A stretch of 64,000 nucleotides of DNA. Source: Ochrobactrum sp. Marseille-Q0166 (GTDB taxonomy: Bacteria; Pseudomonadota; Alphaproteobacteria; Rhizobiales; Rhizobiaceae). Both the position numbers and the translations under genes were made by a program. Where the stretch lies: assembly GCF_014397025.1 (NCBI RefSeq), contig NZ_JACJUO010000001.1, positions 2,218,501 through 2,282,500 on the forward strand. Direction: 5' to 3'. Below the pieces are notes generated by a model. The model did not search any database, was not told the DNA's origin, and was given only the letters and a program-made list of their open reading frames with translations. Shown here piece after piece: positions 1 through 64,000 of this stretch. How positions within the stretch are numbered: position 1 is the first letter of the stretch; each line of letters opens with the position of its first letter.

Positions 1-438
1 GAAGTAAGCGGCGTCCGACCCAACGATGTTGAAAAGCTTGCTGACGACGGTCGCGACACCCGCAAAATGGCCGGGACGCGCCTCGCCCTCCATCTGATTG
101 CCGAGCCTCGGCACATCGACAACCGTCTGCATCGGACGTGGATACATATCCGATACGGCAGGAGCAAAGAGGAAATCCACCTTCGCGTCGCGGAGCAGAT
201 TTGCATCGCGCTCAAGATCACGCGGATATTTATCAAGATCTTCGTTGGCACCAAATTGCAGCGGATTGACAAAGATCGAAACGACGGTGACGTCATTGTC
301 CTCGCGCGAGCGGCGAACAAGTTCGAGGTGCCCTTTGTGCAGATAGCCCATGGTTGGCACGAGGCCGATAGATTTACCGCTCTTGCGCGCTGCGCCAAGC
401 GCCAGCCGCAAGTCTTCAATCGTATGGATGATCTGCAT
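1..438 (-). CDS. panC: Pantothenate synthetase, C-terminus cut by window edge
   Basis: The minus strand from 438 reads 146 codons without a stop to the window edge, so only the N-terminal half is present. PanC condenses pantoate and beta-alanine with ATP in the cytosol, the last step of pantothenate synthesis. The start [11 protein letters not shown] follows an AGGGAGA ribosome site. The ATP-binding motif [14 protein letters not shown] (about residues 28-41), the pantoate-site stretch [14 protein letters not shown] (about 54-67) and [16 protein letters not shown] (about 117-132) are visible. These are family hallmarks, so the call is firm. It lies about 100 bp downstream of a lipoprotein gene on the same strand. 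Confidence 0.95.
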
Positions 439-528
439 GAGGGTCTCCCTGCCAACAACCAGATTTTGCCGCAGTCCTACAGCGCCCCCTCAAAGATGAC
501 AACAGCGCATTTTCTAGTAAATAGCCGA

Positions 529-544
529 TAAGAGCACGCTCTTA
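529..544. repeat. Perfect 16-base dyad at the end of the lipoprotein gene
   Basis: TAAGAGC and GCTCTTA flank a two-base centre and overlap the stop codon of the upstream hydrolase gene. There is no T-run, so it is not a classical intrinsic terminator. It may end or stabilise that transcript. Confidence 0.4.
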
Positions 545-1783
545 GTTGCCAACCGCACCGCTGACTGTGCCACCCACTGTTCTGCCAAAGCGGTCGATCT
601 GCTCATTGTAAGTTCGGCGTGTATTCGGATCGAAGACAGCAATCGGCGCACTGACAACCAGCGAAGCGGCCGAGCCAACCCCCTGCGCCGTACCGAGAGC
701 CACTGCGCCGAGACGCTCACCCAGCCCGATATCGGAATCGGTGATGGTCTGGCCCGTGACGAGGCGCTGGCCGATCAACTGAACGACTTCCGGACTCGAT
801 GCAAACTTGCCATGATTGAGGCTGTCACCCGCCTTGAGCTGTGTAAGGTCAATCACCGTTATGCCAGCCTTCTCAAGCTGCGAGCGATAAGGCTCCACTG
901 ACGGATCGATCTGACCGAGACGATCAACATTGCCGGATATGAAGCGCGATGCCCGAAGCGCGCGATCATCACGCGAGGTAAACAGCGTGAAACGCGGATG
1001 TTCCTTGCCCATCGCACGGAACTGTTTGTTGAAAACATCGACATCGAGATCGGGGGAGGCAAGAATGACGTCGGTGATCTTGCGATCCACGCGCTTGTCG
1101 CGAATGGCCATCTGCCGCAAGGCTTCCACTGTCAGCCAGCTCCCCATGGAATGCGCCATGATCGTGATATCCTTGACGCGCGGGTCTTCGGCAATCTTGC
1201 GCAGCACGTTTTCCAGTGCATCACGCGAGTAATTGGTGCTTTCCTTGTCGTAATTGTAATCAAATACGCTGCCACGTGACGGCCATGTGAAAATAACAGG
1301 AGCAACATCAGCGCCTGAATCATGCACAATCTGCGCAAAGCGGTAGACCGAATCTTCAAATGTATTGTTGAAGCCGTGCACGAACACCATCACACGGCGT
1401 GATTTGGGTAGACTTTGATTGAGCCATTGCCGTGCACCCGTTTCGCTGTTTATGGCCTTCACCTCAACGGTCGTGAATTCCTTAAACGGATCAGCTGGCA
1501 ACTTCTTCGGCCACTGAACTTCACCGATTTTACGATTCTTATCCGGTGGAATTGAAACCACAATCTGCGTGAGACTTAGATCCTGATCGCGTTCTCCCGA
1601 GTATAAAGTTCCCGGATCACCAGAAGGTGCACGCGTCGTGGCAACCATAAGATTGACTTTAGAAGCACCCGGAACGCTTGCGGCAACAGGGATGAGGACA
1701 CCGTCCGGGCGGCTGGCGCAACCGGCAACGAGAGTCAGAATTATAAGCAATGCTGGGGCAGTACGACGAAATATGCTCCGCAA
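542..1783 (-). CDS. Lipoprotein of the DUF900 alpha/beta-hydrolase family
   Basis: About 413 residues. The TTG at 1781-1783 is preferred as start because AGGAG lies 9 bases upstream and the protein then opens with a clean lipoprotein signal: basic LRSIFRRT, a hydrophobic stretch, and lipobox LVAGC. A longer reading to 1873 would put about 30 odd residues ahead of it. The body carries VMVFVHGFNN (oxyanion region) and AHSMGSWL (nucleophile elbow GxSxG), as in DUF900 serine hydrolases. It should be anchored in the cell envelope facing the periplasm. The substrate is unknown. The stop overlaps a perfect dyad and panC follows downstream. Confidence 0.8.
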   Translation of the reverse strand: MRSIFRRTAPALLIILTLVAGCASRPDGVLIPVAASVPGASKVNLMVATTRAPSGDPGTLYSGERDQDLSLTQIVVSIPPDKNRKIGEVQWPKKLPADPFKEFTTVEVKAINSETGARQWLNQSLPKSRRVMVFVHGFNNTFEDSVYRFAQIVHDSGADVAPVIFTWPSRGSVFDYNYDKESTNYSRDALENVLRKIAEDPRVKDITIMAHSMGSWLTVEALRQMAIRDKRVDRKITDVILASPDLDVDVFNKQFRAMGKEHPRFTLFTSRDDRALRASRFISGNVDRLGQIDPSVEPYRSQLEKAGITVIDLTQLKAGDSLNHGKFASSPEVVQLIGQRLVTGQTITDSDIGLGERLGAVALGTAQGVGSAASLVVSAPIAVFDPNTRRTYNEQIDRFGRTVGGTVSGAVGN

Positions 1784-1956
1784 AACCTTGTTCTCCTGAC
1801 AAAACCCGAACGCGAAAGTGCTTATAGTATATTCTTTACGCGAACGGATATGCCAAGTCCTAAATGTTGGCAATCATGGAAAGACTGTGGAGTTGCGGCT
1901 TCTTGGTTACACAAAGGGCGCGAAAAGGCCGCCATAGCTGACGGCCTTTTATGTTA

Positions 1957-3510
1957 TCAAAGCTTTGCAGAAAGCCAGTCGCGGGCAATGCGCGCATCAT
2001 CCTCGACCAGCGCATGACCAACACCGGGCAACCGCTGGGCGTCGAGATCAGCACCTCCTTCTTTCAGCGCCTTTTCCAACGGACCGGACAAGGCACCGTA
2101 AAGATCATCAGCACCGCCCAGAAGCAGAACGGAGGCATCCGACAAGTCAGCTTCCGGCGGCTGTTCCAGGATTTCGATGCTGCGCAACAGAACTGCCTTG
2201 CGTACAATATGCGGATAAAGCCGCATGAAGGCTCCAATCAGGTTTGCCCCGTTGGAATAGCCAAGAAACGCTGTGCGCTCCGGATCAAGCCCATAGGATT
2301 TGATCGCACCTTCGACAAAAGCCTCGAAAGCTTCTGCCTCCGAACGAATGTCAGCCTGATCGAACCGGTTCATGGTGAAGCGACGGAACCAGCGCTGTGT
2401 GCCTTCTTCCGTACTGCGACCACGCACCCCCACCAAGGTAGCATTGGGCGCAATCTTGTGGGCAAGCGGCATAAGATCGTTCTCATTGCCACCCGTCCCA
2501 TGCAGGAGAATGAGCGCCGTGCCATCCGGATTTTCCGGCAGGTAGACACGATGCACAAAAGGCAGGTCACGATAGATTACCCGTTCCTCGCCCGGAGCCG
2601 AGAATTGCGGCATCCGCATACGGATTGCGGTCTCCTTATCCTCGTTGCCCGGAGGGACAAACAGCGTCTGCCCGAGATTTTCAACGCTCTCGTCCACAGC
2701 AAAGCCGGGACCGTCGGTTGCAAGTTCGAACAGAGTACCGCCCGGCTCACGCACATAGAGTGACGCAAAATATTTGCGGTCATGGACATTGGTTTCGCTG
2801 GAATTGAGCGAAGCCAGCTCCTTTTCCACCCGCGCAATCTCCTTGGTGTCTGTCGCACGGAAAGCCACGTGGTCTGCAATCCCGGTTCCAGGAATACCCG
2901 GCCAGAAACCTGTTGCATCGCGCACGTCGATGGCATCGCCTGAATCGGAGACCAGACGATCAATCGTCCCTTCCTTGGCCTGAGCATGGAAGCCGAAATA
3001 GCGCTCGATAAAGCTGACAGTTTGTTCGGGCTGCTCGGACAGGATCGTGGCCGAACGGATGCGGCGCACGGCATGTTCTGCCGGAACATCCCCGGATACC
3101 CAGGCATCATTGGCTGCAAGATCGCTACCGACCAGCTTGACAATCACCCCATCTGGATCTCGCAGGCGCAGAACCGGCTCACCGAATTCCTGTACCGGGC
3201 CTTCAGACGGCACATGATGGCGCAAGGCCCGCTCCAGCCAGAACCCGATCGCAGTGCGGTCGATGGCGAGCGCTATTTCGCTGACCTGACCATGACCGAC
3301 GCGGCCCTTCCCGCCATCTTCCCAGACGAGAAAAGTGATCAAAGAACCCGGCGTGCCCAAGCGGTCGCCATAAAACAGATGCAGCTGTTCCGCATCTTCA
3401 AAGCCGCCCGTCTGCTTGACAATACGCAAACCAAGGAAACCCGCATAGAAATCGACATTGGCCTGAACCTTGCGCGTGATCAATGTGAGATGGTGGATGC
3501 CGCTGGTCAT
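1957..3510 (-). CDS. Fusion of VOC ring-cleaving dioxygenase and carboxylesterase
   Basis: About 517 residues; start MTSGIHHLTLIT chosen because GGGAG lies upstream and the VOC fold begins at once. Residues 1-125 and about 145-290 form two vicinal-oxygen-chelate modules, with GIHHLT, GIADHVAF and GGTLFELATD supplying likely metal ligands (His, His, Glu). Residues about 320-517 form a phospholipase/carboxylesterase alpha/beta hydrolase: LLHGTGGNENDL (oxyanion), GYSNGAN (Ser nucleophile), GGADD (Asp) and VGHAL (His). Bacillus MhqO/MhqE (dioxygenase) and MhqD (hydrolase) are separate proteins induced by quinones. The inference is that this single chain opens a hydroquinone-like ring and hydrolyses the product. 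The exact substrate is unknown. Confidence 0.8.
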   Translation of the reverse strand: MTSGIHHLTLITRKVQANVDFYAGFLGLRIVKQTGGFEDAEQLHLFYGDRLGTPGSLITFLVWEDGGKGRVGHGQVSEIALAIDRTAIGFWLERALRHHVPSEGPVQEFGEPVLRLRDPDGVIVKLVGSDLAANDAWVSGDVPAEHAVRRIRSATILSEQPEQTVSFIERYFGFHAQAKEGTIDRLVSDSGDAIDVRDATGFWPGIPGTGIADHVAFRATDTKEIARVEKELASLNSSETNVHDRKYFASLYVREPGGTLFELATDGPGFAVDESVENLGQTLFVPPGNEDKETAIRMRMPQFSAPGEERVIYRDLPFVHRVYLPENPDGTALILLHGTGGNENDLMPLAHKIAPNATLVGVRGRSTEEGTQRWFRRFTMNRFDQADIRSEAEAFEAFVEGAIKSYGLDPERTAFLGYSNGANLIGAFMRLYPHIVRKAVLLRSIEILEQPPEADLSDASVLLLGGADDLYGALSGPLEKALKEGGADLDAQRLPGVGHALVEDDARIARDWLSAKL

Positions 3511-3660
3511 GATTGCGATCTCCCGCTTTGCTGGCGGTGATGCTCCTGAACAGGACGCACACCGCAAATTGAATATTGCAGGAGAAATAGTTCACATTCT
3601 CGCGATTGCCCATACAGAGATGCGGCAACGCACTGTAAACAAATCAGCATTTATTTTGGA

Positions 3661-3800
3661 GATTAAAAAAAGAAAAAGGCCGCGCGGGAGGAGGATGCGC
3701 GGCCTGATCTTGAATACGGCTGGGAGGAGGAGATGCCGTATTCGTCATCGGGCTCTGGGAGGAGGAGTGAACCCGATGACCAATGTTTACCCGTAGCCTC
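3661..3800 (-). ncRNA. Small RNA with three CUCCUCCC-loop hairpins (cuckoo/CcsR type)
   Basis: Read on the minus strand, three hairpins follow each other: arms 3745-3752/3772-3779, 3713-3720/3735-3742 and 3677-3685/3697-3705. Every loop carries CTCCTCC or CTCCTCCC, complementary to Shine-Dalgarno sequences. The last hairpin is followed by CCTTTTTCTTTTTTT, a good intrinsic terminator, which fixes the strand. This matches the architecture of alphaproteobacterial CCUCCUCCC-motif RNAs (the cuckoo family, including Rhodobacter CcsR RNAs), which bind protein targets or mRNAs under stress and often sit near DUF1127 genes. A DUF1127 gene lies 2.6 kb away. The 5' end is estimated, and no clear promoter could be assigned. 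Confidence 0.8.
3677..3705 (-). terminator. Intrinsic terminator of the sRNA
   Basis: Nine-base GC-rich stem AGGCCGCGC/GCGCGGCCT with an 11-base loop holding the CTCCTCCC motif, followed on the minus strand by a T-rich tail at 3661-3676. Confidence 0.8.
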
Positions 3801-3823
3801 TTTATTCAACAACGGCCAATAAC

Positions 3824-3838
3824 GCATAACAGTTATGC
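3824..3838. promoter_or_regulatory. Perfect odd palindrome upstream of the sRNA
   Basis: GCATAAC-a-GTTATGC is a perfect 7-base inverted repeat about 45 bases upstream of the first sRNA hairpin. It could be a regulator site for the sRNA. No regulator family could be assigned from the sequence alone. Confidence 0.35.
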
Positions 3839-3879
3839 AAATACGCCGATGCTTAAGATTTTTGCAGATTTCTGAATGT

Positions 3880-3906
3880 AAAAAACCTGCTCACAGAATG
3901 AGCAGG
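3880..3906 (-). terminator. Intrinsic terminator of lrgAB
   Basis: Stem CCTGCTCA/TGAGCAGG with a 5-base loop, followed on the minus strand by TTTTTT, 30 bases after the lrgB stop. Confidence 0.85.
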
Positions 3907-3936
3907 CCGAGAAAATTATTCTGTAAAAACAGCATT

Positions 3937-4632
3937 TCAGAGAAGGTGGGCGATGAATGGCGCAGCCAGAACATTGACCAATCCGACAAGCACCATCACG
4001 AGACCTGCAATCGAACCCTCCTCCGTGCCGATCTGGTGAGCCTTTGCCACGCCTGCGCCGTGCGCGCCCATGCCGAACAGTGCGCCGCGCGCCAAAGCCG
4101 AGCGGATCGGTAGCCAATTGAGCATCACTTCACCCATTGCGGCGCCGAATACACCAGTCAGGACCACAAAAATGGCCGTCAGGTCAGGCGTGCCGCCAAT
4201 ATCACCGGAAACCGTCATGGCAAAAGGGGTACTCATGGAACGCGGCATCAGGCTGAGACTGATTGCATCGTTGAGGCCAAGCAGATGTGCTAGTCCCCAA
4301 GCGGAGAGCATCGCAGACGAACTACCCACCAAAACCCCAACCAGCAGAACCGGCCAGTAACGGCGAATGGTTGCGCGCTGCTGATAAATCGGAATGGCAA
4401 AAGCCACTGTCGCAGGTCCGAGCAGCGCCACCAGCCAATGGGTTGCACTGAAATAACCACGATAGTTTTCATTCAGGCCGATAAGAAGCGCCATCAACAG
4501 CAACGGGGTAATGGCAAGTGGTGTCAACCACCACATTGGAAAGCGGCGATAGACACGTTTTGCAGCCAGATAGAGCAGTATTGTGGCTGCCGACCAGAAC
4601 AGCATCGCCACATAGGGATTACTTAGCGGCAT
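3937..4632 (-). CDS. lrgB: LrgB/CidB family membrane protein
   Basis: About 231 residues, start MPLSNPYVAML at 4632, so the reading frame overlaps the end of lrgA by 14 bases and is probably translationally coupled. A GTG at 4641 is possible too. Several hydrophobic segments run through the chain, with family signatures RSMSTPFAMTVSGDIGG and GMGAHGAGVAKAHQIGTEEGSIAG. LrgB works with LrgA in the cytoplasmic membrane in holin-like control of murein hydrolase activity, or as a small-metabolite (pyruvate-type) exporter in other bacteria. A terminator follows directly. Confidence 0.9.
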   Translation of the reverse strand: MPLSNPYVAMLFWSAATILLYLAAKRVYRRFPMWWLTPLAITPLLLMALLIGLNENYRGYFSATHWLVALLGPATVAFAIPIYQQRATIRRYWPVLLVGVLVGSSSAMLSAWGLAHLLGLNDAISLSLMPRSMSTPFAMTVSGDIGGTPDLTAIFVVLTGVFGAAMGEVMLNWLPIRSALARGALFGMGAHGAGVAKAHQIGTEEGSIAGLVMVLVGLVNVLAAPFIAHLL

Positions 4633-5026
4633 AGCGCACACTCAGGCGATAGCACATGTCGACGGTCAGTGCTGTCACAGTCATAACAGTCAATGTGCCG
4701 ACCAGGATAACAGCCATGATCTTTACGCCCAGCATTCCGAGCAGTTCCTGATGCTCAAGAACGGCGAGAACCGCAGGCACGAAGAACAGCAGCATTTCGG
4801 CCAGAAACCATTCCGCACCACGCTTCATGCTGAACAGGCTGATGCGACCGCTCAAGAGCAGAGCCAGAACAAGCGCCATACCAACAATGCCGCCCGGCAG
4901 TGGCAGACCAATAAGACGGACAAAAGCTTCACCCGCCAACCAGAAGCCGAACAGGGTTGCAATCTGCATCAGGCGACTGTTGTGCAGCGCGTAACGAAAG
5001 CGGATTGTCAAGCTGTGGGCGTTCAT
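4619..5026 (-). CDS. lrgA: LrgA/CidA holin-like membrane protein
   Basis: About 135 residues. MNAHSLTIRFRY at 5026 is preferred because GGAA lies seven bases upstream; the ATG at 5044 lacks a ribosome site. Four hydrophobic stretches and the family motif LPLPGGIVGMALVL are visible, together with WFLAEMLLFFVPAVLAVLEH. It forms a two-gene operon with lrgB and is divergent from a LysR regulator, the arrangement known for cidABR/lrgAB loci. Two dyads in the shared promoter region suggest control by that regulator. Confidence 0.9.
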   Translation of the reverse strand: MNAHSLTIRFRYALHNSRLMQIATLFGFWLAGEAFVRLIGLPLPGGIVGMALVLALLLSGRISLFSMKRGAEWFLAEMLLFFVPAVLAVLEHQELLGMLGVKIMAVILVGTLTVMTVTALTVDMCYRLSVRYAAK

Positions 5027-5086
5027 GATGATGTTCCAATGCAAATGTTTGTAATTTCAATATAGACGCCGCGCCACCATTCCAGA

Positions 5087-5128
5087 AATGAATTGATTTC
5101 ATTGCAGCTATTCCATAATAGAATAGCT
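5087..5128. promoter_or_regulatory. Two dyads between lrgA and lysR; likely LysR site
   Basis: AATGAA-N5-TTCATT at 5087-5103 and AGCTATTC-N7-GAATAGCT at 5106-5128 are perfect inverted repeats. The second holds the T-N11-A geometry of LysR-type boxes (ATTC-N7-GAAT) and ends one base before the regulator's start codon, as expected for autoregulation. Confidence 0.55.
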
Positions 5129-5129
5129 T

Positions 5130-6020
5130 ATGAACTTACGCAGCTTTCAGGCTTTCGTGGAAGTGGTGCGACAGGGCGGCTTTTCAGCGGCTGCCCGCAC
5201 CATCAACGCCACTCAATCCACCGTCAGCAAGACGGTGCGACAGCTCGAAGAAGAACTCGGGCTGCCTCTGCTCGATCGTGATGTTACCCCTCCCCGCCTG
5301 ACAAATGCGGGCGAAATCGTCTATAGCCGCGCCTTAGCCATGTTGACCGAAAAAGATGACATGCTGACAGAGCTTGGTGAGTTGCGCGGTCTCAAACGCG
5401 GTCTCCTGCGTCTTGGCCTGCCACCCATTGGTTCCAGCGTCCTGTTTGCACCCGTCTTCGCCGCCTTTACCAAGCTCTACCCCGACATCGATATTCAGCT
5501 TGTCGAACATGGCAGCAAGCGACTGGAAGAATTGCTGCTGGCTGGCGACGTAGAACTCGCTGGCCTGCTTCTGCCCGTTGAAGAAAGCTTCGAGTGGCAG
5601 GCAATTCGTGGTGAACCAGTCGTGGCGCTGCTCCCTGCCGATCACGGCTTTATCGACGATGGCGGCATTCTGTTGTCTGATATTGTGAGTCTGCCCTTCA
5701 TTCTTTTTGAAAGCGGCTTCGCACTCAATCAAATCATTCTCGACGCCTGTCATCAGCGCGGATTATTCCCCCATGTCGCTGTCCGCTCCAGCCAGATCGA
5801 TTTTATTGTCGAACTGGTGGCCGCTGGCATGGGCATTGGATTTCTTCCGCAAATGATCGCTGAACAGCGCAAGAATCCTGGCGTCTGCATCCATCAAATC
5901 CGGGATGCAGAGATAAACTGGGACATGGCTCTGGTCTGGCGCAAAAATGCGTTTCTTTCCCATGCAGCAAAAGCGTGGCTTGAACTGTGCAAAAGCCGAA
6001 ACAGCAGCGCAGCAACTTGA
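5130..6020 (+). CDS. LysR-family regulator, probable controller of lrgAB
   Basis: About 296 residues. The N-terminal winged helix-turn-helix is clear: MNLRSFQAFVEVVRQGGF, AARTINATQSTVSKTVRQLE (about 1-60). The rest is a LysR substrate-binding domain, for example LRLGLPPIGSSVLFAPVF and VAAGMGIGFLPQMI. LysR proteins bind DNA as tetramers and sense a small ligand in the cytosol. The divergent position and shared dyads suggest it controls lrgAB as CidR does, but the effector is unknown. Confidence 0.85.
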   Translation: MNLRSFQAFVEVVRQGGFSAAARTINATQSTVSKTVRQLEEELGLPLLDRDVTPPRLTNAGEIVYSRALAMLTEKDDMLTELGELRGLKRGLLRLGLPPIGSSVLFAPVFAAFTKLYPDIDIQLVEHGSKRLEELLLAGDVELAGLLLPVEESFEWQAIRGEPVVALLPADHGFIDDGGILLSDIVSLPFILFESGFALNQIILDACHQRGLFPHVAVRSSQIDFIVELVAAGMGIGFLPQMIAEQRKNPGVCIHQIRDAEINWDMALVWRKNAFLSHAAKAWLELCKSRNSSAAT

Positions 6021-6115
6021 AAGCAACGAGCGGACGCCTATCTCAATAGAATATACCGCGACATTCGGGGCGCTTTTTGCGCCCGTTACCCATAGGGCTT
6101 TAAAAGGAGGCCATC

Positions 6116-6301
6116 ATGGAAGGTCAGGTCATATTCTACAAAGACGACAGGATCATTTACCGGCATCATGTAGAGGTGAATGATGACGATTACTCAAAGG
6201 GCGTGAACGATGCCCTTATCGCCTTTCAGCGCAACTATGCCGGTTTTGATCTAGCGGGCGATGATATTCACATCCGCTTCAAGAAGCCGGGCGAAATTTG
6301 A
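6116..6301 (+). CDS. Small hypothetical protein, 61 residues
   Basis: An excellent AAAGGAGG ribosome site sits eight bases before the ATG. The protein is hydrophilic and acidic in the middle (VNDDDYSKGVND), has no signal peptide or membrane segment, and ends IHIRFKKPGEI. I recognise no domain. It stands alone between the LysR gene and a convergent DUF1127 gene. Confidence 0.65.
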   Translation: MEGQVIFYKDDRIIYRHHVEVNDDDYSKGVNDALIAFQRNYAGFDLAGDDIHIRFKKPGEI

Positions 6302-6318
6302 GCCCATCCGACGAGAGC

Positions 6319-6341
6319 TTCGCCTGAGCAATCAGGCGAAA
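6319..6341. repeat. Hairpin between two small convergent genes
   Basis: TTCGCCTGA and TCAGGCGAA flank a four-base loop and include the stop region of the DUF1127 gene. The stem is stable but lacks a T-run on either strand. It may be a weak bidirectional terminator or an RNA-stability element. Confidence 0.45.
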
Positions 6342-6481
6342 GCTGCTTCCCGGGCCACGCGATAAATATCATCGCGCGTCAGACCGAGATCGGAAAGTTC
6401 ACGGTCTGTGCAACCGCTCAGTTCGCGTAGATTTTCGCGATACTGCATCCAACGGGAAAACTGGGTACGGAGGTGGTTCAT
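6332..6481 (-). CDS. DUF1127 mini-protein, 49 residues
   Basis: The minus strand from 6481 encodes a 49-residue protein beginning MNHLRTQFSRWMQYRENLRE and containing LSGCTDRELSDLGLTRDDI, the characteristic DUF1127 helix-turn signature. AAGGGG lies eight bases before the ATG. DUF1127 proteins in alphaproteobacteria are very small, arginine-rich, and have been linked to RNA binding, phosphate/carbon metabolism and CCUCCUCCC-motif sRNAs. The leader of this mRNA contains GGGAGGAAGG, complementary in part to the sRNA loops at 3661-3800, so a link is possible but unproven. Confidence 0.85.
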   Translation of the reverse strand: MNHLRTQFSRWMQYRENLRELSGCTDRELSDLGLTRDDIYRVAREAAFA

Positions 6482-6766
6482 AGTGGTATCCCCTTATGGT
6501 GAGCACCTTTTCAGTGCTGCATTTTTACCTTCCTCCCACCATGAAGCTTCCGCCTTTTTAATCGTTTTGAGAAGTGCATAAACCGCATGGCTGCATTGCT
6601 ATGCTGCGCGCACTGCCGCTCCCTTGATAACGCAATCCTTCAAACCTGACGATAAAGTGATCGTTGATTCCTCCCCTAAGTGTGAGGGATTTGCGTTAGT
6701 ACATTGTAGTTGACTTAATTTACATAAATTGGTGGGCCTTTAATTGGCGAAGAAGACTTCGAACAC

Positions 6767-7381
6767 ATGAACAAAACCCTTTTTATTGTCGGTAACGGCC
6801 CAATCGATCGAGACCTGTCTGCTGAAATCGACGCGGCAGATTTTGTTCTACGTTTCAATGAGCCGCGTGTCTCGCTTGGAATGACTGGCACAAAAACCGA
6901 CATTTTGATGCTTGCAACATCAAGCAAGCAGATGGAACAATGGATCAAAAATCCTGACTTCATAAATTCGGAGATTGTGCGTAACGCGCCCGAATTGCTG
7001 TTTGCCTTCCACCCAAGCATTATCAAACAATTTCATCACCATCCCAATTTTCTGTCCCGTCTAAAAGGCCGCCGTGCTGACTGGACAAACGAGGCCATCG
7101 ATTATTTTGGACGTGCAGGCAAAAAAATCCGTATCATGCCCGCGCAGGATTATTTTGAGGTGTGTGAGCAACTCGGAATTACACCTGACCAGATGAAAAA
7201 GGTTTTCCCGAGCACAGGCTTCTTCGGCATCTGGCTTGCATTGCGCAAATATTCATCGCCCGATTGGGACATAAAAATCTGCGGATTCAGTTGGGAAGGC
7301 TGGAAGCGCCACAACTGGGCAGCTGAACGCAAGTGGATTGAAGACAAGATCGCCGCTGGAATTTTGCACAAAGCAGCCTAA
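6767..7381 (+). CDS. GT29 (sialyltransferase)-like protein
   Basis: About 204 residues, no signal peptide. The N-terminus LFIVGNGPIDRDLSAEI, then ADFVLRFNEPR and GTKTDI, resembles sialyl motif L. FPSTGFFGIWLAL resembles motif S, and HNWAAE matches the H-x4-E of motif VS that carries the catalytic histidine. This suggests a soluble glycosyltransferase of the GT29 fold; related proteins are sometimes mislabelled as urease-operon accessory proteins. It is followed by a GT25-like transferase and a polysaccharide deacetylase, so it probably decorates a surface glycan. Donor and acceptor are unknown. The ribosome site is weak. Confidence 0.65.
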   Translation: MNKTLFIVGNGPIDRDLSAEIDAADFVLRFNEPRVSLGMTGTKTDILMLATSSKQMEQWIKNPDFINSEIVRNAPELLFAFHPSIIKQFHHHPNFLSRLKGRRADWTNEAIDYFGRAGKKIRIMPAQDYFEVCEQLGITPDQMKKVFPSTGFFGIWLALRKYSSPDWDIKICGFSWEGWKRHNWAAERKWIEDKIAAGILHKAA

Positions 7382-7465
7382 TAACTGTGACTTGCGAAAA
7401 TCGAGCGCATAACAGATATAGAATACCGTTTCGGCTGAATTCTGTTTTATGCGCTCAGGTTTCCA

Positions 7466-8188
7466 ATGAACATCAAGGCCTTCATCATTCACTTGACGCG
7501 CGCTGCTGATCGCAAGCCGCAAGTCGAGAAGCTTATTCGGGAACTGCCTGTCAAAACGGAAGTTATCGACGCTGTCGACAGCCGCACACTGTCGGATGAA
7601 ACGGTCAAAGGCGTTTACCGCCGCAAACTTCATGCCCCACGCTATCCATTTGCATTGAGCAAAAATGAGATCGCTTGTTTTTTATCGCATCGCAAGGCCT
7701 GGCAAGCGATTGTTGACCAAGGTCTTGATGCCGGTTTTGTCATTGAAGACGATATCGCGTTGACGGATGTTTTCCATGCTGCGTTTCATGCCGTCACCAG
7801 TCATTTTGAACCGGGCAGCTTTGTGCGTTTCACGTTCCGCGACCGGGAACAAGGCCGCGAGGTTTTCCGCAATGATCAGCTGCGCATCATCATACCCAAC
7901 CCGATCGGACTGGGCATGGTGGCCCAGCTTGTAAGTTTTGACGCCGCAAAGAAACTGCTCGCAGCGACGGAACAATTCGACCGGCCTGTCGATACGACTA
8001 TACAAATGCGCTGGGTGACTGGATTACAACCGCTCGCTGTTATCCCGGGTGGTGTCAAAGAAATTTCTTCAGCGCTTGGTGGCACAACAATTCAGCACAA
8101 AAAATACTTCAAAGACAAACTCGCACGCGAGATCCTGCGTCCAATTTACCGGATGCGTGTGCGTAGCTTCTCTGCAAAATCGAAGTGA
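7466..8188 (+). CDS. GT25-family glycosyltransferase (LPS type)
   Basis: About 240 residues. The opening IKAFIIHLTRAADRKPQVEKLI and the later ALSKNEIACFLSHRKAWQAIVDQG and GFVIEDDIAL are the standard GT25 signatures; EDD is the expected metal/nucleotide-sugar motif. GT25 enzymes transfer galactose or glucose to lipo-oligosaccharide on the cytosolic side. The gene ends by overlapping or abutting the deacetylase gene, so the two are co-translated. Which core sugar it adds cannot be told. Confidence 0.85.
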   Translation: MNIKAFIIHLTRAADRKPQVEKLIRELPVKTEVIDAVDSRTLSDETVKGVYRRKLHAPRYPFALSKNEIACFLSHRKAWQAIVDQGLDAGFVIEDDIALTDVFHAAFHAVTSHFEPGSFVRFTFRDREQGREVFRNDQLRIIIPNPIGLGMVAQLVSFDAAKKLLAATEQFDRPVDTTIQMRWVTGLQPLAVIPGGVKEISSALGGTTIQHKKYFKDKLAREILRPIYRMRVRSFSAKSK

Positions 8189-8193
8189 GTCTC

Positions 8194-8895
8194 ATGGCTG
8201 TCCCTGTTCTTCTTTATCATCAGATTGCCCCGCTGCCGCACAAGAAGATCCCGTTTCGTGGACTTTGGGTGCATCCTGACAAATTCCGCAGCCAGATGGC
8301 CTGGTTAAAAAGGCTCGGTTATCGAGGACTGTCGCTTCGTGATGCCATGCCTTACATCAAGGGTGAGAAGACCGGAAAGGTTGCGGTCATCACCTTCGAT
8401 GACGGGTTTCTTAATAATTACGAGAATGCTCTTCCTGTGCTTTCTGAATTTGGCTTCACTGCCACCAATTATTTTGTCGCCAACCAAATTGGCGGCAGCA
8501 ATGTATGGGACAATGCAGTCGGCGTACCACTCTCGCCCTGCATGTCGGTAGCTCAGATGCGTGAATGGGCAGCATTGGGTCACGAGGTCGGTGCACATAC
8601 ACTTGATCATGTTAATCTCGAAAAGACATCCGATGACGAAGCCCGCCGTCAAATCGTGGAATGCAAGCTCAAGCTTGAAGATATGCTCGGATCAGAAGTG
8701 CGCAATCTCGCCTATCCCTATGGGGCCAACTTTCCCATCCATCGCGAGATGTGCCGTGAAGCGGGTTATGAAACAGCGACCACAACCGTCCACGCGCGCG
8801 CAAGGGCAAGCGATGATCCATTCGGGATGCCACGGGTCTATGTCCGTCGCCGGGATTCCGCACCAAAATTCATTTACCGCCTTATGACCCGCTAA
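8194..8895 (+). CDS. Polysaccharide deacetylase (CE4/NodB-like)
   Basis: About 233 residues from ATG 8194 (MAVPVLLYHQI). A GTG at 8185 overlapping the preceding stop as GTGA is an equally possible start. CE4 motifs are present: ITFDDGF (catalytic Asp and metal Asp), AHTLDHVNL (metal His pair) and YPYGANF. Such enzymes remove N- or O-acetyl groups from glycans. The absence of a signal peptide suggests it acts on a cytosolic precursor of the same surface glycan as its two upstream neighbours. Confidence 0.85.
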   Translation: MAVPVLLYHQIAPLPHKKIPFRGLWVHPDKFRSQMAWLKRLGYRGLSLRDAMPYIKGEKTGKVAVITFDDGFLNNYENALPVLSEFGFTATNYFVANQIGGSNVWDNAVGVPLSPCMSVAQMREWAALGHEVGAHTLDHVNLEKTSDDEARRQIVECKLKLEDMLGSEVRNLAYPYGANFPIHREMCREAGYETATTTVHARARASDDPFGMPRVYVRRRDSAPKFIYRLMTR

Positions 8896-8912
8896 AAAAT
8901 CCAACGATTTGT

Positions 8913-8926
8913 TTGATTTTGATCAA
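8913..8926. promoter_or_regulatory. FixK/FNR-type box before hemA
   Basis: TTGATTTTGATCAA is a perfect TTGAT-N4-ATCAA site 94 bases upstream of the hemA start. Rhizobial and Brucella FnrN/FixK regulators recognise this sequence, and oxygen control of hemA through such boxes is established in several alphaproteobacteria. Confidence 0.8.
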
Positions 8927-9019
8927 TGCAGTTTCACGAAAGCGTGGCAAATTGCCCGTCATTGCGGCATGGACGCAACCGCGCAAAAGCGGTACTAGAG
9001 CGATAACAAGGAGCGTTTA

Positions 9020-10297
9020 ATGGACTATCGCCGGTTTTTTGAAGAAGCGATCGACCAGTTGCACGCCGAGAAGCGTTACCGCGTTTTTGCCGATCTTGAG
9101 CGCATCGTTGGACGTTTCCCCCGCGCTACCTGGCGTAACAATGGAACAGCGCGTGAGATCACCGTATGGTGCTCGAACGATTATCTGGGTATGGGGCACC
9201 ACCCTGACATCATTCAGGCGATGTGTGACACCGCAAGCAGCGCCGGTTCCGGTGCCGGTGGCACCCGCAATATTTCGGGCAACAACCACCCACTCGTTGA
9301 GCTTGAAGCCGAACTGGCCGATCTGCATGGCAAGGAAGCTGGTCTCGTCTTCACATCCGGTTTCGTTTCCAACGAAGCGTCGATCTCCACCATTGGGCGC
9401 CTGCTTCCAAACTGCCTGATCCTTTCTGACGAACTCAACCATGCTTCGATGATCGAAGGCGTGCGTCGTTCGGGTGCAGAAAAGAAGATTTTCCGTCATA
9501 ACGACGTTGAGCATCTCGAACAGCTTCTGAAAGCTGCGGATCGTTCCCGCGCCAAGCTGATCGTGTTTGAATCCGTCTATTCGATGGATGGCGACATTGC
9601 GCCAATCGAAAAGATTGCCGATCTGGCCGAAAAATATAACGCGATGACCTATATTGATGAGGTCCATGCGGTCGGCATGTATGGTGCGCATGGCGGTGGC
9701 ATCACCGAGCGTGAAGGCCTCGCACATCGTATGGACATCATCGAAGGTACGCTTGCAAAGGCATTTGGTGCGCTGGGTGGTTATATCACCGGCTCCCGCG
9801 CCATTATAGACGCAGTGCGCTCCTATGCGCCGGGCTTCATCTTCACAACTTCCCTTCCGCCAGCGGTTGCAGCTTCCGCAACTGCCGCGATCCGTCACCT
9901 GAAGACTTCGCAGGTTGAGCGCGATGGCCAGCAGCGTCAGTCGCAGCGCGCCAAGGATGTTCTGTCGGCTGCCGGTTTACCAGTCATGCCTTCGGAAACG
10001 CATATCGTGCCCATTCTGGTCGGCGATCCCGAGCTTTGCAAGAAAGCAAGTGACCGTCTTCTTGATGTGCATGGAATTTATATTCAGCCCATCAACTATC
10101 CAACCGTTCCACGCGGAACAGAGCGCCTGCGCATCACACCGTCGCCATTGCATGACGACGTGCTGATCGATGGCCTCAAGGATGCTCTGCTGGAGGTCTG
10201 GAACACACTCGGCATTCCGTTTGCGGAGCCTGAGGCACCGAAGGCTGCAAATTCAGACCGCATCATTCCGCTGATGGTTTCCAAAGCAGGCGGCTGA
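9020..10297 (+). CDS. hemA: 5-Aminolevulinate synthase
   Basis: 425 residues; GGAG lies six bases before ATG. This PLP enzyme condenses glycine with succinyl-CoA to 5-aminolevulinate, the first step of heme synthesis in alphaproteobacteria (C4 route). Signature stretches are [36 protein letters not shown], the cofactor region [17 protein letters not shown], and the lysine motif [13 protein letters not shown]. The length fits the family. A perfect FixK/FNR box upstream points to oxygen control, and a strong terminator follows. Confidence 0.97.
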
Positions 10298-10321
10298 TCA
10301 ATTCAGCGTCACAGCATTGAA

Positions 10322-10350
10322 AAAGGCCGGTTTTCACCGGCCTTTCTTTT
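10322..10350 (+). terminator. Bidirectional terminator, hemA/aminotransferase
   Basis: Ten-base stem AAAGGCCGGT/ACCGGCCTTT with a TTTC loop and a CTTTTT tail on the plus strand. It also lies at the end of the convergent aminotransferase gene. Confidence 0.85.
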
Positions 10351-11516
10351 TAGAGATCATTGATCCAGCGAACCAGCCTTGCCGCCGCTTCGTCGATCTG
10401 CTTTGGATCACGACCGAAGCAGAGGCGGAAATAACCTTCTCCGCCAACACCAAAAGCGCTGCCCGGTGCCAAACCAACATTGGCGTTATCAACGACATCA
10501 ATTGCAGCTTTGACTGAATCCGTGACCCCGTCCACGCCGAAGAAAAGATAAAACGCACCCTGCGGTGGTGTCAGACGCACTTTCCCTGTTTCCTGCAATG
10601 TGGCGCAAAGACGATCCCGTGTTGAGCGCGCCCGTTCGACCTGCATCGCAATGAAGTCATCGCCATGATCAAGGGCTGCAACAGCGCCCCGCTGCATGAA
10701 TTGCGCGACACCGGAATTTGAATACTGAATCATATTCTCGATGACAGGGCCAATAGATGGATGCACATTCATCCAGCCCACTCGCCAGCCGGTCATCGCC
10801 CAGTTCTTCGAGAAGGAATTGACGAAGATGATGCGATCATCAGGCTGCATAATATCCATGAAGGAAGGGGCGCGACCACCACCATAATAGAAGTGGGTGT
10901 AAATCTCGTCCGCAATGATCCAGATGCCCTTTTCACGCGCGAGATTTAAAATATAGCGCAGCGTTTCAGTGTCAGCGGTCCAGCCGGTCGGATTGGATGG
11001 CGTGTTGAGGAACAATGCGCGCGTGCGTGGCGTAATGGCACTGGCGATCTTCTCAGGGTCGAGAACCCAACCGTTGGCGCCAAATTCGAGTTCGACGGGG
11101 ACGGGCACCGCACCGGCAAGACCTGCTGCACCAACAAAATTCGGCCAGGCTGGCGAAAGATAAATCGCCTCCTCGCCAGCACCTGTGGTTGCGGTCAGCG
11201 CCATCTCGATGGCGTGCATCCCCGAGCCTGTGACATAGAAGTTTTCAGCCTTGAACGGCTGCGGAAAATGTCGGGCATGATAGCGAACCAGCGCTTCACG
11301 CAACTCGGGAATACCCGCCTGCCACGTGTAAAACGTCTCGCCATCGGCGATAGCCTTTTGCGCAGCCTCACGGATGAAATCAGGGGTTGGCAGATCGCCT
11401 TCCCCCACCCATAGCGGGGTAATTCCCGGTTTGCCGCGCCCATGATTGGCGACAGCAACAATACCACTATCCGGTGCTCTAGCAGCTTCACGACGGAGAT
11501 CAGCAAAAAGCGTCAT
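10350..11516 (-). CDS. PLP-dependent aminotransferase class I/II
   Basis: 388 residues; GGAAGAA precedes ATG. Fold-type I motifs are present: PLWVGEGDLPTPDFI, YLSPAWPNFVGAAGL, LNTPSNPTGWTA (Asn-Pro-x-Gly), WIIADEIYTHFYYGG (PLP Asp and Tyr) and VNSFSKNWAMTGWRVGW (Schiff-base Lys in SFSK). It belongs with aspartate-type aminotransferases and is cytosolic. The amino donor cannot be told from sequence. It stands alone, convergent with hemA. Confidence 0.85.
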   Translation of the reverse strand: MTLFADLRREAARAPDSGIVAVANHGRGKPGITPLWVGEGDLPTPDFIREAAQKAIADGETFYTWQAGIPELREALVRYHARHFPQPFKAENFYVTGSGMHAIEMALTATTGAGEEAIYLSPAWPNFVGAAGLAGAVPVPVELEFGANGWVLDPEKIASAITPRTRALFLNTPSNPTGWTADTETLRYILNLAREKGIWIIADEIYTHFYYGGGRAPSFMDIMQPDDRIIFVNSFSKNWAMTGWRVGWMNVHPSIGPVIENMIQYSNSGVAQFMQRGAVAALDHGDDFIAMQVERARSTRDRLCATLQETGKVRLTPPQGAFYLFFGVDGVTDSVKAAIDVVDNANVGLAPGSAFGVGGEGYFRLCFGRDPKQIDEAAARLVRWINDL

Positions 11517-11671
11517 TTCTTCCTACATAATTCAGTTTTGATTGCACCTGATTAGCAAGCTACCATAATGAAATCATGTTGTATTTTGTGATGATCCAAT
11601 CAGCAAGATTGATAGATCAAATAAAAACGGAGCCACAACGACCCCGTTTAAATCCGGCTATTTGCAAGCGT

Positions 11672-12094
11672 TCAGGCTTTGCTCTGCTTTGCGAGAAGAT
11701 CGCGAATTTCAGCCAGCAGAACTTCCTCGCGTGGCAGCTCGGCAACTGCTTCCGGCTTTGCTTCTTCCTTCTTCTTGAGCTTGTTCATGCCTTTGACGAC
11801 GAGGAACAGAACCCAGGCAATGATCAGGAAGTTGATAAGCAAGGTAACAAAGTTACCATAAGCAATGGTCGCGCCAGCTTCACGAGCAGCAGCAAGCGTT
11901 GATTTCGGGTCGCCAGCAAGCTGAATAAACATATTGGAGAAGTCGATGCCGCCCGTGATCAGACCAATGACGGGCATGATGATGTCATTAACGATAGAAT
12001 TAACAAGGCCACCGAACGCACCGCCAATGATAACACCGATCGCCAGATCGACCATGTTGCCCTTAAGTGCAAATTCTCTGAATTCTTTCAACAT
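11672..12094 (-). CDS. mscL: Large-conductance mechanosensitive channel
   Basis: 140 residues, the usual MscL length. [44 protein letters not shown] is matched by family hallmarks in the amphipathic N-helix and first membrane helix (cited in parts: [25 protein letters not shown]). A second helix, [21 protein letters not shown], and a charged C-terminal bundle [11 protein letters not shown] follow. It forms a pentamer in the inner membrane and opens under hypo-osmotic tension. Confidence 0.97.
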
Positions 12095-12410
12095 TCGCCT
12101 ATATCCCTCTCAACACGAACTCAAACGGGCCGTCCTTGCAACGTATGAGGTTCGCCAGATAAATTATGTCCCATGAACTTTTGCTATTCAGAAGAAATTC
12201 AAATGTTCAATAGCTAATCTGTAAAGGAAATAAAGAAAGAAAAGGTGAACAGTGCAAATTGCTCCATTCACCAATATATTTTCACTTTTCCTAATACGTA
12301 GGCAGCTTAAAGCTTCCAGGCCTAGAACCCATTACATTGCCCAACTGATGCCAGCCGATAGAAACGCGCTCCATAGGGTCGTGAGCCTAAATCGGCGCTC
12401 ATTCTATCAC
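12095..12410. other. Gene-free spacer between pip and mscL
   Basis: About 316 bases, AT-rich toward mscL, holding presumably the mscL promoter on the minus strand. I see no convincing ORF with a ribosome site, no RNA fold and no terminator hairpin. Confidence 0.5.
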
Positions 12411-13361
12411 CTAAATGGCGAAACGCCTGGTTGCTTCGATCAACTCATGTGTGATGCCCGGTTCTGTCACCGCGTGGCCGCTATCTTCGACAATTCGAAG
12501 ATCGGCTTCGGGCCACATCTTCTTGAGCTGCCAGGCATTGATAAACGGTGTGCACATATCATAGCGCCCATGAACAATGACGCCCGGAATTTGGCGGATT
12601 CGGTCAACGTTGCGCAACAGCTGATCGTCGGCTTCAAGGAAGCCTCGGTTCTGAAAATAATGGCATTCGATCCGTGCGAAAGCTATCGCATGATGATCTT
12701 CCCCAAATGCATCGACGCGGGCCGGATCAGGCTGAACTGACAGCACTGAACCTTCCCACCGCGCCCATAGACGCGCCGCAGCCAGCTGTACCTGAGGGTC
12801 ACGGTCAGTAAGACGTTTGTAATAGGCGGCAATCATATCGCCGCGCTCTTCTTCCGGGATATGCTCCTGATAAGCCTCAAAATGATCCGGGAAAATGATG
12901 CTGGCACCATTGGAATACATCCAGTCGACTTCAAAGCGACGGACCATGAAAATGCCGCGCAGGATGAGTTCCGAAACTTGCTGCGGATGGGTTTGTGCAT
13001 AGGCGAGACCGAGTGTCGAGCCCCACGAACCACCAAAGACCTGCCATTTCTCAATGCCAAGATGGGTACGAATACGCTCCATATCGGCCACCAGATCCCA
13101 AGTGGTGTTCTCGCGCAATTCCGCATGGGGCGTTGAACGACCACAGCCGCGCTGATCAAAAAGGATGATACGGTACTTTTCAGGATCGTGCAGGCGGCGC
13201 ATTACTGGCCTGATACCACCACCCGGCCCGCCATGGATCATAATCACTGGCTTACCATCAGGATTGCCGCATTGCTCAACATAGATGCGATGCAACGCCG
13301 ATACTTGAAGCATCTCTTCCTTGAAGGGCACAATCTCCGGATAAAGCGTATTACGTGTCAT
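12411..13361 (-). CDS. pip: Proline iminopeptidase
   Basis: 316 residues, typical for the S33 peptidase family. Start MTRNTLYPEI follows AAAAGG. Motifs: IMIHGGPGGGIRP (oxyanion HGGPGG), FDQRGCGRSTPH, GGSWGSTLGLAYAQTHP (Ser nucleophile in GGSWGS), VHGRYDMCTP (Asp) and DSGHAV (His). The enzyme releases N-terminal proline from peptides in the cytosol. It is monocistronic. Confidence 0.95.
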   Translation of the reverse strand: MTRNTLYPEIVPFKEEMLQVSALHRIYVEQCGNPDGKPVIMIHGGPGGGIRPVMRRLHDPEKYRIILFDQRGCGRSTPHAELRENTTWDLVADMERIRTHLGIEKWQVFGGSWGSTLGLAYAQTHPQQVSELILRGIFMVRRFEVDWMYSNGASIIFPDHFEAYQEHIPEEERGDMIAAYYKRLTDRDPQVQLAAARLWARWEGSVLSVQPDPARVDAFGEDHHAIAFARIECHYFQNRGFLEADDQLLRNVDRIRQIPGVIVHGRYDMCTPFINAWQLKKMWPEADLRIVEDSGHAVTEPGITHELIEATRRFAI

Positions 13362-13602
13362 AAGAAGCCTTTTTCGTTCCCACTAAAGCAAAAAGATGGA
13401 GCTTGGCTTCTGTTTCAAACAAAAGCATAAATACTTTAGCACCGCTGTTTCAGACCCAAAATTAGCATATAATGCGGCCATAAGGCGGCAATGCGACATA
13501 ACTTCTTGCTAATTTGTGCTGTTTTTAGTTGCTCAAAATCAAAATCGGCATAAAACGAGACATCTGCATGTAACCATGCACCGCTCGGGGAGGACTTTCA
13601 GA

Positions 13603-13638
13603 ATGGCGTGCGAGGCTTATGCAATTTATCATCGCTGA
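13603..13638 (+). CDS. Possible 11-codon leader ORF overlapping the regulator
   Basis: ATG at 13603 has a strong GGGGAGG site nine bases upstream and encodes an 11-residue peptide that ends inside the response-regulator gene. The regulator's own ATG at 13619 has only GAGG three bases away. Translation of the short frame may couple into the regulator. This is an inference from spacing only. Confidence 0.3.
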   Translation: MACEAYAIYHR

Positions 13639-14269
13639 CGACCATCCGCTTTTCAGAGGCGCGTTGCGGCAAGTTCTGTCGAGCTTGCCAGAAGAAGCAA
13701 CAATCATTGAAGTCGGGGATTTCGATGCTGCAAAAAAACTGGTTGCTGAGCATGACGAGGTCGATCTCCTGTTGCTTGATCTGACCATGCCCGGCGGCAC
13801 CGGCCTTTCCGGTTTGGTGACACTGAAAGCGCTGGAACCGGCACTGCCCATCATTATCGTCTCTGCAACGGATGATGCTTCCACAATCCGCCACGCCATC
13901 GAGCTTGGCGCATCGGGCTTTATTTCTAAATCTGCCAGCATGGAAACAATCGGCGAAGCTGTGCATGCCGTCCTTGCAGGCGATATCTGGACACCATCCG
14001 ATATTGATATTGAAGAAGCGCGCGACCCTGAAATCGAAGCCCTGATCGGCAAAATCAGAACATTGACGCCACAACAGACCCGCGTTCTGACCATGCTGGC
14101 CGAAGGGCTGCTCAACAAGCAGATTGCTTTTGAGCTGAATGTTTCGGAAGCCACAGTTAAAGCGCATGTCTCAGCTGTTTTGCAGAAGCTCGGCGTCGAC
14201 AGCCGCACACAGGCGGTCATTCTGCTCTCACGCATTGGCAACGATGCGCTGACCAGCGAACCAAGCTGA
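13619..14269 (+). CDS. LuxR/NarL-type response regulator
   Basis: 216 residues. The receiver domain (1-120) has the acidic pair D7-D8, phospho-acceptor D54 in LLLLDLTMPGG, switch residues VSAT and K104 in GFISKSAS. A C-terminal LuxR helix-turn-helix (about 140-205) contains LTPQQTRVLTMLAEGLLNKQIAFELNVSEATVKAHV (family hallmark, split here). It is convergent with a giant hybrid histidine kinase gene, one base between stops, which makes that kinase the likely partner. Target genes are unknown. Confidence 0.9.
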   Translation: MQFIIADDHPLFRGALRQVLSSLPEEATIIEVGDFDAAKKLVAEHDEVDLLLLDLTMPGGTGLSGLVTLKALEPALPIIIVSATDDASTIRHAIELGASGFISKSASMETIGEAVHAVLAGDIWTPSDIDIEEARDPEIEALIGKIRTLTPQQTRVLTMLAEGLLNKQIAFELNVSEATVKAHVSAVLQKLGVDSRTQAVILLSRIGNDALTSEPS

Positions 14270-14270
14270 C

Positions 14271-17200
14271 TTATTCGGCAGCAGTGGAACGCTGATGCAG
14301 CGCGCTCGATAAAAGAGCGCGCAAAGCGGCCGGTCGCAAGGGCTTGTTCAGCACTGTTACGTTCTCTTCCTCAGCCCGCTTGCGGACTTCTTTAGACCGA
14401 TCGGCTGTCAGAAGTGTTGCAGAGACTTCGCAGCCAAAACTCTCACGCGCAAAGCCGATCATATCCAGCCCGTTTTCATGGTCGAGATGATAGTCAGCAA
14501 TGATGATGTCTGGCGGAACCTCCCGCTCAACACAATAGACCTTCAGGCCAGAACCGCCGCGCAGCGTTGTCACATTACAGCCCCAGCCAGTCAGCAAGGT
14601 ATCCATACCGGCCAGAATATTGGCGTCGTTATCAATGCAGAGCACATCAAGCCCGGCGAGACTTGATGCACGCTTCAAGCCTTTTCGGCTGGCAATTTCC
14701 TCAACCGGCACCGCTTCGTGGCTCACGGGGATACGAATAGAAAAAATACTGCCCTTTCCGGGCGTAGACGTGAAGGTCAGCGGCAATTCGAGTATGCGCG
14801 TAATGCGATCAACGATGGACAAGCCAAGTCCCAAACCTTCCGCTTCACGCATGCCTTCATCCAGACGCGTGAACTCGCGGAACACCAGTTTCAGTTTCTG
14901 CTCCGGAATGCCAATCCCGGTATCAAGCACCTGCAGTTCAACAAAATCACCTCGGCGGCGAACACCAAACAGAATTCCGCCTTTTCGACTATATTTAATC
15001 GCATTGGAAACCAGATTCTGGATAACGCGACGCAGCATATTGCGATCCGTCTTGACCACGATACTTGATGGAACCACGCGCAGCTTCAGTCCCTTCTTGC
15101 GTGCCATTGGCGTGAAATCAGTCGCAATCTGGCTCAAAAGCCGGTCGAGACGGAACACCGTTTCCTCCGGCTTCAACGCGCCTGTATCCAGACGCGAAAT
15201 ATCGAGCACCATGCCCAGAATAGCTTCGACCGATTCAAGTGAAGAATCGATGTTGCGTGCCAACTGGCTGGTTTCAGCGCGGCCAAGTTTTTCGGCCAGA
15301 GCTGTACTGTAGAGACGCGCCGCATTGAGCGGTTGAAGAATGTCATGGCCCGCCGCCGCCAGAAAGCGTGTTTTGCCAAGGTTGGCTTCTTCGGCGACAC
15401 TCTGCGCTTTGGCCAGTTTCTGGTTCACCAGCGTCAGTTCCGCAGTCCGGTCCACAACGCGCTGTTCGAGCACCTCCGCTTCATGCTGACGCATTCTATC
15501 GGCTTCAACCTCGGCAGTAATGTCGGTATATGTCGCAACAAGCCCACCATCCGGCATCGGATTGGAGTTGATTTCGAGCACCTTTCCCGTGGACTTCAGC
15601 GTAAGCCGCCAGGGTTGACGAAGGGTCGCCAGTGAGCGGATCGCTGCATTCTGCGCATTCGCATTCAAATCTCCGCTGCGTACCAGATGCTCAACTATTT
15701 CGGATACCGGAATGCTGACCTGCATCACCTCATCAGGCAAATCCAACAGTTTTCTGAACTGACGGTTCCAGCATGTCAGCCGCAAATCCTTATCGAGCAC
15801 TGTGATGCCCTGATCCATCTGATCAAGAGCAATCTGCAACAGATCGCGATTCTGTTGCAAAGCGACAGAAGCATCGTCGAGCAATTGCCGCGCATCACGC
15901 GCCGATGCATCATTGCGCTTAAACAGCAAAGACAAGACCAGACGCGCTGATGAAGAGCCGACTGCCGTTCCGAGCAACTGTTCCGCATAACGGATCAGCG
16001 GCGTGTCAACCATCATGCCGGGATCAAGCTTGCGTTGCTCACGCCCTTCAAAGCGAATGAAAGCGCGTTCAACACGTTCAGCGCCAAGATAACGCGACAT
16101 GGTGGCTTTCAGTTCTTCGACCGTTACAGTCGTGCGAAAGCGCTTGAGCGTTGGTGTTGCAATCGAATAACGTGGCAGGAAAATACTGGCCTGAATGCGC
16201 TCCAATGGTGTGGAGGAGCGCGAAAGCGAGCCAAGAATATAAAACAGCGTATTGACGGCAAGGCTCCAGATCACTCCATGGGTAAGTGGCAGGGCTTCCG
16301 TGCCAAAAAGGGCCTCGGGCCGCAGCATGGTAAAGCCAAGCAAACCATGACGCAGAATGGCTGCATCTTGAGGCGCAACCGTTGGCAGTAACAGCGTATA
16401 GGCCCAGATCAGGAAACCGGCTGAAAGACCCAGCATCGCGCCGCGCCCGTTTGCATTGCGCCAGAACAATCCGCCAATGAACGACGGGACAAACTGCGCA
16501 ATCGCTGCAAACGAGATAAGACCGATCGAAGCGAGATGTATATTGTTCGACGACATGCGGTAATAGGCGAAGGCCAATGCCAGAATAGCGACAATCGTCA
16601 GCCGCCGCGTGTTGAGAATGATCATTGTCAGATCACGCTGTTCAGTCGGGTAACGCAAAGCCAGCCAACGAATAATCAACGGCAAAACAAGGTGGTTGGA
16701 GATCATGATCGACAGCGCCACACAAGCAACAATCACCATCGCAGTTGCGGCGGAAAGACCTCCAAGGAATGCGATCAGCGCCAGCGAATGCGCGCCGGCG
16801 GAGAGCGGCAAGGCCAACACATAGAGATCACCGCTCACCGTATTTCCAAGCGTCATCACACCGATCAGCGCAATCGGAAACACGAAGATGTTGATCAGGA
16901 TCAGATAGAGCGGGAACAACCAGGACGCCGTGCGTAATTCTTTTTCACTGCGGCTTTCAACGACCGTCACATGAAACTGGCGCGGCAGCATGATGATCGC
17001 GGCTGCACTCAACATGGTATGCACGATCCACGTGCCGATCGAAGTTTCATAGTGAAAAGCATCGAGTGCGGCTGAGGATTGTGAAATCTTTTCAATCAAC
17101 TCGCCCGGCGAACCGAACAGAAAAAACGTGCAGGCCAAACCGACTGTCAGAAACGCACAGAGCTTGATGACTGATTCAAGCGCGACAGCCAGAATAAGCC

Positions 17201-17768
17201 CGTTCTGGTGTTCGGTCGCATCGGTATGACGCGTGCCGAAAAGAATGGCGAAAACAGCCAAAACCGCCGCAACGGGCAATGAAATATCGCCGAACACAAA
17301 GGATGATGGATCAAAAGCGGAGCCGTAATGCTCCATAATCAGACCAACGCTACCGGAAACGGCTTTGAGTTGCAGCGCGATATAAGGAATGGAGCCGACA
17401 GCGGCAATACAGGTGGCAAGGGACGCAACGCCGAAGCTCTTGCCATAACGGGCTGCCAGAAAATCGGCGATGGAGGTGATATGTTCGGCTTTGGCAAGTC
17501 GCACAATGTGGCGCAGCAGCCGATTGCCAAGCGTGAAAACCAGAATAGGCCCGATATAGATGCCCAAAAATTCCAGTCCGCGCTGCGCAGACAGACCGAC
17601 CGAGCCGAAGAAAGTCCATGACGTACAGTAGACGGCGAGGCTGAGCGCATAGATATAAGGGCGCGGAGCACTGCTCCAGCGCGCAGTACGGCGATCACCG
17701 ATGCTTGCCACAGCAAACAACATCAGCAGATACAGAAATGCGACGCCTAAAATTCCCCAGCCCTGCAT
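14271..17768 (-). CDS. Transporter-like hybrid histidine kinase (SSS-PAS-HisKA-HATPase-REC)
   Basis: About 1165 residues from MQGWGILGVAF (GGGAGG upstream; an ATG at 17828 is possible). Residues 1-500 are a sodium:solute-symporter-like membrane domain with many hydrophobic helices, e.g. YTLLLPTVAP and SLAVYCTSWTFFGSVG. A PAS region follows (ALDQMDQGITVLDKDLRLTC), then a coiled coil, the phospho-acceptor H808 in AAGHDILQPLN, N-box NLVSNAIKYS, G-boxes DTGIGIP and GLGLGLSIV, and a C-terminal receiver with D1092 in IIADYHLD. This is the CbrA/NahK-like plan, in which a transporter module senses a nutrient. It faces a LuxR-type regulator. Confidence 0.92.
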   Translation of the reverse strand: MQGWGILGVAFLYLLMLFAVASIGDRRTARWSSAPRPYIYALSLAVYCTSWTFFGSVGLSAQRGLEFLGIYIGPILVFTLGNRLLRHIVRLAKAEHITSIADFLAARYGKSFGVASLATCIAAVGSIPYIALQLKAVSGSVGLIMEHYGSAFDPSSFVFGDISLPVAAVLAVFAILFGTRHTDATEHQNGLILAVALESVIKLCAFLTVGLACTFFLFGSPGELIEKISQSSAALDAFHYETSIGTWIVHTMLSAAAIIMLPRQFHVTVVESRSEKELRTASWLFPLYLILINIFVFPIALIGVMTLGNTVSGDLYVLALPLSAGAHSLALIAFLGGLSAATAMVIVACVALSIMISNHLVLPLIIRWLALRYPTEQRDLTMIILNTRRLTIVAILALAFAYYRMSSNNIHLASIGLISFAAIAQFVPSFIGGLFWRNANGRGAMLGLSAGFLIWAYTLLLPTVAPQDAAILRHGLLGFTMLRPEALFGTEALPLTHGVIWSLAVNTLFYILGSLSRSSTPLERIQASIFLPRYSIATPTLKRFRTTVTVEELKATMSRYLGAERVERAFIRFEGREQRKLDPGMMVDTPLIRYAEQLLGTAVGSSSARLVLSLLFKRNDASARDARQLLDDASVALQQNRDLLQIALDQMDQGITVLDKDLRLTCWNRQFRKLLDLPDEVMQVSIPVSEIVEHLVRSGDLNANAQNAAIRSLATLRQPWRLTLKSTGKVLEINSNPMPDGGLVATYTDITAEVEADRMRQHEAEVLEQRVVDRTAELTLVNQKLAKAQSVAEEANLGKTRFLAAAGHDILQPLNAARLYSTALAEKLGRAETSQLARNIDSSLESVEAILGMVLDISRLDTGALKPEETVFRLDRLLSQIATDFTPMARKKGLKLRVVPSSIVVKTDRNMLRRVIQNLVSNAIKYSRKGGILFGVRRRGDFVELQVLDTGIGIPEQKLKLVFREFTRLDEGMREAEGLGLGLSIVDRITRILELPLTFTSTPGKGSIFSIRIPVSHEAVPVEEIASRKGLKRASSLAGLDVLCIDNDANILAGMDTLLTGWGCNVTTLRGGSGLKVYCVEREVPPDIIIADYHLDHENGLDMIGFARESFGCEVSATLLTADRSKEVRKRAEEENVTVLNKPLRPAALRALLSSALHQRSTAAE

Positions 17769-17873
17769 TGCCGGACTTTCCTCCCCACCTGTTAAGCCCC
17801 TATTGAGCAAACAGATGTGGGAAGGCAAGCATTTTCAGCGAAGGTACGCAAGAGCTACCATAGGGGCATAAGG

Positions 17874-18323
17874 TTATTGCTGCGCGCCAGCGGCCGGTTT
17901 TTCAGGCTCGCTGTCAAAGCTCTTTGCCACATCCATGAATCGGCGCATGAAGCGTTCCATATAGCCCAGTGACTGTTCGAACTCTGCTTCCGAAGGCAAC
18001 TTGGAAGGCGTGGCTGATGCCGTACCTGACTGGATTGCCGCAAGCCTGTCCTCAAGTTTTTTCACCCGGTCCTGCAAATCGGAAATGTCGTTCTCATAAG
18101 CTTCACGGTCTTCGGTTGCCATCTTGCAAATGAGCTGTCCCTGCTGCTCATTACAGACCGAAAGCGCGCCTGTTCGTGTATCAAGCCGTACATAACCGGT
18201 CTCGGTACCCTCCAGACGATAACGCCCGTTTTCCTGTGCCAAAGCACTGCTCGCAACAAAGCTTAACCCAAGCATTGAAGTGACAGCCAGTGTGCGAGTG
18301 AGTAGCATATTTTTCCCAGTCAT
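17874..18323 (-). CDS. Periplasmic hypothetical protein with coiled coil
   Basis: 149 residues; AAGGAG before the ATG. An N-terminal signal peptide ends at ASSALAQ (about residue 30). RYRLEGTETGYVRLDTRTGALSVC is followed by a heptad-like region, ISDLQDRVKKLEDRLAAI, and a low-complexity Pro/Ala tail. Two cysteines (CNEQQGQLIC) could form a disulfide. I recognise no function. It lies just upstream of nothing else on its strand and downstream faces the kinase gene. Confidence 0.7.
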   Translation of the reverse strand: MTGKNMLLTRTLAVTSMLGLSFVASSALAQENGRYRLEGTETGYVRLDTRTGALSVCNEQQGQLICKMATEDREAYENDISDLQDRVKKLEDRLAAIQSGTASATPSKLPSEAEFEQSLGYMERFMRRFMDVAKSFDSEPEKPAAGAQQ

Positions 18324-18438
18324 GGTTCTGTCTCCTTAGCAGGCTGTTTCGGCCCGGAACTTATCATATGGGAGCTATGCAAGAAAAACGAACAAGTCAT
18401 GCTTTGATTTTATCATTATTTCGGGCTAGAGAGCAGCC

Positions 18439-18792
18439 ATGACCAAAACGACCATCTACAAGATCGCCACGCGCGATCTCTGGGCGCAGGCAGAAAAGGC
18501 TGGTAATTTTACCGGAGCACCGGTTGATATTACCGATGGCTATATCCATTTCTCCACCAGTGAACAGGTGCGCGAAACAGCCGCCAAGCATTTTGCCGGG
18601 CAAACGGATCTGCTGCTGGTAAGCGTGGATGCAGAGGCATTAGGCGATGCGCTGAAATATGAAACGTCGCGCGGCGGGGCTTTGTTTCCGCATCTTTATG
18701 CAGTGCTGCCGCTATCGGCAGTGACAAAGGTCGAGCCCTTGCCGCTCGACGACAATGGTCTCCACAGATTCCCGGAGCTTAAAGACAAATGA
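18439..18792 (+). CDS. DUF952 family protein
   Basis: 117 residues: TIYKIATRDLWAQAEKAG, DGYIHFSTSEQVRETAAKHF and LLLVSVDAEALGDALKYE are DUF952 hallmarks. The family resembles a glutathione-S-transferase-like or ADP-ribosyl-type fold of unknown activity. Its TGA overlaps the pyrD ATG (ATGA), so the two genes are translationally coupled, a common arrangement in Rhizobiales. Confidence 0.85.
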   Translation: MTKTTIYKIATRDLWAQAEKAGNFTGAPVDITDGYIHFSTSEQVRETAAKHFAGQTDLLLVSVDAEALGDALKYETSRGGALFPHLYAVLPLSAVTKVEPLPLDDNGLHRFPELKDK

Positions 18793-19883
18793 GCGGACTT
18801 TTTGAACTTTTTGGGCGACGTGCATTGTTTACGCTCGACGCCGAGCAAGCGCATGGTCTGTCCATTGCGGGTCTGAAAACAGGCATTGTCACCTGCAATC
18901 GTGCGAACGATCCAGCTCTTAGCGTCAAGATCGCTGGGCTACAGTTTCCAAACCCGGTCGGCATGGCCGCAGGTTTCGACAAAAATGCCGAAGTGCCAGA
19001 CGCGCTTTTGAAGATCGGCTTTGGCTTCACCGAAGTGGGCACCATCACGCCGCGTCCGCAGAGCGGCAATCCGCGTCCGCGTATTTTCCGCCTGGTGGAT
19101 GATCGCGCTGTCATCAACCGTCTTGGCTTCAACAATGAAGGCCATGACGCAGCGTTCAAGCGCTTGTCACAGCGCGCTGGCAAAAGCGGCATTGTCGGCG
19201 TCAATATCGGTGCCAACAAGGATGCCGACGACCGCATCGGCGACTATGTTGCGGGTATCCGCAAATTCTATCAATTGGCACGATATTTCACAGTCAACAT
19301 CTCCTCGCCCAACACGCCAGGTCTGCGCAATCTGCAATCGCGCGATGCGCTTCGTGAATTGCTCTCGCGCGTGCTTGCCGCACGCGATGAAGAAGGCAAG
19401 ATGTGCACGCTGAAACGTCCGGTTTTTCTGAAAATCGCGCCGGATCTTGCAGACGAAGAGCTTGATGATATTGCAGCAGAAGCGTTACAGCAGAAGCTCG
19501 ACGGAATTATCGTTTCCAACACGACGCTTTCGCGCAATGGCCTCAACAGCAGCGAAAATCGTGAAGAAACGGGCGGCCTTTCGGGTGCCCCGCTTTTCGA
19601 GCGTTCGACTGTCATTCTGGCACGTATGCGCGAACGCGTGGGTGCCGACATGCCGCTGATCGGCGTGGGCGGTATCGACAGTGCCGAAACGGCTCTGACC
19701 AAGATCAAAGCGGGTGCTGATCTCGTCCAGCTTTATACCGGCATGATCTATCGCGGCCCCGGTCTTGCATCAGAGATCGTGCGCGGACTATCGAAGGCTG
19801 TAAAAGCCGAAGGTGTGGCCAGTATTTCTGATCTGCGTGACCGCGACACCGAAGAATGGGCCGCGCGCCGCCTCCCAGATTAA
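18789..19883 (+). CDS. pyrD: Dihydroorotate dehydrogenase, class 2
   Basis: 364 residues. The enzyme oxidises dihydroorotate to orotate and passes electrons to quinone at the inner membrane, fourth step of pyrimidine synthesis. The N-terminal helix region (LFGRRALFTLDAEQAHGL) and FMN/substrate motifs NPVGMAAGFDKNAEV, GFTEVGTITPRPQ, NRLGFNNEG, VNISSPNTPGLR (class 2 active-site Ser) and LIGVGGIDSAETALTKI are visible. It is coupled to the DUF952 gene. Confidence 0.97.
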   Translation: MSGLFELFGRRALFTLDAEQAHGLSIAGLKTGIVTCNRANDPALSVKIAGLQFPNPVGMAAGFDKNAEVPDALLKIGFGFTEVGTITPRPQSGNPRPRIFRLVDDRAVINRLGFNNEGHDAAFKRLSQRAGKSGIVGVNIGANKDADDRIGDYVAGIRKFYQLARYFTVNISSPNTPGLRNLQSRDALRELLSRVLAARDEEGKMCTLKRPVFLKIAPDLADEELDDIAAEALQQKLDGIIVSNTTLSRNGLNSSENREETGGLSGAPLFERSTVILARMRERVGADMPLIGVGGIDSAETALTKIKAGADLVQLYTGMIYRGPGLASEIVRGLSKAVKAEGVASISDLRDRDTEEWAARRLPD

Positions 19884-19904
19884 ACGTCTCCTGAGCATGT
19901 TCTT

Positions 19905-19935
19905 ATCCCGAAAACCGGCTCCGCCTTTTCGGGAT
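19905..19935. repeat. Palindrome resembling a rhizobial intergenic repeat
   Basis: ATCCCGAAAA and TTTTCGGGAT flank an 11-base loop between convergent pyrD and the MATE gene. It resembles a palindrome family scattered through Rhizobiales intergenic DNA and may also end both transcripts. Copy number could not be checked here. Confidence 0.5.
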
Positions 19936-21284
19936 TATGCTTTGAAAAACTCTGCCTTATAGCGGCGCGGCAGCAGCGCCAGAAGCGTGATGCCGCGGAT
20001 CGACAAGAACAGATTGATTGCCAGCCAAAGCCCGTGGTTTCCCATCACGGGCTTTACTGCATAAAGCACAGCTAAAAAGAATATCAGCGAGAAGAACATC
20101 ATGTTGCGCATATCGCGCGACCACGTTGCACCGATATAAACACCGTCCATATGGAATGCGAGCAGGCCGGTAAGCCCCGTTAATGCCGCCCATGGCAGGT
20201 ATCTGATCGCCTCATCGCGCACGTCTTCGGCCTTGGACAGAAGGCCGATAATCACATCGCCAAAGATCAGCAAAATCAGCGCAATGATGGCTGACATGAC
20301 CAGTCCCCAGACGAAGGTGAGCTTTGCCCCACGCACAAAAGCGGGGCTATAATGCGCACCGACCGAACGACCGACAATCTGCTCGACAGCGGCTGCCATT
20401 CCATCCAGAAAAAAGCCACAGATGAGAAAGAAATTCATCAAAACCGCGTTCGCTGCGAGCGTGACCGGACCAAGCTCGGAACCGGCACGTGTAAAATAGG
20501 CAAATGCGGTGAGCAGCAGGATTGAGCGGATCATAATATCGCGGTTGAGCGCAACCATCCGCACAAGACCCTGCTTGTCGAAGATGCGCGTCCAGTCGGG
20601 TTTACGTCCCGTCGAGCGATTAAAGTGTCGCGCAACAAGCGTCAGGCCGACGATGGCAGCAACTGTTTCCCCCGTCACCGTTGCCCAGGCCACACCGGCC
20701 ACACCCCATTCAAGCTCCAGACCCAGCACAATGCAGAGTACAATATTGATGCCGTTAATCAGCACCTGAAGACTTAGGCCGAGAATACCCTGCCCGCGCC
20801 CAAGCAACAGGCCCAATACGGAATAATTAATCAGCGCCACTGGCGCAGAAAGCATTCGGATCGACACATATGTCACCATTGCTTCCCGTGTGGCGGGTGT
20901 GGGATGGATAAAATCAGACGCAATGGTCAGCACGAGCGGCAGGCTCAGGATCATCAGCAAACCCGCCACAATTGCTACAATAATAGCCCGCCAGAAGATC
21001 GCCTGTTCTTCAGCCCTATCGCCTGCGCCCATTGCCTGCGCGACAAGGCCAGTCGTGCCTGAACGCAAAAAGCTGAACATGGTCAGAAGAAAGTCAAAGA
21101 CCAGCGCACCAATTGCCAGTCCGCCAATCAGTTCGGCCTGCCCCATCTGACCGACCACGCCCATATCCACCAGCCCAAGCAAAGGTGTGGTGACAGCAGC
21201 CAATGTCATCGGCACGGCGATCATCATCACCATGCGATGGGTCACTTCAAAAGGTCTGGAAACAATGCTCTTATCGTGCAGCAT
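19935..21284 (-). CDS. MATE-family multidrug/cation efflux protein
   Basis: 449 residues with about twelve hydrophobic helices. MATE features include PLLGLVDMGVVGQMGQAELIGGLAIG and FDFLLTMFSFLRSGTTGLVAQAMGAG in the first half, closest to the DinF-like subgroup. It exports drugs or metabolites across the inner membrane in exchange for Na+ or H+. Start MLHDKSIVSR follows GGGG. No regulator is adjacent. Confidence 0.9.
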   Translation of the reverse strand: MLHDKSIVSRPFEVTHRMVMMIAVPMTLAAVTTPLLGLVDMGVVGQMGQAELIGGLAIGALVFDFLLTMFSFLRSGTTGLVAQAMGAGDRAEEQAIFWRAIIVAIVAGLLMILSLPLVLTIASDFIHPTPATREAMVTYVSIRMLSAPVALINYSVLGLLLGRGQGILGLSLQVLINGINIVLCIVLGLELEWGVAGVAWATVTGETVAAIVGLTLVARHFNRSTGRKPDWTRIFDKQGLVRMVALNRDIMIRSILLLTAFAYFTRAGSELGPVTLAANAVLMNFFLICGFFLDGMAAAVEQIVGRSVGAHYSPAFVRGAKLTFVWGLVMSAIIALILLIFGDVIIGLLSKAEDVRDEAIRYLPWAALTGLTGLLAFHMDGVYIGATWSRDMRNMMFFSLIFFLAVLYAVKPVMGNHGLWLAINLFLSIRGITLLALLPRRYKAEFFKA

Positions 21285-21415
21285 CTGATCCCCGGCTTTC
21301 CCGATCTTCCAACAAGATAAGGAAAATCTCTATGCTGGAATCATTCAAAACAACAGCGAATTCGGCCACCGCATTGTCGCAGCCCTGACAGCCTTATGTC
21401 AGGAGAGTTTTCAAT

Positions 21416-21811
21416 TCAGGATGCGTTCGGAATGCGCGCAATAACCTTGATCTCGAAGTCAAACCCAGCAAGCCAGTTTACCCCCACAGCTGTCCAGTTC
21501 GGATAAGGCTTTTGAGCAAATATACGCGCCTTGACATCCATGATTTCGGCAAACTGGTTCTGCGGATCGGTATGGAATGTCGTCACGTCCACAATGTCGT
21601 CGAAGGTACAGCCTGCAGCCGTCAACACACTGCGCAAATTGTCGAAGGCGCGTTCGAGCTGTGCCTTGAATTCGGGTTCAGGCGAACCATCTTCGCGGCT
21701 GCCCACTTGTCCGGATACGAAAAGCAGATCGCCGGAACGAATGGCGGCCGAGTAGCCATTTTGTTCGTAAAGGTCCTGGCGACCTTCGGGAAATATAGCG
21801 GTGCGGCTCAT
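21416..21811 (-). CDS. RidA/YjgF family deaminase-like protein
   Basis: About 131 residues from MSRTAIFPEGRQ (AAAGGA six bases upstream); the longer open frame to 22024 runs through the divergent tetR gene. Family motifs: GDLLFVSGQVGSREDGS, LERAFDNLRSVLTAAGCTFDDIVDVTTF and PNWTAVGVNWL. RidA proteins hydrolyse reactive enamines/imines in the cytosol; this subgroup lacks an assigned substrate. The divergent TetR gene and operator suggest inducible expression. Confidence 0.88.
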   Translation of the reverse strand: MSRTAIFPEGRQDLYEQNGYSAAIRSGDLLFVSGQVGSREDGSPEPEFKAQLERAFDNLRSVLTAAGCTFDDIVDVTTFHTDPQNQFAEIMDVKARIFAQKPYPNWTAVGVNWLAGFDFEIKVIARIPNAS

Positions 21812-21860
21812 CGAATATCCTTTCGGTCTGGGCTCAGGTCCATAGTTTTGATATACGTCA

Positions 21861-21881
21861 CGTATGTGTATTTCACATACG
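21861..21881. promoter_or_regulatory. TetR operator between ridA and tetR
   Basis: CGTATGTG-N5-CACATACG is a perfect palindrome in the divergent promoter region, with a further CGTATG half-site at 21885-21890 and an ACGT element at 21855. It probably binds the adjacent TetR protein. Confidence 0.65.
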
Positions 21882-21908
21882 CACCGTATGTCAATGCCGG
21901 AGACTTGC

Positions 21909-22508
21909 ATGCCCCCGAAGTCACGTGTCCAAACCATGATGGAAAACCGCCAATTGCTGCTCAATGCAGCGCGGAAAGCCTTTGCCGATAAAGGGTTTGC
22001 AGGCGCATCCATGGATGATCTCACCGCCGAAGCGGGACTTACACGCGGTGCGCTGTATCATAATTTTGGCGACAAAAAGGGGCTGCTGGCCGCTGTCGTT
22101 GCACAGATCGACGGGGAAATGGCGGCACACGCCAAACGGGCGGCTTCGGTGAATGCTGACCCTTGGGAAGCGCTGATGACCGAAGCTGTTACCTATATAG
22201 AGATGGCGCTACAGCCGGAAGTGCAGCGGATCGTCCTTCTCGACGGTCCGGCTTTTCTCGGCGATCCCTCGCAATGGCCCAGTCAGAATGCCTGCCTCGA
22301 CGTGACGCGCAAAACGGTTGCCGTTCTGGTTGCAGATGGCGTTCTCAAACCCGTCGATGTGGATGCTGCGGCGCGCCTGTTAAGTGGCGCAGCCATGAAT
22401 GCGGCACTTTGGGTTGCCGCCAGCGAAAGCCCGGCCTCTGATTTGAAAAAAGCTATCGATGTTTTTCAACATCTGGCGTCCGGGCTATTGGCTGAACAGA
22501 GAAATTAA
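21909..22508 (+). CDS. TetR-family regulator divergent from ridA
   Basis: About 199 residues from ATG 21909, which has CGGAG six bases upstream; the earlier ATG at 21864 lies inside the operator. The N-terminal helix-turn-helix is ARKAFADKGFAGASMDDLTAEAGLTRGALYHNFGDKKGLL (TetR_N hallmark; cited as key parts GASMDDLTAEAGL and ALYHNFGDKK). The C-terminal ligand domain has no recognisable ligand signature. It likely represses itself and ridA through the palindrome. Confidence 0.88.
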   Translation: MPPKSRVQTMMENRQLLLNAARKAFADKGFAGASMDDLTAEAGLTRGALYHNFGDKKGLLAAVVAQIDGEMAAHAKRAASVNADPWEALMTEAVTYIEMALQPEVQRIVLLDGPAFLGDPSQWPSQNACLDVTRKTVAVLVADGVLKPVDVDAAARLLSGAAMNAALWVAASESPASDLKKAIDVFQHLASGLLAEQRN

Positions 22509-22996
22509 AGCCCCAGCATCATCGCCCAATAGAGGCGACGCGGATTATTCTCAGGCGTCGCCCATGCCAGCCCATAATGCCCGAAGGTCGGATCGAGCAT
22601 GTTTTTGCGATGCCCCGGCGATTTCATCCACGCGTCAAAAACCGCCTGCGTGTTGGGTTGACCAGCCGCCACATTTTCAGCCGCAGGCCCACGAATGCCA
22701 GCCTGCTTGAGCCGTGAGACAAATCCATTGCCCCAGCCAACCGAGTGTCCGATCTTGCCAAAGCTTGCCATACGGCGCGCCTGATAAAGTGCCGCCTTTT
22801 CAAGCTTGCTGTCAGTGGCCATGGATGACAGGCCATTGGCCTTGCGTATCTGATTGAACAATGCCGTCGGATCAACGTCGCCCGCGGCAGCTTCAGCAAA
22901 GCCCTTCGGTAGGGCTGCGTAGGCCAGCGCACCACCGGCAAGAATCAGAAATCCACGGCGCGAAAGAGTGAAACTATTGTTCTGCTGCATTTTCAT
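22505..22996 (-). CDS. CAP/SCP-domain exported protein
   Basis: 163 residues with a twin-arginine signal (SRRGFLILAGGALAYAALP) that directs export. The CAP domain follows: FNQIRKANGLSSM, ALYQARRMASFGKIGHS, AAENVAAGQP, WMKSPGHRKNMLDPTFGHYGLAWA. Its stop overlaps the tetR stop by three bases in convergent orientation. CAP proteins occur in envelopes and secretions; no catalytic role can be assigned. ATG 22990 is a possible alternative start. Confidence 0.85.
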   Translation of the reverse strand: MKMQQNNSFTLSRRGFLILAGGALAYAALPKGFAEAAAGDVDPTALFNQIRKANGLSSMATDSKLEKAALYQARRMASFGKIGHSVGWGNGFVSRLKQAGIRGPAAENVAAGQPNTQAVFDAWMKSPGHRKNMLDPTFGHYGLAWATPENNPRRLYWAMMLGL

Positions 22997-23012
22997 TTTC
23001 CCGAACTATCGC

Positions 23013-23279
23013 TTATTTGCGATAGCTCAGGATTCGGAGCAAAATAAAGACAGGAATAACCACAGCCGCGCCAAGAATAAGATAATCGGCAAAACCTGCA
23101 ATGGCAGAGAAGCCCATATTCCAAAGACGCAGAACAAAATCGCGGATACCATAGAGAATATCGTAAGGCGTCCAGTGGAACGCGCTCATCACCACGCCAA
23201 CAACCAGCGAGATCAGCACAAGCTTGATCAACACGCGCGCAGGCGTATCGCCAAGAAATCGGTTCACACCATCAGACAT
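23013..23279 (-). CDS. Small membrane protein, DUF6460-like
   Basis: About 88 residues from MSDGVNRFLGDTP, chosen because GGAG lies six bases upstream; the frame to 23375 has no ribosome site. Two hydrophobic helices (LIKLVLISLVVGVVMSAF and LILGAAVVIPVFILLRIL) flank WTPYDILYGIRDFVLRLWN. It belongs with conserved alphaproteobacterial inner-membrane proteins of unknown role. Confidence 0.75.
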   Translation of the reverse strand: MSDGVNRFLGDTPARVLIKLVLISLVVGVVMSAFHWTPYDILYGIRDFVLRLWNMGFSAIAGFADYLILGAAVVIPVFILLRILSYRK

Positions 23280-23371
23280 GCAAATCTCCAGTATTCTGTC
23301 ACCTGCCAAAGTGGCAGTTTCGCCGCGGAAAATAGGTGCTCCCAGCAGGATTCGCAAGTAAGCTTGGAAAA

Positions 23372-24370
23372 TCATCGCTGTTTGCGATAATCGCGTGGCG
23401 GCTTCTGCTTCTGGCGAACAAACGAACGGTTCATGCTGCGCGTGTCGGTAAATCCGCTGGCGACGGCCACTTCCAGTAACGATAGCCCGGTTTCGGACAA
23501 AAGCTCCCGCGCCTTCTTGACCCGCAATTCTTCACGCACCTCAAACGCCGTGCGCCCCACCGCCATGCGGAAACCACGCTCCATCTGACGCACCGAAATG
23601 CCAAGCTTTCGCGCCACATCGATCATTGGAACCGGTTCTTCCAGCGTTTCTTCGAAAATACGGATGGCCTTGCGGATCATCGGCGAACGTACGCCATTGA
23701 AGCTCAATGCCGGCTGCTCAGAACGCACCAGTTCATACGGGATCATAAGGATCGACGCGCTTTTGCGCGCCAGCTCCTCGGAGATTTCATTCTGGATGAT
23801 CGAAAGTGAAAGCGATGCCGCGCCCAGGCCACCCGCACAGGTATAATGCCGGCCGCTGCGATGAAAAAGGCTCGTTGTATCGGCGGTATAGCCATCGAAA
23901 AGATCTAGAAAATCATCGCGGTGGAACCAGCTGACACAACAGTTTCGATCATCAAGCAAGCCGCCCTCGGCCAGCAGGAAAGCCGCCGTGCAAAGCCCTA
24001 CAACCGTCTTGCCGCGCTTGTCGGCACGCTTGATGAGATCAATCAAAGCCTGCTGGCGCGGACGATATTGCGCAAGCAAACCGCCCACAACTGCTACATA
24101 ATCGCACTCATCCAGCTCACCGATGGCTGCTGTAGGTTCGATCACCATGCCGGAGCTGGATGTGACCGGATCGCCCGACAATGTGCAGATTTTCCAGGCA
24201 CATCTGATCTGGCGGCTTTTATCACGGTCATCTGCCGCCAGACGAAAGGGATCGAGGAAGAGGCTCAGCGCAGTGAGCGTAAAACCGGGCAACGCAACGA
24301 TGCCGACAGACAGACGGCGCGGTGGCACATCGGTCGTGATTTCCCGAGCCTCATCCTTCCCATTTCTCAC
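23372..24370 (-). CDS. GlxA-type regulator (DJ-1/PfpI plus AraC)
   Basis: 332 residues. Residues about 20-190 form a class-I glutamine-amidotransferase-like DJ-1/PfpI domain (SVGIVALPGFTLTALSLFLDPF, VVGLCTAAFLLAEGGLL). About 225-325 form an AraC helix-turn-helix pair (VPMIDVARKLGISVRQMERGF, LLEVAVASGFTDTRSMNRSF). This is the GlxA/GbdR/CdhR class, which controls catabolism of quaternary amines and related nutrients. No obvious target is adjacent. Confidence 0.88.
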   Translation of the reverse strand: MRNGKDEAREITTDVPPRRLSVGIVALPGFTLTALSLFLDPFRLAADDRDKSRQIRCAWKICTLSGDPVTSSSGMVIEPTAAIGELDECDYVAVVGGLLAQYRPRQQALIDLIKRADKRGKTVVGLCTAAFLLAEGGLLDDRNCCVSWFHRDDFLDLFDGYTADTTSLFHRSGRHYTCAGGLGAASLSLSIIQNEISEELARKSASILMIPYELVRSEQPALSFNGVRSPMIRKAIRIFEETLEEPVPMIDVARKLGISVRQMERGFRMAVGRTAFEVREELRVKKARELLSETGLSLLEVAVASGFTDTRSMNRSFVRQKQKPPRDYRKQR

Positions 24371-24426
24371 TTACGCAGTCCTCCACCACATCCCACTTTA
24401 TACGAACGGGATCAGGAAGAACGCAA

Positions 24427-25518
24427 TCACCTGAAATGCTTGGAGAGCTTAAGTTGCTGCGCCTGATAGTTCGATCCCAGATCGATGCCATAGAGCGCCT
24501 TCGGGCGATTCAACATATGCTCATAAACAAGACGGCCGACAATCTGGCCATGTTCGAGAATGAACGGGACTTCATGACTGCGCACTTCCAGAACCGCACG
24601 ACTTCCTGTTCCACCAGCAGCGGTGTGACCGAAGCCCGGATCAAAGAAGCCTGCATAATGCACACGGAATTCACCGACCAGCGGGTCGAAAGGCGTCATT
24701 TCCGCTGCAAAAAGCGGCGGCACATGCACCGCCTCGCGCGAAACGAGAATATAGAACTCATCCGGGTCCAGCACCAGTTCGCGCGAACCGCGATCATAGA
24801 TTGGTTCCCAAAAGTCGAGAACATCGTGCGCCGCACGCTGATCGACGTCCACAACCGCCGTATGGTGCTTGCCGCGATAACCGATCAGCTTGTCCTTATC
24901 GCCCGAAAGATCGACCGAAAGCGCGATACCGCCGCCGGAGATATTGGGCTGTTCTGCCGCCACAAGCGTCTCACTCTGATGCAGTGTGGAAAGTTCCGCT
25001 TCGGTCAATTGTGCGCGGCCCTGACGGAAACGGATTTGCGACAGCCGCGAACCGGTACGAGCGACAATCGGGAAAGTGCGCGGGCTGACTTCGAGATAAA
25101 GGGGGCCTTTATAGCCAGCTGGCACCTTGTCGAATTCCTGCGCACCATCGGCGATGACGCGTGTGAAGATATCAAGGCGTCCGGTCGAACTTTTCGGATT
25201 GGCGGAAGCCGACAATTCCGGTGAAAGTGCCAGGCTTTCAAGCAAAGGCACGATATAGACGCAGCCGGTTTCGAGCACTGCCCCGGCGGTCAGATCAATC
25301 TCATGAAGTTTGAGACGTTCAAGCTTGTCGATAACCGGCGTACCCGGGCCCGGCATGAAGGATGCGCGCACACGATAGGCTTTCGCACCCAGCCGCAAAT
25401 CAAGGCTTGCGGGCTGAATCTGATCGGCATCCAATGGACGCGGAGATTGGAGCAAACCGCTTTCAAAGAGTGCTGCAATATCCGCATCTGCCAGAATTCC
25501 TGCTTCCCTCTGCGTCAT
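24427..25518 (-). CDS. dcd: dCTP deaminase, long alphaproteobacterial form
   Basis: About 363 residues from MTQREAGILADADI (GGAG nine bases upstream; a TTG at 25527 is possible). It converts dCTP to dUTP for dTMP synthesis. The length is about twice that of the E. coli enzyme and fits a tandem-domain form seen in Brucella and relatives. Visible motifs: LQPSRPLDADQIQPASLDLRLG-type start region, SANPKSSTGRLDIFTRVIADG (NPKSSTGRLD catalytic region) and YEVSPRTFPIVARTGSRL-like stretch. It is divergent from the metZ riboswitch region. Confidence 0.88.
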   Translation of the reverse strand: MTQREAGILADADIAALFESGLLQSPRPLDADQIQPASLDLRLGAKAYRVRASFMPGPGTPVIDKLERLKLHEIDLTAGAVLETGCVYIVPLLESLALSPELSASANPKSSTGRLDIFTRVIADGAQEFDKVPAGYKGPLYLEVSPRTFPIVARTGSRLSQIRFRQGRAQLTEAELSTLHQSETLVAAEQPNISGGGIALSVDLSGDKDKLIGYRGKHHTAVVDVDQRAAHDVLDFWEPIYDRGSRELVLDPDEFYILVSREAVHVPPLFAAEMTPFDPLVGEFRVHYAGFFDPGFGHTAAGGTGSRAVLEVRSHEVPFILEHGQIVGRLVYEHMLNRPKALYGIDLGSNYQAQQLKLSKHFR

Positions 25519-25682
25519 GCCACTCAACTCCGTGAATTACTTAAAATCGGTCTATGACCATTGACCGTTCAAAGCCCTGCTGCCAACCCCTCAAACCCCA
25601 TAGTTTGCGGGTTTTCCGCAGGAAAGAGAGAGCCCACCCCCTTAGCAGCCCAGAGTTTTCGTCAAAACTGTCCTTCCAAGCA

Positions 25683-25711
25683 TTGACGGCCCCGCTCAAG
25701 AGGCATAAGGA
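25683..25711 (+). promoter_or_regulatory. Candidate metZ promoter
   Basis: TTGACG (25683-25688), 17 bases, TAAGGA (25706-25711). The -35 is good and the -10 weak. It would start transcription just before the riboswitch. Confidence 0.35.
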
Positions 25712-25721
25712 AAAAGTGTTC

Positions 25722-25773
25722 CGTGGTGATTTGGCCGGCCGGCTTGCAGCCACGTTAAAGAATTCGCTAAAAT
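25722..25773 (+). ncRNA. SAM-II riboswitch
   Basis: The segment has the SAM-II core: GTGGTGATTTG, then GGCCGGCTTGCAGCCAC, TTAAAGAA and GCTAAA. GTGG pairs with CCAC and GCTAAA closes the pseudoknot, as in the Agrobacterium metA element. SAM-II binds S-adenosylmethionine and lowers methionine-synthesis genes; here it lies about 110 bases before metZ. Confidence 0.9.
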
Positions 25774-25824
25774 AAGGCCGCGGTTCGTTACCGGCCTTTT
25801 GCGTGTTCGCGAGGCCGGTTTTTT
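25774..25824 (+). terminator. Two competing hairpins after SAM-II, one a terminator
   Basis: AAGGCCG (25774-25780) can pair with CGGCCTT (25792-25798). Alternatively ACCGGCC (25790-25796) pairs with GGCCGGT (25813-25819), followed by a six-T run ending at 25824. They share the CCGGCC segment, so they exclude each other, the layout of an attenuator. Confidence 0.7.
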
Positions 25825-25882
25825 ATTGGCCGCCGAGGCATTTCCAGGCCCCGGCCGACCAGCTTTCGACAGGTTGGAAAAA

Positions 25883-27076
25883 ATGACGAATAAGACTACG
25901 CGTAAGTTACGCCCGGCAACGCAGCTCGTTCATGCAGGATCGCTGCGTTCAGGCTTTGCAGAGTTGTCCGAAGCCCTCTATCTGACGCAGGGCTTTCTCT
26001 ACCCGACGGCAGAAGCCGCAGAAGCGCGCTTCAAAGGTGAAGACCCAGGGTTCATCTATTCGCGTTATGCCAACCCAACCACCGACATGTTTGAAAAGCG
26101 GATGTGCGCACTGGAAGGTGCAGAGGATGCGCGCGCCTTCACCTCCGGCATGTCGGCAGTCGCCGCATCCATTCTCTGTCAGGTACAGGCTGGCGACCAC
26201 GTCATCTGCGCACGTGCCGTTTTCGGCTCATCGCGTTACATCATTGAGACGCTGCTGCCACGCTATGGCGTCGAGTATTCGATCATCGACGGCTCGAAGA
26301 TTGCAAACTGGAAAGCTGCCGTTCGTCCAAACACCAAAGTCATGCTGCTCGAAAGCCCGTCCAATCCGACGCTTGAGGTTATCGACATTGCAGCTGTGGC
26401 CAACATTGCCAATGAAATCGGTGCAAAGCTGATCGTTGATAACGTGTTTGCAACACCGCTTTACCAGAAGCCTCTGGAACTCGGCGCGCATATCGTTGTC
26501 TATTCGACCACCAAGCATATTGACGGTCAGGGCCGGTGTCTCGGCGGGATCATTCTTTCCGATCAGGAATGGACCGAAGAAGTTCTGCAGCCATACTTCC
26601 GTCATACCGGCCCCGGCATGAGCCCGTTCAATGCATGGATCATGCTGAAGGGCCTTGAGACGCTTGGCGTTCGCGTGCGCCAGCAGACACAATCGGCTGC
26701 AGCTGTTGCCGATGCGCTGGCCGGGCAGGCAGGTGTGAAGCAGGTCATCTATCCGGGCCGCGCCGACCACCCGCAGGCTGACATCATCGCTCGCCAGATG
26801 AGCGGCGGCTCGACACTCATCGCACTGGAACTCGAAGGCGGCAAGGAAGCTGCGTTCAAGTTCGAAAATGCCCTTCAGGTGTTCAGTATTTCCAACAATC
26901 TGGGTGACGCAAAGAGCATCATCACCCATCCAGCAACAACGACGCATCAGAGCCTCTCGGACGAAGCACGCGCAGAACTCGGCATTTCTGACGGCATGTT
27001 GCGCATCTCTGTCGGCCTTGAAGATCAGGACGATCTGGTCGAGGACGTTCTGGAAGCGCTTGCTGCCGCTCGCTAA
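25883..27076 (+). CDS. metZ: O-succinylhomoserine sulfhydrylase
   Basis: About 397 residues from MTNKTTRKLRPATQLVHAG; the open frame back to 25799 covers the leader terminator and is not expected. This PLP enzyme makes homocysteine from O-succinylhomoserine and sulfide. Motifs: YSRYANPTTDMFEKRMCALEGAE-like (SRYANPTT), SGMSAVAASILCQVQAGDH, NVFATPLYQKPLELGAHIVVYSTTKHIDGQGRC (PLP Lys in STTKHIDGQ) and SLGDAKSIITHPATTTHQ-like end. Control by SAM-II fits methionine synthesis. Confidence 0.95.
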   Translation: MTNKTTRKLRPATQLVHAGSLRSGFAELSEALYLTQGFLYPTAEAAEARFKGEDPGFIYSRYANPTTDMFEKRMCALEGAEDARAFTSGMSAVAASILCQVQAGDHVICARAVFGSSRYIIETLLPRYGVEYSIIDGSKIANWKAAVRPNTKVMLLESPSNPTLEVIDIAAVANIANEIGAKLIVDNVFATPLYQKPLELGAHIVVYSTTKHIDGQGRCLGGIILSDQEWTEEVLQPYFRHTGPGMSPFNAWIMLKGLETLGVRVRQQTQSAAAVADALAGQAGVKQVIYPGRADHPQADIIARQMSGGSTLIALELEGGKEAAFKFENALQVFSISNNLGDAKSIITHPATTTHQSLSDEARAELGISDGMLRISVGLEDQDDLVEDVLEALAAAR

Positions 27077-27102
27077 CAAAGATCATCGCATTTTGCTTCT
27101 TT

Positions 27103-27138
27103 AGAACGCCGTGCGTCCTTTCGGACGCACGGCGTTCT
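27103..27138 (+). terminator. metZ terminator, 16-base stem
   Basis: A perfect 16-base stem (27103-27118 / 27123-27138) with a TTTC loop, followed by CATTCTTTATTT. The stem holds GCCGTGCGTCC and its complement. Confidence 0.75.
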
Positions 27139-27168
27139 CATTCTTTATTTCTACGCATCGTGGCTTAC

Positions 27169-27255
27169 AAAAATCGAAATCGATTTTTGCGCCAATGCGC
27201 CAGGCCGCTAAATGATGCATAAACGACGCATTTGCCGGAACATTTCGGCAAATGC
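27169..27255. repeat. Two palindromes between metZ and apaG
   Basis: AAAAATCG-N4-CGATTTTT at 27169-27188 and GCATTTGCCG-N8-CGGCAAATGC at 27228-27255 are perfect inverted repeats after the metZ terminator. Neither has a T-tail that makes it a clear terminator. They may be an intergenic repeat or regulatory sites for apaG. Confidence 0.45.
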
Positions 27256-27279
27256 GATGCATTTGTCACCATCAAATCG

Positions 27280-27308
27280 TTGACCTCCCGTGTAACTTTG
27301 GCGATACG
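27280..27308 (+). promoter_or_regulatory. Candidate apaG promoter
   Basis: TTGACC (27280-27285), 17-base spacer, GATACG (27303-27308), 28 bases before the apaG start. Confidence 0.4.
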
Positions 27309-27335
27309 TGAGCAGATAATATGATTTGAAGGCAG

Positions 27336-27734
27336 ATGTGTATGTACAGAGCGATAACAAGGGACATTGAGGTAACGGCTGAGCCGTTTTATCTCGAAGA
27401 CCAGTCCGAGCCGGACGAAAATCGCTATGTCTGGGGCTACCGGATCACCATTGCCAATAATTCATCGCAAACCGTTCAACTGCGCTCACGCTACTGGCAA
27501 ATCACCGACGGCAATGGCCGTATTGAAGAGGTGAAGGGTGCAGGCGTCATCGGCGAACAGCCGACGCTGAACCCGGGGGATTCTTACCAATATTCATCGG
27601 GCTGCCCACTCAGCACGACATCCGGCGTTATGGTCGGGCGCTATCAAATGCAATTACCGGACGGGAGTGCCTTTGAAGTCGATATTCCAGCCTTTTCGCT
27701 GGATATTCCTGAAACAAGGCGAACACTGAATTAA
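27336..27734 (+). CDS. apaG: ApaG protein
   Basis: 132 residues, the usual length. [33 protein letters not shown] beta region (key YVWGYRI), [26 protein letters not shown] and [26 protein letters not shown] are ApaG signatures. It is an FN3-like small protein; in enterobacteria it is linked to Mg/Co sensitivity, and its activity is uncertain. ATG 27342 is an alternative start. A terminator follows. Confidence 0.95.
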
Positions 27735-27761
27735 AAAAGGCGCTTTTTTCAAAGCGCCTTT
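27733..27761 (-). terminator. Terminator between apaG and hslO
   Basis: Stem AAAGGCGCTTT/AAAGCGCCTTT with a TTTC loop. The minus-strand tail is TTTTTT, so it mainly ends the hslO transcript but may serve both. Confidence 0.8.
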
Positions 27762-27770
27762 CTCAAAATG

Positions 27771-28793
27771 TTACTTCGCAAACTGTGCAGGATCGAACTC
27801 ATAAGTCGTTGAGCAGAATTCGCACGTGACCGAAATCTTGCCGTCCGTGACGCTGTCCTGAATTTCTTCCGCTGAGAAATTATTGAACACGCCTTCGATC
27901 TTTTCACGAGAGCATGAGCAATTATCCTCGACACGGATTCCCTCATAGATGCGAACACCACGCTCGTGGAACAAACGATAAAGCAGACGTTCCGAGCCGA
28001 CCTGCGGGTCAGTCAGTTCCGAGCTTTCGATTGTTCCAACCAATGAACGCGCTTCATCCCAGCCGTCGTCTTCAGGACCGAGAATAGCCGTATTCTCATC
28101 GCCATCGCCGCCAGGGAGATCCGGCATGCGCGCACGCATTTCAGATTCCGGCAGGAACTGGATCATGAGACCACCAGCACGCCAACGTTCCACGAGTTTA
28201 CCGTCACTGCCACGCTCGACAAGCTTTGCAACACTCAGCTTCATGTCGGTTGCGATCTGCTCGGACTGACGGAAATAGGTGCGTGCGATCTCTTCCAGTG
28301 TCGATCCATCAAGCGCAACAATGCCCTGATAGCGCTGTGTATGGGCACCCTGATCGACCGTAAAGGCGAGTGTCCCACGGCCAAGCAGTTCTTCCGGGCG
28401 CGTCTTTCCAGCGCTCACCGCCTCCGCGACACGCTCGGCATCAAAGCGCGCATAGGCACGCACGGACTTCGGCGTGCGGAAATCCACGACCAGCATATCG
28501 ACAGGTCCGTCGGACTGGGTCTGAAAGATGAACTTCCCTTCAAACTTCAACGACGTACCAAGAAGGGTCGTCAGAACCGTTGCTTCCGCCAGAAGGCGGG
28601 CAACATGTTCGGGATAGTCATGACGCTTGAGGATTGCGTCAATGCTTGCGCCCAGTTGCACGGCGCGACCACGCACGTCGAGCCCTTCCACCTGGAAGGG
28701 CACAACGGCATCATCACCTGCAAACTCGAAGTTGTTCAGATCAATATGAACGACTTCAGCTTCATTTTGCTCTGCGCTGATCTTGTCAGACAA
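27771..28793 (-). CDS. hslO: Hsp33 redox-regulated chaperone
   Basis: About 340 residues from TTG 28791-28793, which has GGGAG five bases upstream; the longer frame to 28871 overlaps argF. Hsp33 holds unfolding proteins under oxidative stress; the C-terminal zinc site is CSCS..., then CEFCS (Cys-x-Cys and Cys-x2-Cys). The N-terminal body shows TVLTTLLGTSLKFEGKFIFQTQSDGPV and AFTVDQGAHTQRYQGIVAL. It is 13 bases downstream of argF, so part of the arg transcript. Confidence 0.95.
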   Translation of the reverse strand: MSDKISAEQNEAEVVHIDLNNFEFAGDDAVVPFQVEGLDVRGRAVQLGASIDAILKRHDYPEHVARLLAEATVLTTLLGTSLKFEGKFIFQTQSDGPVDMLVVDFRTPKSVRAYARFDAERVAEAVSAGKTRPEELLGRGTLAFTVDQGAHTQRYQGIVALDGSTLEEIARTYFRQSEQIATDMKLSVAKLVERGSDGKLVERWRAGGLMIQFLPESEMRARMPDLPGGDGDENTAILGPEDDGWDEARSLVGTIESSELTDPQVGSERLLYRLFHERGVRIYEGIRVEDNCSCSREKIEGVFNNFSAEEIQDSVTDGKISVTCEFCSTTYEFDPAQFAK

Positions 28794-28806
28794 ATTATGC
28801 TCCCAA

Positions 28807-29730
28807 TCAGCTGCCTTGCAGGCACCACGCCAGAATAGCTTTCTGCGCGTGAAGCCTGTTTTCAGCTTCATCGAAGACGACCGATTGTGGGCCGTCGATC
28901 ACTTCGTCGGTCACTTCCTCGCCGCGATGCGCGGGCAGGCAGTGCATGAAAAGCGCCTTCGGGTCAGCTTTAGCCATCAGATGAGCATTTACCTGATAGG
29001 GCATGAAAACATTATGGCCGCGAGCGTGATCTTCCTGCCCCATGGAAACCCAGGTGTCTGTGACGACGCAATCTGCACCATTCACCGCCTTGTCCGGGTC
29101 CACTGTGGACAGGATGTTCGCGCCATTTGCCTTTGCCCAATCGATATATTGCTGCTTTGGCTCGCTGCCTTCCGGCGTTGCGATATTGACGTTGAAATCA
29201 AAACGCGCCGCAGCTTCCACAAGCGAATGAAGAACGTTGTTGCCGTCCCCCATCCAGGCAAAGGTCTTGCCTTTGATCGAGCCGCGATGTTCCTCATATG
29301 TAAGAACGTCAGCCATGATCTGACAAGGGTGTGTGTCATCGGTCAGTGCATTAATCACCGGAACGGTCGCATGTTCGGCAAGCTCCAGCATCCGATCATG
29401 CGATGTCGTGCGGATCATGATCGCATCAACATAGCGCGACAGCACCTTGGCGGTGTCTGCGATCGTCTCGCTGCGACCGAGCTGCATTTCCGAACCCGTA
29501 AGCATGATCGTCTCGCCGCCGAGCTGACGCATGCCAACGTCGAATGAAACACGGGTACGCGTAGACGGCTTTTCGAAAATCATCGCCAGAACCTTGCCAG
29601 CGAACGGCTTTTCGATCTCGCCGGCCTTTAAGCGCGCCTTGCGCGCTTTGGCATCTTCCATGATTGCACGCAGTTCAGATGACGGAACCGTCGAGAGGTC
29701 AATGAAGTGCTTGATACCGTTATTCGCCAT
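28807..29730 (-). CDS. argF: Ornithine carbamoyltransferase
   Basis: About 307 residues from [13 protein letters not shown]. It makes citrulline from ornithine and carbamoyl phosphate. Motifs: [16 protein letters not shown] (carbamoyl-phosphate STRTR), [19 protein letters not shown] (HPCQ), and [14 protein letters not shown] (HCLPA with active-site Cys). It begins four bases after the argD stop and continues into hslO. Confidence 0.97.
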
Positions 29731-29734
29731 AGTT

Positions 29735-30946
29735 TTACGCCGTCTTGCTGATCGGATTTGCAACGGAAAGCCGTTCAACGGCTGCTTCAATGCGTGCCAG
29801 TGCTTCACGCGCTTCTTCCGGTGTTGTCACCAGTGGAGGCAGGATGCGCACGACATTGTCACCTGCACCAACACTGAGCAGATGCTCATCACGCAGAGCC
29901 TGTATCAGCGTGACGTTCGGAACCACGCATTTGATGCCCATCAGCAGGCCGCGACCGCGCACTTCCGAAATGATATTTGGATAGCGGTCGATAATCGACG
30001 CAAGCCCCTGCTTCATCGTAAGTGCTGTTTCCTGCACATTTTCAAGGAAGCCTTCCGCCAGCACGACATCGAGCACGGCATTCCCAACAGCCATAGCAAG
30101 TGGATTTCCGCCATAGGTCGTGCCATGCACACCCGCAGTCATACCCTTGGCAGCTTCTGCTGTTGCAAGGCAGGCGCCCATCGGGAAGCCGCCGCCGATC
30201 CCCTTCGCAACTGCCATGATGTCTGGCGTGATGCCCGACCATTCATGGGCGAAAAGTTTGCCGGTACGGCCAACGCCGGTCTGCACTTCGTCGAGGATCA
30301 GAAGAAGGCCCTTTTCGTCGCAGATCTTGCGCAGAAGACGCATGAATTCTTCAGGGAAGCCGCGCAGACCGCCCTCGCCCTGCACAGGTTCGAGCAGGAT
30401 TGCTGCGGTTTCTTCGGTGATTGCTGCGCGCAGAGCCGCTTCATCACCGAAGGGAACCTGATCAAAACCATCAACCTTCGGGCCAAAGCCTTCGAGATAC
30501 TTGGCCTGACCGCCTGCGGCGATCGTTGCCAGCGTGCGACCGTGGAACGCACCTTCAAAAGTGATGATGCGGAAGCGTTCAGGATTGCCGTTTACATAGT
30601 GATAGCGACGCGCAGTCTTGATCGCGCATTCAATCGCTTCGGCACCGGAATTGGTAAAGAACACTTTGTCCGCAAAGGTTGCGTCGACCAGACGCTGGCC
30701 CAGCTTTTCCTGCCCCGGAACTTCATAGAGGTTTGACAGGTGCCAGAGCTTGTCAGCCTGATCTTTAAGTGTATTGACCAGATGCGGATGGGAATGCCCC
30801 AGCGAGTTCACGGCAATGCCTGCCGCAAAATCGAGATAACGCTCGCCGTTTTCGGTAATAAGCCAAATGCCCTCACCTCGCTCGAAGCGCAGAGCCGCAC
30901 GATTGTATGTGTCGTAGAGCGGTTGCACAGTCGTAACGTCGGTCAT
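29735..30946 (-). CDS. argD: Acetylornithine aminotransferase
   Basis: 403 residues; GGAGG lies 10 bases before ATG. The PLP enzyme converts N-acetylglutamate semialdehyde to N-acetylornithine. Motifs: [72 protein letters not shown] and [16 protein letters not shown] (PLP Lys). First gene of argD-argF-hslO. Its leader holds a promoter immediately followed by a terminator and an arginine-rich short ORF. Confidence 0.96.
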
Positions 30947-30970
30947 TGCAGTCAGGCCTCCATTAGCCTT

Positions 30971-31087
30971 TTAAATGCAGCGCCTCCGGCAAAGGCCGGT
31001 CGGGCAGCGTTTCCCATTGTGTTGATGTCCCACACATGAACGCAATCGTTCGCTGGCGGGTTCGGGGATCTCGTGTCTTTGCACCAT
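30971..31087 (-). CDS. Possible arginine-rich leader peptide of argD
   Basis: A 38-codon frame ends 24 bases before argD. It encodes seven arginines, three in a row near the end (LCRRRCI). The GGGAGG motif abuts the ATG; a GTG start three codon positions down is slightly better spaced. If translated it could sense arginine supply. The ribosome-site geometry is poor, so this is tentative. Confidence 0.25.
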   Translation of the reverse strand: MVQRHEIPEPASERLRSCVGHQHNGKRCPTGLCRRRCI

Positions 31088-31102
31088 CCTCCCGGCGGAA
31101 AT

Positions 31103-31124
31103 AAAAAACCGCCCTCAGGGCGGC
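31103..31124 (-). terminator. Promoter-proximal terminator in the argD leader
   Basis: Minus strand: CCGCCCT-g-AGGGCGG followed by TTTTTT. It lies only about a dozen bases after the predicted start site of the promoter at 31143-31171 and before argD. Confidence 0.75.
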
Positions 31125-31142
31125 AATATTTAATCCCGCACG

Positions 31143-31171
31143 TATATTGGCGCTCACAAAAAAAATGTCAA
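31143..31171 (-). promoter_or_regulatory. Predicted argD promoter
   Basis: Minus strand TTGACA (31171-31166), 17-base spacer, AATATA (31148-31143). This is a near-consensus housekeeping promoter. Confidence 0.6.
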
Positions 31172-31190
31172 TCAAAGCGCAACGGGATAA

Positions 31191-31210
31191 TCATGCATCT
31201 TTATGCATGA
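31191..31210. promoter_or_regulatory. Palindrome upstream of the argD promoter
   Basis: TCATGCAT-N4-ATGCATGA is a perfect dyad 20 bases upstream of the -35. It resembles an ARG-box half-site spacing but could be any dimeric regulator's site. Confidence 0.4.
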
Positions 31211-31212
31211 AC

Positions 31213-31368
31213 CCATGCCGGAAACAGCGCTCATATATTTTGCTGCATATAAGATGGCACCTATGCAGTTGCAGGGGTGGCATTTTTCAGATCGGGTCGA
31301 TATATAGGCCCCAGTTGTTCTCCCCGACGGGGACCCTATCTGAAAAACTGCTGCAAAATACGCGCAGA
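31213..31368. ncRNA. Candidate structured RNA between argD and gcrA
   Basis: Arms 31283-31298 and 31332-31347 form a 16-base stem with one mismatch, enclosing a CCCC/GGGG hairpin. Outside it TATTTTG and CAAAATA can form a closing stem with GCGC further out, leaving an asymmetric bubble. The roughly 150-nt plan resembles a 6S-like RNA. Strand and class are undetermined. No tRNA or protein ORF explains it. Confidence 0.4.
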
Positions 31369-31429
31369 TGACTCAGAAAAACCGTCTTTAACACCCAAGT
31401 TGGGGAAAACCGTAAAAATGGAATCTGCC

Positions 31430-31499
31430 TGACAAGGCTATCCCTTGTCATGGCGTCGTTCAATAATGTAGTTTATTTTTTAAAGTAAAAAACTACATT
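31430..31499. promoter_or_regulatory. Two dyads upstream of gcrA
   Basis: TGACAAGG-N5-CCTTGTCA at 31430-31450 and AATGTAGTTT-N15-AAACTACATT at 31465-31499. Three GANTC methylation sites lie at 31370, 31421 and 31569. These are plausible regulatory elements of gcrA. Confidence 0.4.
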
Positions 31500-31605
31500 T
31501 TGTACGGCGGACCTAGTCACCCGGATAGATATAGTGTTTGCACCTGGAGCAATTCGGGGGCGCTGGTGGATTCCGGATAACGAAGATTGATTGGAGCCCA
31601 GGGCG

Positions 31606-32163
31606 ATGAACTGGACAGATGAGCGCGTCGAACTGCTTAAGAAGCTATGGAATGATGGCTTGAGTGCAAGCCAGATCGCTGCGCAGCTTGGTGGCGTCAG
31701 CCGCAACGCAGTGATCGGTAAAGTGCACCGTCTGAAATTGTCAGGTCGTGGCAAAACCACGACTGCTGCACCTCGCAGCAAAAAAGTGAATACCGTTGCA
31801 GCAACACCACGTCCAGCCGCAACAAGCAGCAGCAACGCGGGAGCAAGCCGTCCGCAGGCGACCACAACAATTCGTACAGCGACTGTTACGCAGACCGTTG
31901 GCGCAACAGCTCTTCAGATGGAATATGTTGCGGATGCCGTAACCGAGCGTGTGGTGCGCCCAGCATCAGATGTCGTTGTGCCAATTTCCCGCAAACTGAC
32001 ACTTCTGCAGCTGAGCGAACGCACTTGCAAATGGCCTATCGGCGATCCGCTCAATGAGGATTTCCACTTCTGCGGCAGTGAATCGGGCGAATCCAGCCCT
32101 TATTGCAGCTATCATTCCAAGCTGGCTTTTCAGCCAACGGCGGAACGTCGCCGCGCACGCTGA
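31606..32163 (+). CDS. gcrA: Cell-cycle regulator GcrA
   Basis: 185 residues from MNWTDERVELLKKLW (TTGGAG upstream; a TTG at 31591 is less likely). The N-terminal helix-turn-helix continues WNDGLSASQIAAQLGGVSRNAVIGKVHRL. A low-complexity Ala/Thr/Ser linker follows, then the conserved C-terminal end TCKWPIGDPLNEDFHFCG and PYCSYHSKLAFQP. GcrA acts with RNA polymerase sigma70 at GANTC-methylated promoters in alphaproteobacteria. Confidence 0.95.
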   Translation: MNWTDERVELLKKLWNDGLSASQIAAQLGGVSRNAVIGKVHRLKLSGRGKTTTAAPRSKKVNTVAATPRPAATSSSNAGASRPQATTTIRTATVTQTVGATALQMEYVADAVTERVVRPASDVVVPISRKLTLLQLSERTCKWPIGDPLNEDFHFCGSESGESSPYCSYHSKLAFQPTAERRRAR

Positions 32164-32190
32164 TTGAATGCGAAAGCATTGCTGAATATC

Positions 32191-32226
32191 AAACCCCGGC
32201 AGCACCTTGCTCCGGGGTTTTTCTTT
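32191..32226 (+). terminator. gcrA terminator
   Basis: Nine-base stem AAACCCCGG/CCGGGGTTT with a 12-base loop and a TTTTTCTTT tail. Confidence 0.85.
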
Positions 32227-32254
32227 ATCAGTAATCCTGATGAAAACCGTTTTA

Positions 32255-33544
32255 TTATGCGCGCTTTGGCAGACGGACAACAAATGTTGATCCTTCACCA
32301 AGTTGCGAGCGCACAACGAGGCGTCCACGATGGCGGGCGAGAATGTGTTTGACAATGGCAAGCCCTAGTCCTGTGCCTTTTTGGGCGCGGCTTGTCTCAA
32401 CATCTATCCTATAGAAGCGCTCCGTCAGTCGTGGCAAATGTTCAGCCGCAATACCGGGACCAAAATCCTGAACCGAGACCACGACTTCTGATGTGTTCTG
32501 AGAAACTTCCTCATTCAGGCTTACAATGATACGCTTGCCGCCTTGCCCATATTTACAGGCATTTTCGACCAGATTCTGGAACACCTGAATAAGTTCGTCG
32601 CGAGTGCCGGTCACATTAACCGGCTTTTCGGGCAGATGCCGTTCGATAACCACATCCAGACCTTCCGCCAGCGGGCTCAGAGTATCAGCCACATGATTGA
32701 GCACCGCTGTCATATCAACGCATTCGGTCACAGCCAGATGCGCCCGCATTTCAAGCCGCGATAATGACAGAAGATCATCAATCAGGCGCGACATGCGCTC
32801 GGCCTGCTTTTGCATAATACCCAGGAAACGCTCACGCGCGCCCGCATCATTGCGCGCTGGACCTTGCAACGTTTCAATAAATCCAAGCAGCGAAGCCAAG
32901 GGCGTGCGCAGCTCATGGCTGGCATTGGCGATGAAGTCCGAACGCATGCGATCAATACGACGCGTTTCACTCTGATCGCGAAATAAAAGAACGAACAGTT
33001 CCGGCTTACCATCAATACCACGAAGCGCCTTAACCATGGCTTTATACCAGCGATCAATCGGAACGCGTTCGAAATAGTCGATGCTGCGTGGCTCGCCATC
33101 GGTGATCACACCCTGAATGAGCGCATGCATCTCCGGTGCGCGAAATCTGAGATAAAGCCCGGTGTCCGTTTCAAGCGACTGAAACGCATCGCGCGCAGCA
33201 ACATTGGCAAAGAGAACCGTTGCGCGATGGTCAAAGACAATCATCGGATCAGTCAGCAGGTCTGCGAGACGCTCGCCGGTAACATTGTCCATGTCACTTA
33301 TCGCGCGAACGCTCTGCGGCTTTTGAACGATGACATCATCCGTCGTGGCACTTGCCACCCAAATGGCACCAATAACAATCAGCGCCAGCAGCGCAATGCG
33401 GAACCATATTGGTAGATCAAGCACCATGACACAGATGATCACGATGAGGCTTACAATCAGCACACCTTTGACTCTGAGAAGTGGTGCGAAAAAAGATTCT
33501 TCTACGGCAGAAATGGGGGCATCTTGATTATTACTTTCGCTCAT
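32255..33544 (-). CDS. phoR: PhoR-like sensor histidine kinase
   Basis: 429 residues. Two hydrophobic helices (VLIVSLIVIICVMVLDLPIW, IALLALIVIGAIWVA) lie near the N-terminus, then a PAS region (DPMIVFDHRATVLFANVAA), HisKA with ASHELRTPLASLLGF (phospho-His), N-box LVENACKYGQGGKR and G-boxes DFGPGIAAEHL, GTGLGLAIVKHILARH. The plan fits PhoR, the phosphate-sensing partner of PhoB; no pst/phoB genes are in view, so the name is probable. Opposite strand to ppk2. Confidence 0.8.
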   Translation of the reverse strand: MSESNNQDAPISAVEESFFAPLLRVKGVLIVSLIVIICVMVLDLPIWFRIALLALIVIGAIWVASATTDDVIVQKPQSVRAISDMDNVTGERLADLLTDPMIVFDHRATVLFANVAARDAFQSLETDTGLYLRFRAPEMHALIQGVITDGEPRSIDYFERVPIDRWYKAMVKALRGIDGKPELFVLLFRDQSETRRIDRMRSDFIANASHELRTPLASLLGFIETLQGPARNDAGARERFLGIMQKQAERMSRLIDDLLSLSRLEMRAHLAVTECVDMTAVLNHVADTLSPLAEGLDVVIERHLPEKPVNVTGTRDELIQVFQNLVENACKYGQGGKRIIVSLNEEVSQNTSEVVVSVQDFGPGIAAEHLPRLTERFYRIDVETSRAQKGTGLGLAIVKHILARHRGRLVVRSQLGEGSTFVVRLPKRA

Positions 33545-33726
33545 TCTGACGTCTCTCAGCTATCCAGCACGCGTTTTAACACGCAAGCGATTTTCCATCC
33601 AACGCAGATGCACCAAAATCCGATGCCGCGTCCTTTACGTCCATCACAAACAGCCCATATCATGTAAGCACCATCTATAGGCATGTTTTGGAACATGTCT
33701 GCGTCTATAGACCAAAGGAGCTTGCA

Positions 33727-34674
33727 GTGGGTGACAGTTCAAAGACAGCTAACAAAAAGAATGCCGACAAAAGCAGCACGAAACCCATCAAGCTGGAAAT
33801 TAACGGCAAGACGCAGAAATTCGATATTAATGATCCGAAGCTGCCAGATTGGATCGAAAACAATGCATTGCAATCGGGTGGATATCCTTATCCCGACAAG
33901 ATGAAGGTGAAGGATTATGAAGAAACGCTGGAACGCCTGCAGATTGAACTGGTGAAGCTGCAATATTGGCTTCAAGATACCGGCGGGCGTGTGATCTGCG
34001 TTTTCGAAGGGCGTGACGCTGCGGGCAAAGGCGGAACGATCTTTACACTGCGCGAGTTCATGAACCCACGAACAGCGCGCAACGTCGCCTTGCCCAAACC
34101 AACAGAAACCGAGCGCGGCCAGTGGTATTTCCAGCGCTATGCACAACACTTCCCCACCTCGGGCGAGTTCGTCACCTTTGACCGCTCCTGGTATAATCGC
34201 GCAGGTGTCGAGCGCGTCATGCAATTCTGCACGCCGGAACAACTTGAAACATTTCTGACAGAAACGCCCGATTTTGAGCGCATGGTGGTGACAGAGGGCA
34301 TTAATCTGTTCAAATTCTGGCTGGATATTGGTCAGGAAATGCAGCTCAAACGCTTCCATGAGCGTCGTCACAGCCCGCTTAAAAGCTGGAAGTTTTCTCC
34401 GATGGACGTTGCCGGGATTTCACGCTGGAATGATTATTCGGCAGCGCTGCATACGATGCTTGAGCGCACCGACACCGGCTATGCGCCTTGGACGATTATC
34501 CGCTCCAATGATAAAAGGCGCGCCAGACTGGCTGCAATCCGGCGCGTGCTTTTGACATTGCCCTATGACGGGCGCGATCTTGAAGCCATTGGCCCGGAAG
34601 ATCAGTCCATTATTGGTCGTGGCGCGGAGTTTTTGGCATCCAAAACACCCGCAACACTCGCCTCAGGCAAATAA
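33727..34674 (+). CDS. ppk2: Polyphosphate kinase 2
   Basis: About 315 residues from GTG 33727 (AAAGGAG six bases upstream); a start at 33688 lacks a ribosome site. PPK2 makes nucleoside triphosphate from polyphosphate or the reverse. Motifs: [20 protein letters not shown] (Walker A-like GRDAAGKGG), [32 protein letters not shown] and YDGRDLEA. Length fits a short class I form. The last 73 bases overlap the convergent glycosyltransferase gene. Confidence 0.93.
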
Positions 34675-36497
34675 AACGTACTCGGCTGGTGCGGTGTCTT
34701 TTCCCAGAGATGAGGCTTGTGCACCAGCTGCCACAATGCACGCCATGCCGAAATTGAAATCAGTATCCAATAGACAGGTATTGCGACAATATAAGCATAA
34801 CCACCCAGCTCAGTCGGTTCCATCGTCTTCGAACCAAGCACATAGAAGCTAAAATAGGCCAGCAAAATATTGATCAGGTCGATACGCAGAAGCCATATGT
34901 TATCCACGCTCAATGGCGCGAAAACCATTGCCACCAGAAGCACCCCGACTGTCATAAGCATGAACGGATGCAGAAGTGCCGAGCCGATAATGCCAAGCGT
35001 ATAGATCTGGCTGATCGCAAAACGCCACCAACCAAGCTCTCGCCATGTTGTATAAGGATTGCGGCCATGCACGAGCCATGTCTGCATCCAGCCCTTGATC
35101 CAGCGCGTCCGCTGCTTGTGCCAGACTGAGTAATCTACTGGAGCGTCTTCGACCGTGCCCCGCGTAATGACATCAATACTATAGCCAAAACGCGCAAGCC
35201 GCATACCAAGATCTGCATCTTCCGTCACATTATAGGCATCCCACCCACCGACCTGATCGAGGCAAGACCGGCGGAAATGATTGGACGTACCCCCAAGCGG
35301 AATGACCAGACCTTGCGATGCAAGCCACGGCAAAAGCCCCCGAAACAAGGTAGCATATTCAAAGGCGAACATACGTGTGAGCAGATTTTGCCGGAAATTA
35401 CCGATGATCAGCGGTGCCTGAACACAAGCGAGTTGTTCACCACCGCGCCGGAAAGCCTGCCAGGCTTCAAGCAACTGATCCGGGTGCGGACGATCTTCCG
35501 CATCAAAAATCGCTACAATTTTTCCACGCGCGAACTGCAAGGCATAATTGAGCGCCTTAGGCTTTGTTCGTGGTCCGCCAGAAGGCACCAGAACAAGCTC
35601 ATAATTTGATGGCAGCCCTCTGTTCCGAATGGCATCAATGGTATCGAAGTCATCTTTCTCACAAACAAGTTTGATATCCAGCTTGCTGCGCGGCCAATTC
35701 AGCTTCTCAAGAGAAGCAATCAGTTGCCCGATGATCGCCTGTTCGCGATAGAGTGGCACTAAAACCGAATAGACAGGCAAGTCTTTTCGGTCGAACGGAA
35801 CAATTTCTGGAAAACGCAATCGCCGACCTGAGGCTGCTGCAAACAAACGAATAAGAACACAGCCGAGAAAAAATAGTGTCAGACAAACGTGCAATACCAG
35901 CATGGTCTGCGTAGGCCAGTTTACGATACCTGCGATGAATGCATAGACACCGAGAGCTATGATAAAGGCCTGCGGTGTTTCCAGAACGCGCGCGGCAGAA
36001 AACACTTGAGGCGTCATAGCATGTGCACGCGCTACAAGATCTTTCTGATGGCGCTGGCGCAAAACTGCTTTAATACGCGACGGTGTACAAATTCGGATAC
36101 GCTGCTTCAATTCAGGTGATTGCCGAATATGTTCTCGTAATCTGGAAATCTGCGCCTCTTTCGGCGCAAGATAAAGATAGGAAGTACCATCATGGCCCAG
36201 TGCCATTAACTGAGCCGCTTCGATCAGGACTGAACGAGCTTCTTCTCCTGTTACAAAAACTCTTGAGGCAGCAATTTCATCAGTGAACGGCAATTCCAGA
36301 TAATCAGCAACAGCACCGAACAACAATTCTTCTGAAACGCCGGATTGATGAGTAATTTCCTCAAAGAACCCAGTTCCATTCTTAAGCGCCCCCCCGTAAG
36401 CCAACCGTAGAAAAACACGCGGCACACCTCGCCGCTCCAATCTGGCAGATATGGCAGTGCATATCTCCAGATCGAAAATGATCGATCCGTAACTCAT
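34602..36497 (-). CDS. GT2-family membrane glycosyltransferase
   Basis: 631 residues. An N-terminal MshEN-like region ([36 protein letters not shown]) precedes hydrophobic helices and a cellulose-synthase-like GT2 core: [11 protein letters not shown] (DxD), [26 protein letters not shown] and [13 protein letters not shown] (QxxRW). C-terminal helices follow. It should polymerise or transfer a glucan at the inner membrane. Codon and base composition of its upstream spacer is unlike the gene. Its 3' end overlaps ppk2 by 73 bases. Confidence 0.85.
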
Positions 36498-36754
36498 AGT
36501 ACCCCCGCACTACTAGTGACTACTTTATTTTACTAATTCTTTTATACCATATGGATATATTTTTCTTATCTAATTTAAGTTTATTTTATATAATTATTTA
36601 ACCTTATTTTTATTTCATTTTCTTGAAAATTGAAACAGAATTATTTGAAAATTCACTTTTTTCTTTAAAAGTATAAGCCATTAAAAATCATTGCTTATTT
36701 TACACACAGGCTCTGTTAACGCGAAATTATCAGTAGTGAGTACATAAGGCTTTA
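36498..36754. other. AT-rich divergent spacer
   Basis: About 257 bases, markedly AT-rich (long T and A tracts, for example TTTATTTTATATAATTATTT), between the GT2 gene and the solute-binding protein. Holds both promoters. No ORF seen. Confidence 0.6.
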
Positions 36755-37600
36755 ATGAAACGACCTCTTCTGAGCATAGGGGCCGCGATATGCTGGCTCG
36801 CCGGCAGCATATCGGCTGGCGCACAGTCCGCACCCGAAGCACCTTCCTTCTTTAACGAGAAGGAGAGATTGGCTTTGCCATCTCTGAAGGGCCTCAATCG
36901 ACTGCGTTTTGTCACAACTCTCGACTTTCCTCCTTTCAATGCTTTGAATGATGCCGGGCAGCTATCTGGCTACAATATCGACCTTGCCAAGGCACTTTGT
37001 GCGCAACTTGGGTTAACCGACATTTGCCAGATTGAAGCCGTGCCGTGGAACGAGCTTGATGCCAAGTTGGAAAACGGTGAGGCCGAAGCCGTTATCGCCG
37101 GCTTAAGCATCAATCAGGCAAGTCGGGAGAAATTCCTGTTCACACGCCCCTATATGCGCCTGCCCGCACGCTTTGTGACTGCGAAGACAAGCGCTTTCTC
37201 CGAACAGGCAGCTGTTGCGACCAAAGGAAAAAATGTTGGTGTGATTGCCAGCACCGCGCATGAGCAATTGCTTAAAGCCTATTTTCCAGACGCAATCGCC
37301 AAAGCCTATCCCGACAGAGCCAGTATGCTAGCGGGACTACAAAACCAGGAAGTTGCAGCAGTGTTTGATGACGGCATGACTTTGTCATTCTGGCTTGAAA
37401 GTGCTGAAAGCAATGATTGCTGTACTTTTTCAGATGGCGCTTACCTCGCACCGCAATATCTTGGATCAGGAATGAGCATCGCGGTCGCGCAGAAAAATGC
37501 TGCGTTGGCGGGCGCCCTTAATAATGCGCTTCAGTCCCTGCAACGACAGGGCAAACTTACAGAGCTCTATCTTCGTTATTTTCCAAACAGCTTTTATTAA
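36755..37600 (+). CDS. Family-3 solute-binding protein, orphan
   Basis: 281 residues with a signal peptide (KRPLLSIGAAICWLAGSISAGA). The body has the family-3 pattern: LRFVTTLDFPPFNALNDAGQLSGYNIDLAKALC, EAVIAGLSINQASREKFLFTRPYMRLPARFV and AAVFDDGMTLSFWL. It should bind an amino acid or similar ligand in the periplasm. No permease or ATPase gene is adjacent, so it may serve a distant importer or a sensor. Confidence 0.85.
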   Translation: MKRPLLSIGAAICWLAGSISAGAQSAPEAPSFFNEKERLALPSLKGLNRLRFVTTLDFPPFNALNDAGQLSGYNIDLAKALCAQLGLTDICQIEAVPWNELDAKLENGEAEAVIAGLSINQASREKFLFTRPYMRLPARFVTAKTSAFSEQAAVATKGKNVGVIASTAHEQLLKAYFPDAIAKAYPDRASMLAGLQNQEVAAVFDDGMTLSFWLESAESNDCCTFSDGAYLAPQYLGSGMSIAVAQKNAALAGALNNALQSLQRQGKLTELYLRYFPNSFY

Positions 37601-37972
37601 AAGCACGGCAATCGTTCCGCATCAAAGACAGTCGGCAACAAGCTGAATTGACGGCAACCAAACAGAAATCATTACATTTGGCAGAGGGTGATTTTGTGCC
37701 ATTTTGTCGCACCAATATGCGTAAAGCAATCTGAATTTTCAGTGATTATTGAAAATACCGATTATTCGATACTTACAGTACACAAGTAAAATTATTTAGA
37801 AACAAAATATTGGGTAAATTATTTGAGCGGAAATCACTCTAAAATTCGAATACCAACTCTATTATTCGGGCTGCTTTTATCATATTTTGCAAGTAAATCC
37901 ATATATTTATTTTCACTTGTACATTTTTCCTTTTGATCGATAATAAAACTCGAGGAGAAGGAGGAATTTATT
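37601..37972. other. Gene-free AT-rich spacer before the 54-residue ORF
   Basis: About 370 bases, increasingly AT-rich from 37740. It holds ATTTTCA-N8-TGAAAAT at about 37736-37757 and presumably the promoter of the small ORF. No protein ORF with a ribosome site was seen in it. Confidence 0.5.
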
Positions 37973-38137
37973 ATGTACCAAGGCATCAGTACTCATTGGC
38001 ACAAGACTCCTGCACAGACACAGCGCTCGCCGCATGAAGCAACCTATGTGTTCTTCGGAATTTTTCTGGCGTGCCTTACAGTACCTGCGGCAATCATTCT
38101 TTGGGCAATTGCCCAAAGCATTATGACTCACTTCTAA
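37973..38137 (+). CDS. 54-residue membrane peptide
   Basis: ATG at 37973 follows a very strong AAGGAGG site. The N-terminal half, MYQGISTHWHKTPAQTQRSP, is polar; residues about 25-50 (YVFFGIFLACLTVPAAIILWAIA) form one transmembrane helix. I recognise no family. It lies next to, but on the strand opposite, the RND pump operon. The AT-rich leader and terminator suggest it is its own transcript. Confidence 0.7.
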   Translation: MYQGISTHWHKTPAQTQRSPHEATYVFFGIFLACLTVPAAIILWAIAQSIMTHF

Positions 38138-38216
38138 AAACGCCCTCCGAGAACCATGGCGTGATTTTCGGGACGCGCACGTGCTTTAAGTGTTTGAATA
38201 AACGTTGATATTGATG

Positions 38217-38249
38217 AAAAAAGCCCCGCTTATGCAGCGGGGCTTTTTG
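38217..38249. terminator. Bidirectional terminator, small ORF/RND pump
   Basis: Stem AGCCCCGC/GCGGGGCT flanked by A-tracts on the left and T-tract on the right, so it can end transcripts from both sides. Confidence 0.85.
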
Positions 38250-38300
38250 CTATTTAAGCAATTTTCCCGCAAACGTCAGCAACGCAGCGGGAAAATATGT

Positions 38301-41300
38301 TTAATGGGCTGGACCACTTCCATCATTCGATGAAACTTGTGCAGGCGCCACAACGGTATCATCAGGACGCTTTTTAGGCGGCTTGCGGGCGATAAGACTG
38401 TAGAACATCGGGATGAAGAAGGTTGCGATAAAGGTCGCAGCCAACATACCACCGATAACGCCCGTACCAATCGAGTGACGGCTCGCAGAACCTGCGCCGG
38501 AGCTGATTGCCAGTGGAACCACGCCGAGAATGAACGCAAGCGACGTCATCACAATCGGGCGGAAGCGCAGGCGGGCAGCTTCAGCAGCAGCTTCGATTGC
38601 TGATTTACCCTCTTCTCGCTGTAGCACGGCAAATTCCACGATCAAAATCGCGTTCTTCGCCGCAAGACCTATCAGTGTCACCAGACCAATCTGGAAATAC
38701 ACGTCATTGGTCAGTCCACGCAGATCGGTTGCAAGAAGCGCACCGAAGATAGCGAACGGCACCGCTGTGATAACCGCAAGCGGCAAGCTCCAGCGCTCAT
38801 ATTGTGCAGCAAGGATCAGGAACACCATGATCAGACCAAAGATCATAGCCTGACTGCCACTGCCACTTGTCGACACTTCCTGATAGGCCGAACCTGTCCA
38901 GGCGATCTGGAAACCCTGCGGCAAGGTTTCAGCAGCAACTTCCTGCATAGCCTTGATCGCATCACCCGACGTATAGCCCGGTGCGGGATTACCTGTGACC
39001 TTGGCAGCATTGAATGCGTTGAAGCGCTCAAGCTGATCAGGTCCGACAATACGCTTCACCGTCACCAGTGCGCTCAGCGGTATCATGCTGCCAGAGTCGG
39101 CGCGCACGAACACATGCTTGAGATCACTTGGATCACGGCGGAACTCAGCTTCCGACTGCAGATTGACCTGATAGTTACGGCCATACAGCGTGAAGTCATT
39201 GACATAGACACTGCCGAAGGTTGCCTGCATGGCGGTGAAGACCGAATTGATCGGAACGCCCATCGCCTTGGCTTTTTGACGGTCAAGCTGAATGTCATAT
39301 TGCGGCACGTTCGGATCGAATGTCGTACGAACACCGGCCAGTTCGGGACGCTTGTTCGCGGCCTCAACCAGCAGATTGGTCGCATTCGTCAAAGATTGTA
39401 CGCCACCGCCGGTACGGTCCTGCACATAAAGCTCAAAACCGCCGGTCGTGCTGAGACCAAGAATCGGTGGAGGATTAAAGGCCAGAACCAGACCGTCCTG
39501 AATGCCGGCATTCATGCCCATGATCGCACCGGGCAGATTGCGCGCATCGACATCAGGCGTTGTGCGTTCTTTCCAGTCTTTGAGCATGATAAACATCGTG
39601 CCCGCGCTGGTTTTCAGACCACCCGAGAGCAGGTCGAAGCCAGCGACTTCAAACACGCTTTCGATTGCGGGATGCTTGCGGATATTTTCACTGGCCTCAT
39701 GCAGAACCGCACTTGTGCGCTCAAGCGATGCAGCCGGCGGCAGGATAGCCACACTGAACAGGAAGCCCTGGTCTTCATCCGGCAGAAGCGAACCCGGAAC
39801 TTTCTCAAAGAGATAATATGTGCCCCCCAGAATACCCGCGAAAATCAACAGGCCGATAGACGCGCGTTTCAGGAAGAAGCGGACACCTGCGGTATATCCC
39901 TTCGTCAACCGATCAAAGAAGCGGTTGAAAATACGGAACGGCAACATCGGTTCATGATGGCCGGGCTTGAGGATCAGCGCACAGAGCGCCGGCGTCAATG
40001 TCAAAGCCACGACACCGGAGATTGTCACCGAAATCGCAATCGTAACAGCAAACTGCTTGTACATTTCGCCAACCAGACCGCCCATGAAGGCGACTGGAAT
40101 GAACACGGCGCAGAGCACGAGAACAATCGCGATAACCGGGCCTGTCACTTCGCTCATTGCCTTGATGGCAGCTTCGCGTGGCGGCAGCTTCTCGGTCGTC
40201 ATGATACGTTCGACGTTTTCCAGCACCACGATGGCGTCATCCACCACGATACCGATCGCCAGTACCAGACCGAACAAAGTCAGCAGGTTAATGGAGAAGC
40301 CAAGCACATACATGCCTGCAAACGTGCCAATGATCGAGATCGGAACCGCGATAACCGGGATAAGTGTTGCACGCCAGTTCTGAAGGAAGATGAAGACCAC
40401 CAGAACAACGAGGATGATCGCCTCGATGAAGGTATGGATCACTTCTTCCACCGAGACCTTGATGAACTTGGTGGTGTCGAATGGAATCGAATAATTGATG
40501 CCTTCCGGGAAGCTGGTCTTCAGCTCCGCCATACGGCTCTGGATAAGTTCCATCGTGTTGAGCGCGTTGGCGCCCGGCTGAAGATAGATCGCAATCGGAA
40601 CAGCCGGTGTGCCATTCAGGGCGCTATCCACCAGATAGCTTTCCGTACCGAGCTCTACACGGGCAACGTCTTTCAGAAGAAGCGTTGCTGCGTTCTTGTC
40701 CGAACGAAGGATAATATTTTCAAAGGCGCTTGCATCCGGCAGACGGCCCTGCGTGGTCGCCGTATAGGTAAACGGCCCGGCCTGAGGATCAGGCTGATCG
40801 CCAAAACGGCCCGCGGCAAACTGCGCATTCTGTTCCTGAATAGCCGTCTGAACATCTGATGGCGTCAGATTATATTGCGCCAGCTTGTCCGGGCGCAGCC
40901 AGATGCGCATCGAATATTCGATATTGCCAAGAAGCTGAACATCACCAACGCCAGGCAGACGCTTGAGATCGTCGATGACGTTCAAAAGCGCATAGTTACC
41001 AACATAGGTGCGATCATAACGGTCGGAGGTCGAAAACATCGCCACCATGCCGAGAATGGTGCTGGAGCGTTTGTCGACGGTGACGCCGAGACGCTGCACT
41101 TCCTGTGGAAGCGACGAGGTTGCACGCTGAACGCGGTTGTTGACGTTGATCGTGGCCTGATCCGGGTCGGTGCCAAGAGCAAAAGTCACGGTCAGCTGCA
41201 TGGTACCGCTGCCAAGGCTCGAAGACTGCATATAAAGCATGTTCTCGACGCCGTTGATCTGCTGCTCAAGAGGCGCCGCAACGGTTTGCGTCACAGTTTC

Positions 41301-41462
41301 AGCACTGGCACCCGGATAGGTGGCGCTGACGACAACCTGCGGCGGCGTCAGCTCGGGATACTGCGCGACAGGCAGAATCCGCATGGCAATCAAGCCTGCC
41401 AGCACGATGATGATGGAAATGACCGCCGCGAAAACCGGCCGGTCGACGAAGAACTTGTTCAT
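38301..41462 (-). CDS. bepE: RND efflux pump inner-membrane subunit (AcrB/BepE-like)
   Basis: 1053 residues, the normal AcrB length. Start [27 protein letters not shown] (HAE1 hallmark, cited in part) follows the adaptor gene by a four-base ATGA overlap. Motifs: [17 protein letters not shown] porter segment, [22 protein letters not shown] (proton-relay DD), [18 protein letters not shown] and [20 protein letters not shown]. It exports drugs and bile salts to an outer-membrane channel encoded elsewhere. Gene name follows BepDE of Brucella by context. Confidence 0.92.
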
Positions 41463-42652
41463 TGCTTGTCTGCCGCCTGTTCTTTATCGGTCTTTGCGCC
41501 AGCTTCGGTTGCAGCTTTCGCTTCAACGGGCTGGACCGTCTTGCCCGGTGCAGCCTTGATCACGCCTTCGGTGATGATGCGATCGCCTGCCTGCAAGCCT
41601 TCACTGACCAGCCAATCATCCGCAAGCTCACGCGCGATCTTGATCGGACGAACTTCCGCAACATTGTCCTTGTTGACCACATAAACGAACTGACCCTGCG
41701 GGCTCTGCATAAGGGCCGCTTTTGGGACGAGAATTGCGTTGTCAATCGTAACACCCAGAATAGCTGCGCGTACGAACTGGCCCGGGATCAGGCGCTGATC
41801 CGGGTTGTCAACGACCGCACGTGCGCCGAGTGTTCCGGTTTCGGTATCAAGCGAGGAAGACGTGAAGTCGATGACACCTTCCTTGTCGTAAGCCTGACCA
41901 TCGCCGAACAGGATCTTGATACGCAGACGATCAGCATCCTGCCCGGTGGCACCGCGCGCCTCACGCAGCTTGCGGATTTCCGCAGCTTCGGAGTCGGTGA
42001 AGGAAAAATTCACGTAAACCGGATTGATCTGGGTGATTGACGTCAGCAAGCTCGATGAAGCATCCGTTCCGATAAGGCTGCCTTCGGAAACCTGTTCGAG
42101 GCTGGTGATACCACTGATCGGCGCCGTTACTTTGGTATAGCTGAGGTTAAGCTCTGCGGTGCGTAATTGTGCTTTGGCAGCCGCAACCGCCGCCTTGTTC
42201 AAATCACGTGTCGCCAGAGCCGTGTCACGAACCGCTGTGCTTTGCACCTTTTGTTGGACAAGCTGTTCAGCACGTTCTGCATCGCGGATCGATTGTTGAT
42301 AGGTCGCTTCAGCCTGCGCAACCTGCGCCTGGGCGCGGGCGACTTCCGCCTCATAAGGTGCAGGATCAATTTCGAACAGCAAGTCGCCGGCTTTGACTTC
42401 CGTGCCTTCTACGAAATTGCGATGCAGGAGAATGCCCCCAACACGCGCACGTACCTGAACATCGCGGTAGGCGCTGACTCGTGCCGCATATTCATACGGT
42501 ACTTCCACATTCTCAACTTTAATCTCCGTAACGGTCACTGGCGGCGGTGGCGGCGTAGCACCTCCGGGGGCCTGCGCGAGGGCAGATTGCCCTGCAAGAA
42601 TGAAAAATGCGGCACTCGCCGCAAAAATCCGGATGGAACTGGTCATGGTCAT
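41459..42652 (-). CDS. bepD: RND periplasmic adaptor (AcrA/BepD-like)
   Basis: About 397 residues from [15 protein letters not shown]. The N-terminal signal ends at SALAQ with no lipobox Cys, so it is probably a soluble or non-lipidated adaptor. Adaptor motifs: [39 protein letters not shown], hairpin coiled coil ([14 protein letters not shown]), [23 protein letters not shown]. Cotranscribed with the pump. An AAACAT palindrome upstream suggests TetR control. Confidence 0.92.
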
Positions 42653-42691
42653 AGTGGGAGCTGCCCTTGATGTCGCACGGTGCGGCCGAAT

Positions 42692-42709
42692 AAACATACA
42701 CGAATGTTT
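42692..42709. promoter_or_regulatory. Operator of the RND pump
   Basis: AAACAT-N6-ATGTTT is a perfect dyad 40 bases before the adaptor start, close in form to AcrR-type sites. Confidence 0.6.
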
Positions 42710-42839
42710 GTAAATACGAATTACCGTGTTATAGTCAATTACCTAATGTTACGTATCACGAATGAGTTACCCAAATAGTGAACGAAAAATCCTTTTTTTG
42801 CTGACGTTTGGCTCACAATTTGAATGCTAGAGAACAAGA

Positions 42840-43457
42840 ATGCGAAGGACGAAGGCCGAGGCCGCAGAAACGAGAGATGCTATTTTAACTGCTGCTGAAC
42901 GGGTATTTCTTGACCGCGGACTGACCCAATCAACTTTGACACAAATCGCATCTCAGGCAGGCGTAACCCGCGGCGCCATTTATTTCCATTTTCAAGATAA
43001 ACGCGACATATTTCAAGCAATTATCAACCGTACATGTTTTCCGCATGAAGAAATCATGCGCCATGCAGCCGAATGTGACCACCCTAACCCGCTTTATGTA
43101 CTTGAGCAATCAATCATAACTGCGCTTGAGCATTTCATAGCCAATGAACGGCAGCAGAACGTCTTCACGATTATTCACCAGCGTTGTGAATATGTTGGTG
43201 AGATTGCCCCGGTCGTCGACCATATCCGGGAGGCGCGTGGAAATGTATTATCGCTCTTCACAGGCTTGCTTGAGGTTGCAGAGCGGCGCAACGAGCTGTC
43301 AAATGAATGGACATCCATTTCTGCTGCACAAATTTTGCTCGCCGTGCTGGGTGGCCTGCTCAATGAATGGCTCCGAAGCGAGCGGGACTTCGATCTTGTC
43401 GGTGATGGTGGTAAAGCAATCGGAACCTTGATCCGGTCCATGCGGCGCGACAGTTGA
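42840..43457 (+). CDS. bepR: TetR-family repressor of the RND pump (BepR-like)
   Basis: 205 residues. The N-terminal helix-turn-helix is typical of AcrR/TtgR: ILTAAERVFLDRGLTQSTLTQIASQAGVTRGAIYFHFQDK (key parts QIASQAGVTRGAIYFHF). Divergent from the pump operon, with the dyad at 42692 between them. By analogy with BepR it represses the pump until a drug or bile salt binds. Confidence 0.85.
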   Translation: MRRTKAEAAETRDAILTAAERVFLDRGLTQSTLTQIASQAGVTRGAIYFHFQDKRDIFQAIINRTCFPHEEIMRHAAECDHPNPLYVLEQSIITALEHFIANERQQNVFTIIHQRCEYVGEIAPVVDHIREARGNVLSLFTGLLEVAERRNELSNEWTSISAAQILLAVLGGLLNEWLRSERDFDLVGDGGKAIGTLIRSMRRDS

Positions 43458-43704
43458 CAGTTGACTGACCCAAGCTTCCCATACCCATCCCGTAAGCCGT
43501 TGAGACAACAGAACACCTTACCAGCACGTATTATCTGCCGAATTTTTAATTTACGCTTACGTTAATGTAACTCTTGCGATTACGACGAAAGTCGACCACA
43601 TTCATGATTGAGGAGTGCCTGACCTGGATTTGGGGCGGGGCACGTTGGGAGAAGGGTGGCGGCTTGCTGCTCAAAGATGAGACGGAGCAATCCGGGGAGA
43701 AGGC

Positions 43705-45432
43705 ATGGCAAAAAAAGCAACCGAAGCGAAACCCACGTCGAGCAAGGCAACGAAAACAATGCCTGCATCAGGCAAGGTCTGGCTGAAATCCTATCCGAAA
43801 AGCGTTCCACACGAAATCGATCTGAGTAAAACGACTTCTATTGGCGACATGATTTCGAATGCGTGCCGCCACTTTGCCGACAAACCGGCCTTCACCTGTA
43901 TGGGTAAGGATCTGTCCTACAAAGAACTCGATGAAAACTCACGCGCACTCGCTGCATGGCTGCAATCGCGGGGACTGGTCAAAGGTGATCGCATTGCGAT
44001 CATGATGCCGAATATTCTGCAATACCCTGTGGCAATTGCCGCAATCCTGCGCGCAGGCTTCGTGGTCGTCAACGTAAACCCGCTCTACACACCGCGCGAA
44101 CTTCAGCATCAATTGAATGATTCAGGCGCGCAGGCGCTTATCGTGCTGGAAAACTTTGCATCGACTGTGCAAAAGTCTCTGGCATCCATTCATGTGCCCA
44201 ACATCATCGTTGCAACGATGGGCGATATGCATGGCCTTAAAGGTCACATCATCAATCTGGTGGTGCGCAAGGTGAAAAAACTTGTACCGGAATGGAATAT
44301 TCCCGGGCATGTGCGTTTTAAAGATGCGTTGGCGCAAGGCCGCGGAAAGTCATTTAATCCCGTACCAGTTGACAGTTCCGATCTCGCTTTTCTGCAATAT
44401 ACCGGCGGCACGACAGGTGTTTCCAAAGGCGCCATGCTGAGCCATAGAAATATTCTGGCCAATGTCGAGCAAATGCAGCTTTGGATGGATGTCGCCTTCC
44501 AGAACAAAGGCAAGCCGAAGGAACTCAACTTCGTCTGCGCTTTGCCGCTCTATCATATTTTTGCGCTGACCGTAAATGCAATGATCGGCATAAAGCTTGG
44601 CGCACGCAATATACTCATACCGAATCCGCGTGACATTCCGGCCTTTACAAAAGAGCTGCAAAAATATCCGTTCCATATTTTTCCGGGTCTCAACACATTG
44701 TTCAACGCCCTGATGAACAACGAAGATTTCAAGGCACTGAACTTCAAGCCGCTGGTGCTGACGCTTGGAGGCGGCATGGCAGTGCAGCGTCCGATTGCCG
44801 AACGCTGGCAGGAAATGACGGGCTGCCACATCACCGAAGGCTATGGTCTCTCCGAAACGTCACCCGTCGCCTCCGCCAATCCTCTCGATGCGACGGAGTT
44901 CAGCGGTACGATTGGGCTCCCCATGCCCTCAACGGATTTTACCATCCGTGATGACGACGGCAAAGACCTGCCATTGGGCGAAGTCGGTGAAATCTGTGTG
45001 CGAGGTCCGCAGGTCATGATGGGCTACTGGAACCGCCCCGATGAAACCGAACGCGCCATTATGGCCGATGGCTTCTTTCGCACCGGCGACATGGGCTTTA
45101 TGGATGAAAGCGGCTTCACCAAGATTGTTGACCGCAAGAAGGACATGATCCTCGTTTCCGGTTTCAACGTCTACCCGAATGAAATTGAGGAAGTGGCAGC
45201 AGAGCATCCGGGCATTGTGGAATCGGCGGCGGTCGGCGTTCCCAATGAACATTCTGGCGAAGTGGTGAAGCTTTACGTCGTGCGCCGCGATCCGAACCTG
45301 ACGGAAGAAGACGTCAAATCCTTCTGTGCACAGCGCCTGACCAATTATAAGCGCCCACGTGAAGTGGAGTTCCGCCATGCTTTGCCGAAAACCAATGTCG
45401 GCAAGATTCTTCGCCGCGAGTTACGTGACTAA
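43705..45432 (+). CDS. fadD: Long-chain acyl-CoA synthetase
   Basis: 575 residues; GGAGAAGG precedes ATG. AMP-binding enzyme that makes acyl-CoA from fatty acid, ATP and CoA. Motifs: YTGGTTGVSKGAMLSHRN (P-loop), GYGLSETSPVAS, GEICVRGPQVMMGYW, FFRTGDMGFMDESGF, DRKKDMILVSGFNVYPNEIE (FACS region) and NVGKILRREL (C-terminal Lys). The extra Lys-rich N-terminus is unusual. A terminator follows. Confidence 0.93.
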   Translation: MAKKATEAKPTSSKATKTMPASGKVWLKSYPKSVPHEIDLSKTTSIGDMISNACRHFADKPAFTCMGKDLSYKELDENSRALAAWLQSRGLVKGDRIAIMMPNILQYPVAIAAILRAGFVVVNVNPLYTPRELQHQLNDSGAQALIVLENFASTVQKSLASIHVPNIIVATMGDMHGLKGHIINLVVRKVKKLVPEWNIPGHVRFKDALAQGRGKSFNPVPVDSSDLAFLQYTGGTTGVSKGAMLSHRNILANVEQMQLWMDVAFQNKGKPKELNFVCALPLYHIFALTVNAMIGIKLGARNILIPNPRDIPAFTKELQKYPFHIFPGLNTLFNALMNNEDFKALNFKPLVLTLGGGMAVQRPIAERWQEMTGCHITEGYGLSETSPVASANPLDATEFSGTIGLPMPSTDFTIRDDDGKDLPLGEVGEICVRGPQVMMGYWNRPDETERAIMADGFFRTGDMGFMDESGFTKIVDRKKDMILVSGFNVYPNEIEEVAAEHPGIVESAAVGVPNEHSGEVVKLYVVRRDPNLTEEDVKSFCAQRLTNYKRPREVEFRHALPKTNVGKILRRELRD

Positions 45433-45437
45433 AACAG

Positions 45438-45466
45438 AAAAGGCCCTCCTAACCGGAGGGCCTTTT
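45438..45466. terminator. Bidirectional terminator after fadD
   Basis: Stem AAAAGGCCCTCC/GGAGGGCCTTTT, five-base loop; serves fadD and the convergent phosphatase gene. Confidence 0.85.
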
Positions 45467-45470
45467 CATT

Positions 45471-46199
45471 TTATTTAAACAAAGCTGGCAAGTCTGCAAT
45501 GGATTCAAGCACCACATCGGCATGCGGCTCCAGCGCTTCGCGTGGGCTGTTGCCGGATAAGACGCCAACACCAAGACCCGCTTTTGCCGCCTGTGCCGTT
45601 TCAAGATCGTGGAGATTATCGCCGACCATGGCAATTGCGCCAGGTTCAAGGCCGATCTTTTCAGCAAAGTAAAGCAGCGGGTCAGCATATGGTTTGGGCC
45701 GTGCCGCCGTATCATAGCCGATTACGACATCAAAGAAATGGTCAATACCCAGTGCCTTTGCAGTCGCATGGGCGCCGGCTTCTGAATCATTGGTGGCAAT
45801 GCCAAGGATGAAGCCCATCTCGCGAAGGGTCTCCAAGGTCTCCCGCAGGCCTTCAATCGCCACCGCAGAACGCGCACCTTCGGCAACCGTATAGCTGTCA
45901 AATTCGGCTATCTTGGCTTGGAAACCAGCTTCGTCAATGTCGGGATACCAGAGCTGCACAATGTCTTCGACCGTACCGGCTGCAATCACTGAATTGGCGC
46001 GAAAACGCGACGCTTCCCAGTCATAGCCACCGGCGTCGAGCAGCGATCTTGCACGATGTTCGTCGCCATTGGCGCTTCGCTGTGCAAGGCTCCATGACAC
46101 GGTAAACCATGTGCGATCGAAATCGATTAACGTGCCATCCTTGTCAAACAGGATGGCACGGATTGATTTCAACTTTTCTGAGGAAGGTAATGCACTCAT
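45471..46199 (-). CDS. HAD-family phosphatase (Gph-like)
   Basis: 242 residues. Motif I is LFDKDGTLIDFD (DxDxT), motif II GIATNDSEAG, and the metal motif MVGDNLHDLE. It belongs with phosphoglycolate phosphatase-like enzymes; substrate not determinable. Its ATG overlaps the stop of the upstream deacylase (ATGA), so the two are coupled. Confidence 0.88.
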   Translation of the reverse strand: MSALPSSEKLKSIRAILFDKDGTLIDFDRTWFTVSWSLAQRSANGDEHRARSLLDAGGYDWEASRFRANSVIAAGTVEDIVQLWYPDIDEAGFQAKIAEFDSYTVAEGARSAVAIEGLRETLETLREMGFILGIATNDSEAGAHATAKALGIDHFFDVVIGYDTAARPKPYADPLLYFAEKIGLEPGAIAMVGDNLHDLETAQAAKAGLGVGVLSGNSPREALEPHADVVLESIADLPALFK

Positions 46200-47257
46200 G
46201 CCTCTAACGCACCGGCGCGCTTCTTGACTGCAGATGGTTTTGGGCCAAGCAGCTTCAGCAGATCATCACCCCGCCGGACATAGCGCAACGAACGACGTGT
46301 GAGGATACGGCCAGCCTGCGGCGCAGTGAGCGTTATGTCACCTTCCGGCTCACCCGGTCTTGTCACCACAGTGACGAGCTTCGCGCCCGCTTCCACCACA
46401 TCGCCCGGAGCAACATGATAAAGCACCATGCCACCTTCCGGCGCGCGCAGCATTTCGACATTTTCAAGTGGTGTCACCAGACCATTGTATTCGAGAGCAA
46501 GCTTTACGCTTTCGTCGACGATCACACCGCGATGAACGAGGAACCTGTAAAGGCCTTCGGCGTCACCCTTGCCCATATCGGCATAGACATCGCTCAAACC
46601 ACGGAACTCGACCGTGGTCACAGCGCGGCGCTTCATATTGCGCTGGTCAGCAGGCAATTGCAGAACAGGATGTGCGCAGGCTTCCTCGAAAGCTGCATCC
46701 GCGGTCGTATCCCAAGCAAGGATCGCGGTTGAGCCGAGTGCCACGGCCAGATCCTTCATGTCTTCCACGAATTCCTTGGCGATATAGACATAGCTTTCGC
46801 TCTCATCATCGCAATGAAGATCAAGCACGATATCATTTTCGAGAGCAAGCTTCAAAAGCGTGCTCTTTAAACGCTGCGCAAGGGCCACAGGCGCATCCGG
46901 GCCGGGGAGTTCACTTGTGTCGAAGTCCGGCAGAAGCGGGAAAGCACGGTTGAAATTGACCGCCGAGAAAAACTCGAAACGGCCCAGATGCTGATGCGCC
47001 TGCCACTGGTTGGAGCCAATCGGATTTGCCTGCGGTACCACCGTGATATTGCCGAGTATGCGGCCTTCTTCCGATGCTTTTTTCAGCATCGGAACGAGAA
47101 AATGCAAAGCAGCCTGTCCCGGCAATTCGCCACCATGCAGCGAAGATTGCAGATAGGCGGTCGGCGCATCGCTGTCTTTGCCTGCAAAACGCAGCACACG
47201 CAGTTCAATGGCGTTACCCGGTACGTCGCCGGCAAACTCGATAATCTCGGATTTCAT
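46196..47257 (-). CDS. AstE/AspA-type deacylase
   Basis: About 353 residues from MKSEIIEFAGD (GGGA upstream); the frame to 47461 runs through the pgi terminator. Zinc-carboxypeptidase-like signatures: SSLHGGELPGQAAL (His and Glu), LDLHCDDESESY (His) and HPVLQLPADQRNM. A barrel-sandwich (biotinyl-like) C-terminus is seen in GGMVLYHVAPGDVVEAGAKL. Such enzymes remove acyl groups from amino acids or diamines. The exact substrate is unknown. Confidence 0.85.
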   Translation of the reverse strand: MKSEIIEFAGDVPGNAIELRVLRFAGKDSDAPTAYLQSSLHGGELPGQAALHFLVPMLKKASEEGRILGNITVVPQANPIGSNQWQAHQHLGRFEFFSAVNFNRAFPLLPDFDTSELPGPDAPVALAQRLKSTLLKLALENDIVLDLHCDDESESYVYIAKEFVEDMKDLAVALGSTAILAWDTTADAAFEEACAHPVLQLPADQRNMKRRAVTTVEFRGLSDVYADMGKGDAEGLYRFLVHRGVIVDESVKLALEYNGLVTPLENVEMLRAPEGGMVLYHVAPGDVVEAGAKLVTVVTRPGEPEGDITLTAPQAGRILTRRSLRYVRRGDDLLKLLGPKPSAVKKRAGALEA

Positions 47258-47278
47258 TTCAGTTCCCATTTGATGCAC

Positions 47279-47305
47279 AAAAAAAGCCGGGCATAGCGCC
47301 CGGCT
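47279..47305 (-). terminator. pgi terminator
   Basis: Stem AGCCGGGC/GCCCGGCT, five-base loop, TTTTTTT on the minus strand. Confidence 0.85.
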
Positions 47306-47328
47306 TGCCTTCTTGATTTGCCTTAATA

Positions 47329-48978
47329 TCAGGCTTTGCGGCGCGCATGCAAATGGGCAACGAGACCCACCGTCGAAGCGTCTTTGCCTTCTGCGGATTC
47401 TGCACCGGAAACAACCGGAAGAAGCTCGGTTGCGAGTTCCTTGCCAAGCTCCACGCCCCACTGGTCAAACGCATTGATGCCGAAAATCTGAGCTTCCACG
47501 AACACGCGATGTTCGTAAAGAGCGATCAAGCGGCCAAATGCAAACGGATCCAGCTTGTCGTGAACCAGTGTCAGCGACGGACGGTTGCCGGAGAACACGC
47601 GATGCGGTGCAATGCGCTCAACTTCTGCGTCCGGCAGATTCTTGGCCTTCAACTGTGCACGCGCTTCATCGAGCGTGCGCCCCTTCATCAAGGCTTCCGA
47701 CTGCGCAAGGCAATTAGCGAGCAGCATTTCATGCTGATGATCGAGATGCTTTTCATGGCCCTTTGCCGCAACGATGAATTCGAGCGGAATGGTGTCCGTG
47801 CCCTGATGCAAAAGCTGGAAGAAGGCGTGCTGACCATTGGTGCCGGGTTCGCCCCAGACAACAGGACCCGTTGGACCGGAAACCGGCTTGCCGTCAACCG
47901 TAACACTCTTGCCATTCGATTCCATATCGAGTTGCTGGAGATAGGCCGGAACACGCGCCAGACGCTGATCGTATGGAATAACAGCACGGCTCGAATAATC
48001 GCAGATTGCGCGATGCCAATAGCCGATGAGGCCAAGCCAGATTGGCAGGTTCTTTTCCAGCGGCGCGTCGCGGAAATGCACATCCATCGAATGCGCGCCC
48101 GCAAGGAATTTGCGGAAATTATCAGCGCCGATTGCGATCATCACTGGCAAGCCAATCGCTGACCAGACTGAATAACGGCCACCAACCCAATCCCAGAAGC
48201 CAAAAACGCGTTCTTCGCCAATGCCAAAGGCTGCGACCTTATCAAGAGCGGTTGAAACGGCAGCAAAATGTGCGCCTACCGCGTCTTCGCCCAGTGCATC
48301 AGCAACCCATTTGCGTGCGGTCTGCGCATTGGTCATGGTTTCGATGGTGGTGAAGGTCTTCGACGCTACGATGATGAGCGTCGTTGCCGGATCAAGCACG
48401 TTGAGCGTATCGGCAATGTGCGCTCCATCGATGTTCGAAACATAATGGGCGCGCGGGCCGTCATGATAGGGTGAAAGCGCAATCGTTGCCATGACCGGAC
48501 CAAGATCGGAACCGCCGATTCCGATATTGACGATATCGGTGATCTTCTTTCCGGTCGCGCCCTTGATGGAACCGGAACGGATGCCATCAGAGAAGGCAGC
48601 CATGCGGTCGAGAACTTCCTTCACGTCGGGCAGCACGTTGTGGCCATCAACCAGCACTTCCTTCGACGTGGTGTCGCGAAGGGCAACATGCAGCACAGCG
48701 CGATCTTCGGTGTTGTTGATGTGTTCGCCTGCAAACATGGCGGCACGACGGCCTTCAACATCAGCCGCCTGCGCAAGTTCGGTCAGAAGTGCAACCGTCT
48801 CGTCATTGACCCGGGCTTTCGACCAGTCAAACAGCAGATCGTCAAGCGACAGCGAATAGCGCTCAAAACGGCCAGGATCGGCTTTGAATGCCGCACGCAT
48901 GTCTTTTGGTGCTGCTTCCGCCCAGTGCTTCTTCAGCTTTGCGACCGTTGCTTCCAGCTTCGCCGCGTCTCTTGCCAT
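47329..48978 (-). CDS. pgi: Glucose-6-phosphate isomerase
   Basis: About 549 residues from [12 protein letters not shown] (GGGAG seven bases upstream). It interconverts glucose-6-P and fructose-6-P. Motifs: [67 protein letters not shown] (pgi signature) and [13 protein letters not shown] (second signature). Single-gene transcript. Confidence 0.97.
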
Positions 48979-49132
48979 GATGGTACTCCCAGTCAATCAA
49001 ATCGATTTAATTGCGGATAATTAAGCACTTTATTCAAGAATTGCATCCGTTAAATTACATAAATTTTCCTTTTGATGTGGTTCCATATATGCATATGCAT
49101 CAATTTAGGTTGATCAGGAGTTTAGTCAAAGC

Positions 49133-49606
49133 ATGGACCTCGTCGGAGAAGAAAGAATCAGCGCACCCCGGCAGGCCGTCTGGGACGCACTCAATGACAT
49201 CGAAACGTTGAAAAGCTGTATTCCCGGCTGCGAAGATCTCGAACGTGTCTCTGAAACAGAAATTCGAGCGGCGCTGAAAGTCAGCCTCGGCGTTATCAAA
49301 GTCCGTTTCCACGGAATGCTCGAACTCTCCAACATGAACCCACCGGCTTCCTACACGATTTCCGGGCGCGGCGAAGGGTCGATTGCAGGATTTGCGCATG
49401 GCGATACCGACGTTACTCTGACGGAAGACAATAACGATACGATCCTCAGCTATGTGATCCGTGGCGATGCCGGGGGCAAGATCGCCCAGCTTGGGTCGAA
49501 GCTTCTCGGTTCTGTCGCCCGCAAGATTGCAGACCGCTTCTTTGCCAACATTGGTACTGCGGCAGCACAAAAAGCGGCACAAAATGCCGCTGCAAAAACG
49601 GCATAA
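49133..49606 (+). CDS. CoxG-like SRPBCC protein
   Basis: 157 residues. MDLVGEERISAPRQAVWDALNDIETLKSCIPGCEDLERVS is a CoxG signature (key CIPGCEDLE). YTISGRGEGSIAGFAHGDTDVTL follows. CoxG-type proteins recruit or mature molybdenum CO/xanthine-type dehydrogenases at the membrane. No such dehydrogenase genes are in view. ribosome site AGGAG is 12 bases off. Confidence 0.8.
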   Translation: MDLVGEERISAPRQAVWDALNDIETLKSCIPGCEDLERVSETEIRAALKVSLGVIKVRFHGMLELSNMNPPASYTISGRGEGSIAGFAHGDTDVTLTEDNNDTILSYVIRGDAGGKIAQLGSKLLGSVARKIADRFFANIGTAAAQKAAQNAAAKTA

Positions 49607-49706
49607 TTTCATTCCAAGATGGTATGAGAACAGATGGGAAAGCGTTTTTGCTTTTTGCTGTTATGAGATAGTCGATAACGCATAAACTGTAACAAGGCCT
49701 ATCGGC

Positions 49707-50651
49707 ATGAAGCCCAGAGACACCGCGACCTATATTTTTCTTGCTATCGCATGGGGACTATCGTTCCTCGTGGTGCTGCGTGTGGTCGAAGCCTTTGGCT
49801 GGGTTGGTGCGGTCGCCTTCCGCTCTTTCATTGCCGCAGGAACTCTTTTTGCGATTGCAAAACTATCCGGGCGCAAGCTTGATTTTCAAGCTGGCTGGAA
49901 ACCTTTTGCCATTGTTGGTGCCACAACTGTCGCGGGCCAGCTGATCGGCCTTTCCTATGGCACACCACTGATCGGAACGGCGATGGCCGCAATCTGCGTT
50001 GCATCGATTCCGCTTTTCTCAATGGTTATCAGCCAGCTCTGGGGGCTTGAACGCATCACGACGCGCGGACTGATCGGCCTGTTGCTTGGCGTCACCGGTA
50101 TTGTGTTGCTTGTTGGCTTCCCGGCTGTTGCCGTTACGCCTGAATTCATCATGGGTTGCATTGCGGTGCTTTTTTCCTGTTTCTCGGCAGCTTTCGGCAG
50201 CAATTACGCCAGCCGCCGCCTGTCCGGCACCGGCTCGTGGGAAACCACCATTGGCGCATTCGTGTTTGGCGGCATCCTGACTTTGCCGCTGATCGTTGCC
50301 ATTCCTGTGCCGACCATGCCGGGACTGGTTGATGTTGTTTATCTGCTGATCTCTGCCTGCGTGATGAGCGCCCTCACCTATGTGCTTTATTTCAGACTGG
50401 TCGGAAATGTCGGACCTACAAAAGCGATCAGCGTCGAATTTGCGGTCACAGTGATTGCGGTTCTGGTTGGTGCGGTGTTCCTCAAAGAGCAGCTCTCCCT
50501 CATCCAGTTTGTCGGTGCTGCCGTCATCATCGCTGGCTGTGCGCTGGTGTTAAGCTCGCGCCCGTCGCTACCAAAAGAAGCTGAGGCTTTCCCGGACGCG
50601 GAAGCGACAACAGAACCAGCACCAAGTGGTCTCAAGTCCGATCGCCTCTGA
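49707..50651 (+). CDS. EamA/DMT-family transporter
   Basis: 314 residues, ten hydrophobic helices in two EamA repeats (YIFLAIAWGLSFLVVLRVVEAFGWVGAVAFRS; GLIGLLLGVTGIVLLVGF; FAVTVIAVLVGAVFLKEQL with the FLxE motif). A drug/metabolite exporter or importer of the inner membrane. It lies upstream of preT but a terminator separates them. Confidence 0.88.
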   Translation: MKPRDTATYIFLAIAWGLSFLVVLRVVEAFGWVGAVAFRSFIAAGTLFAIAKLSGRKLDFQAGWKPFAIVGATTVAGQLIGLSYGTPLIGTAMAAICVASIPLFSMVISQLWGLERITTRGLIGLLLGVTGIVLLVGFPAVAVTPEFIMGCIAVLFSCFSAAFGSNYASRRLSGTGSWETTIGAFVFGGILTLPLIVAIPVPTMPGLVDVVYLLISACVMSALTYVLYFRLVGNVGPTKAISVEFAVTVIAVLVGAVFLKEQLSLIQFVGAAVIIAGCALVLSSRPSLPKEAEAFPDAEATTEPAPSGLKSDRL

Positions 50652-50672
50652 TTTCCATTTGAGTTCAATGTC

Positions 50673-50702
50673 AAAGGCCCGTGCTTCCTGAGCCGGGCCT
50701 TT
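50673..50702 (+). terminator. EamA gene terminator
   Basis: Stem AAAGGCCCG/CGGGCCTTT with a 12-base loop; tail TTTGGTATTTC is only moderately T-rich. Confidence 0.55.
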
Positions 50703-50730
50703 GGTATTTCTGGTAAGTAATTCTCATAAA

Positions 50731-50746
50731 TTGACCAGATGATAAA
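50731..50746. promoter_or_regulatory. RutR-box-like site before preTA
   Basis: TTGACCAGATGATAAA matches TTGACCA-N2-TGGTCAA in 12 of 14 defined positions, about 140 bases before preT. Confidence 0.5.
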
Positions 50747-50884
50747 AAATTTGACCTTACGTGAAAATCTGTCATCCTGTCAGTAACGGGCACCACGCGA
50801 CGGCAAAGATCGCAGCCCGGAAATCAGTTTATGGTGCGCAAAGGGAACCCGCGCCTGAACAAGCAAAAATGGGAGATGCGATCT

Positions 50885-52387
50885 ATGAGATCAGCAGAGA
50901 ATTCGCCTATTGATGCAATTGATAATCCGGGACACGCGAACGGGCCTGATATTCACGGCTCGCGGTTGGATAAGGCCGACTATGCGCATGTTTTCGATGA
51001 TCTGCATCCGCCGCTGAACAAGCATGAAGCCCTCGTTGAATCTGACCGCTGCTATTATTGCTATGATGCGCCTTGCATGAATGCGTGTCCGACCAGCATC
51101 GATATTCCGCGTTTCATTCGCCAGATTAACACTGGCAATGCCATTGGTGCGGCGAAGACCATTCTTTCAGAGAACATTCTGGGTGGCATGTGCGCCCGCG
51201 TCTGTCCGACCGAAACGCTCTGCGAAGAAGTCTGTGTTCGCGAGACTTCGGAAGGCAAGCCGGTCAAAATTGGCCAATTGCAGCGCTATGCCACTGATGT
51301 TCTGATGGAAACCGGCAATCATCCATTCAAGCGCGCGCCCGACACAGGCAAGCATATCGCGATTGTTGGCGCAGGTCCGGCAGGTCTTTCCGCGGCGCAC
51401 CGCCTTGCGATGCTTGGGTCTAGGGTGACGATATTTGAAGCGCGACCCAAGGGCGGCGGTCTGAATGAATATGGTATTGCCGCCTATAAGACAGTCAATA
51501 ATTTCGCCCAGCGCGAATTGGAATTCGTGCTGAAAATCGGTGCCATCAATATCGAATATAACCAGACGCTCGGTCAGGACATCACGATTGAAGCGCTGAA
51601 GGCGGGCTTTGATGCCGTTTTCCTCGGCATGGGGATGCCGGGCGTCAATGATCTCGGACTTGTGGGCGAAGATGCGCCCAATGTGATTGATGCGGTGGAT
51701 TACATTGCAAATCTGCGTCAGGCAAAAGATCTTTCCTCTCTGCCCGTTGGCCGCAATGTGGTGGTTATCGGTGGCGGCATGACCGCAGTGGACGTTGCCA
51801 TTCAGACCAAGAAGCTCGGCGCTGAAAACGTGACAATCGTTTATCGTCGCGGTCAGGAAAGCATGAACGCCAGCGCCTATGAGCAGGAACTGGCACAGAT
51901 TCACGGTGTGGTTATCCGCCACTGGTTGCAGCCACACGCCTTAGAGCGCAGCGAAGACGGCACCGTCAATGCCGTTGTGTTTGAATATACCAATGCCGAT
52001 AGCGGCAAGCTTTCCGGCACTGGCGAATATCTCATTCTCGAAGCCGATCAGGTATTCAAGGCTATTGGTCAGAAGTTTGAACCAGAGCCAATTGCAGGCT
52101 CAGGCATTGGACTCTCCAAAGGGCGCATCAGCGTCGATGATGAGCGTCGCACATCCGTTGAAGGGATTTGGGCGGGGGGCGACTGCGTTGCAGGTGGTCA
52201 GGATCTGACCGTTGCATCGGTGGAAGACGGCAAAGTTGCTGCCGAATCTATCCACGCGACGCTGACAAAACGTCCCGAAGCAATTGAAGGTTTTGCCGAT
52301 GCGGTGCTCTCCGGCGGCGCGCTTCATGCGCCCAACCCGTCGGCTCACCGTGACCGCAGTGTGCCTTTGGGCCAGGAACAGGGCTGA
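50885..52387 (+). CDS. preT: Dihydropyrimidine dehydrogenase subunit PreT
   Basis: About 500 residues from ATG 50885 (GGGAG nine bases upstream; starts at 50831 or 50876 also open). PreT supplies electrons from NADH to PreA for uracil/thymine reduction. Ferredoxin-like cysteines CYYCYDAPCMNACPTSID and CARVCPTETLCEEVCV bind iron-sulfur clusters; FAD site IAIVGAGPAGLSAAHRLA and NAD site VVVIGGGMTAVDVAIQ follow. Upstream RutR-like box fits pyrimidine control. Confidence 0.92.
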   Translation: MRSAENSPIDAIDNPGHANGPDIHGSRLDKADYAHVFDDLHPPLNKHEALVESDRCYYCYDAPCMNACPTSIDIPRFIRQINTGNAIGAAKTILSENILGGMCARVCPTETLCEEVCVRETSEGKPVKIGQLQRYATDVLMETGNHPFKRAPDTGKHIAIVGAGPAGLSAAHRLAMLGSRVTIFEARPKGGGLNEYGIAAYKTVNNFAQRELEFVLKIGAINIEYNQTLGQDITIEALKAGFDAVFLGMGMPGVNDLGLVGEDAPNVIDAVDYIANLRQAKDLSSLPVGRNVVVIGGGMTAVDVAIQTKKLGAENVTIVYRRGQESMNASAYEQELAQIHGVVIRHWLQPHALERSEDGTVNAVVFEYTNADSGKLSGTGEYLILEADQVFKAIGQKFEPEPIAGSGIGLSKGRISVDDERRTSVEGIWAGGDCVAGGQDLTVASVEDGKVAAESIHATLTKRPEAIEGFADAVLSGGALHAPNPSAHRDRSVPLGQEQG

Positions 52388-52398
52388 GGAGAGTAAAC

Positions 52399-53709
52399 AT
52401 GGCTGATCTTTCAACGAACTTCCTCGGTATCAAGTCGCCAAACCCGTTCTGGCTGGCATCGGCTCCGCCGACCGACAAAGCATATAATGTCGAGCGTGCT
52501 TTCAAAGCCGGCTGGGGTGGCGTTGTCTGGAAAACACTTGGCGCTGAAGGCCCGCCGGTGGTCAACGTCAATGGTCCGCGCTATGGCGCTATCCATGGTG
52601 CTGACCGGCGTCTGCTGGGTCTTAACAATATCGAGCTGATCACAGATCGTCCGCTTGAAGTGAACCTTCGCGAAATGAAAGAAGTGAAGATGCGCTGGCC
52701 CGACCGCGCATTGATCGCTTCGATCATGGTGCCATGCGAAGAAGAGGCGTGGAAGGCCATTCTGCCTTTGGTCGAAGAAACGGGTGCAGATGGCATTGAA
52801 CTGAACTTCGGCTGTCCGCACGGCATGAGCGAACGCGGCATGGGTGCGGCTGTCGGTCAGGTGCCGGAATATGTCGGCATGGTTGTGAAATGGTGCAAGC
52901 AATATAGCCGGATGCCGGTGATCACCAAGCTGACGCCAAACATCACCGATATTCGCAAGCCTGCGCGTGGCGCTAAGGCCAATGGCACCGATGCCGTGTC
53001 ACTGATCAACACGATCAATTCGATTGTGTCGGTTGATTTGGACAGCATGTCGCCGGTGCCCTCCATTGACGGACGCGGTAGCCATGGCGGTTATTGCGGG
53101 CCAGCCGTCAAGCCAATTGCGCTTAATATGGTGGCGGAAATTGCACGCGATCCCGAAACCTATGGCCTGCCGATTTCAGGCATTGGCGGCATTACCACCT
53201 GGCGCGATGCGGCAGAGTTTATTGCGCTCGGCTGCGGCACCGTTCAGGTCTGTACGGCTGCAATGACCTATGGATTCAAGGTCGTTGAAGAAATGATCGA
53301 TGGCCTTTCCGACTGGATGGACAGCAAGGGTTATCAGACGATTGATGATTTCCGGGGCATGGCGGTGGGACATGTCAGTGACTGGCAGTATCTCAACCTC
53401 AATTATGTCACCAAGGCGCGGATTGATCAGGATTCGTGCATCAAGTGCGGTCGTTGCCATATTGCCTGCGAAGATACCTCGCATCAGGCAATCACCAATC
53501 TGGTGAATGGTGCACGACACTTTGAAGTGATCGATGAGGAATGCGTTGGCTGCAATCTTTGTGTCAATGTCTGCCCGGTCGAGGATTGTATCACCATGGA
53601 GCAGATCGGTGATTTCGATCCGCGCACCAAGGCACCGATCCCGGCAGAATATGCCAACTGGACGACACATCCGAACAATCCGATGGCCGTCAAGGAAGCG
53701 GCCGAATAA
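52399..53709 (+). CDS. preA: Dihydropyrimidine dehydrogenase subunit PreA
   Basis: 436 residues; GAGGAG precedes ATG. The TIM-barrel FMN domain resembles DHODs (NPFWLASAPPTDKAYN, ELNFGCPHGMSERGMG, GIGGITTWRDAAEFI). The C-terminus has two 4Fe-4S motifs: CIKCGRCHIACEDTSHQA and CVGCNLCVNVCPVEDC. It reduces uracil/thymine to the dihydro forms with PreT. Active as the first reductive step. Confidence 0.95.
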   Translation: MADLSTNFLGIKSPNPFWLASAPPTDKAYNVERAFKAGWGGVVWKTLGAEGPPVVNVNGPRYGAIHGADRRLLGLNNIELITDRPLEVNLREMKEVKMRWPDRALIASIMVPCEEEAWKAILPLVEETGADGIELNFGCPHGMSERGMGAAVGQVPEYVGMVVKWCKQYSRMPVITKLTPNITDIRKPARGAKANGTDAVSLINTINSIVSVDLDSMSPVPSIDGRGSHGGYCGPAVKPIALNMVAEIARDPETYGLPISGIGGITTWRDAAEFIALGCGTVQVCTAAMTYGFKVVEEMIDGLSDWMDSKGYQTIDDFRGMAVGHVSDWQYLNLNYVTKARIDQDSCIKCGRCHIACEDTSHQAITNLVNGARHFEVIDEECVGCNLCVNVCPVEDCITMEQIGDFDPRTKAPIPAEYANWTTHPNNPMAVKEAAE

Positions 53710-53716
53710 AACAAAG

Positions 53717-53742
53717 ACGCCGGGGTTTCCCCCGGCGTTTTT
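53717..53742. terminator. Bidirectional terminator after preA
   Basis: Stem ACGCCGGGG/CCCCGGCGT with a TTTC loop and a T-tail on the plus strand; the convergent sugar operon also ends here. Confidence 0.85.
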
Positions 53743-53747
53743 GATGT

Positions 53748-54806
53748 TTAACGGCTCACGCGCATGCCTTTTTCCGGCTCAAACACATGGCTTGTTGCCG
53801 GATCAATCGCGATGGTCAGCACATCGCCTGGACGCACTGTCAGGCGTTCGCGGAACAGGCAGGTAATCGGCTGTTCGCCAAGCTTGCCCATGACCATAAT
53901 TTCCGAACCGGTCGGCTCAACGATTTCGACTGTCACCGGCACGCCCTGCTCGGCAATCTTCATATGCTCAGGGCGCACACCATAAACGGCCTTGCCCGAG
54001 AGATTTGCATAATCGCCTTGAGGCAAGGGCATACGGAAGCCGCCATCGGCCACGAACGAACCTTCTTCGAACTTGCCGTTGACGAAGTTCATTGATGGCG
54101 AACCGATGAAGCCAGCCACAAACATATTGGCCGGACGGTCATACAAATCGAGCGGAGCGCCGATCTGCTCCACCAGGCCATCGCGCATGACGACGATCTT
54201 GTCAGCCATGGTCATGGCTTCGATCTGATCGTGGGTCACATAAATCGTGGTGGTCTTGAGACGCTGATGCAGGCCCTTGATCTCACCGCGCATCTGCACG
54301 CGCAATTTGGCATCGAGGTTGGAAAGCGGTTCGTCAAACAAGAACACTTGCGGATCGCGAACAATCGCACGGCCCATAGCCACACGCTGACGCTGACCGC
54401 CGGAAAGCTGGCGTGGAAAGCGGTCGAGCAGCTTGTTGAGACCAAGGATTTCGGATGCACGATTAACGCGGCTTTCACGTTCTTCCTTTGGCGCGTTTTT
54501 CAGCATGAGCGCGAAGCCCATATTGTCGGCCACCGTCATATGCGGATAGAGCGCATAATTCTGGAACACCATGGCGATGTCGCGTTCCTTGGCGCGCAGG
54601 TCATTGACCACGCGCGGACCAATGGAGATTTCGCCGTCGCTTATTTCCTCAAGCCCTGCAATCATGCGTAGAAGCGTGGATTTTCCGCAGCCCGACGGGC
54701 CGACCAGCACGACAAATTCGCCGTCCTCAATATCCACTGACACGCCATGCAGAACGCCGACATTGCCATATTTCTTGACTGCATTTCGGATGGATACAGA
54801 TGCCAT
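53748..54806 (-). CDS. Sugar ABC importer ATPase (UgpC/MalK type)
   Basis: About 352 residues from MASVSIRNAVKKYG. Walker A GPSGCGKSTL, signature LSGGQRQRVAMGRAI, Walker B FLFDEPLSNLDAKL, H-loop TIYVTHDQIEAMT, and an OB-type C-terminus typical of UgpC/MalK. Last gene of the eight-gene cluster, separated from the permease by 15 bases. Confidence 0.93.
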   Translation of the reverse strand: MASVSIRNAVKKYGNVGVLHGVSVDIEDGEFVVLVGPSGCGKSTLLRMIAGLEEISDGEISIGPRVVNDLRAKERDIAMVFQNYALYPHMTVADNMGFALMLKNAPKEERESRVNRASEILGLNKLLDRFPRQLSGGQRQRVAMGRAIVRDPQVFLFDEPLSNLDAKLRVQMRGEIKGLHQRLKTTTIYVTHDQIEAMTMADKIVVMRDGLVEQIGAPLDLYDRPANMFVAGFIGSPSMNFVNGKFEEGSFVADGGFRMPLPQGDYANLSGKAVYGVRPEHMKIAEQGVPVTVEIVEPTGSEIMVMGKLGEQPITCLFRERLTVRPGDVLTIAIDPATSHVFEPEKGMRVSR

Positions 54807-54821
54807 CTTGAACCCCAACTC

Positions 54822-55640
54822 TTATTTGACGGCGCCTGCGGTCAGACCTGCAACGATCTGGCGCTGTGCGAAAACGGTTAGCAACAGAACCGGCAATGTG
54901 ACCACGAGGGCAGCGGCTGCAAGCGGACCCCAGCTGACCTGTTCAAAGGACAGCATATTGTAGACAGCCACCGGAAGAGTGCGTGTCTCGCGGCTTGCGA
55001 GTACGATGCCGAAGACGAAGTTGTTCCACGAAAAGATCACCGCGAGGATGAGCGACACCACAACGCCGGGCTTGGCAATCGGGAGTGCCACTTTCATGAA
55101 CACCTGCCACGAAGACGCGCCATCGATAATGGCTGCTTCTTCAAGCTCCAACGGTGTTGTCTCGAAATAGCCGATCATGATCCAGATCACGATTGGAACG
55201 GTGACGACCAGATGGATGATGATCTGCGGCCAGAGGGTTCCGAGAAGACCAAGCGTCTGGAACAAAAGAAACAGCGGGATCAGGTAAGACAGGCCCGGGG
55301 TCATACGCGCAATCATGATCACGATTGCCGACTTGTTGGCGCGCAACCGCGCAATGCCATAGCCCGCCGGAACACCGACCAGCAATGCCAGCAAGGTCGC
55401 GGTTCCTGTGACCAGAATACTGTTCCAGAAATAACGCAGAAAATCGTTGGTTTCGAAAATCCCGGTATAGTTTGACCATGCGATACGGTCCGGGATCAGG
55501 ATTGGCGGATAAGCGCCGTTGTCGATTTCATATTTCAATGAAAGCGACAACATCCAGACGAAGAAGAAGATTGCGGGCGACACGATGACAAAAACCATGA
55601 GTGCCGTGCCAAGCTTTGAAAGAATTGACTTGCGTGCCAT
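54822..55640 (-). CDS. Sugar ABC permease (MalG type)
   Basis: 272 residues, six hydrophobic helices. EAAIIDGASSWQVFMKVALPIAKPG holds the EAA loop that docks the ATPase. Belongs with carbohydrate-uptake permeases, CUT1 family. Pairs with the upstream permease. Confidence 0.92.
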   Translation of the reverse strand: MARKSILSKLGTALMVFVIVSPAIFFFVWMLSLSLKYEIDNGAYPPILIPDRIAWSNYTGIFETNDFLRYFWNSILVTGTATLLALLVGVPAGYGIARLRANKSAIVIMIARMTPGLSYLIPLFLLFQTLGLLGTLWPQIIIHLVVTVPIVIWIMIGYFETTPLELEEAAIIDGASSWQVFMKVALPIAKPGVVVSLILAVIFSWNNFVFGIVLASRETRTLPVAVYNMLSFEQVSWGPLAAAALVVTLPVLLLTVFAQRQIVAGLTAGAVK

Positions 55641-55649
55641 GGTCGGTCC

Positions 55650-56588
55650 TCAAGAGTTCCACTTGGTCCGCTGGCGCAGGGCCAGAAGGATCATCGACAT
55701 GGCGATAATGACAATGAAGAACACCACGGCAATCGCAGAGCCATAGCCAATGTCATAGTAGGAAAACGCCACATTATAGAGATAGATATTGATCGTTTCC
55801 GATGCTGTTCCGGGCCCGCCCTGCGTCATCGCATAGATGATGTCGAAGCTTTTGAGCGCATCGATCGAGCGGATGATGACGGCCACCATGATAAAGGGCA
55901 GGATCATCGGCAGAGTGATGTAACGGAACTTCTGCCAGCCATTGGCGCCATCGATTTCCGCACTTTCAAACGGATCGCGCGGCATGGAGGCAAGGCCGCC
56001 AAGGACGATCAGCATCACCAGCGGCGTCCATTGCCAGGTTTCAACCAGCACCAGCGACGGGATGACCGTGCTCTGATTAAAAATCCATTCCTGCGGCGGA
56101 ATACCAATCAGCGACAGAAGATAGTTGAGCACGCCAAGCTGCGGGTGGTACATCATCGTCCAGACAAGGGCGACGGCAACCGGCGTTGCCATCATCGGCA
56201 TCACGAAAATACCGCGCAACAGCCCACGCATCGGCAATTTGCTATCAAAGACCAGTGCTGCAATCGTGCCTAGAATCATCGGGGCAACGACCGACAGAAC
56301 GGTATAGACAGCCGTATGCCACATGGATTCCCAGAAGCGCATGTCGGCTGCGAGACGCAGATAATTGTCCAAGCCGACAAAGCTCTGCTCACCACCAAGC
56401 TGCCACTGGTTTCCACTCATCCAGAGGGTGAATACCCATGGGAAAACGATCACCGCCCCGACAGTGATCAAGGCTGGAAGAACGAACGGCCAATAGCTCG
56501 GTCTGAGACGATTTTTGGCGTGCCGGGTGGCAGGACCAGCCGTTGTGGCTGCTCCTGTTTTTGCACCTATCGGGGCGGCAGATGTCAT
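55650..56588 (-). CDS. Sugar ABC permease (MalF/UgpA type)
   Basis: 312 residues, six helices, EAA motif ESAEIDGANGWQKFRYITLP. Its ATG overlaps the stop of the binding-protein gene (ATGA). Confidence 0.92.
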   Translation of the reverse strand: MTSAAPIGAKTGAATTAGPATRHAKNRLRPSYWPFVLPALITVGAVIVFPWVFTLWMSGNQWQLGGEQSFVGLDNYLRLAADMRFWESMWHTAVYTVLSVVAPMILGTIAALVFDSKLPMRGLLRGIFVMPMMATPVAVALVWTMMYHPQLGVLNYLLSLIGIPPQEWIFNQSTVIPSLVLVETWQWTPLVMLIVLGGLASMPRDPFESAEIDGANGWQKFRYITLPMILPFIMVAVIIRSIDALKSFDIIYAMTQGGPGTASETINIYLYNVAFSYYDIGYGSAIAVVFFIVIIAMSMILLALRQRTKWNS

Positions 56589-57919
56589 TTCCCTTCGCTC
56601 CGTGCGAGGACCGGACGGAATTCTTCCGTCGCGCGTTTCATTTCAGTTTCTGCATCTGCACCATTCAACAGATTGGTGAGGCCAACACCGATGATGTCGC
56701 GGAATTCCGTAACAGGCACGATGACCGGCAGGCAAAGCTGGCTGATCGGCGCGGACTGCGAGAGCGCTTCCACCCAACCTTCCGGCATGGTGACGCCCTT
56801 GCGCACCGCTTCGTCGTCAATGATCGACTTGCGGAACGGGACACCCGAACCCGACTGCAAAAGCCGCGCACCCATTTCCTTGGAAATGGCCCATTGGCAA
56901 TAAAGATATGCGGCTTCCTTGTTCTTGGAAGCTTCGGTCACACCGATGCCGTCGCCTGTCGTCGGTGCCGCCTGTGCATTCGGGCCTGCGGGCATGACGC
57001 CATAACCAACCTTGCCGACAACGCGCGACTTGTTCGGATCTTCAAGCGGCGGTGCAAAGCCGATACCGTCGAGCCACATGCCGACGCGCCCTTGCAGGAA
57101 ATTTGACTGGCATTCTGCCCAGTTAAAACCAGCAACGCCAGGAGGTGCTGATTTGGTCATCAGACGCTGATAAAGCTTGGCCGCTTCGATACCTTCCGGT
57201 GAATCCGTCTGGACATTGCCATCACCATCGACCGACTGCTTGCCATAGCCAAGCATGAGGCTGGTGAATACCGGCGCATTGGCATTCTTCATGCCGCGTG
57301 CAACGAAACCATAGGTTCTTGTCGACGGATCGGTCAGGGCTTCAGCGGTTGTAACCAGTTCTTCAAAGGTCTTCGGGAATTCAAGGCCCTTCTCCGCAAA
57401 GAGGTCCTTATTATAATAGATGATCCAGTAATCGACCGAGAATGGCAGCGCACCAAAGCGGCCATTGGCATCCTTCGCGAAAGTCAGACCAGCGCTTGCA
57501 AAATCATCTTCTGTAAGCGACGCATCGGTCAGCGTCGGGTCTTTCAAAAATGGGTTGAGATCGGCGAGCCAGCCGCCTTTTTCAAACTGCCGCTTCTGAA
57601 CGTGATAGCTGATGTGGATGACGTCGAAACTCGGACGCCCCGAAGTCAACTCGATAACGGCCTTCTGGCGTTGCTGCTGTTCCGGCATCTGCTCGGAATT
57701 GACCTTGATACCGGTGAGGTCTTCGAATTCCTTCTGGTGTTTCTGAAGGAGTTCGCCACGCGGACTTTTGATCAGGTTCACTTCAAGCGTTGTGCCTGCA
57801 TATTTTTTCCAGTCAACACCTGACTGGGCAAAAGACGGCGTGAAACCCGTGATACCGGAAGCAGCGATTGCTGCCGTTCCAGCCATGAACTGGCGGCGTG
57901 TCGGATGAAATAGTTTCAT
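56585..57919 (-). CDS. Sugar-binding periplasmic protein
   Basis: 444 residues; twin-arginine-like signal (TRRQFMAGTAAIAASGITG). Family-1 solute-binding features: DVIHISYHVQKRQFEKGGWLADLNPFL, DYWIIYYNKDLFAEKGLEFPKTFEEL. Binds a sugar or sugar derivative for the following permeases; ligand unknown. Confidence 0.9.
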   Translation of the reverse strand: MKLFHPTRRQFMAGTAAIAASGITGFTPSFAQSGVDWKKYAGTTLEVNLIKSPRGELLQKHQKEFEDLTGIKVNSEQMPEQQQRQKAVIELTSGRPSFDVIHISYHVQKRQFEKGGWLADLNPFLKDPTLTDASLTEDDFASAGLTFAKDANGRFGALPFSVDYWIIYYNKDLFAEKGLEFPKTFEELVTTAEALTDPSTRTYGFVARGMKNANAPVFTSLMLGYGKQSVDGDGNVQTDSPEGIEAAKLYQRLMTKSAPPGVAGFNWAECQSNFLQGRVGMWLDGIGFAPPLEDPNKSRVVGKVGYGVMPAGPNAQAAPTTGDGIGVTEASKNKEAAYLYCQWAISKEMGARLLQSGSGVPFRKSIIDDEAVRKGVTMPEGWVEALSQSAPISQLCLPVIVPVTEFRDIIGVGLTNLLNGADAETEMKRATEEFRPVLARSEGK

Positions 57920-57979
57920 TGTTTACTCCTCCCCTAATGTGTTTTCAGCCAGGCGACTCCTCTCGCCCAACCATCATAC

Positions 57980-58648
57980 TCATATATGCAAAGCCAGCTT
58001 CCGTGCGTTGTTGATGTGAACGGCGATGGCATCCATCGCAGTCTGCGGATCGCGTGTCTCAATGGCGCTCAACACGGTCAAATGCTCCTGCATGACCGGG
58101 ATCACGCGTCCAGTGATACGAAAGCGTTCCTGATTGATCAGGCGCATCTTGATCGTGTTGGTCTGATAGGCACGCCAAATGATTTCATTGCCGAGCGAGC
58201 CAACAATCGTATCATGCAGGCTCCAGTCGATATTCTGCGCCTTTTTTTCAAGTTCCGGCGTTTCGCCTTCCTTCATTGCGCGATTGAGCGTGTCTTCATG
58301 TTCAGCACGCAGCGAACGCAGCAAATCATCAGACGCAGACTGGCAGAAAATTGCCACGGACTCTTTCTCTATGAAAAGGCGAAATTGAAAGGCTTCGCGG
58401 ATCAAATTGAGATCAATATGGGCGATCTGCAGTCCGCGCTGCGGCACGGTCTTGATCAGACCTTCCGTTTCCAGACGCGGAATGAGTTCGCGGATCGCGC
58501 CGAGCGGCAAGCCCGTCATGGCGACAAGCTGCCGCTGCGAAACGAACTGGCCCGGATGAAAATCACGCGCCAGCAAATGCTCGGTGAAGCTCTGATAAGC
58601 TTTGTCGCGCAATTTTACCGGTTCGTTGTGATCGTCTGCCAAAGCCAT
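57980..58648 (-). CDS. GntR/FadR-family regulator of the sugar operon
   Basis: 222 residues. N-terminal winged helix (RDKAYQSFTEHLLARDFHPGQFVSQRQLVAMTGLPLGAIRELIPRLETEGLI; key LPLGAIRELI) and a C-terminal FCD-type all-helix domain (LRAEHEDTLN, HDTIVGSLGNEIIWRAY, HLTVLSAIETRDPQTAMDAI). Such proteins sense sugar acids or other small carboxylates. It lies inside the operon and likely binds the palindrome at 59726. Confidence 0.88.
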   Translation of the reverse strand: MALADDHNEPVKLRDKAYQSFTEHLLARDFHPGQFVSQRQLVAMTGLPLGAIRELIPRLETEGLIKTVPQRGLQIAHIDLNLIREAFQFRLFIEKESVAIFCQSASDDLLRSLRAEHEDTLNRAMKEGETPELEKKAQNIDWSLHDTIVGSLGNEIIWRAYQTNTIKMRLINQERFRITGRVIPVMQEHLTVLSAIETRDPQTAMDAIAVHINNARKLALHI

Positions 58649-58695
58649 TCCTTTTGTTTGTTATCAACGCTTATGAAGACATTAGAACGCTTTTC

Positions 58696-58714
58696 AATCT
58701 GATTTCATCAGATT
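58696..58714. repeat. Dyad between DapA-like and GntR genes
   Basis: AATCTGAT-N3-ATCAGATT, perfect eight-base arms, 48 bases upstream of the GntR start. May be a regulator site or mRNA hairpin; no T-run on the minus strand. Confidence 0.4.
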
Positions 58715-58782
58715 CAGCTCTCGAATGATTTTTTCCACGCGCATCTTGTCTGAAAACCGCTCCACACTTAACAGGATGCGCT

Positions 58783-59685
58783 TTAAGCCGCTTTTGCCAT
58801 ATGCAAACGGTCGAATACACCGCCAATTGCATCGAAGTCCGCATCATTGAGCGAAACCAGAGGTGCACGGACACGACGCCACTCCCCGTCACCCGTATGA
58901 CGGGCGACCATCGCCTTGACCGCTGGCGTTACCGGATAGTTCAACAATTGCTGAACGGCGCCAACCAGCTCATGATCATCCTGCCCTTCATTGATCATGC
59001 GTAGAAGGCGATCCGGGAACAGATTGGCCATACCGGAAATCGCACCCTTTCCGCCAAGCCGCACACCGGCTGCGAGATCACGCTCATCGCCGATCAGGAT
59101 CGCAATGTCCTTGTGGGCTGCAAGCAGCTTCTCCGTATAGGACCAATTGCCGGAGGAATCTTTCACGCCGGTGATGACGCCACCAAAGGCATCTCGCAGA
59201 CGGGTGATGAGATCGACCGATAATTCAACCGCCGTCACCGACGGGATATTGTAAAGAATGATGCTGCGCGCATTGTCGCCCAAACCTTTGAGAACCGCCG
59301 AGAACCAGTTGAACAGGCCCTCATCTGACAGGTTTTTGAAATAGGAAGGAGGCGCCAGAAGAATGGCCTTGCAACCGCGACGCAGCGCATCAGCGGATTG
59401 AAGCACGGCATCCGCAACCGAATTTTCCATGACGCCGACAACAATATTTGCAGCCGGAAAACCATCCGCGATGAAAGCATCAAGCAGCGCCGTGCGTTCT
59501 GCGTCGGCAATCGACGAACCTTCGCCAGTGGTGCCAAACAAAGTGATGCTGGAGCAGCCATTATCAAGGCGCGTGCGTGCGTGCTTCAGCGCACGGCTGA
59601 CATCGATTTTGCCATCGGCATCGAATGGCGTGGTAAGTGCCGCAGAGAGGCCAAAGCGCTCCTGCCCTGAATGATGATGTGCCAA
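58783..59685 (-). CDS. DapA-family lyase/aldolase
   Basis: About 300 residues from TTG 59683-59685 (GGAGG eight bases upstream), in frame with MCQL at 59724 which lies in the operator region. Class-I aldolase family of N-acetylneuraminate lyase and 2-keto-3-deoxy sugar acid aldolases: GLSAALTTPFDADGKIDV, LFGTTGEGSSI, IILYNIPSVT (catalytic Tyr), GVITGVKDSSGN (Schiff-base Lys). Context with kinase and AKR suggests sugar-acid cleavage, not lysine synthesis. Confidence 0.85.
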   Translation of the reverse strand: MAHHHSGQERFGLSAALTTPFDADGKIDVSRALKHARTRLDNGCSSITLFGTTGEGSSIADAERTALLDAFIADGFPAANIVVGVMENSVADAVLQSADALRRGCKAILLAPPSYFKNLSDEGLFNWFSAVLKGLGDNARSIILYNIPSVTAVELSVDLITRLRDAFGGVITGVKDSSGNWSYTEKLLAAHKDIAILIGDERDLAAGVRLGGKGAISGMANLFPDRLLRMINEGQDDHELVGAVQQLLNYPVTPAVKAMVARHTGDGEWRRVRAPLVSLNDADFDAIGGVFDRLHMAKAA

Positions 59686-59725
59686 AACTGGCTCCTCCCA
59701 AGTTTGAACTGTAAGTTGGCACATG

Positions 59726-59737
59726 CTAACATGTTAG
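59726..59737. promoter_or_regulatory. GntR-type operator
   Basis: CTAACATGTTAG is a perfect 12-base palindrome 41 bases before the DapA-like start, in the gap after the kinase gene. Good candidate for the FCD-GntR protein. Confidence 0.6.
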
Positions 59738-59788
59738 TAAATAGTCAATTCGGGTTCAGGACGTGGTCGCACGATTTTGGGAGGAGTT

Positions 59789-60715
59789 TTACAGCTTATC
59801 GGCCGGAACAACGCCAGTTTCGATGAAAGAAAGAACTTGCTGATAGTCTGGCGAACCGGCGCGACCGCCAAAGCGTGCGCATTTGATGGCAGCAGCAGCA
59901 TTGGCAAAACGGATGACCTCTGTCATCTCTCTGCCTTCCACAAGACCATGCGCAAAGGCGCCATGGAAGACATCGCCCGCGGCCAGCGTATCCACTGCAT
60001 CGACTTTGAAGCCCGCTACATGGAAGACCGGCTTGCCCGCGCCTTCCGTCCAATAGCAGCCATCTGCGCCAGCCGTGACAGACGTGAACACATTATAACG
60101 ATTGCTTAAAATGCGGACACATTCAGGCAAATCCCGCGTTCCCGCAACACTGATTGCAGCCGGTTCTGAGGCAACAATATGCGTTGCCAGCGGCAGCAAG
60201 GTTTCCAGCAGTTCGACAGGTGCGGTATCGGCATCCAATATTGCCGGAATACCGGAATCGCGGGCTGCACGCAGTGCAGTTTCAGCCGCCCATGGCCAGC
60301 GCACATCCGTCATCACAGCCGCATAGACTCCGGCTTCGATCGGCGGAATCTGGTCCGACGGGCTTGCAAGCGCACGATCATAAAACGGTACGATGATACG
60401 TTCACCATTCGCATCAACAAGAATTGAGGAAAATGCTGTTCGCGCACCTTCCAGCCGACGGATATAGGCACAATCTATGCCTTCGGCTTCAAGCTCTGCA
60501 ACAGCGCGATCCCCCACCGGATCAATCCCCGCAGAAGCCCACAGCGCCACATCGCCGCCAAGCCTGGCAATGGCGGCGGCAGCACTCGAAGCCATACCAG
60601 CGGCGATTTCGACAGCTTCACGCGGCAGATACTTGCCTGCCGTTTGAGGCAGCACATCAAGGCGAAAAATGGTGTCCATGGTGAGGGCACCAACGCAGAG
60701 AATTTTGGATGTCAT
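59789..60715 (-). CDS. PfkB-family sugar kinase
   Basis: 308 residues. Ribokinase fold: MTSKILCVGALTMDTIFRLD, AAIARLGGDVALWASAGIDPVGDRAV and the catalytic DTLAAGDVFHGAFAHGL (Asp base in AAGDVFHG). Phosphorylates a sugar or keto-deoxy acid. Starts two bases after the AKR stop, so cotranscribed. Confidence 0.9.
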   Translation of the reverse strand: MTSKILCVGALTMDTIFRLDVLPQTAGKYLPREAVEIAAGMASSAAAAIARLGGDVALWASAGIDPVGDRAVAELEAEGIDCAYIRRLEGARTAFSSILVDANGERIIVPFYDRALASPSDQIPPIEAGVYAAVMTDVRWPWAAETALRAARDSGIPAILDADTAPVELLETLLPLATHIVASEPAAISVAGTRDLPECVRILSNRYNVFTSVTAGADGCYWTEGAGKPVFHVAGFKVDAVDTLAAGDVFHGAFAHGLVEGREMTEVIRFANAAAAIKCARFGGRAGSPDYQQVLSFIETGVVPADKL

Positions 60716-60717
60716 GA

Positions 60718-61746
60718 TTAGGAAATGAGACCTTCCGAGCGAAGTGTCGTCCAGAATTCGTCCGGTATCGACTGCTCGAACCAGACAACATTCTGCCTGA
60801 CCTGTTCCGGCGAACGGACCCCAATCAGGATGGAGCTGACGGCCTCATGCATCATCGGGAACTGCATGGCGGCAGCGGCAAGCGGCACATGATACACATC
60901 GCAAATATCATGCAGACGGTCAGTACGTGCAATGATTTCAGCAGGCGCATCCGCATAATCGAATTTCTGCTCGCCACCGCGCGGTGCCGCCAGAATGCCG
61001 GAGTTGAACACTCCCGCAATCACCAGCGCCATGCCACGCTTCTGCGCCAGCGGCAGAAACTCTTTTTCCGAAACCTGATCGAGAAGCGAATAGCGGCCAG
61101 CCAGAAGCGAACAATCGAGGTCGGCTTCTTCAAGGGCATCGCGAATGACCTGCCATTCATTCACGCCAAGACCAAAACCTTTGATATTGCCAGCGTCGCG
61201 CAACTCAGTCAGTGCGCGGAAACCGCCGCCTTTGGTCAGGGCGTTCCAGTAAAACTCATGACGGTCAGCATGGGTGACGCGGCCAATGTCATGGACATAG
61301 AGCAGATCGATTTCGGGGAAGCCAAGACGCTGCTGGCTGTCATCGAAGCTGCGCATGACAGCATCATAGCTGTAATCAAAGACCTCACGGAAATTGAGCC
61401 CATTGTGCCAGCCAGAATCGAGCGGATTTTTTGGCGGCGATGGCGGCAGCGTGCGACCAGCGCGCTCATTGGTCATCAGGCGACCGACCTTGGTGGAGAC
61501 AATTGCACGCTCGTTCTTTTCACGCAGCAAATCGCCGAGCAGATGCTCGCTGCGACCAAGACCATACATGGGGGCACTGTCGAAATAGCGGATACCACTG
61601 TCCCAACCGGCTTCCAGCAAAGCGTCAGCATCAGCGCGGGAAACAGGCGCATAAAGCCCGCCTAAAGGTGCAGTTCCCAGACCAAGCGCTGTTACGGACA
61701 GACCGGTTCGGCCAAGTGTGCGCCTATCAGTTACCTTAAGCTGCAT
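60718..61746 (-). CDS. Aldo/keto reductase, aldose-dehydrogenase type
   Basis: About 342 residues from MQLKVTDRRTLGRTG (GGAGG eight bases upstream; ATG 61752 also possible). AKR catalytic residues: FDSAPMYGLGRSEHLLG (Asp/Tyr), VSTKVGRL (Lys), LLYVHDIG (His). Resembles L-fucose/D-threo-aldose 1-dehydrogenases and pyridoxal dehydrogenases. First gene of the sugar operon. Confidence 0.85.
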   Translation of the reverse strand: MQLKVTDRRTLGRTGLSVTALGLGTAPLGGLYAPVSRADADALLEAGWDSGIRYFDSAPMYGLGRSEHLLGDLLREKNERAIVSTKVGRLMTNERAGRTLPPSPPKNPLDSGWHNGLNFREVFDYSYDAVMRSFDDSQQRLGFPEIDLLYVHDIGRVTHADRHEFYWNALTKGGGFRALTELRDAGNIKGFGLGVNEWQVIRDALEEADLDCSLLAGRYSLLDQVSEKEFLPLAQKRGMALVIAGVFNSGILAAPRGGEQKFDYADAPAEIIARTDRLHDICDVYHVPLAAAAMQFPMMHEAVSSILIGVRSPEQVRQNVVWFEQSIPDEFWTTLRSEGLIS

Positions 61747-61866
61747 AACCATCTCCTCCAGAGCCCATACGTGGCGCCTTAAGGGCGCGCACCGACTGAT
61801 AAGAGGAAGCGAATAAATGCGCAAACGAAAAACCTATTCATCTGCGAATAAGCGCTTGCAGTCCGG

Positions 61867-62256
61867 TTAAGAGAACCGTGCTTGAATGCTTTGCGAAAGC
61901 AGCGCAACAGGGCGTGACTGATCACCCGCCGCAACCCAAATCAGTTCTTCAATTTCACTCGACGCCGCGGGTATCTGCCCTTCCCTCAAAGTGAGATGGA
62001 ACAGCTCCGCTTCGACGATCGAATCGACTTCATTGGCGGCAGGCGCCGACATGCGTGCGGCATAGCGCAACTGGCTTTCATCGACCAGAATGCCAAGCTC
62101 TTCCTCTATTTCGCGGATAAGGGCTTTTGCGGGCTGCTCGCCTGCATCGATCTTGCCACCGGGCTGAAAAAAAATCTCGCTGCCGCGCTTGCGCACAAGG
62201 AGGAAACGGCCCGCTTCATCGCGGACAATGGCTGCTGCAATAAGAATCGTATTCAT
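61867..62256 (-). CDS. NUDIX hydrolase
   Basis: 129 residues. The Nudix box runs through GKIDAGEQPAKALIREIEEELG (G-x5-E-x7-REUxEE-xGU; here REIEEELG). It splits a nucleoside-diphosphate-type bond. Its ATG overlaps the rutR stop, so it is cotranscribed with that regulator; the link to pyrimidine breakdown is not known. Confidence 0.9.
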   Translation of the reverse strand: MNTILIAAAIVRDEAGRFLLVRKRGSEIFFQPGGKIDAGEQPAKALIREIEEELGILVDESQLRYAARMSAPAANEVDSIVEAELFHLTLREGQIPAASSEIEELIWVAAGDQSRPVALLSQSIQARFS

Positions 62257-62933
62257 GATGTCGGAACATCGTCGCGAATACGGATGCCGTCAAGCAAAAG
62301 AGCGCTTATCGACTTTACCGTTTGCGCATAGAAATCTGGTGCTTCAGCGCGCGCGCCAAGAAGTGCGGATACCTGCACCGCGAAATCGGCATAGTGTTGC
62401 GTCACAGCCCAGATGGTGAAAATCAAGTGATAGGGGTCAATAGGCGCCAGCCGCTTCTGATCAATCCAATGCTGAATAACTGCCGCCTTCTCATCAACCA
62501 GCTCCCGCAGATGACCATTCAGGAATTCCGACATGGCCGGAGCGCCATGCAGAATTTCATTGGCAAACAATCGCGATGCTTCCGGCTTCCTGACCGAAAC
62601 CTCAAGCTTAACCGCAATATAGCGGCGCAGCTCTTCAAGAGGATCCCCATCCGGATCAATATTCTCGAATGGCTCCATCCAAGCCACCATCGTGTCCTGA
62701 AGCACGGTCACGTAGATATTTTGCTTTCGCGGGAAATAATAGAGAATGTTAGGCTTCGACATACCCGCCTTCTCGGCAATCTGGTCAATCGTTGCGCCAC
62801 GAAACCCGTAAGCTGAAAAAACTTCCAGTGCAGCGTCAAGAATAAGCTTACGATTGATGCTCTGGATTCGCGTTGAGCCCTCTGTCTTTTCAAGAGGCTC
62901 GCTTTCCGTAATAGGTTCCGCATCTGTGACCAT
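62253..62933 (-). CDS. rutR: RutR-type TetR regulator of pyrimidine catabolism
   Basis: 226 residues. Close to E. coli RutR by eye: QIAEKAGMSKPNILYYFPRKQNIYVTVL, PEASRLFANEILHGAP, RLAPIDPYHLIFTIWAVTQHYADFA. RutR binds uracil or thymine and releases its DNA. It is divergent from the amidohydrolase gene and an almost consensus RutR box lies between. Confidence 0.9.
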   Translation of the reverse strand: MVTDAEPITESEPLEKTEGSTRIQSINRKLILDAALEVFSAYGFRGATIDQIAEKAGMSKPNILYYFPRKQNIYVTVLQDTMVAWMEPFENIDPDGDPLEELRRYIAVKLEVSVRKPEASRLFANEILHGAPAMSEFLNGHLRELVDEKAAVIQHWIDQKRLAPIDPYHLIFTIWAVTQHYADFAVQVSALLGARAEAPDFYAQTVKSISALLLDGIRIRDDVPTS

Positions 62934-62971
62934 TTAGCACCTTCTTGTAAGGCAAAATTTCTTAAAACCGC

Positions 62972-63021
62972 TTGACCAGTGCCGAACGCTCTTCTAGCCT
63001 GCATTTTGACCAACTAGTCAA
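62972..63021. promoter_or_regulatory. RutR box and extra half-site
   Basis: TTGACCAACTAGTCAA at 63006-63021 differs at one position from TTGACCA-N2-TGGTCAA. A further TTGACCA half lies at 62972-62978, nearer rutR. Confidence 0.75.
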
Positions 63022-63144
63022 GTTTTTGCAAATACGGCAAGAAGATTGAGGCCAGAGAGCCGGGTCGCGGGAACAACATAACATGCGAAGCGCTGGCAGC
63101 AATGCCGCTGTTATTGCATGCTTGCAAATGTGGAGGCAGAGCAT

Positions 63145-64000
63145 ATGGTGCTCTCCAGTAATCTCAAGGTCAATGGCGACAGGCTGTGGGACAGCCTTAT
63201 GGATATGGCCAAGATTGGCCCCGGTCTGCGTGGTGGCAATAATCGTCAGACGCTGACCGATGAAGATGCCGAAGGCCGCCAGCTTTTTCAGAAATGGTGC
63301 GAACAGGCCGGACTGTCGATGACCGTCGACACGATGGGCAACATGTTCTTTCTGCGCGCCGGCGAAGATGCGGATGCCGATCCGGTCTATATGGGCAGTC
63401 ATCTCGACACGCAGCCGACAGGCGGCAAATATGACGGCGTTCTTGGTGTGCTGGGCGGACTTGAAGTCATGCGCACATTGAACGACACAAACATCAAGAC
63501 AAAGCGCCCGATTGTCGTGGTCAACTGGACCAATGAAGAAGGCACGCGGTTTGCACCTGCAATGCTCGCTTCCGGCGTCTTCGCGGGAGAGCTTGAGCAG
63601 GACTGGGCCTATGAGCGCACGGACGCCAAAGGCAAGAAATTCATCGACGAGCTGGAGCGTATTGGCTGGAAGGGTGACGAGCCGGTTGGCAAGCGCAAAA
63701 TCCATTCGATGTTCGAACTCCACATCGAACAGGGCCCGATCCTGGAGATTGAAAACAAGGATATTGGCGTTGTCACCCATGGTCAGGGACTATGGTGGTT
63801 GCAGGTTACGCTGACCGGCAAAGAAGCGCATACCGGCTCGACGCCGATGAAGATGCGCAGGAATGCCAGCCTTGGCTTGGGCAAGCTGTTGCAGCTCGTC
63901 AACGAAATTGCGATGGACTATCAGCCTGATGCTGTAGGTGGCGTAGGCCATATCGAAGTCTCGCCAAACTCCCGTAATGTGCTGCCGGGCCAAATCGTTT
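63145..64000 (+). CDS. N-carbamoyl-amino-acid amidohydrolase (beta-ureidopropionase type), 3' end cut
   Basis: 285 codons from ATG 63145 (GGAGG eight bases upstream) run open to the window edge. M20/M28-type dinuclear-metal hydrolase: YMGSHLDTQPTGGKYDGVLGVLGGLE, VVNWTNEEGTRF, LHIEQGPILE and GKEAHTGSTPM. The family includes N-carbamoyl-beta-alanine, N-carbamoyl-L-amino acid and allantoate hydrolases; the RutR box supports the third step of reductive pyrimidine breakdown. C-terminus is outside the window. Confidence 0.9.
   Translation, partial: MVLSSNLKVNGDRLWDSLMDMAKIGPGLRGGNNRQTLTDEDAEGRQLFQKWCEQAGLSMTVDTMGNMFFLRAGEDADADPVYMGSHLDTQPTGGKYDGVLGVLGGLEVMRTLNDTNIKTKRPIVVVNWTNEEGTRFAPAMLASGVFAGELEQDWAYERTDAKGKKFIDELERIGWKGDEPVGKRKIHSMFELHIEQGPILEIENKDIGVVTHGQGLWWLQVTLTGKEAHTGSTPMKMRRNASLGLGKLLQLVNEIAMDYQPDAVGGVGHIEVSPNSRNVLPGQIV

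What the first reader, a model, noticed from the sequence alone, without database searches (positions are those of the whole stretch)
3661..3800. Three-hairpin CUCCUCCC small RNA with a terminator as its last loop
Seen: three tandem hairpins, every loop holding an anti-Shine-Dalgarno motif, and a T-rich tail that fixes the minus strand. Known: CCUCCUCCC-motif (cuckoo/CcsR-type) RNAs usually have two such loops. Inferred: a member with three loops, next to lrgAB and not far from a DUF1127 gene, possibly controlled through the palindrome at 3824.
Basis: partly seen in the sequence, partly recalled or inferred. Interest (0 to 1): 0.7.

Follow-up and report, generated by a model that had tools for sequence, protein, structure and literature searches.

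The report
Three-loop ribosome-site-blocking RNA (αr14)
The finding is a small regulatory RNA of a family already described (αr14), for which three loops are normal; the useful extra is that most of its gene copies in this group of bacteria carry the same likely switch sequence for one regulator, LsrB/VtlR.

Summary
On the minus strand, 3784-3672 folds into three hairpins, each loop holding CCUCCUCCC, the last a terminator (MFE -54.5 kcal/mol, z -9.6). It is not a new three-loop cuckoo RNA: it matches Rfam RF02344 (ar14) end to end at 81.9 bits (cut-off 58.8), and three such loops are the published norm of αr14 (NfeR1 and relatives). This genome has four copies over cut-off; orthologues of this one occur in 34 of 35 genus genomes, with compensatory stem changes. 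The palindrome at 3824 contains the published LsrB/VtlR box GCAT-N3-TG-N3-T. All four copies here have the box upstream, two through a DUF1127 gene in front. Of 144 genus arrays surveyed, 58 of 58 DUF1127-linked and 75 of 86 stand-alone ones have it, 73 of those 75 at one offset; outside the genus 19 of 46 do. Best reading: an NfeR1-like trans-acting sRNA switched on by LsrB/VtlR that blocks Shine-Dalgarno sites. Transcript, regulation and targets are inferred, not shown.

The parts
3672..3784 (-). αr14 small RNA gene (full-length Rfam RF02344 match, model positions 1-123)
   Evidence: cmscan 81.9 bits, gathering cut-off 58.8; inferred transcript about 3779 to about 3668
3744..3780 (-). hairpin 1, 12-bp stem, loop 3756-3768 with CUCCUCCUCCC
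   Evidence: MFE fold, inverted repeat, compensatory changes in orthologues
3712..3743 (-). hairpin 2, 9-bp stem, loop 3721-3734 with CUCCUCCUCCC
   Evidence: MFE fold; no two-sided change among orthologues, compensatory changes among diverse copies
3668..3705 (-). hairpin 3 (9-bp GC-rich stem, loop CCUCCUCCC) plus U-rich tail: intrinsic terminator carrying the third anti-SD loop
   Evidence: fold, inverted repeat, read from sequence; the terminator scan, which allows loops of 3-8 only, did not list it
3824..3838 (.). 15-bp palindrome GCATAACWGTTATGC; its minus-strand 3838-3826 is GCATAACTGTTAT, a full match to the published VtlR/LsrB box GCAT-N3-TG-N3-T
   Evidence: the form GCATAACNGNYATGC is kept in 34 of 34 orthologues, the perfect symmetry is not
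3785..3813 (-). inferred promoter: -35-like GTTGTT 3813-3808, 17-nt spacer, -10-like GTAAAC 3790-3785
   Evidence: same offsets as CTTGTA-N17-CTATTT of the paralogue L001 (sequences); weak; the sigma-70 consensus scan found none
3884..3908 (-). intrinsic terminator between lrgB and the sRNA gene
   Evidence: 11 pairs then a T run (0.5 such sites expected in shuffles)
3937..4641 (-). lrgB, neighbouring gene, not part of the RNA
   Evidence: PF04172, 245 bits
4619..5044 (-). lrgA, neighbouring gene
   Evidence: PF03788, 82.6 bits
6332..6481 (-). DUF1127 gene (49 aa) without an αr14 array in the 420 bp read behind it
   Evidence: PF06568, 54.0 bits; translation; downstream sequence
6585..6597 (+). 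VtlR/LsrB box GCATGGCTGCATT upstream of that DUF1127 gene

Best explanation
This is an αr14 (NfeR1-type) trans-acting small RNA of about 110-115 nt with its own promoter. Shown: family membership, structure, conservation, terminator, and a conserved LsrB/VtlR box. Inferred: LsrB/VtlR binds the palindrome, roughly 47-59 bp upstream of the deduced start, and activates transcription, as shown for nfeR1 in Sinorhizobium meliloti; the three identical loops then pair, redundantly, with Shine-Dalgarno regions of many mRNAs (mostly transporter mRNAs predicted in S. meliloti) and block translation. In this genus the same regulator probably drives the other αr14 copies too, two of those in this genome as 3' parts of DUF1127 transcripts.
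For: Rfam ar14 full-length match. Fold z -9.57. Orthologue in 34 of 35 genus genomes. Two-sided compensatory changes in 3 of 30 pairs among 34 orthologues and 17 of 22 pairs among 31 diverse copies. Box upstream of 4 of 4 copies over cut-off in this genome, against 912 boxes in 4.44 Mb, i.e. about 0.03 per 150 bp. Genus survey: 58 of 58 DUF1127-linked and 75 of 86 stand-alone arrays with the box, 73 of the 75 at -69 to -74 from the first loop; the 11 without it match 6 of 7 fixed bases near the same offset, though 26 of 257 control windows also reach that. Downstream 130-bp control windows with the exact box: 5 of 143. One abcR gene, a known kind of LsrB/VtlR target, has the box at -63. A LysR gene next to trxB (C1:1125214-1126119) matches the solved LsrB chain over its whole length, E 4.5e-147. 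LsrB activates nfeR1 and aSD loops silence mRNAs in S. meliloti (PMC10746234, PMC7143759, passages read).
Against: No transcript, binding or target was tested. In S. meliloti only one of six copies gave a reliably detected RNA (PMC7143759, passages read), so a copy, even with a motif, need not be active. The -35/-10 here is poor and the promoter scan found none. The survey rows are related genomes and paralogues, so counts are not independent. Outside the genus only 19 of 46 arrays had the exact box. Published VtlR regulons of Brucella name AbcR2 and three DUF1127 genes, not αr14 (PMC12595884, passages read), and in Agrobacterium a genome search with the 15-bp VtlR consensus gave one further site only, vrsA (PMC7486931, passages read).
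Confidence: 0.78

Rival explanations
1. A CcsR/cuckoo RNA of the Rhodobacter CIN1 type, made as the 3' part of a DUF1127 transcript and cut out by RNase E.
For: Same loop motif; two paralogues in this genome do follow a DUF1127 gene, and the CIN1 arrangement is described as frequent in alphaproteobacteria (PMC10253847, passages read).
Against: The window copy follows lrgB, not a DUF1127 gene, with a terminator in between, and has its own conserved box at the stand-alone offset.
Confidence: 0.04
2. A 3' end fragment of the lrgAB transcript released by processing.
For: Same strand, about 150 bp behind lrgB; an lrgB-like end is visible by eye in many of the 30 orthologue rows.
Against: An intrinsic terminator lies between, and the best conserved stretch upstream is the regulator box.
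Confidence: 0.04
3. αr14 RNA as above, but the palindrome binds another protein, or the copy is silent or controlled otherwise.
For: The 13-base pattern is short: 20 occur in the window against 16.2 expected. A different LysR gene stands beside lrgAB at 5130-6020. Most S. meliloti copies were not detected (PMC7143759, passages read).
Against: The box is at the same offset as in the paralogue L001, kept in 34 of 34 orthologues, and shared by DUF1127 and abcR promoters, the known VtlR targets.
Confidence: 0.15

Closest known systems
αr14 family, Rfam RF02344 (NfeR1/Smr14C2/SmelC397 of Sinorhizobium meliloti)
   Same: Full-length covariance match, three hairpins with identical CCUCCUCCC loops, variable stems, terminator as hairpin 3, several copies per genome, LsrB-type box upstream
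   Different: No NtrC site was looked for in this copy; the authors report that the NtrC signature is not evident in Brucella promoters (PMC10746234, passages read)
CcsR1-4 / CIN1 locus of Rhodobacter sphaeroides (cuckoo RNAs)
   Same: Anti-SD loops in tandem hairpins; DUF1127 association in two paralogues of this genome
   Different: Two hairpins per RNA (PMC3927594, for RSs0680a; that this is a CcsR RNA is recalled), DUF1127 in front and RpoHI/RpoHII promoter there (PMC10253847); the window copy has three hairpins and no DUF1127 in front
AbcR1/AbcR2 (αr15, RF02345)
   Same: Anti-SD RNAs in the same genome; one copy has the same LsrB/VtlR box
   Different: Other fold and family; two different aSD sites (PMC8844928, passages read)
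SmelA075 / SmelA099 RNA family models (three- and four-hairpin CCUCCUCCC RNAs)
   Same: Module counts three and four, as in stand-alone and many DUF1127-linked copies here
   Different: Modelled from S. meliloti; no link to LsrB/VtlR in the passages read (PMC3927594)

Membership tests
αr14 (RF02344) | covariance-model score above the curated cut-off | tested here: met
   81.9 vs 58.8 bits, positions 1-123 of 123
αr14 (RF02344) | three hairpins, CCUCCUCCC unpaired in every loop | tested here: met
   sequence
αr14 (RF02344) | stem sequence varies while pairing is kept | tested here: met
   17 of 22 predicted pairs with two-sided changes among 31 copies; among orthologues only 3 of 30, all in hairpin 1, hairpins 2 and 3 nearly invariant
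αr14 (RF02344) | conserved regulatory motif upstream of a sigma-70 promoter | tested here: inconclusive
   motif kept in 34 of 34 orthologues; -35/-10 weak and not found by the scan
αr14 (RF02344) | expressed RNA of about 115 nt that silences mRNAs through the aSD loops | not testable with these tools
   needs RNA and reporter data
CcsR / CIN1 locus | DUF1127 gene directly upstream in the same transcript | tested here: not met
   upstream gene is lrgB with a terminator between; a DUF1127 gene is directly upstream of paralogues L002 and L004, co-transcription not tested
CcsR / CIN1 locus | two aSD hairpins per RNA | tested here: not met
   three
CcsR / CIN1 locus | RpoHI/RpoHII promoter | not tested
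   -
LsrB/VtlR regulon | box GCAT-N3-TG-N3-T upstream of the promoter | tested here: met
   3838-3826 minus strand
LsrB/VtlR regulon | binding by, and dependence on, the regulator | not testable with these tools
   needs gel shift and a deletion strain
LsrB/VtlR regulon | regulator encoded in this genome | tested here: met
   LysR gene next to trxB, E 4.5e-147 to LsrB structure 9HH1; NCBIfam has no matching named model above its cut-off in the 25 shown

The most novel reading that the evidence does not exclude
In the Brucella/Ochrobactrum genus LsrB/VtlR is the common activator of the αr14 set: stand-alone copies such as this one directly, and the others as 3' modules of the DUF1127 transcripts already known as VtlR targets. 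The αr14 RNAs would then be an overlooked arm of the VtlR regulon and could carry effects of vtlR loss that AbcR2 and the DUF1127 proteins do not explain.
Probability: 0.5. Interest if true: 0.55.

Novelty: new member of a known kind. Interest (0 to 1): 0.33.

Why it matters
The RNA itself is a routine member of a curated family. The promoter pattern is the useful part: it turns 'which regulator controls the many αr14 copies' into a direct test, and it joins two stories printed apart in the papers I could read, the LsrB-NfeR1 circuit of S. meliloti and the VtlR-DUF1127-AbcR2 regulon of Brucella. In B. melitensis, supplying AbcR2 and the three DUF1127 genes did not restore a vtlR mutant (PMC12595884, passages read), and its authors name further regulated genes as worth study; the αr14 RNAs are candidates.

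Tried and rejected
Considered and dropped: a new three-loop variant of CcsR (three loops are the αr14 norm); the palindrome as a widespread operator of that exact sequence (in this genome one exact place and one place with one mismatch); an lrgAB 3' fragment (terminator between). The longer pattern TTTGCATAACNNNNATGCNTTA served as a tag for orthologues: in the genome collection 26 of 61 stretches have a three-motif array right behind it (counted from the printed rows); the other 35 have none and are from many phyla, presumably chance. In this genome, with up to 3 mismatches, it gave 14 other places against 9 for the reversed-pattern control; I did not look into them. The first DUF1127 detector used too strict a pattern and found none; it was replaced, and only one search is used for that split. 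The sub-cut-off fifth hit L005 (32.6 bits) gave no array and is not counted. A plasmid-collection search gave no match. mRNA targets were not predicted.

Survey rows dropped: one search found 158 arrays; 144 were kept after leaving out second views of the same place, neighbouring arrays and L024 (another genus). In one search, arrays identical in sequence and in the 200 bp upstream were merged, and one search's listing was cut short, so some copies of the 35 genomes are not in the survey. Of the 75 stand-alone arrays with the box, two have it off the common offset: L215 at -37, with a 6-of-7 match at the usual place, and L231 at -107, where the counter seems to have missed the first hairpin. 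In one search I aligned 30 loci, the 34 orthologues less four; searches use all 34. In one search I used 31 chosen copies (27 of the 28 picked, this copy and three orthologues); the fixed 116-base cut truncates hairpin 3 in many of them. The 31 loci are the 30 given for the best scores plus L024, not a random draw.

Full report
Observation. Read on the minus strand, 3784 to 3668 gives three hairpins with 12-, 9- and 9-bp stems, each loop holding CCUCCUCCC, the last followed by UUUUUCUUUU. The fold is -54.5 kcal/mol against -25.8 (sd 3) for shuffles, z -9.57, 0 of 200 shuffles as good. CTCCTCCTCCC occurs twice in the 64-kb window, both here, with none expected.

Identity. Rfam calls this stretch RF02344, ar14, 81.9 bits against a cut-off of 58.8, positions 1-123 of 123; it is one of two Rfam matches over cut-off in the window. 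The genome holds four copies over the cut-off and one weak hit below it. Of 60 genomes searched (this one and relatives), 45 have a match at E 0.001 and 37 exceed the cut-off; all 35 genomes of the genus are among the 45. Of 151 genomes drawn from the family, 146 match and 137 exceed the cut-off. The 14 control genomes show none. Named genomes with the orthologue's promoter pattern in front of a three-motif array are Brucella, Ochrobactrum and Falsochrobactrum species and unnamed Rhizobiales, so the window very likely comes from that group. With three contigs and 4.44 Mb it does not look like a classical Brucella of about 3.3 Mb and two chromosomes (those figures are recalled).

What is known. 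[quoted passage not shown] it adds that S. meliloti has six copies but only one reliably detected by Northern blot (PMC7143759, passages read). The NfeR1 paper repeats the structure, shows LsrB activation and NtrC repression of nfeR1, and reports redundant use of the three loops in silencing (PMC10746234, passages read). A 2011 survey describes CCUCCUCCC RNAs with two, three and four modules and suggests one family (PMC3927594, passages read). CcsR-like RNAs with DUF1127 genes were named the CIN1 locus (PMC10253847, passages read). The cuckoo-RNA paper, the CcaF1 paper and an Agrobacterium LsrB-sRNA paper are not held; of the last I saw only its title in a reference list, and it may already cover αr14 in Agrobacterium. 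A review of Brucella sRNAs and a paper on their regulators held no hit for r14 or NfeR/NfeR1 (PMC9751625, PMC12772402, term look-ups); the RNA could stand there under another name.

Conservation. A DNA search finds this locus in 34 of 35 genus genomes; the one miss is 72% complete. Among 34 orthologues 3 of 30 pairs show two-sided compensatory change, all in hairpin 1; hairpins 2 and 3 hardly vary, so they say little. Among 31 diverse copies 17 of 22 pairs do, although cells that break pairs also occur there, partly from alignment and truncation.

The palindrome. 3838-3826 on the minus strand reads GCATAACTGTTAT, a full match to GCAT-N3-TG-N3-T, the box described as confirmed for VtlR in Brucella abortus and hypothesized in Agrobacterium (PMC7486931, passages read) and seen in the LsrB-activated abcR1 promoter of S. 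meliloti at -61 to -49 (PMC8844928, passages read). The box is kept in 34 of 34 orthologues; the perfect symmetry of this copy is not, the commonest form being GCATAACTGATAT (21 of 34). Laying this copy against paralogue L001 puts the box at -54 from the model start in both, followed 25 nt after the box start by a -35-like hexamer, 17 nt and a -10-like hexamer (read); with a start near 3779 the box lies at about -59 to -47. That start is inferred; the promoter scan found nothing.

The box across the family. In this genome it stands upstream of 4 of 4 αr14 copies over cut-off: directly for the two stand-alone copies, and upstream of the DUF1127 gene for the two copies that follow one. The genome has 912 such boxes, about 0.03 per 150 bp, so four of four by chance would be near 1e-6 if the copies were independent, which as paralogues they are not fully. 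Of six DUF1127 genes found, the two linked ones and the one in this window have it within about 125 bp; the other three have none that near. One of two abcR copies has it; the other has none from -250 to +20. In 144 genus arrays, 58 of 58 DUF1127-linked ones have the box within 150 bp upstream of the DUF1127 start, all in reverse orientation, and 75 of 86 stand-alone ones within 130 bp. Of these 75, 73 lie at -69 to -74 from the first loop motif, 61 of them in forward orientation. The 11 without the exact box match 6 of 7 fixed bases near the same offset, a level that 26 of 257 control windows also reach. Other windows of the stand-alone loci give 0 to 2 of 85-86 exact boxes, apart from one stretch further upstream with 13 of 85; other windows of the DUF1127-linked loci give 0 to 2 of 19-58. 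Downstream control windows: 5 of 143. Among 46 arrays in 31 loci from other genera only 19 have the exact box, so the rule is tight in the genus and loose outside. The shorter core GCATANCTG (144 sites) was chosen after seeing the sites and is not used as a test.

The regulator. A LysR gene beside trxB lies about 1.4 kb before an abcR gene, in keeping with the arrangement reported for vtlR (PMC12595884, PMC7486931, passages read). It matches chain 9HH1 over its full length, E 4.5e-147, and 9HH1 is the LsrB structure of the Agrobacterium paper (PMC11975290, passages read).

Mechanism. Shown here: the family, the structure, the conserved box, a separate terminator for lrgAB. Inferred from the studied relative: activation by LsrB/VtlR, and silencing of mRNAs by pairing of any of the three loops with Shine-Dalgarno regions. 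Adjacency to lrgAB is probably only location.

Number of loops. By a simple motif-plus-stem counter, 112 of 144 arrays have three, 27 four, 5 two. All 27 four-motif arrays are DUF1127-linked; stand-alone arrays have three in 85 of 86, and the one exception seems to be a missed first hairpin. All 34 orthologues of the window copy have three.

Novelty. The RNA is a new member of a known kind. That the αr14 copies of this genus sit under an LsrB/VtlR box, partly through DUF1127 genes, was not stated in the passages I read; searches combining VtlR, LsrB, NfeR1, DUF1127, CIN1, cuckoo and aSD terms listed no paper that I recognised as making the link for Brucella, but I read passages only and the library lacks most subscription papers. 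The NfeR1 work did align Brucella promoters and noted a conserved stretch (PMC10746234), so the link is a short step from print.

Noticed in passing
window 25713-25793 (+): Alphaproteobacterial SAM riboswitch (SAM_alpha, RF00521), 79.8 bits against a cut-off of 36.
   Followed up: no
L002, about 1468-1621 (+): A four-motif αr14 array directly behind a DUF1127 gene; the Rfam match (1501-1621) covers only the last three hairpins.
   Followed up: partly
L004, about 1459-1489 (+): Between a DUF1127 gene and a three-motif array stands a further hairpin whose loop lacks the anti-SD motif, possibly a decayed module.
   Followed up: no
L182, L190, L192, L194, L197 and others of the genus survey: Two αr14 arrays on opposite strands about 0.7 kb apart.
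   Followed up: no
L245, L246, L248, L251, L253, L255, L256, L262 (other genera): Tandem αr14 arrays about 300 bp apart in which the first lacks the exact LsrB/VtlR box and a later one has it.
   Followed up: no
window 5130-6020 (+): LysR-family gene divergent from lrgAB; not the trxB-linked LsrB/VtlR gene of this genome.
   Followed up: partly
L151 1501-1609 (+): Second abcR (αr15) copy, on contig C2, with no LsrB/VtlR box from -250 to +20.
   Followed up: no
L004 193-282 (-): Glycine riboswitch aptamer, 61.4 bits.
   Followed up: no
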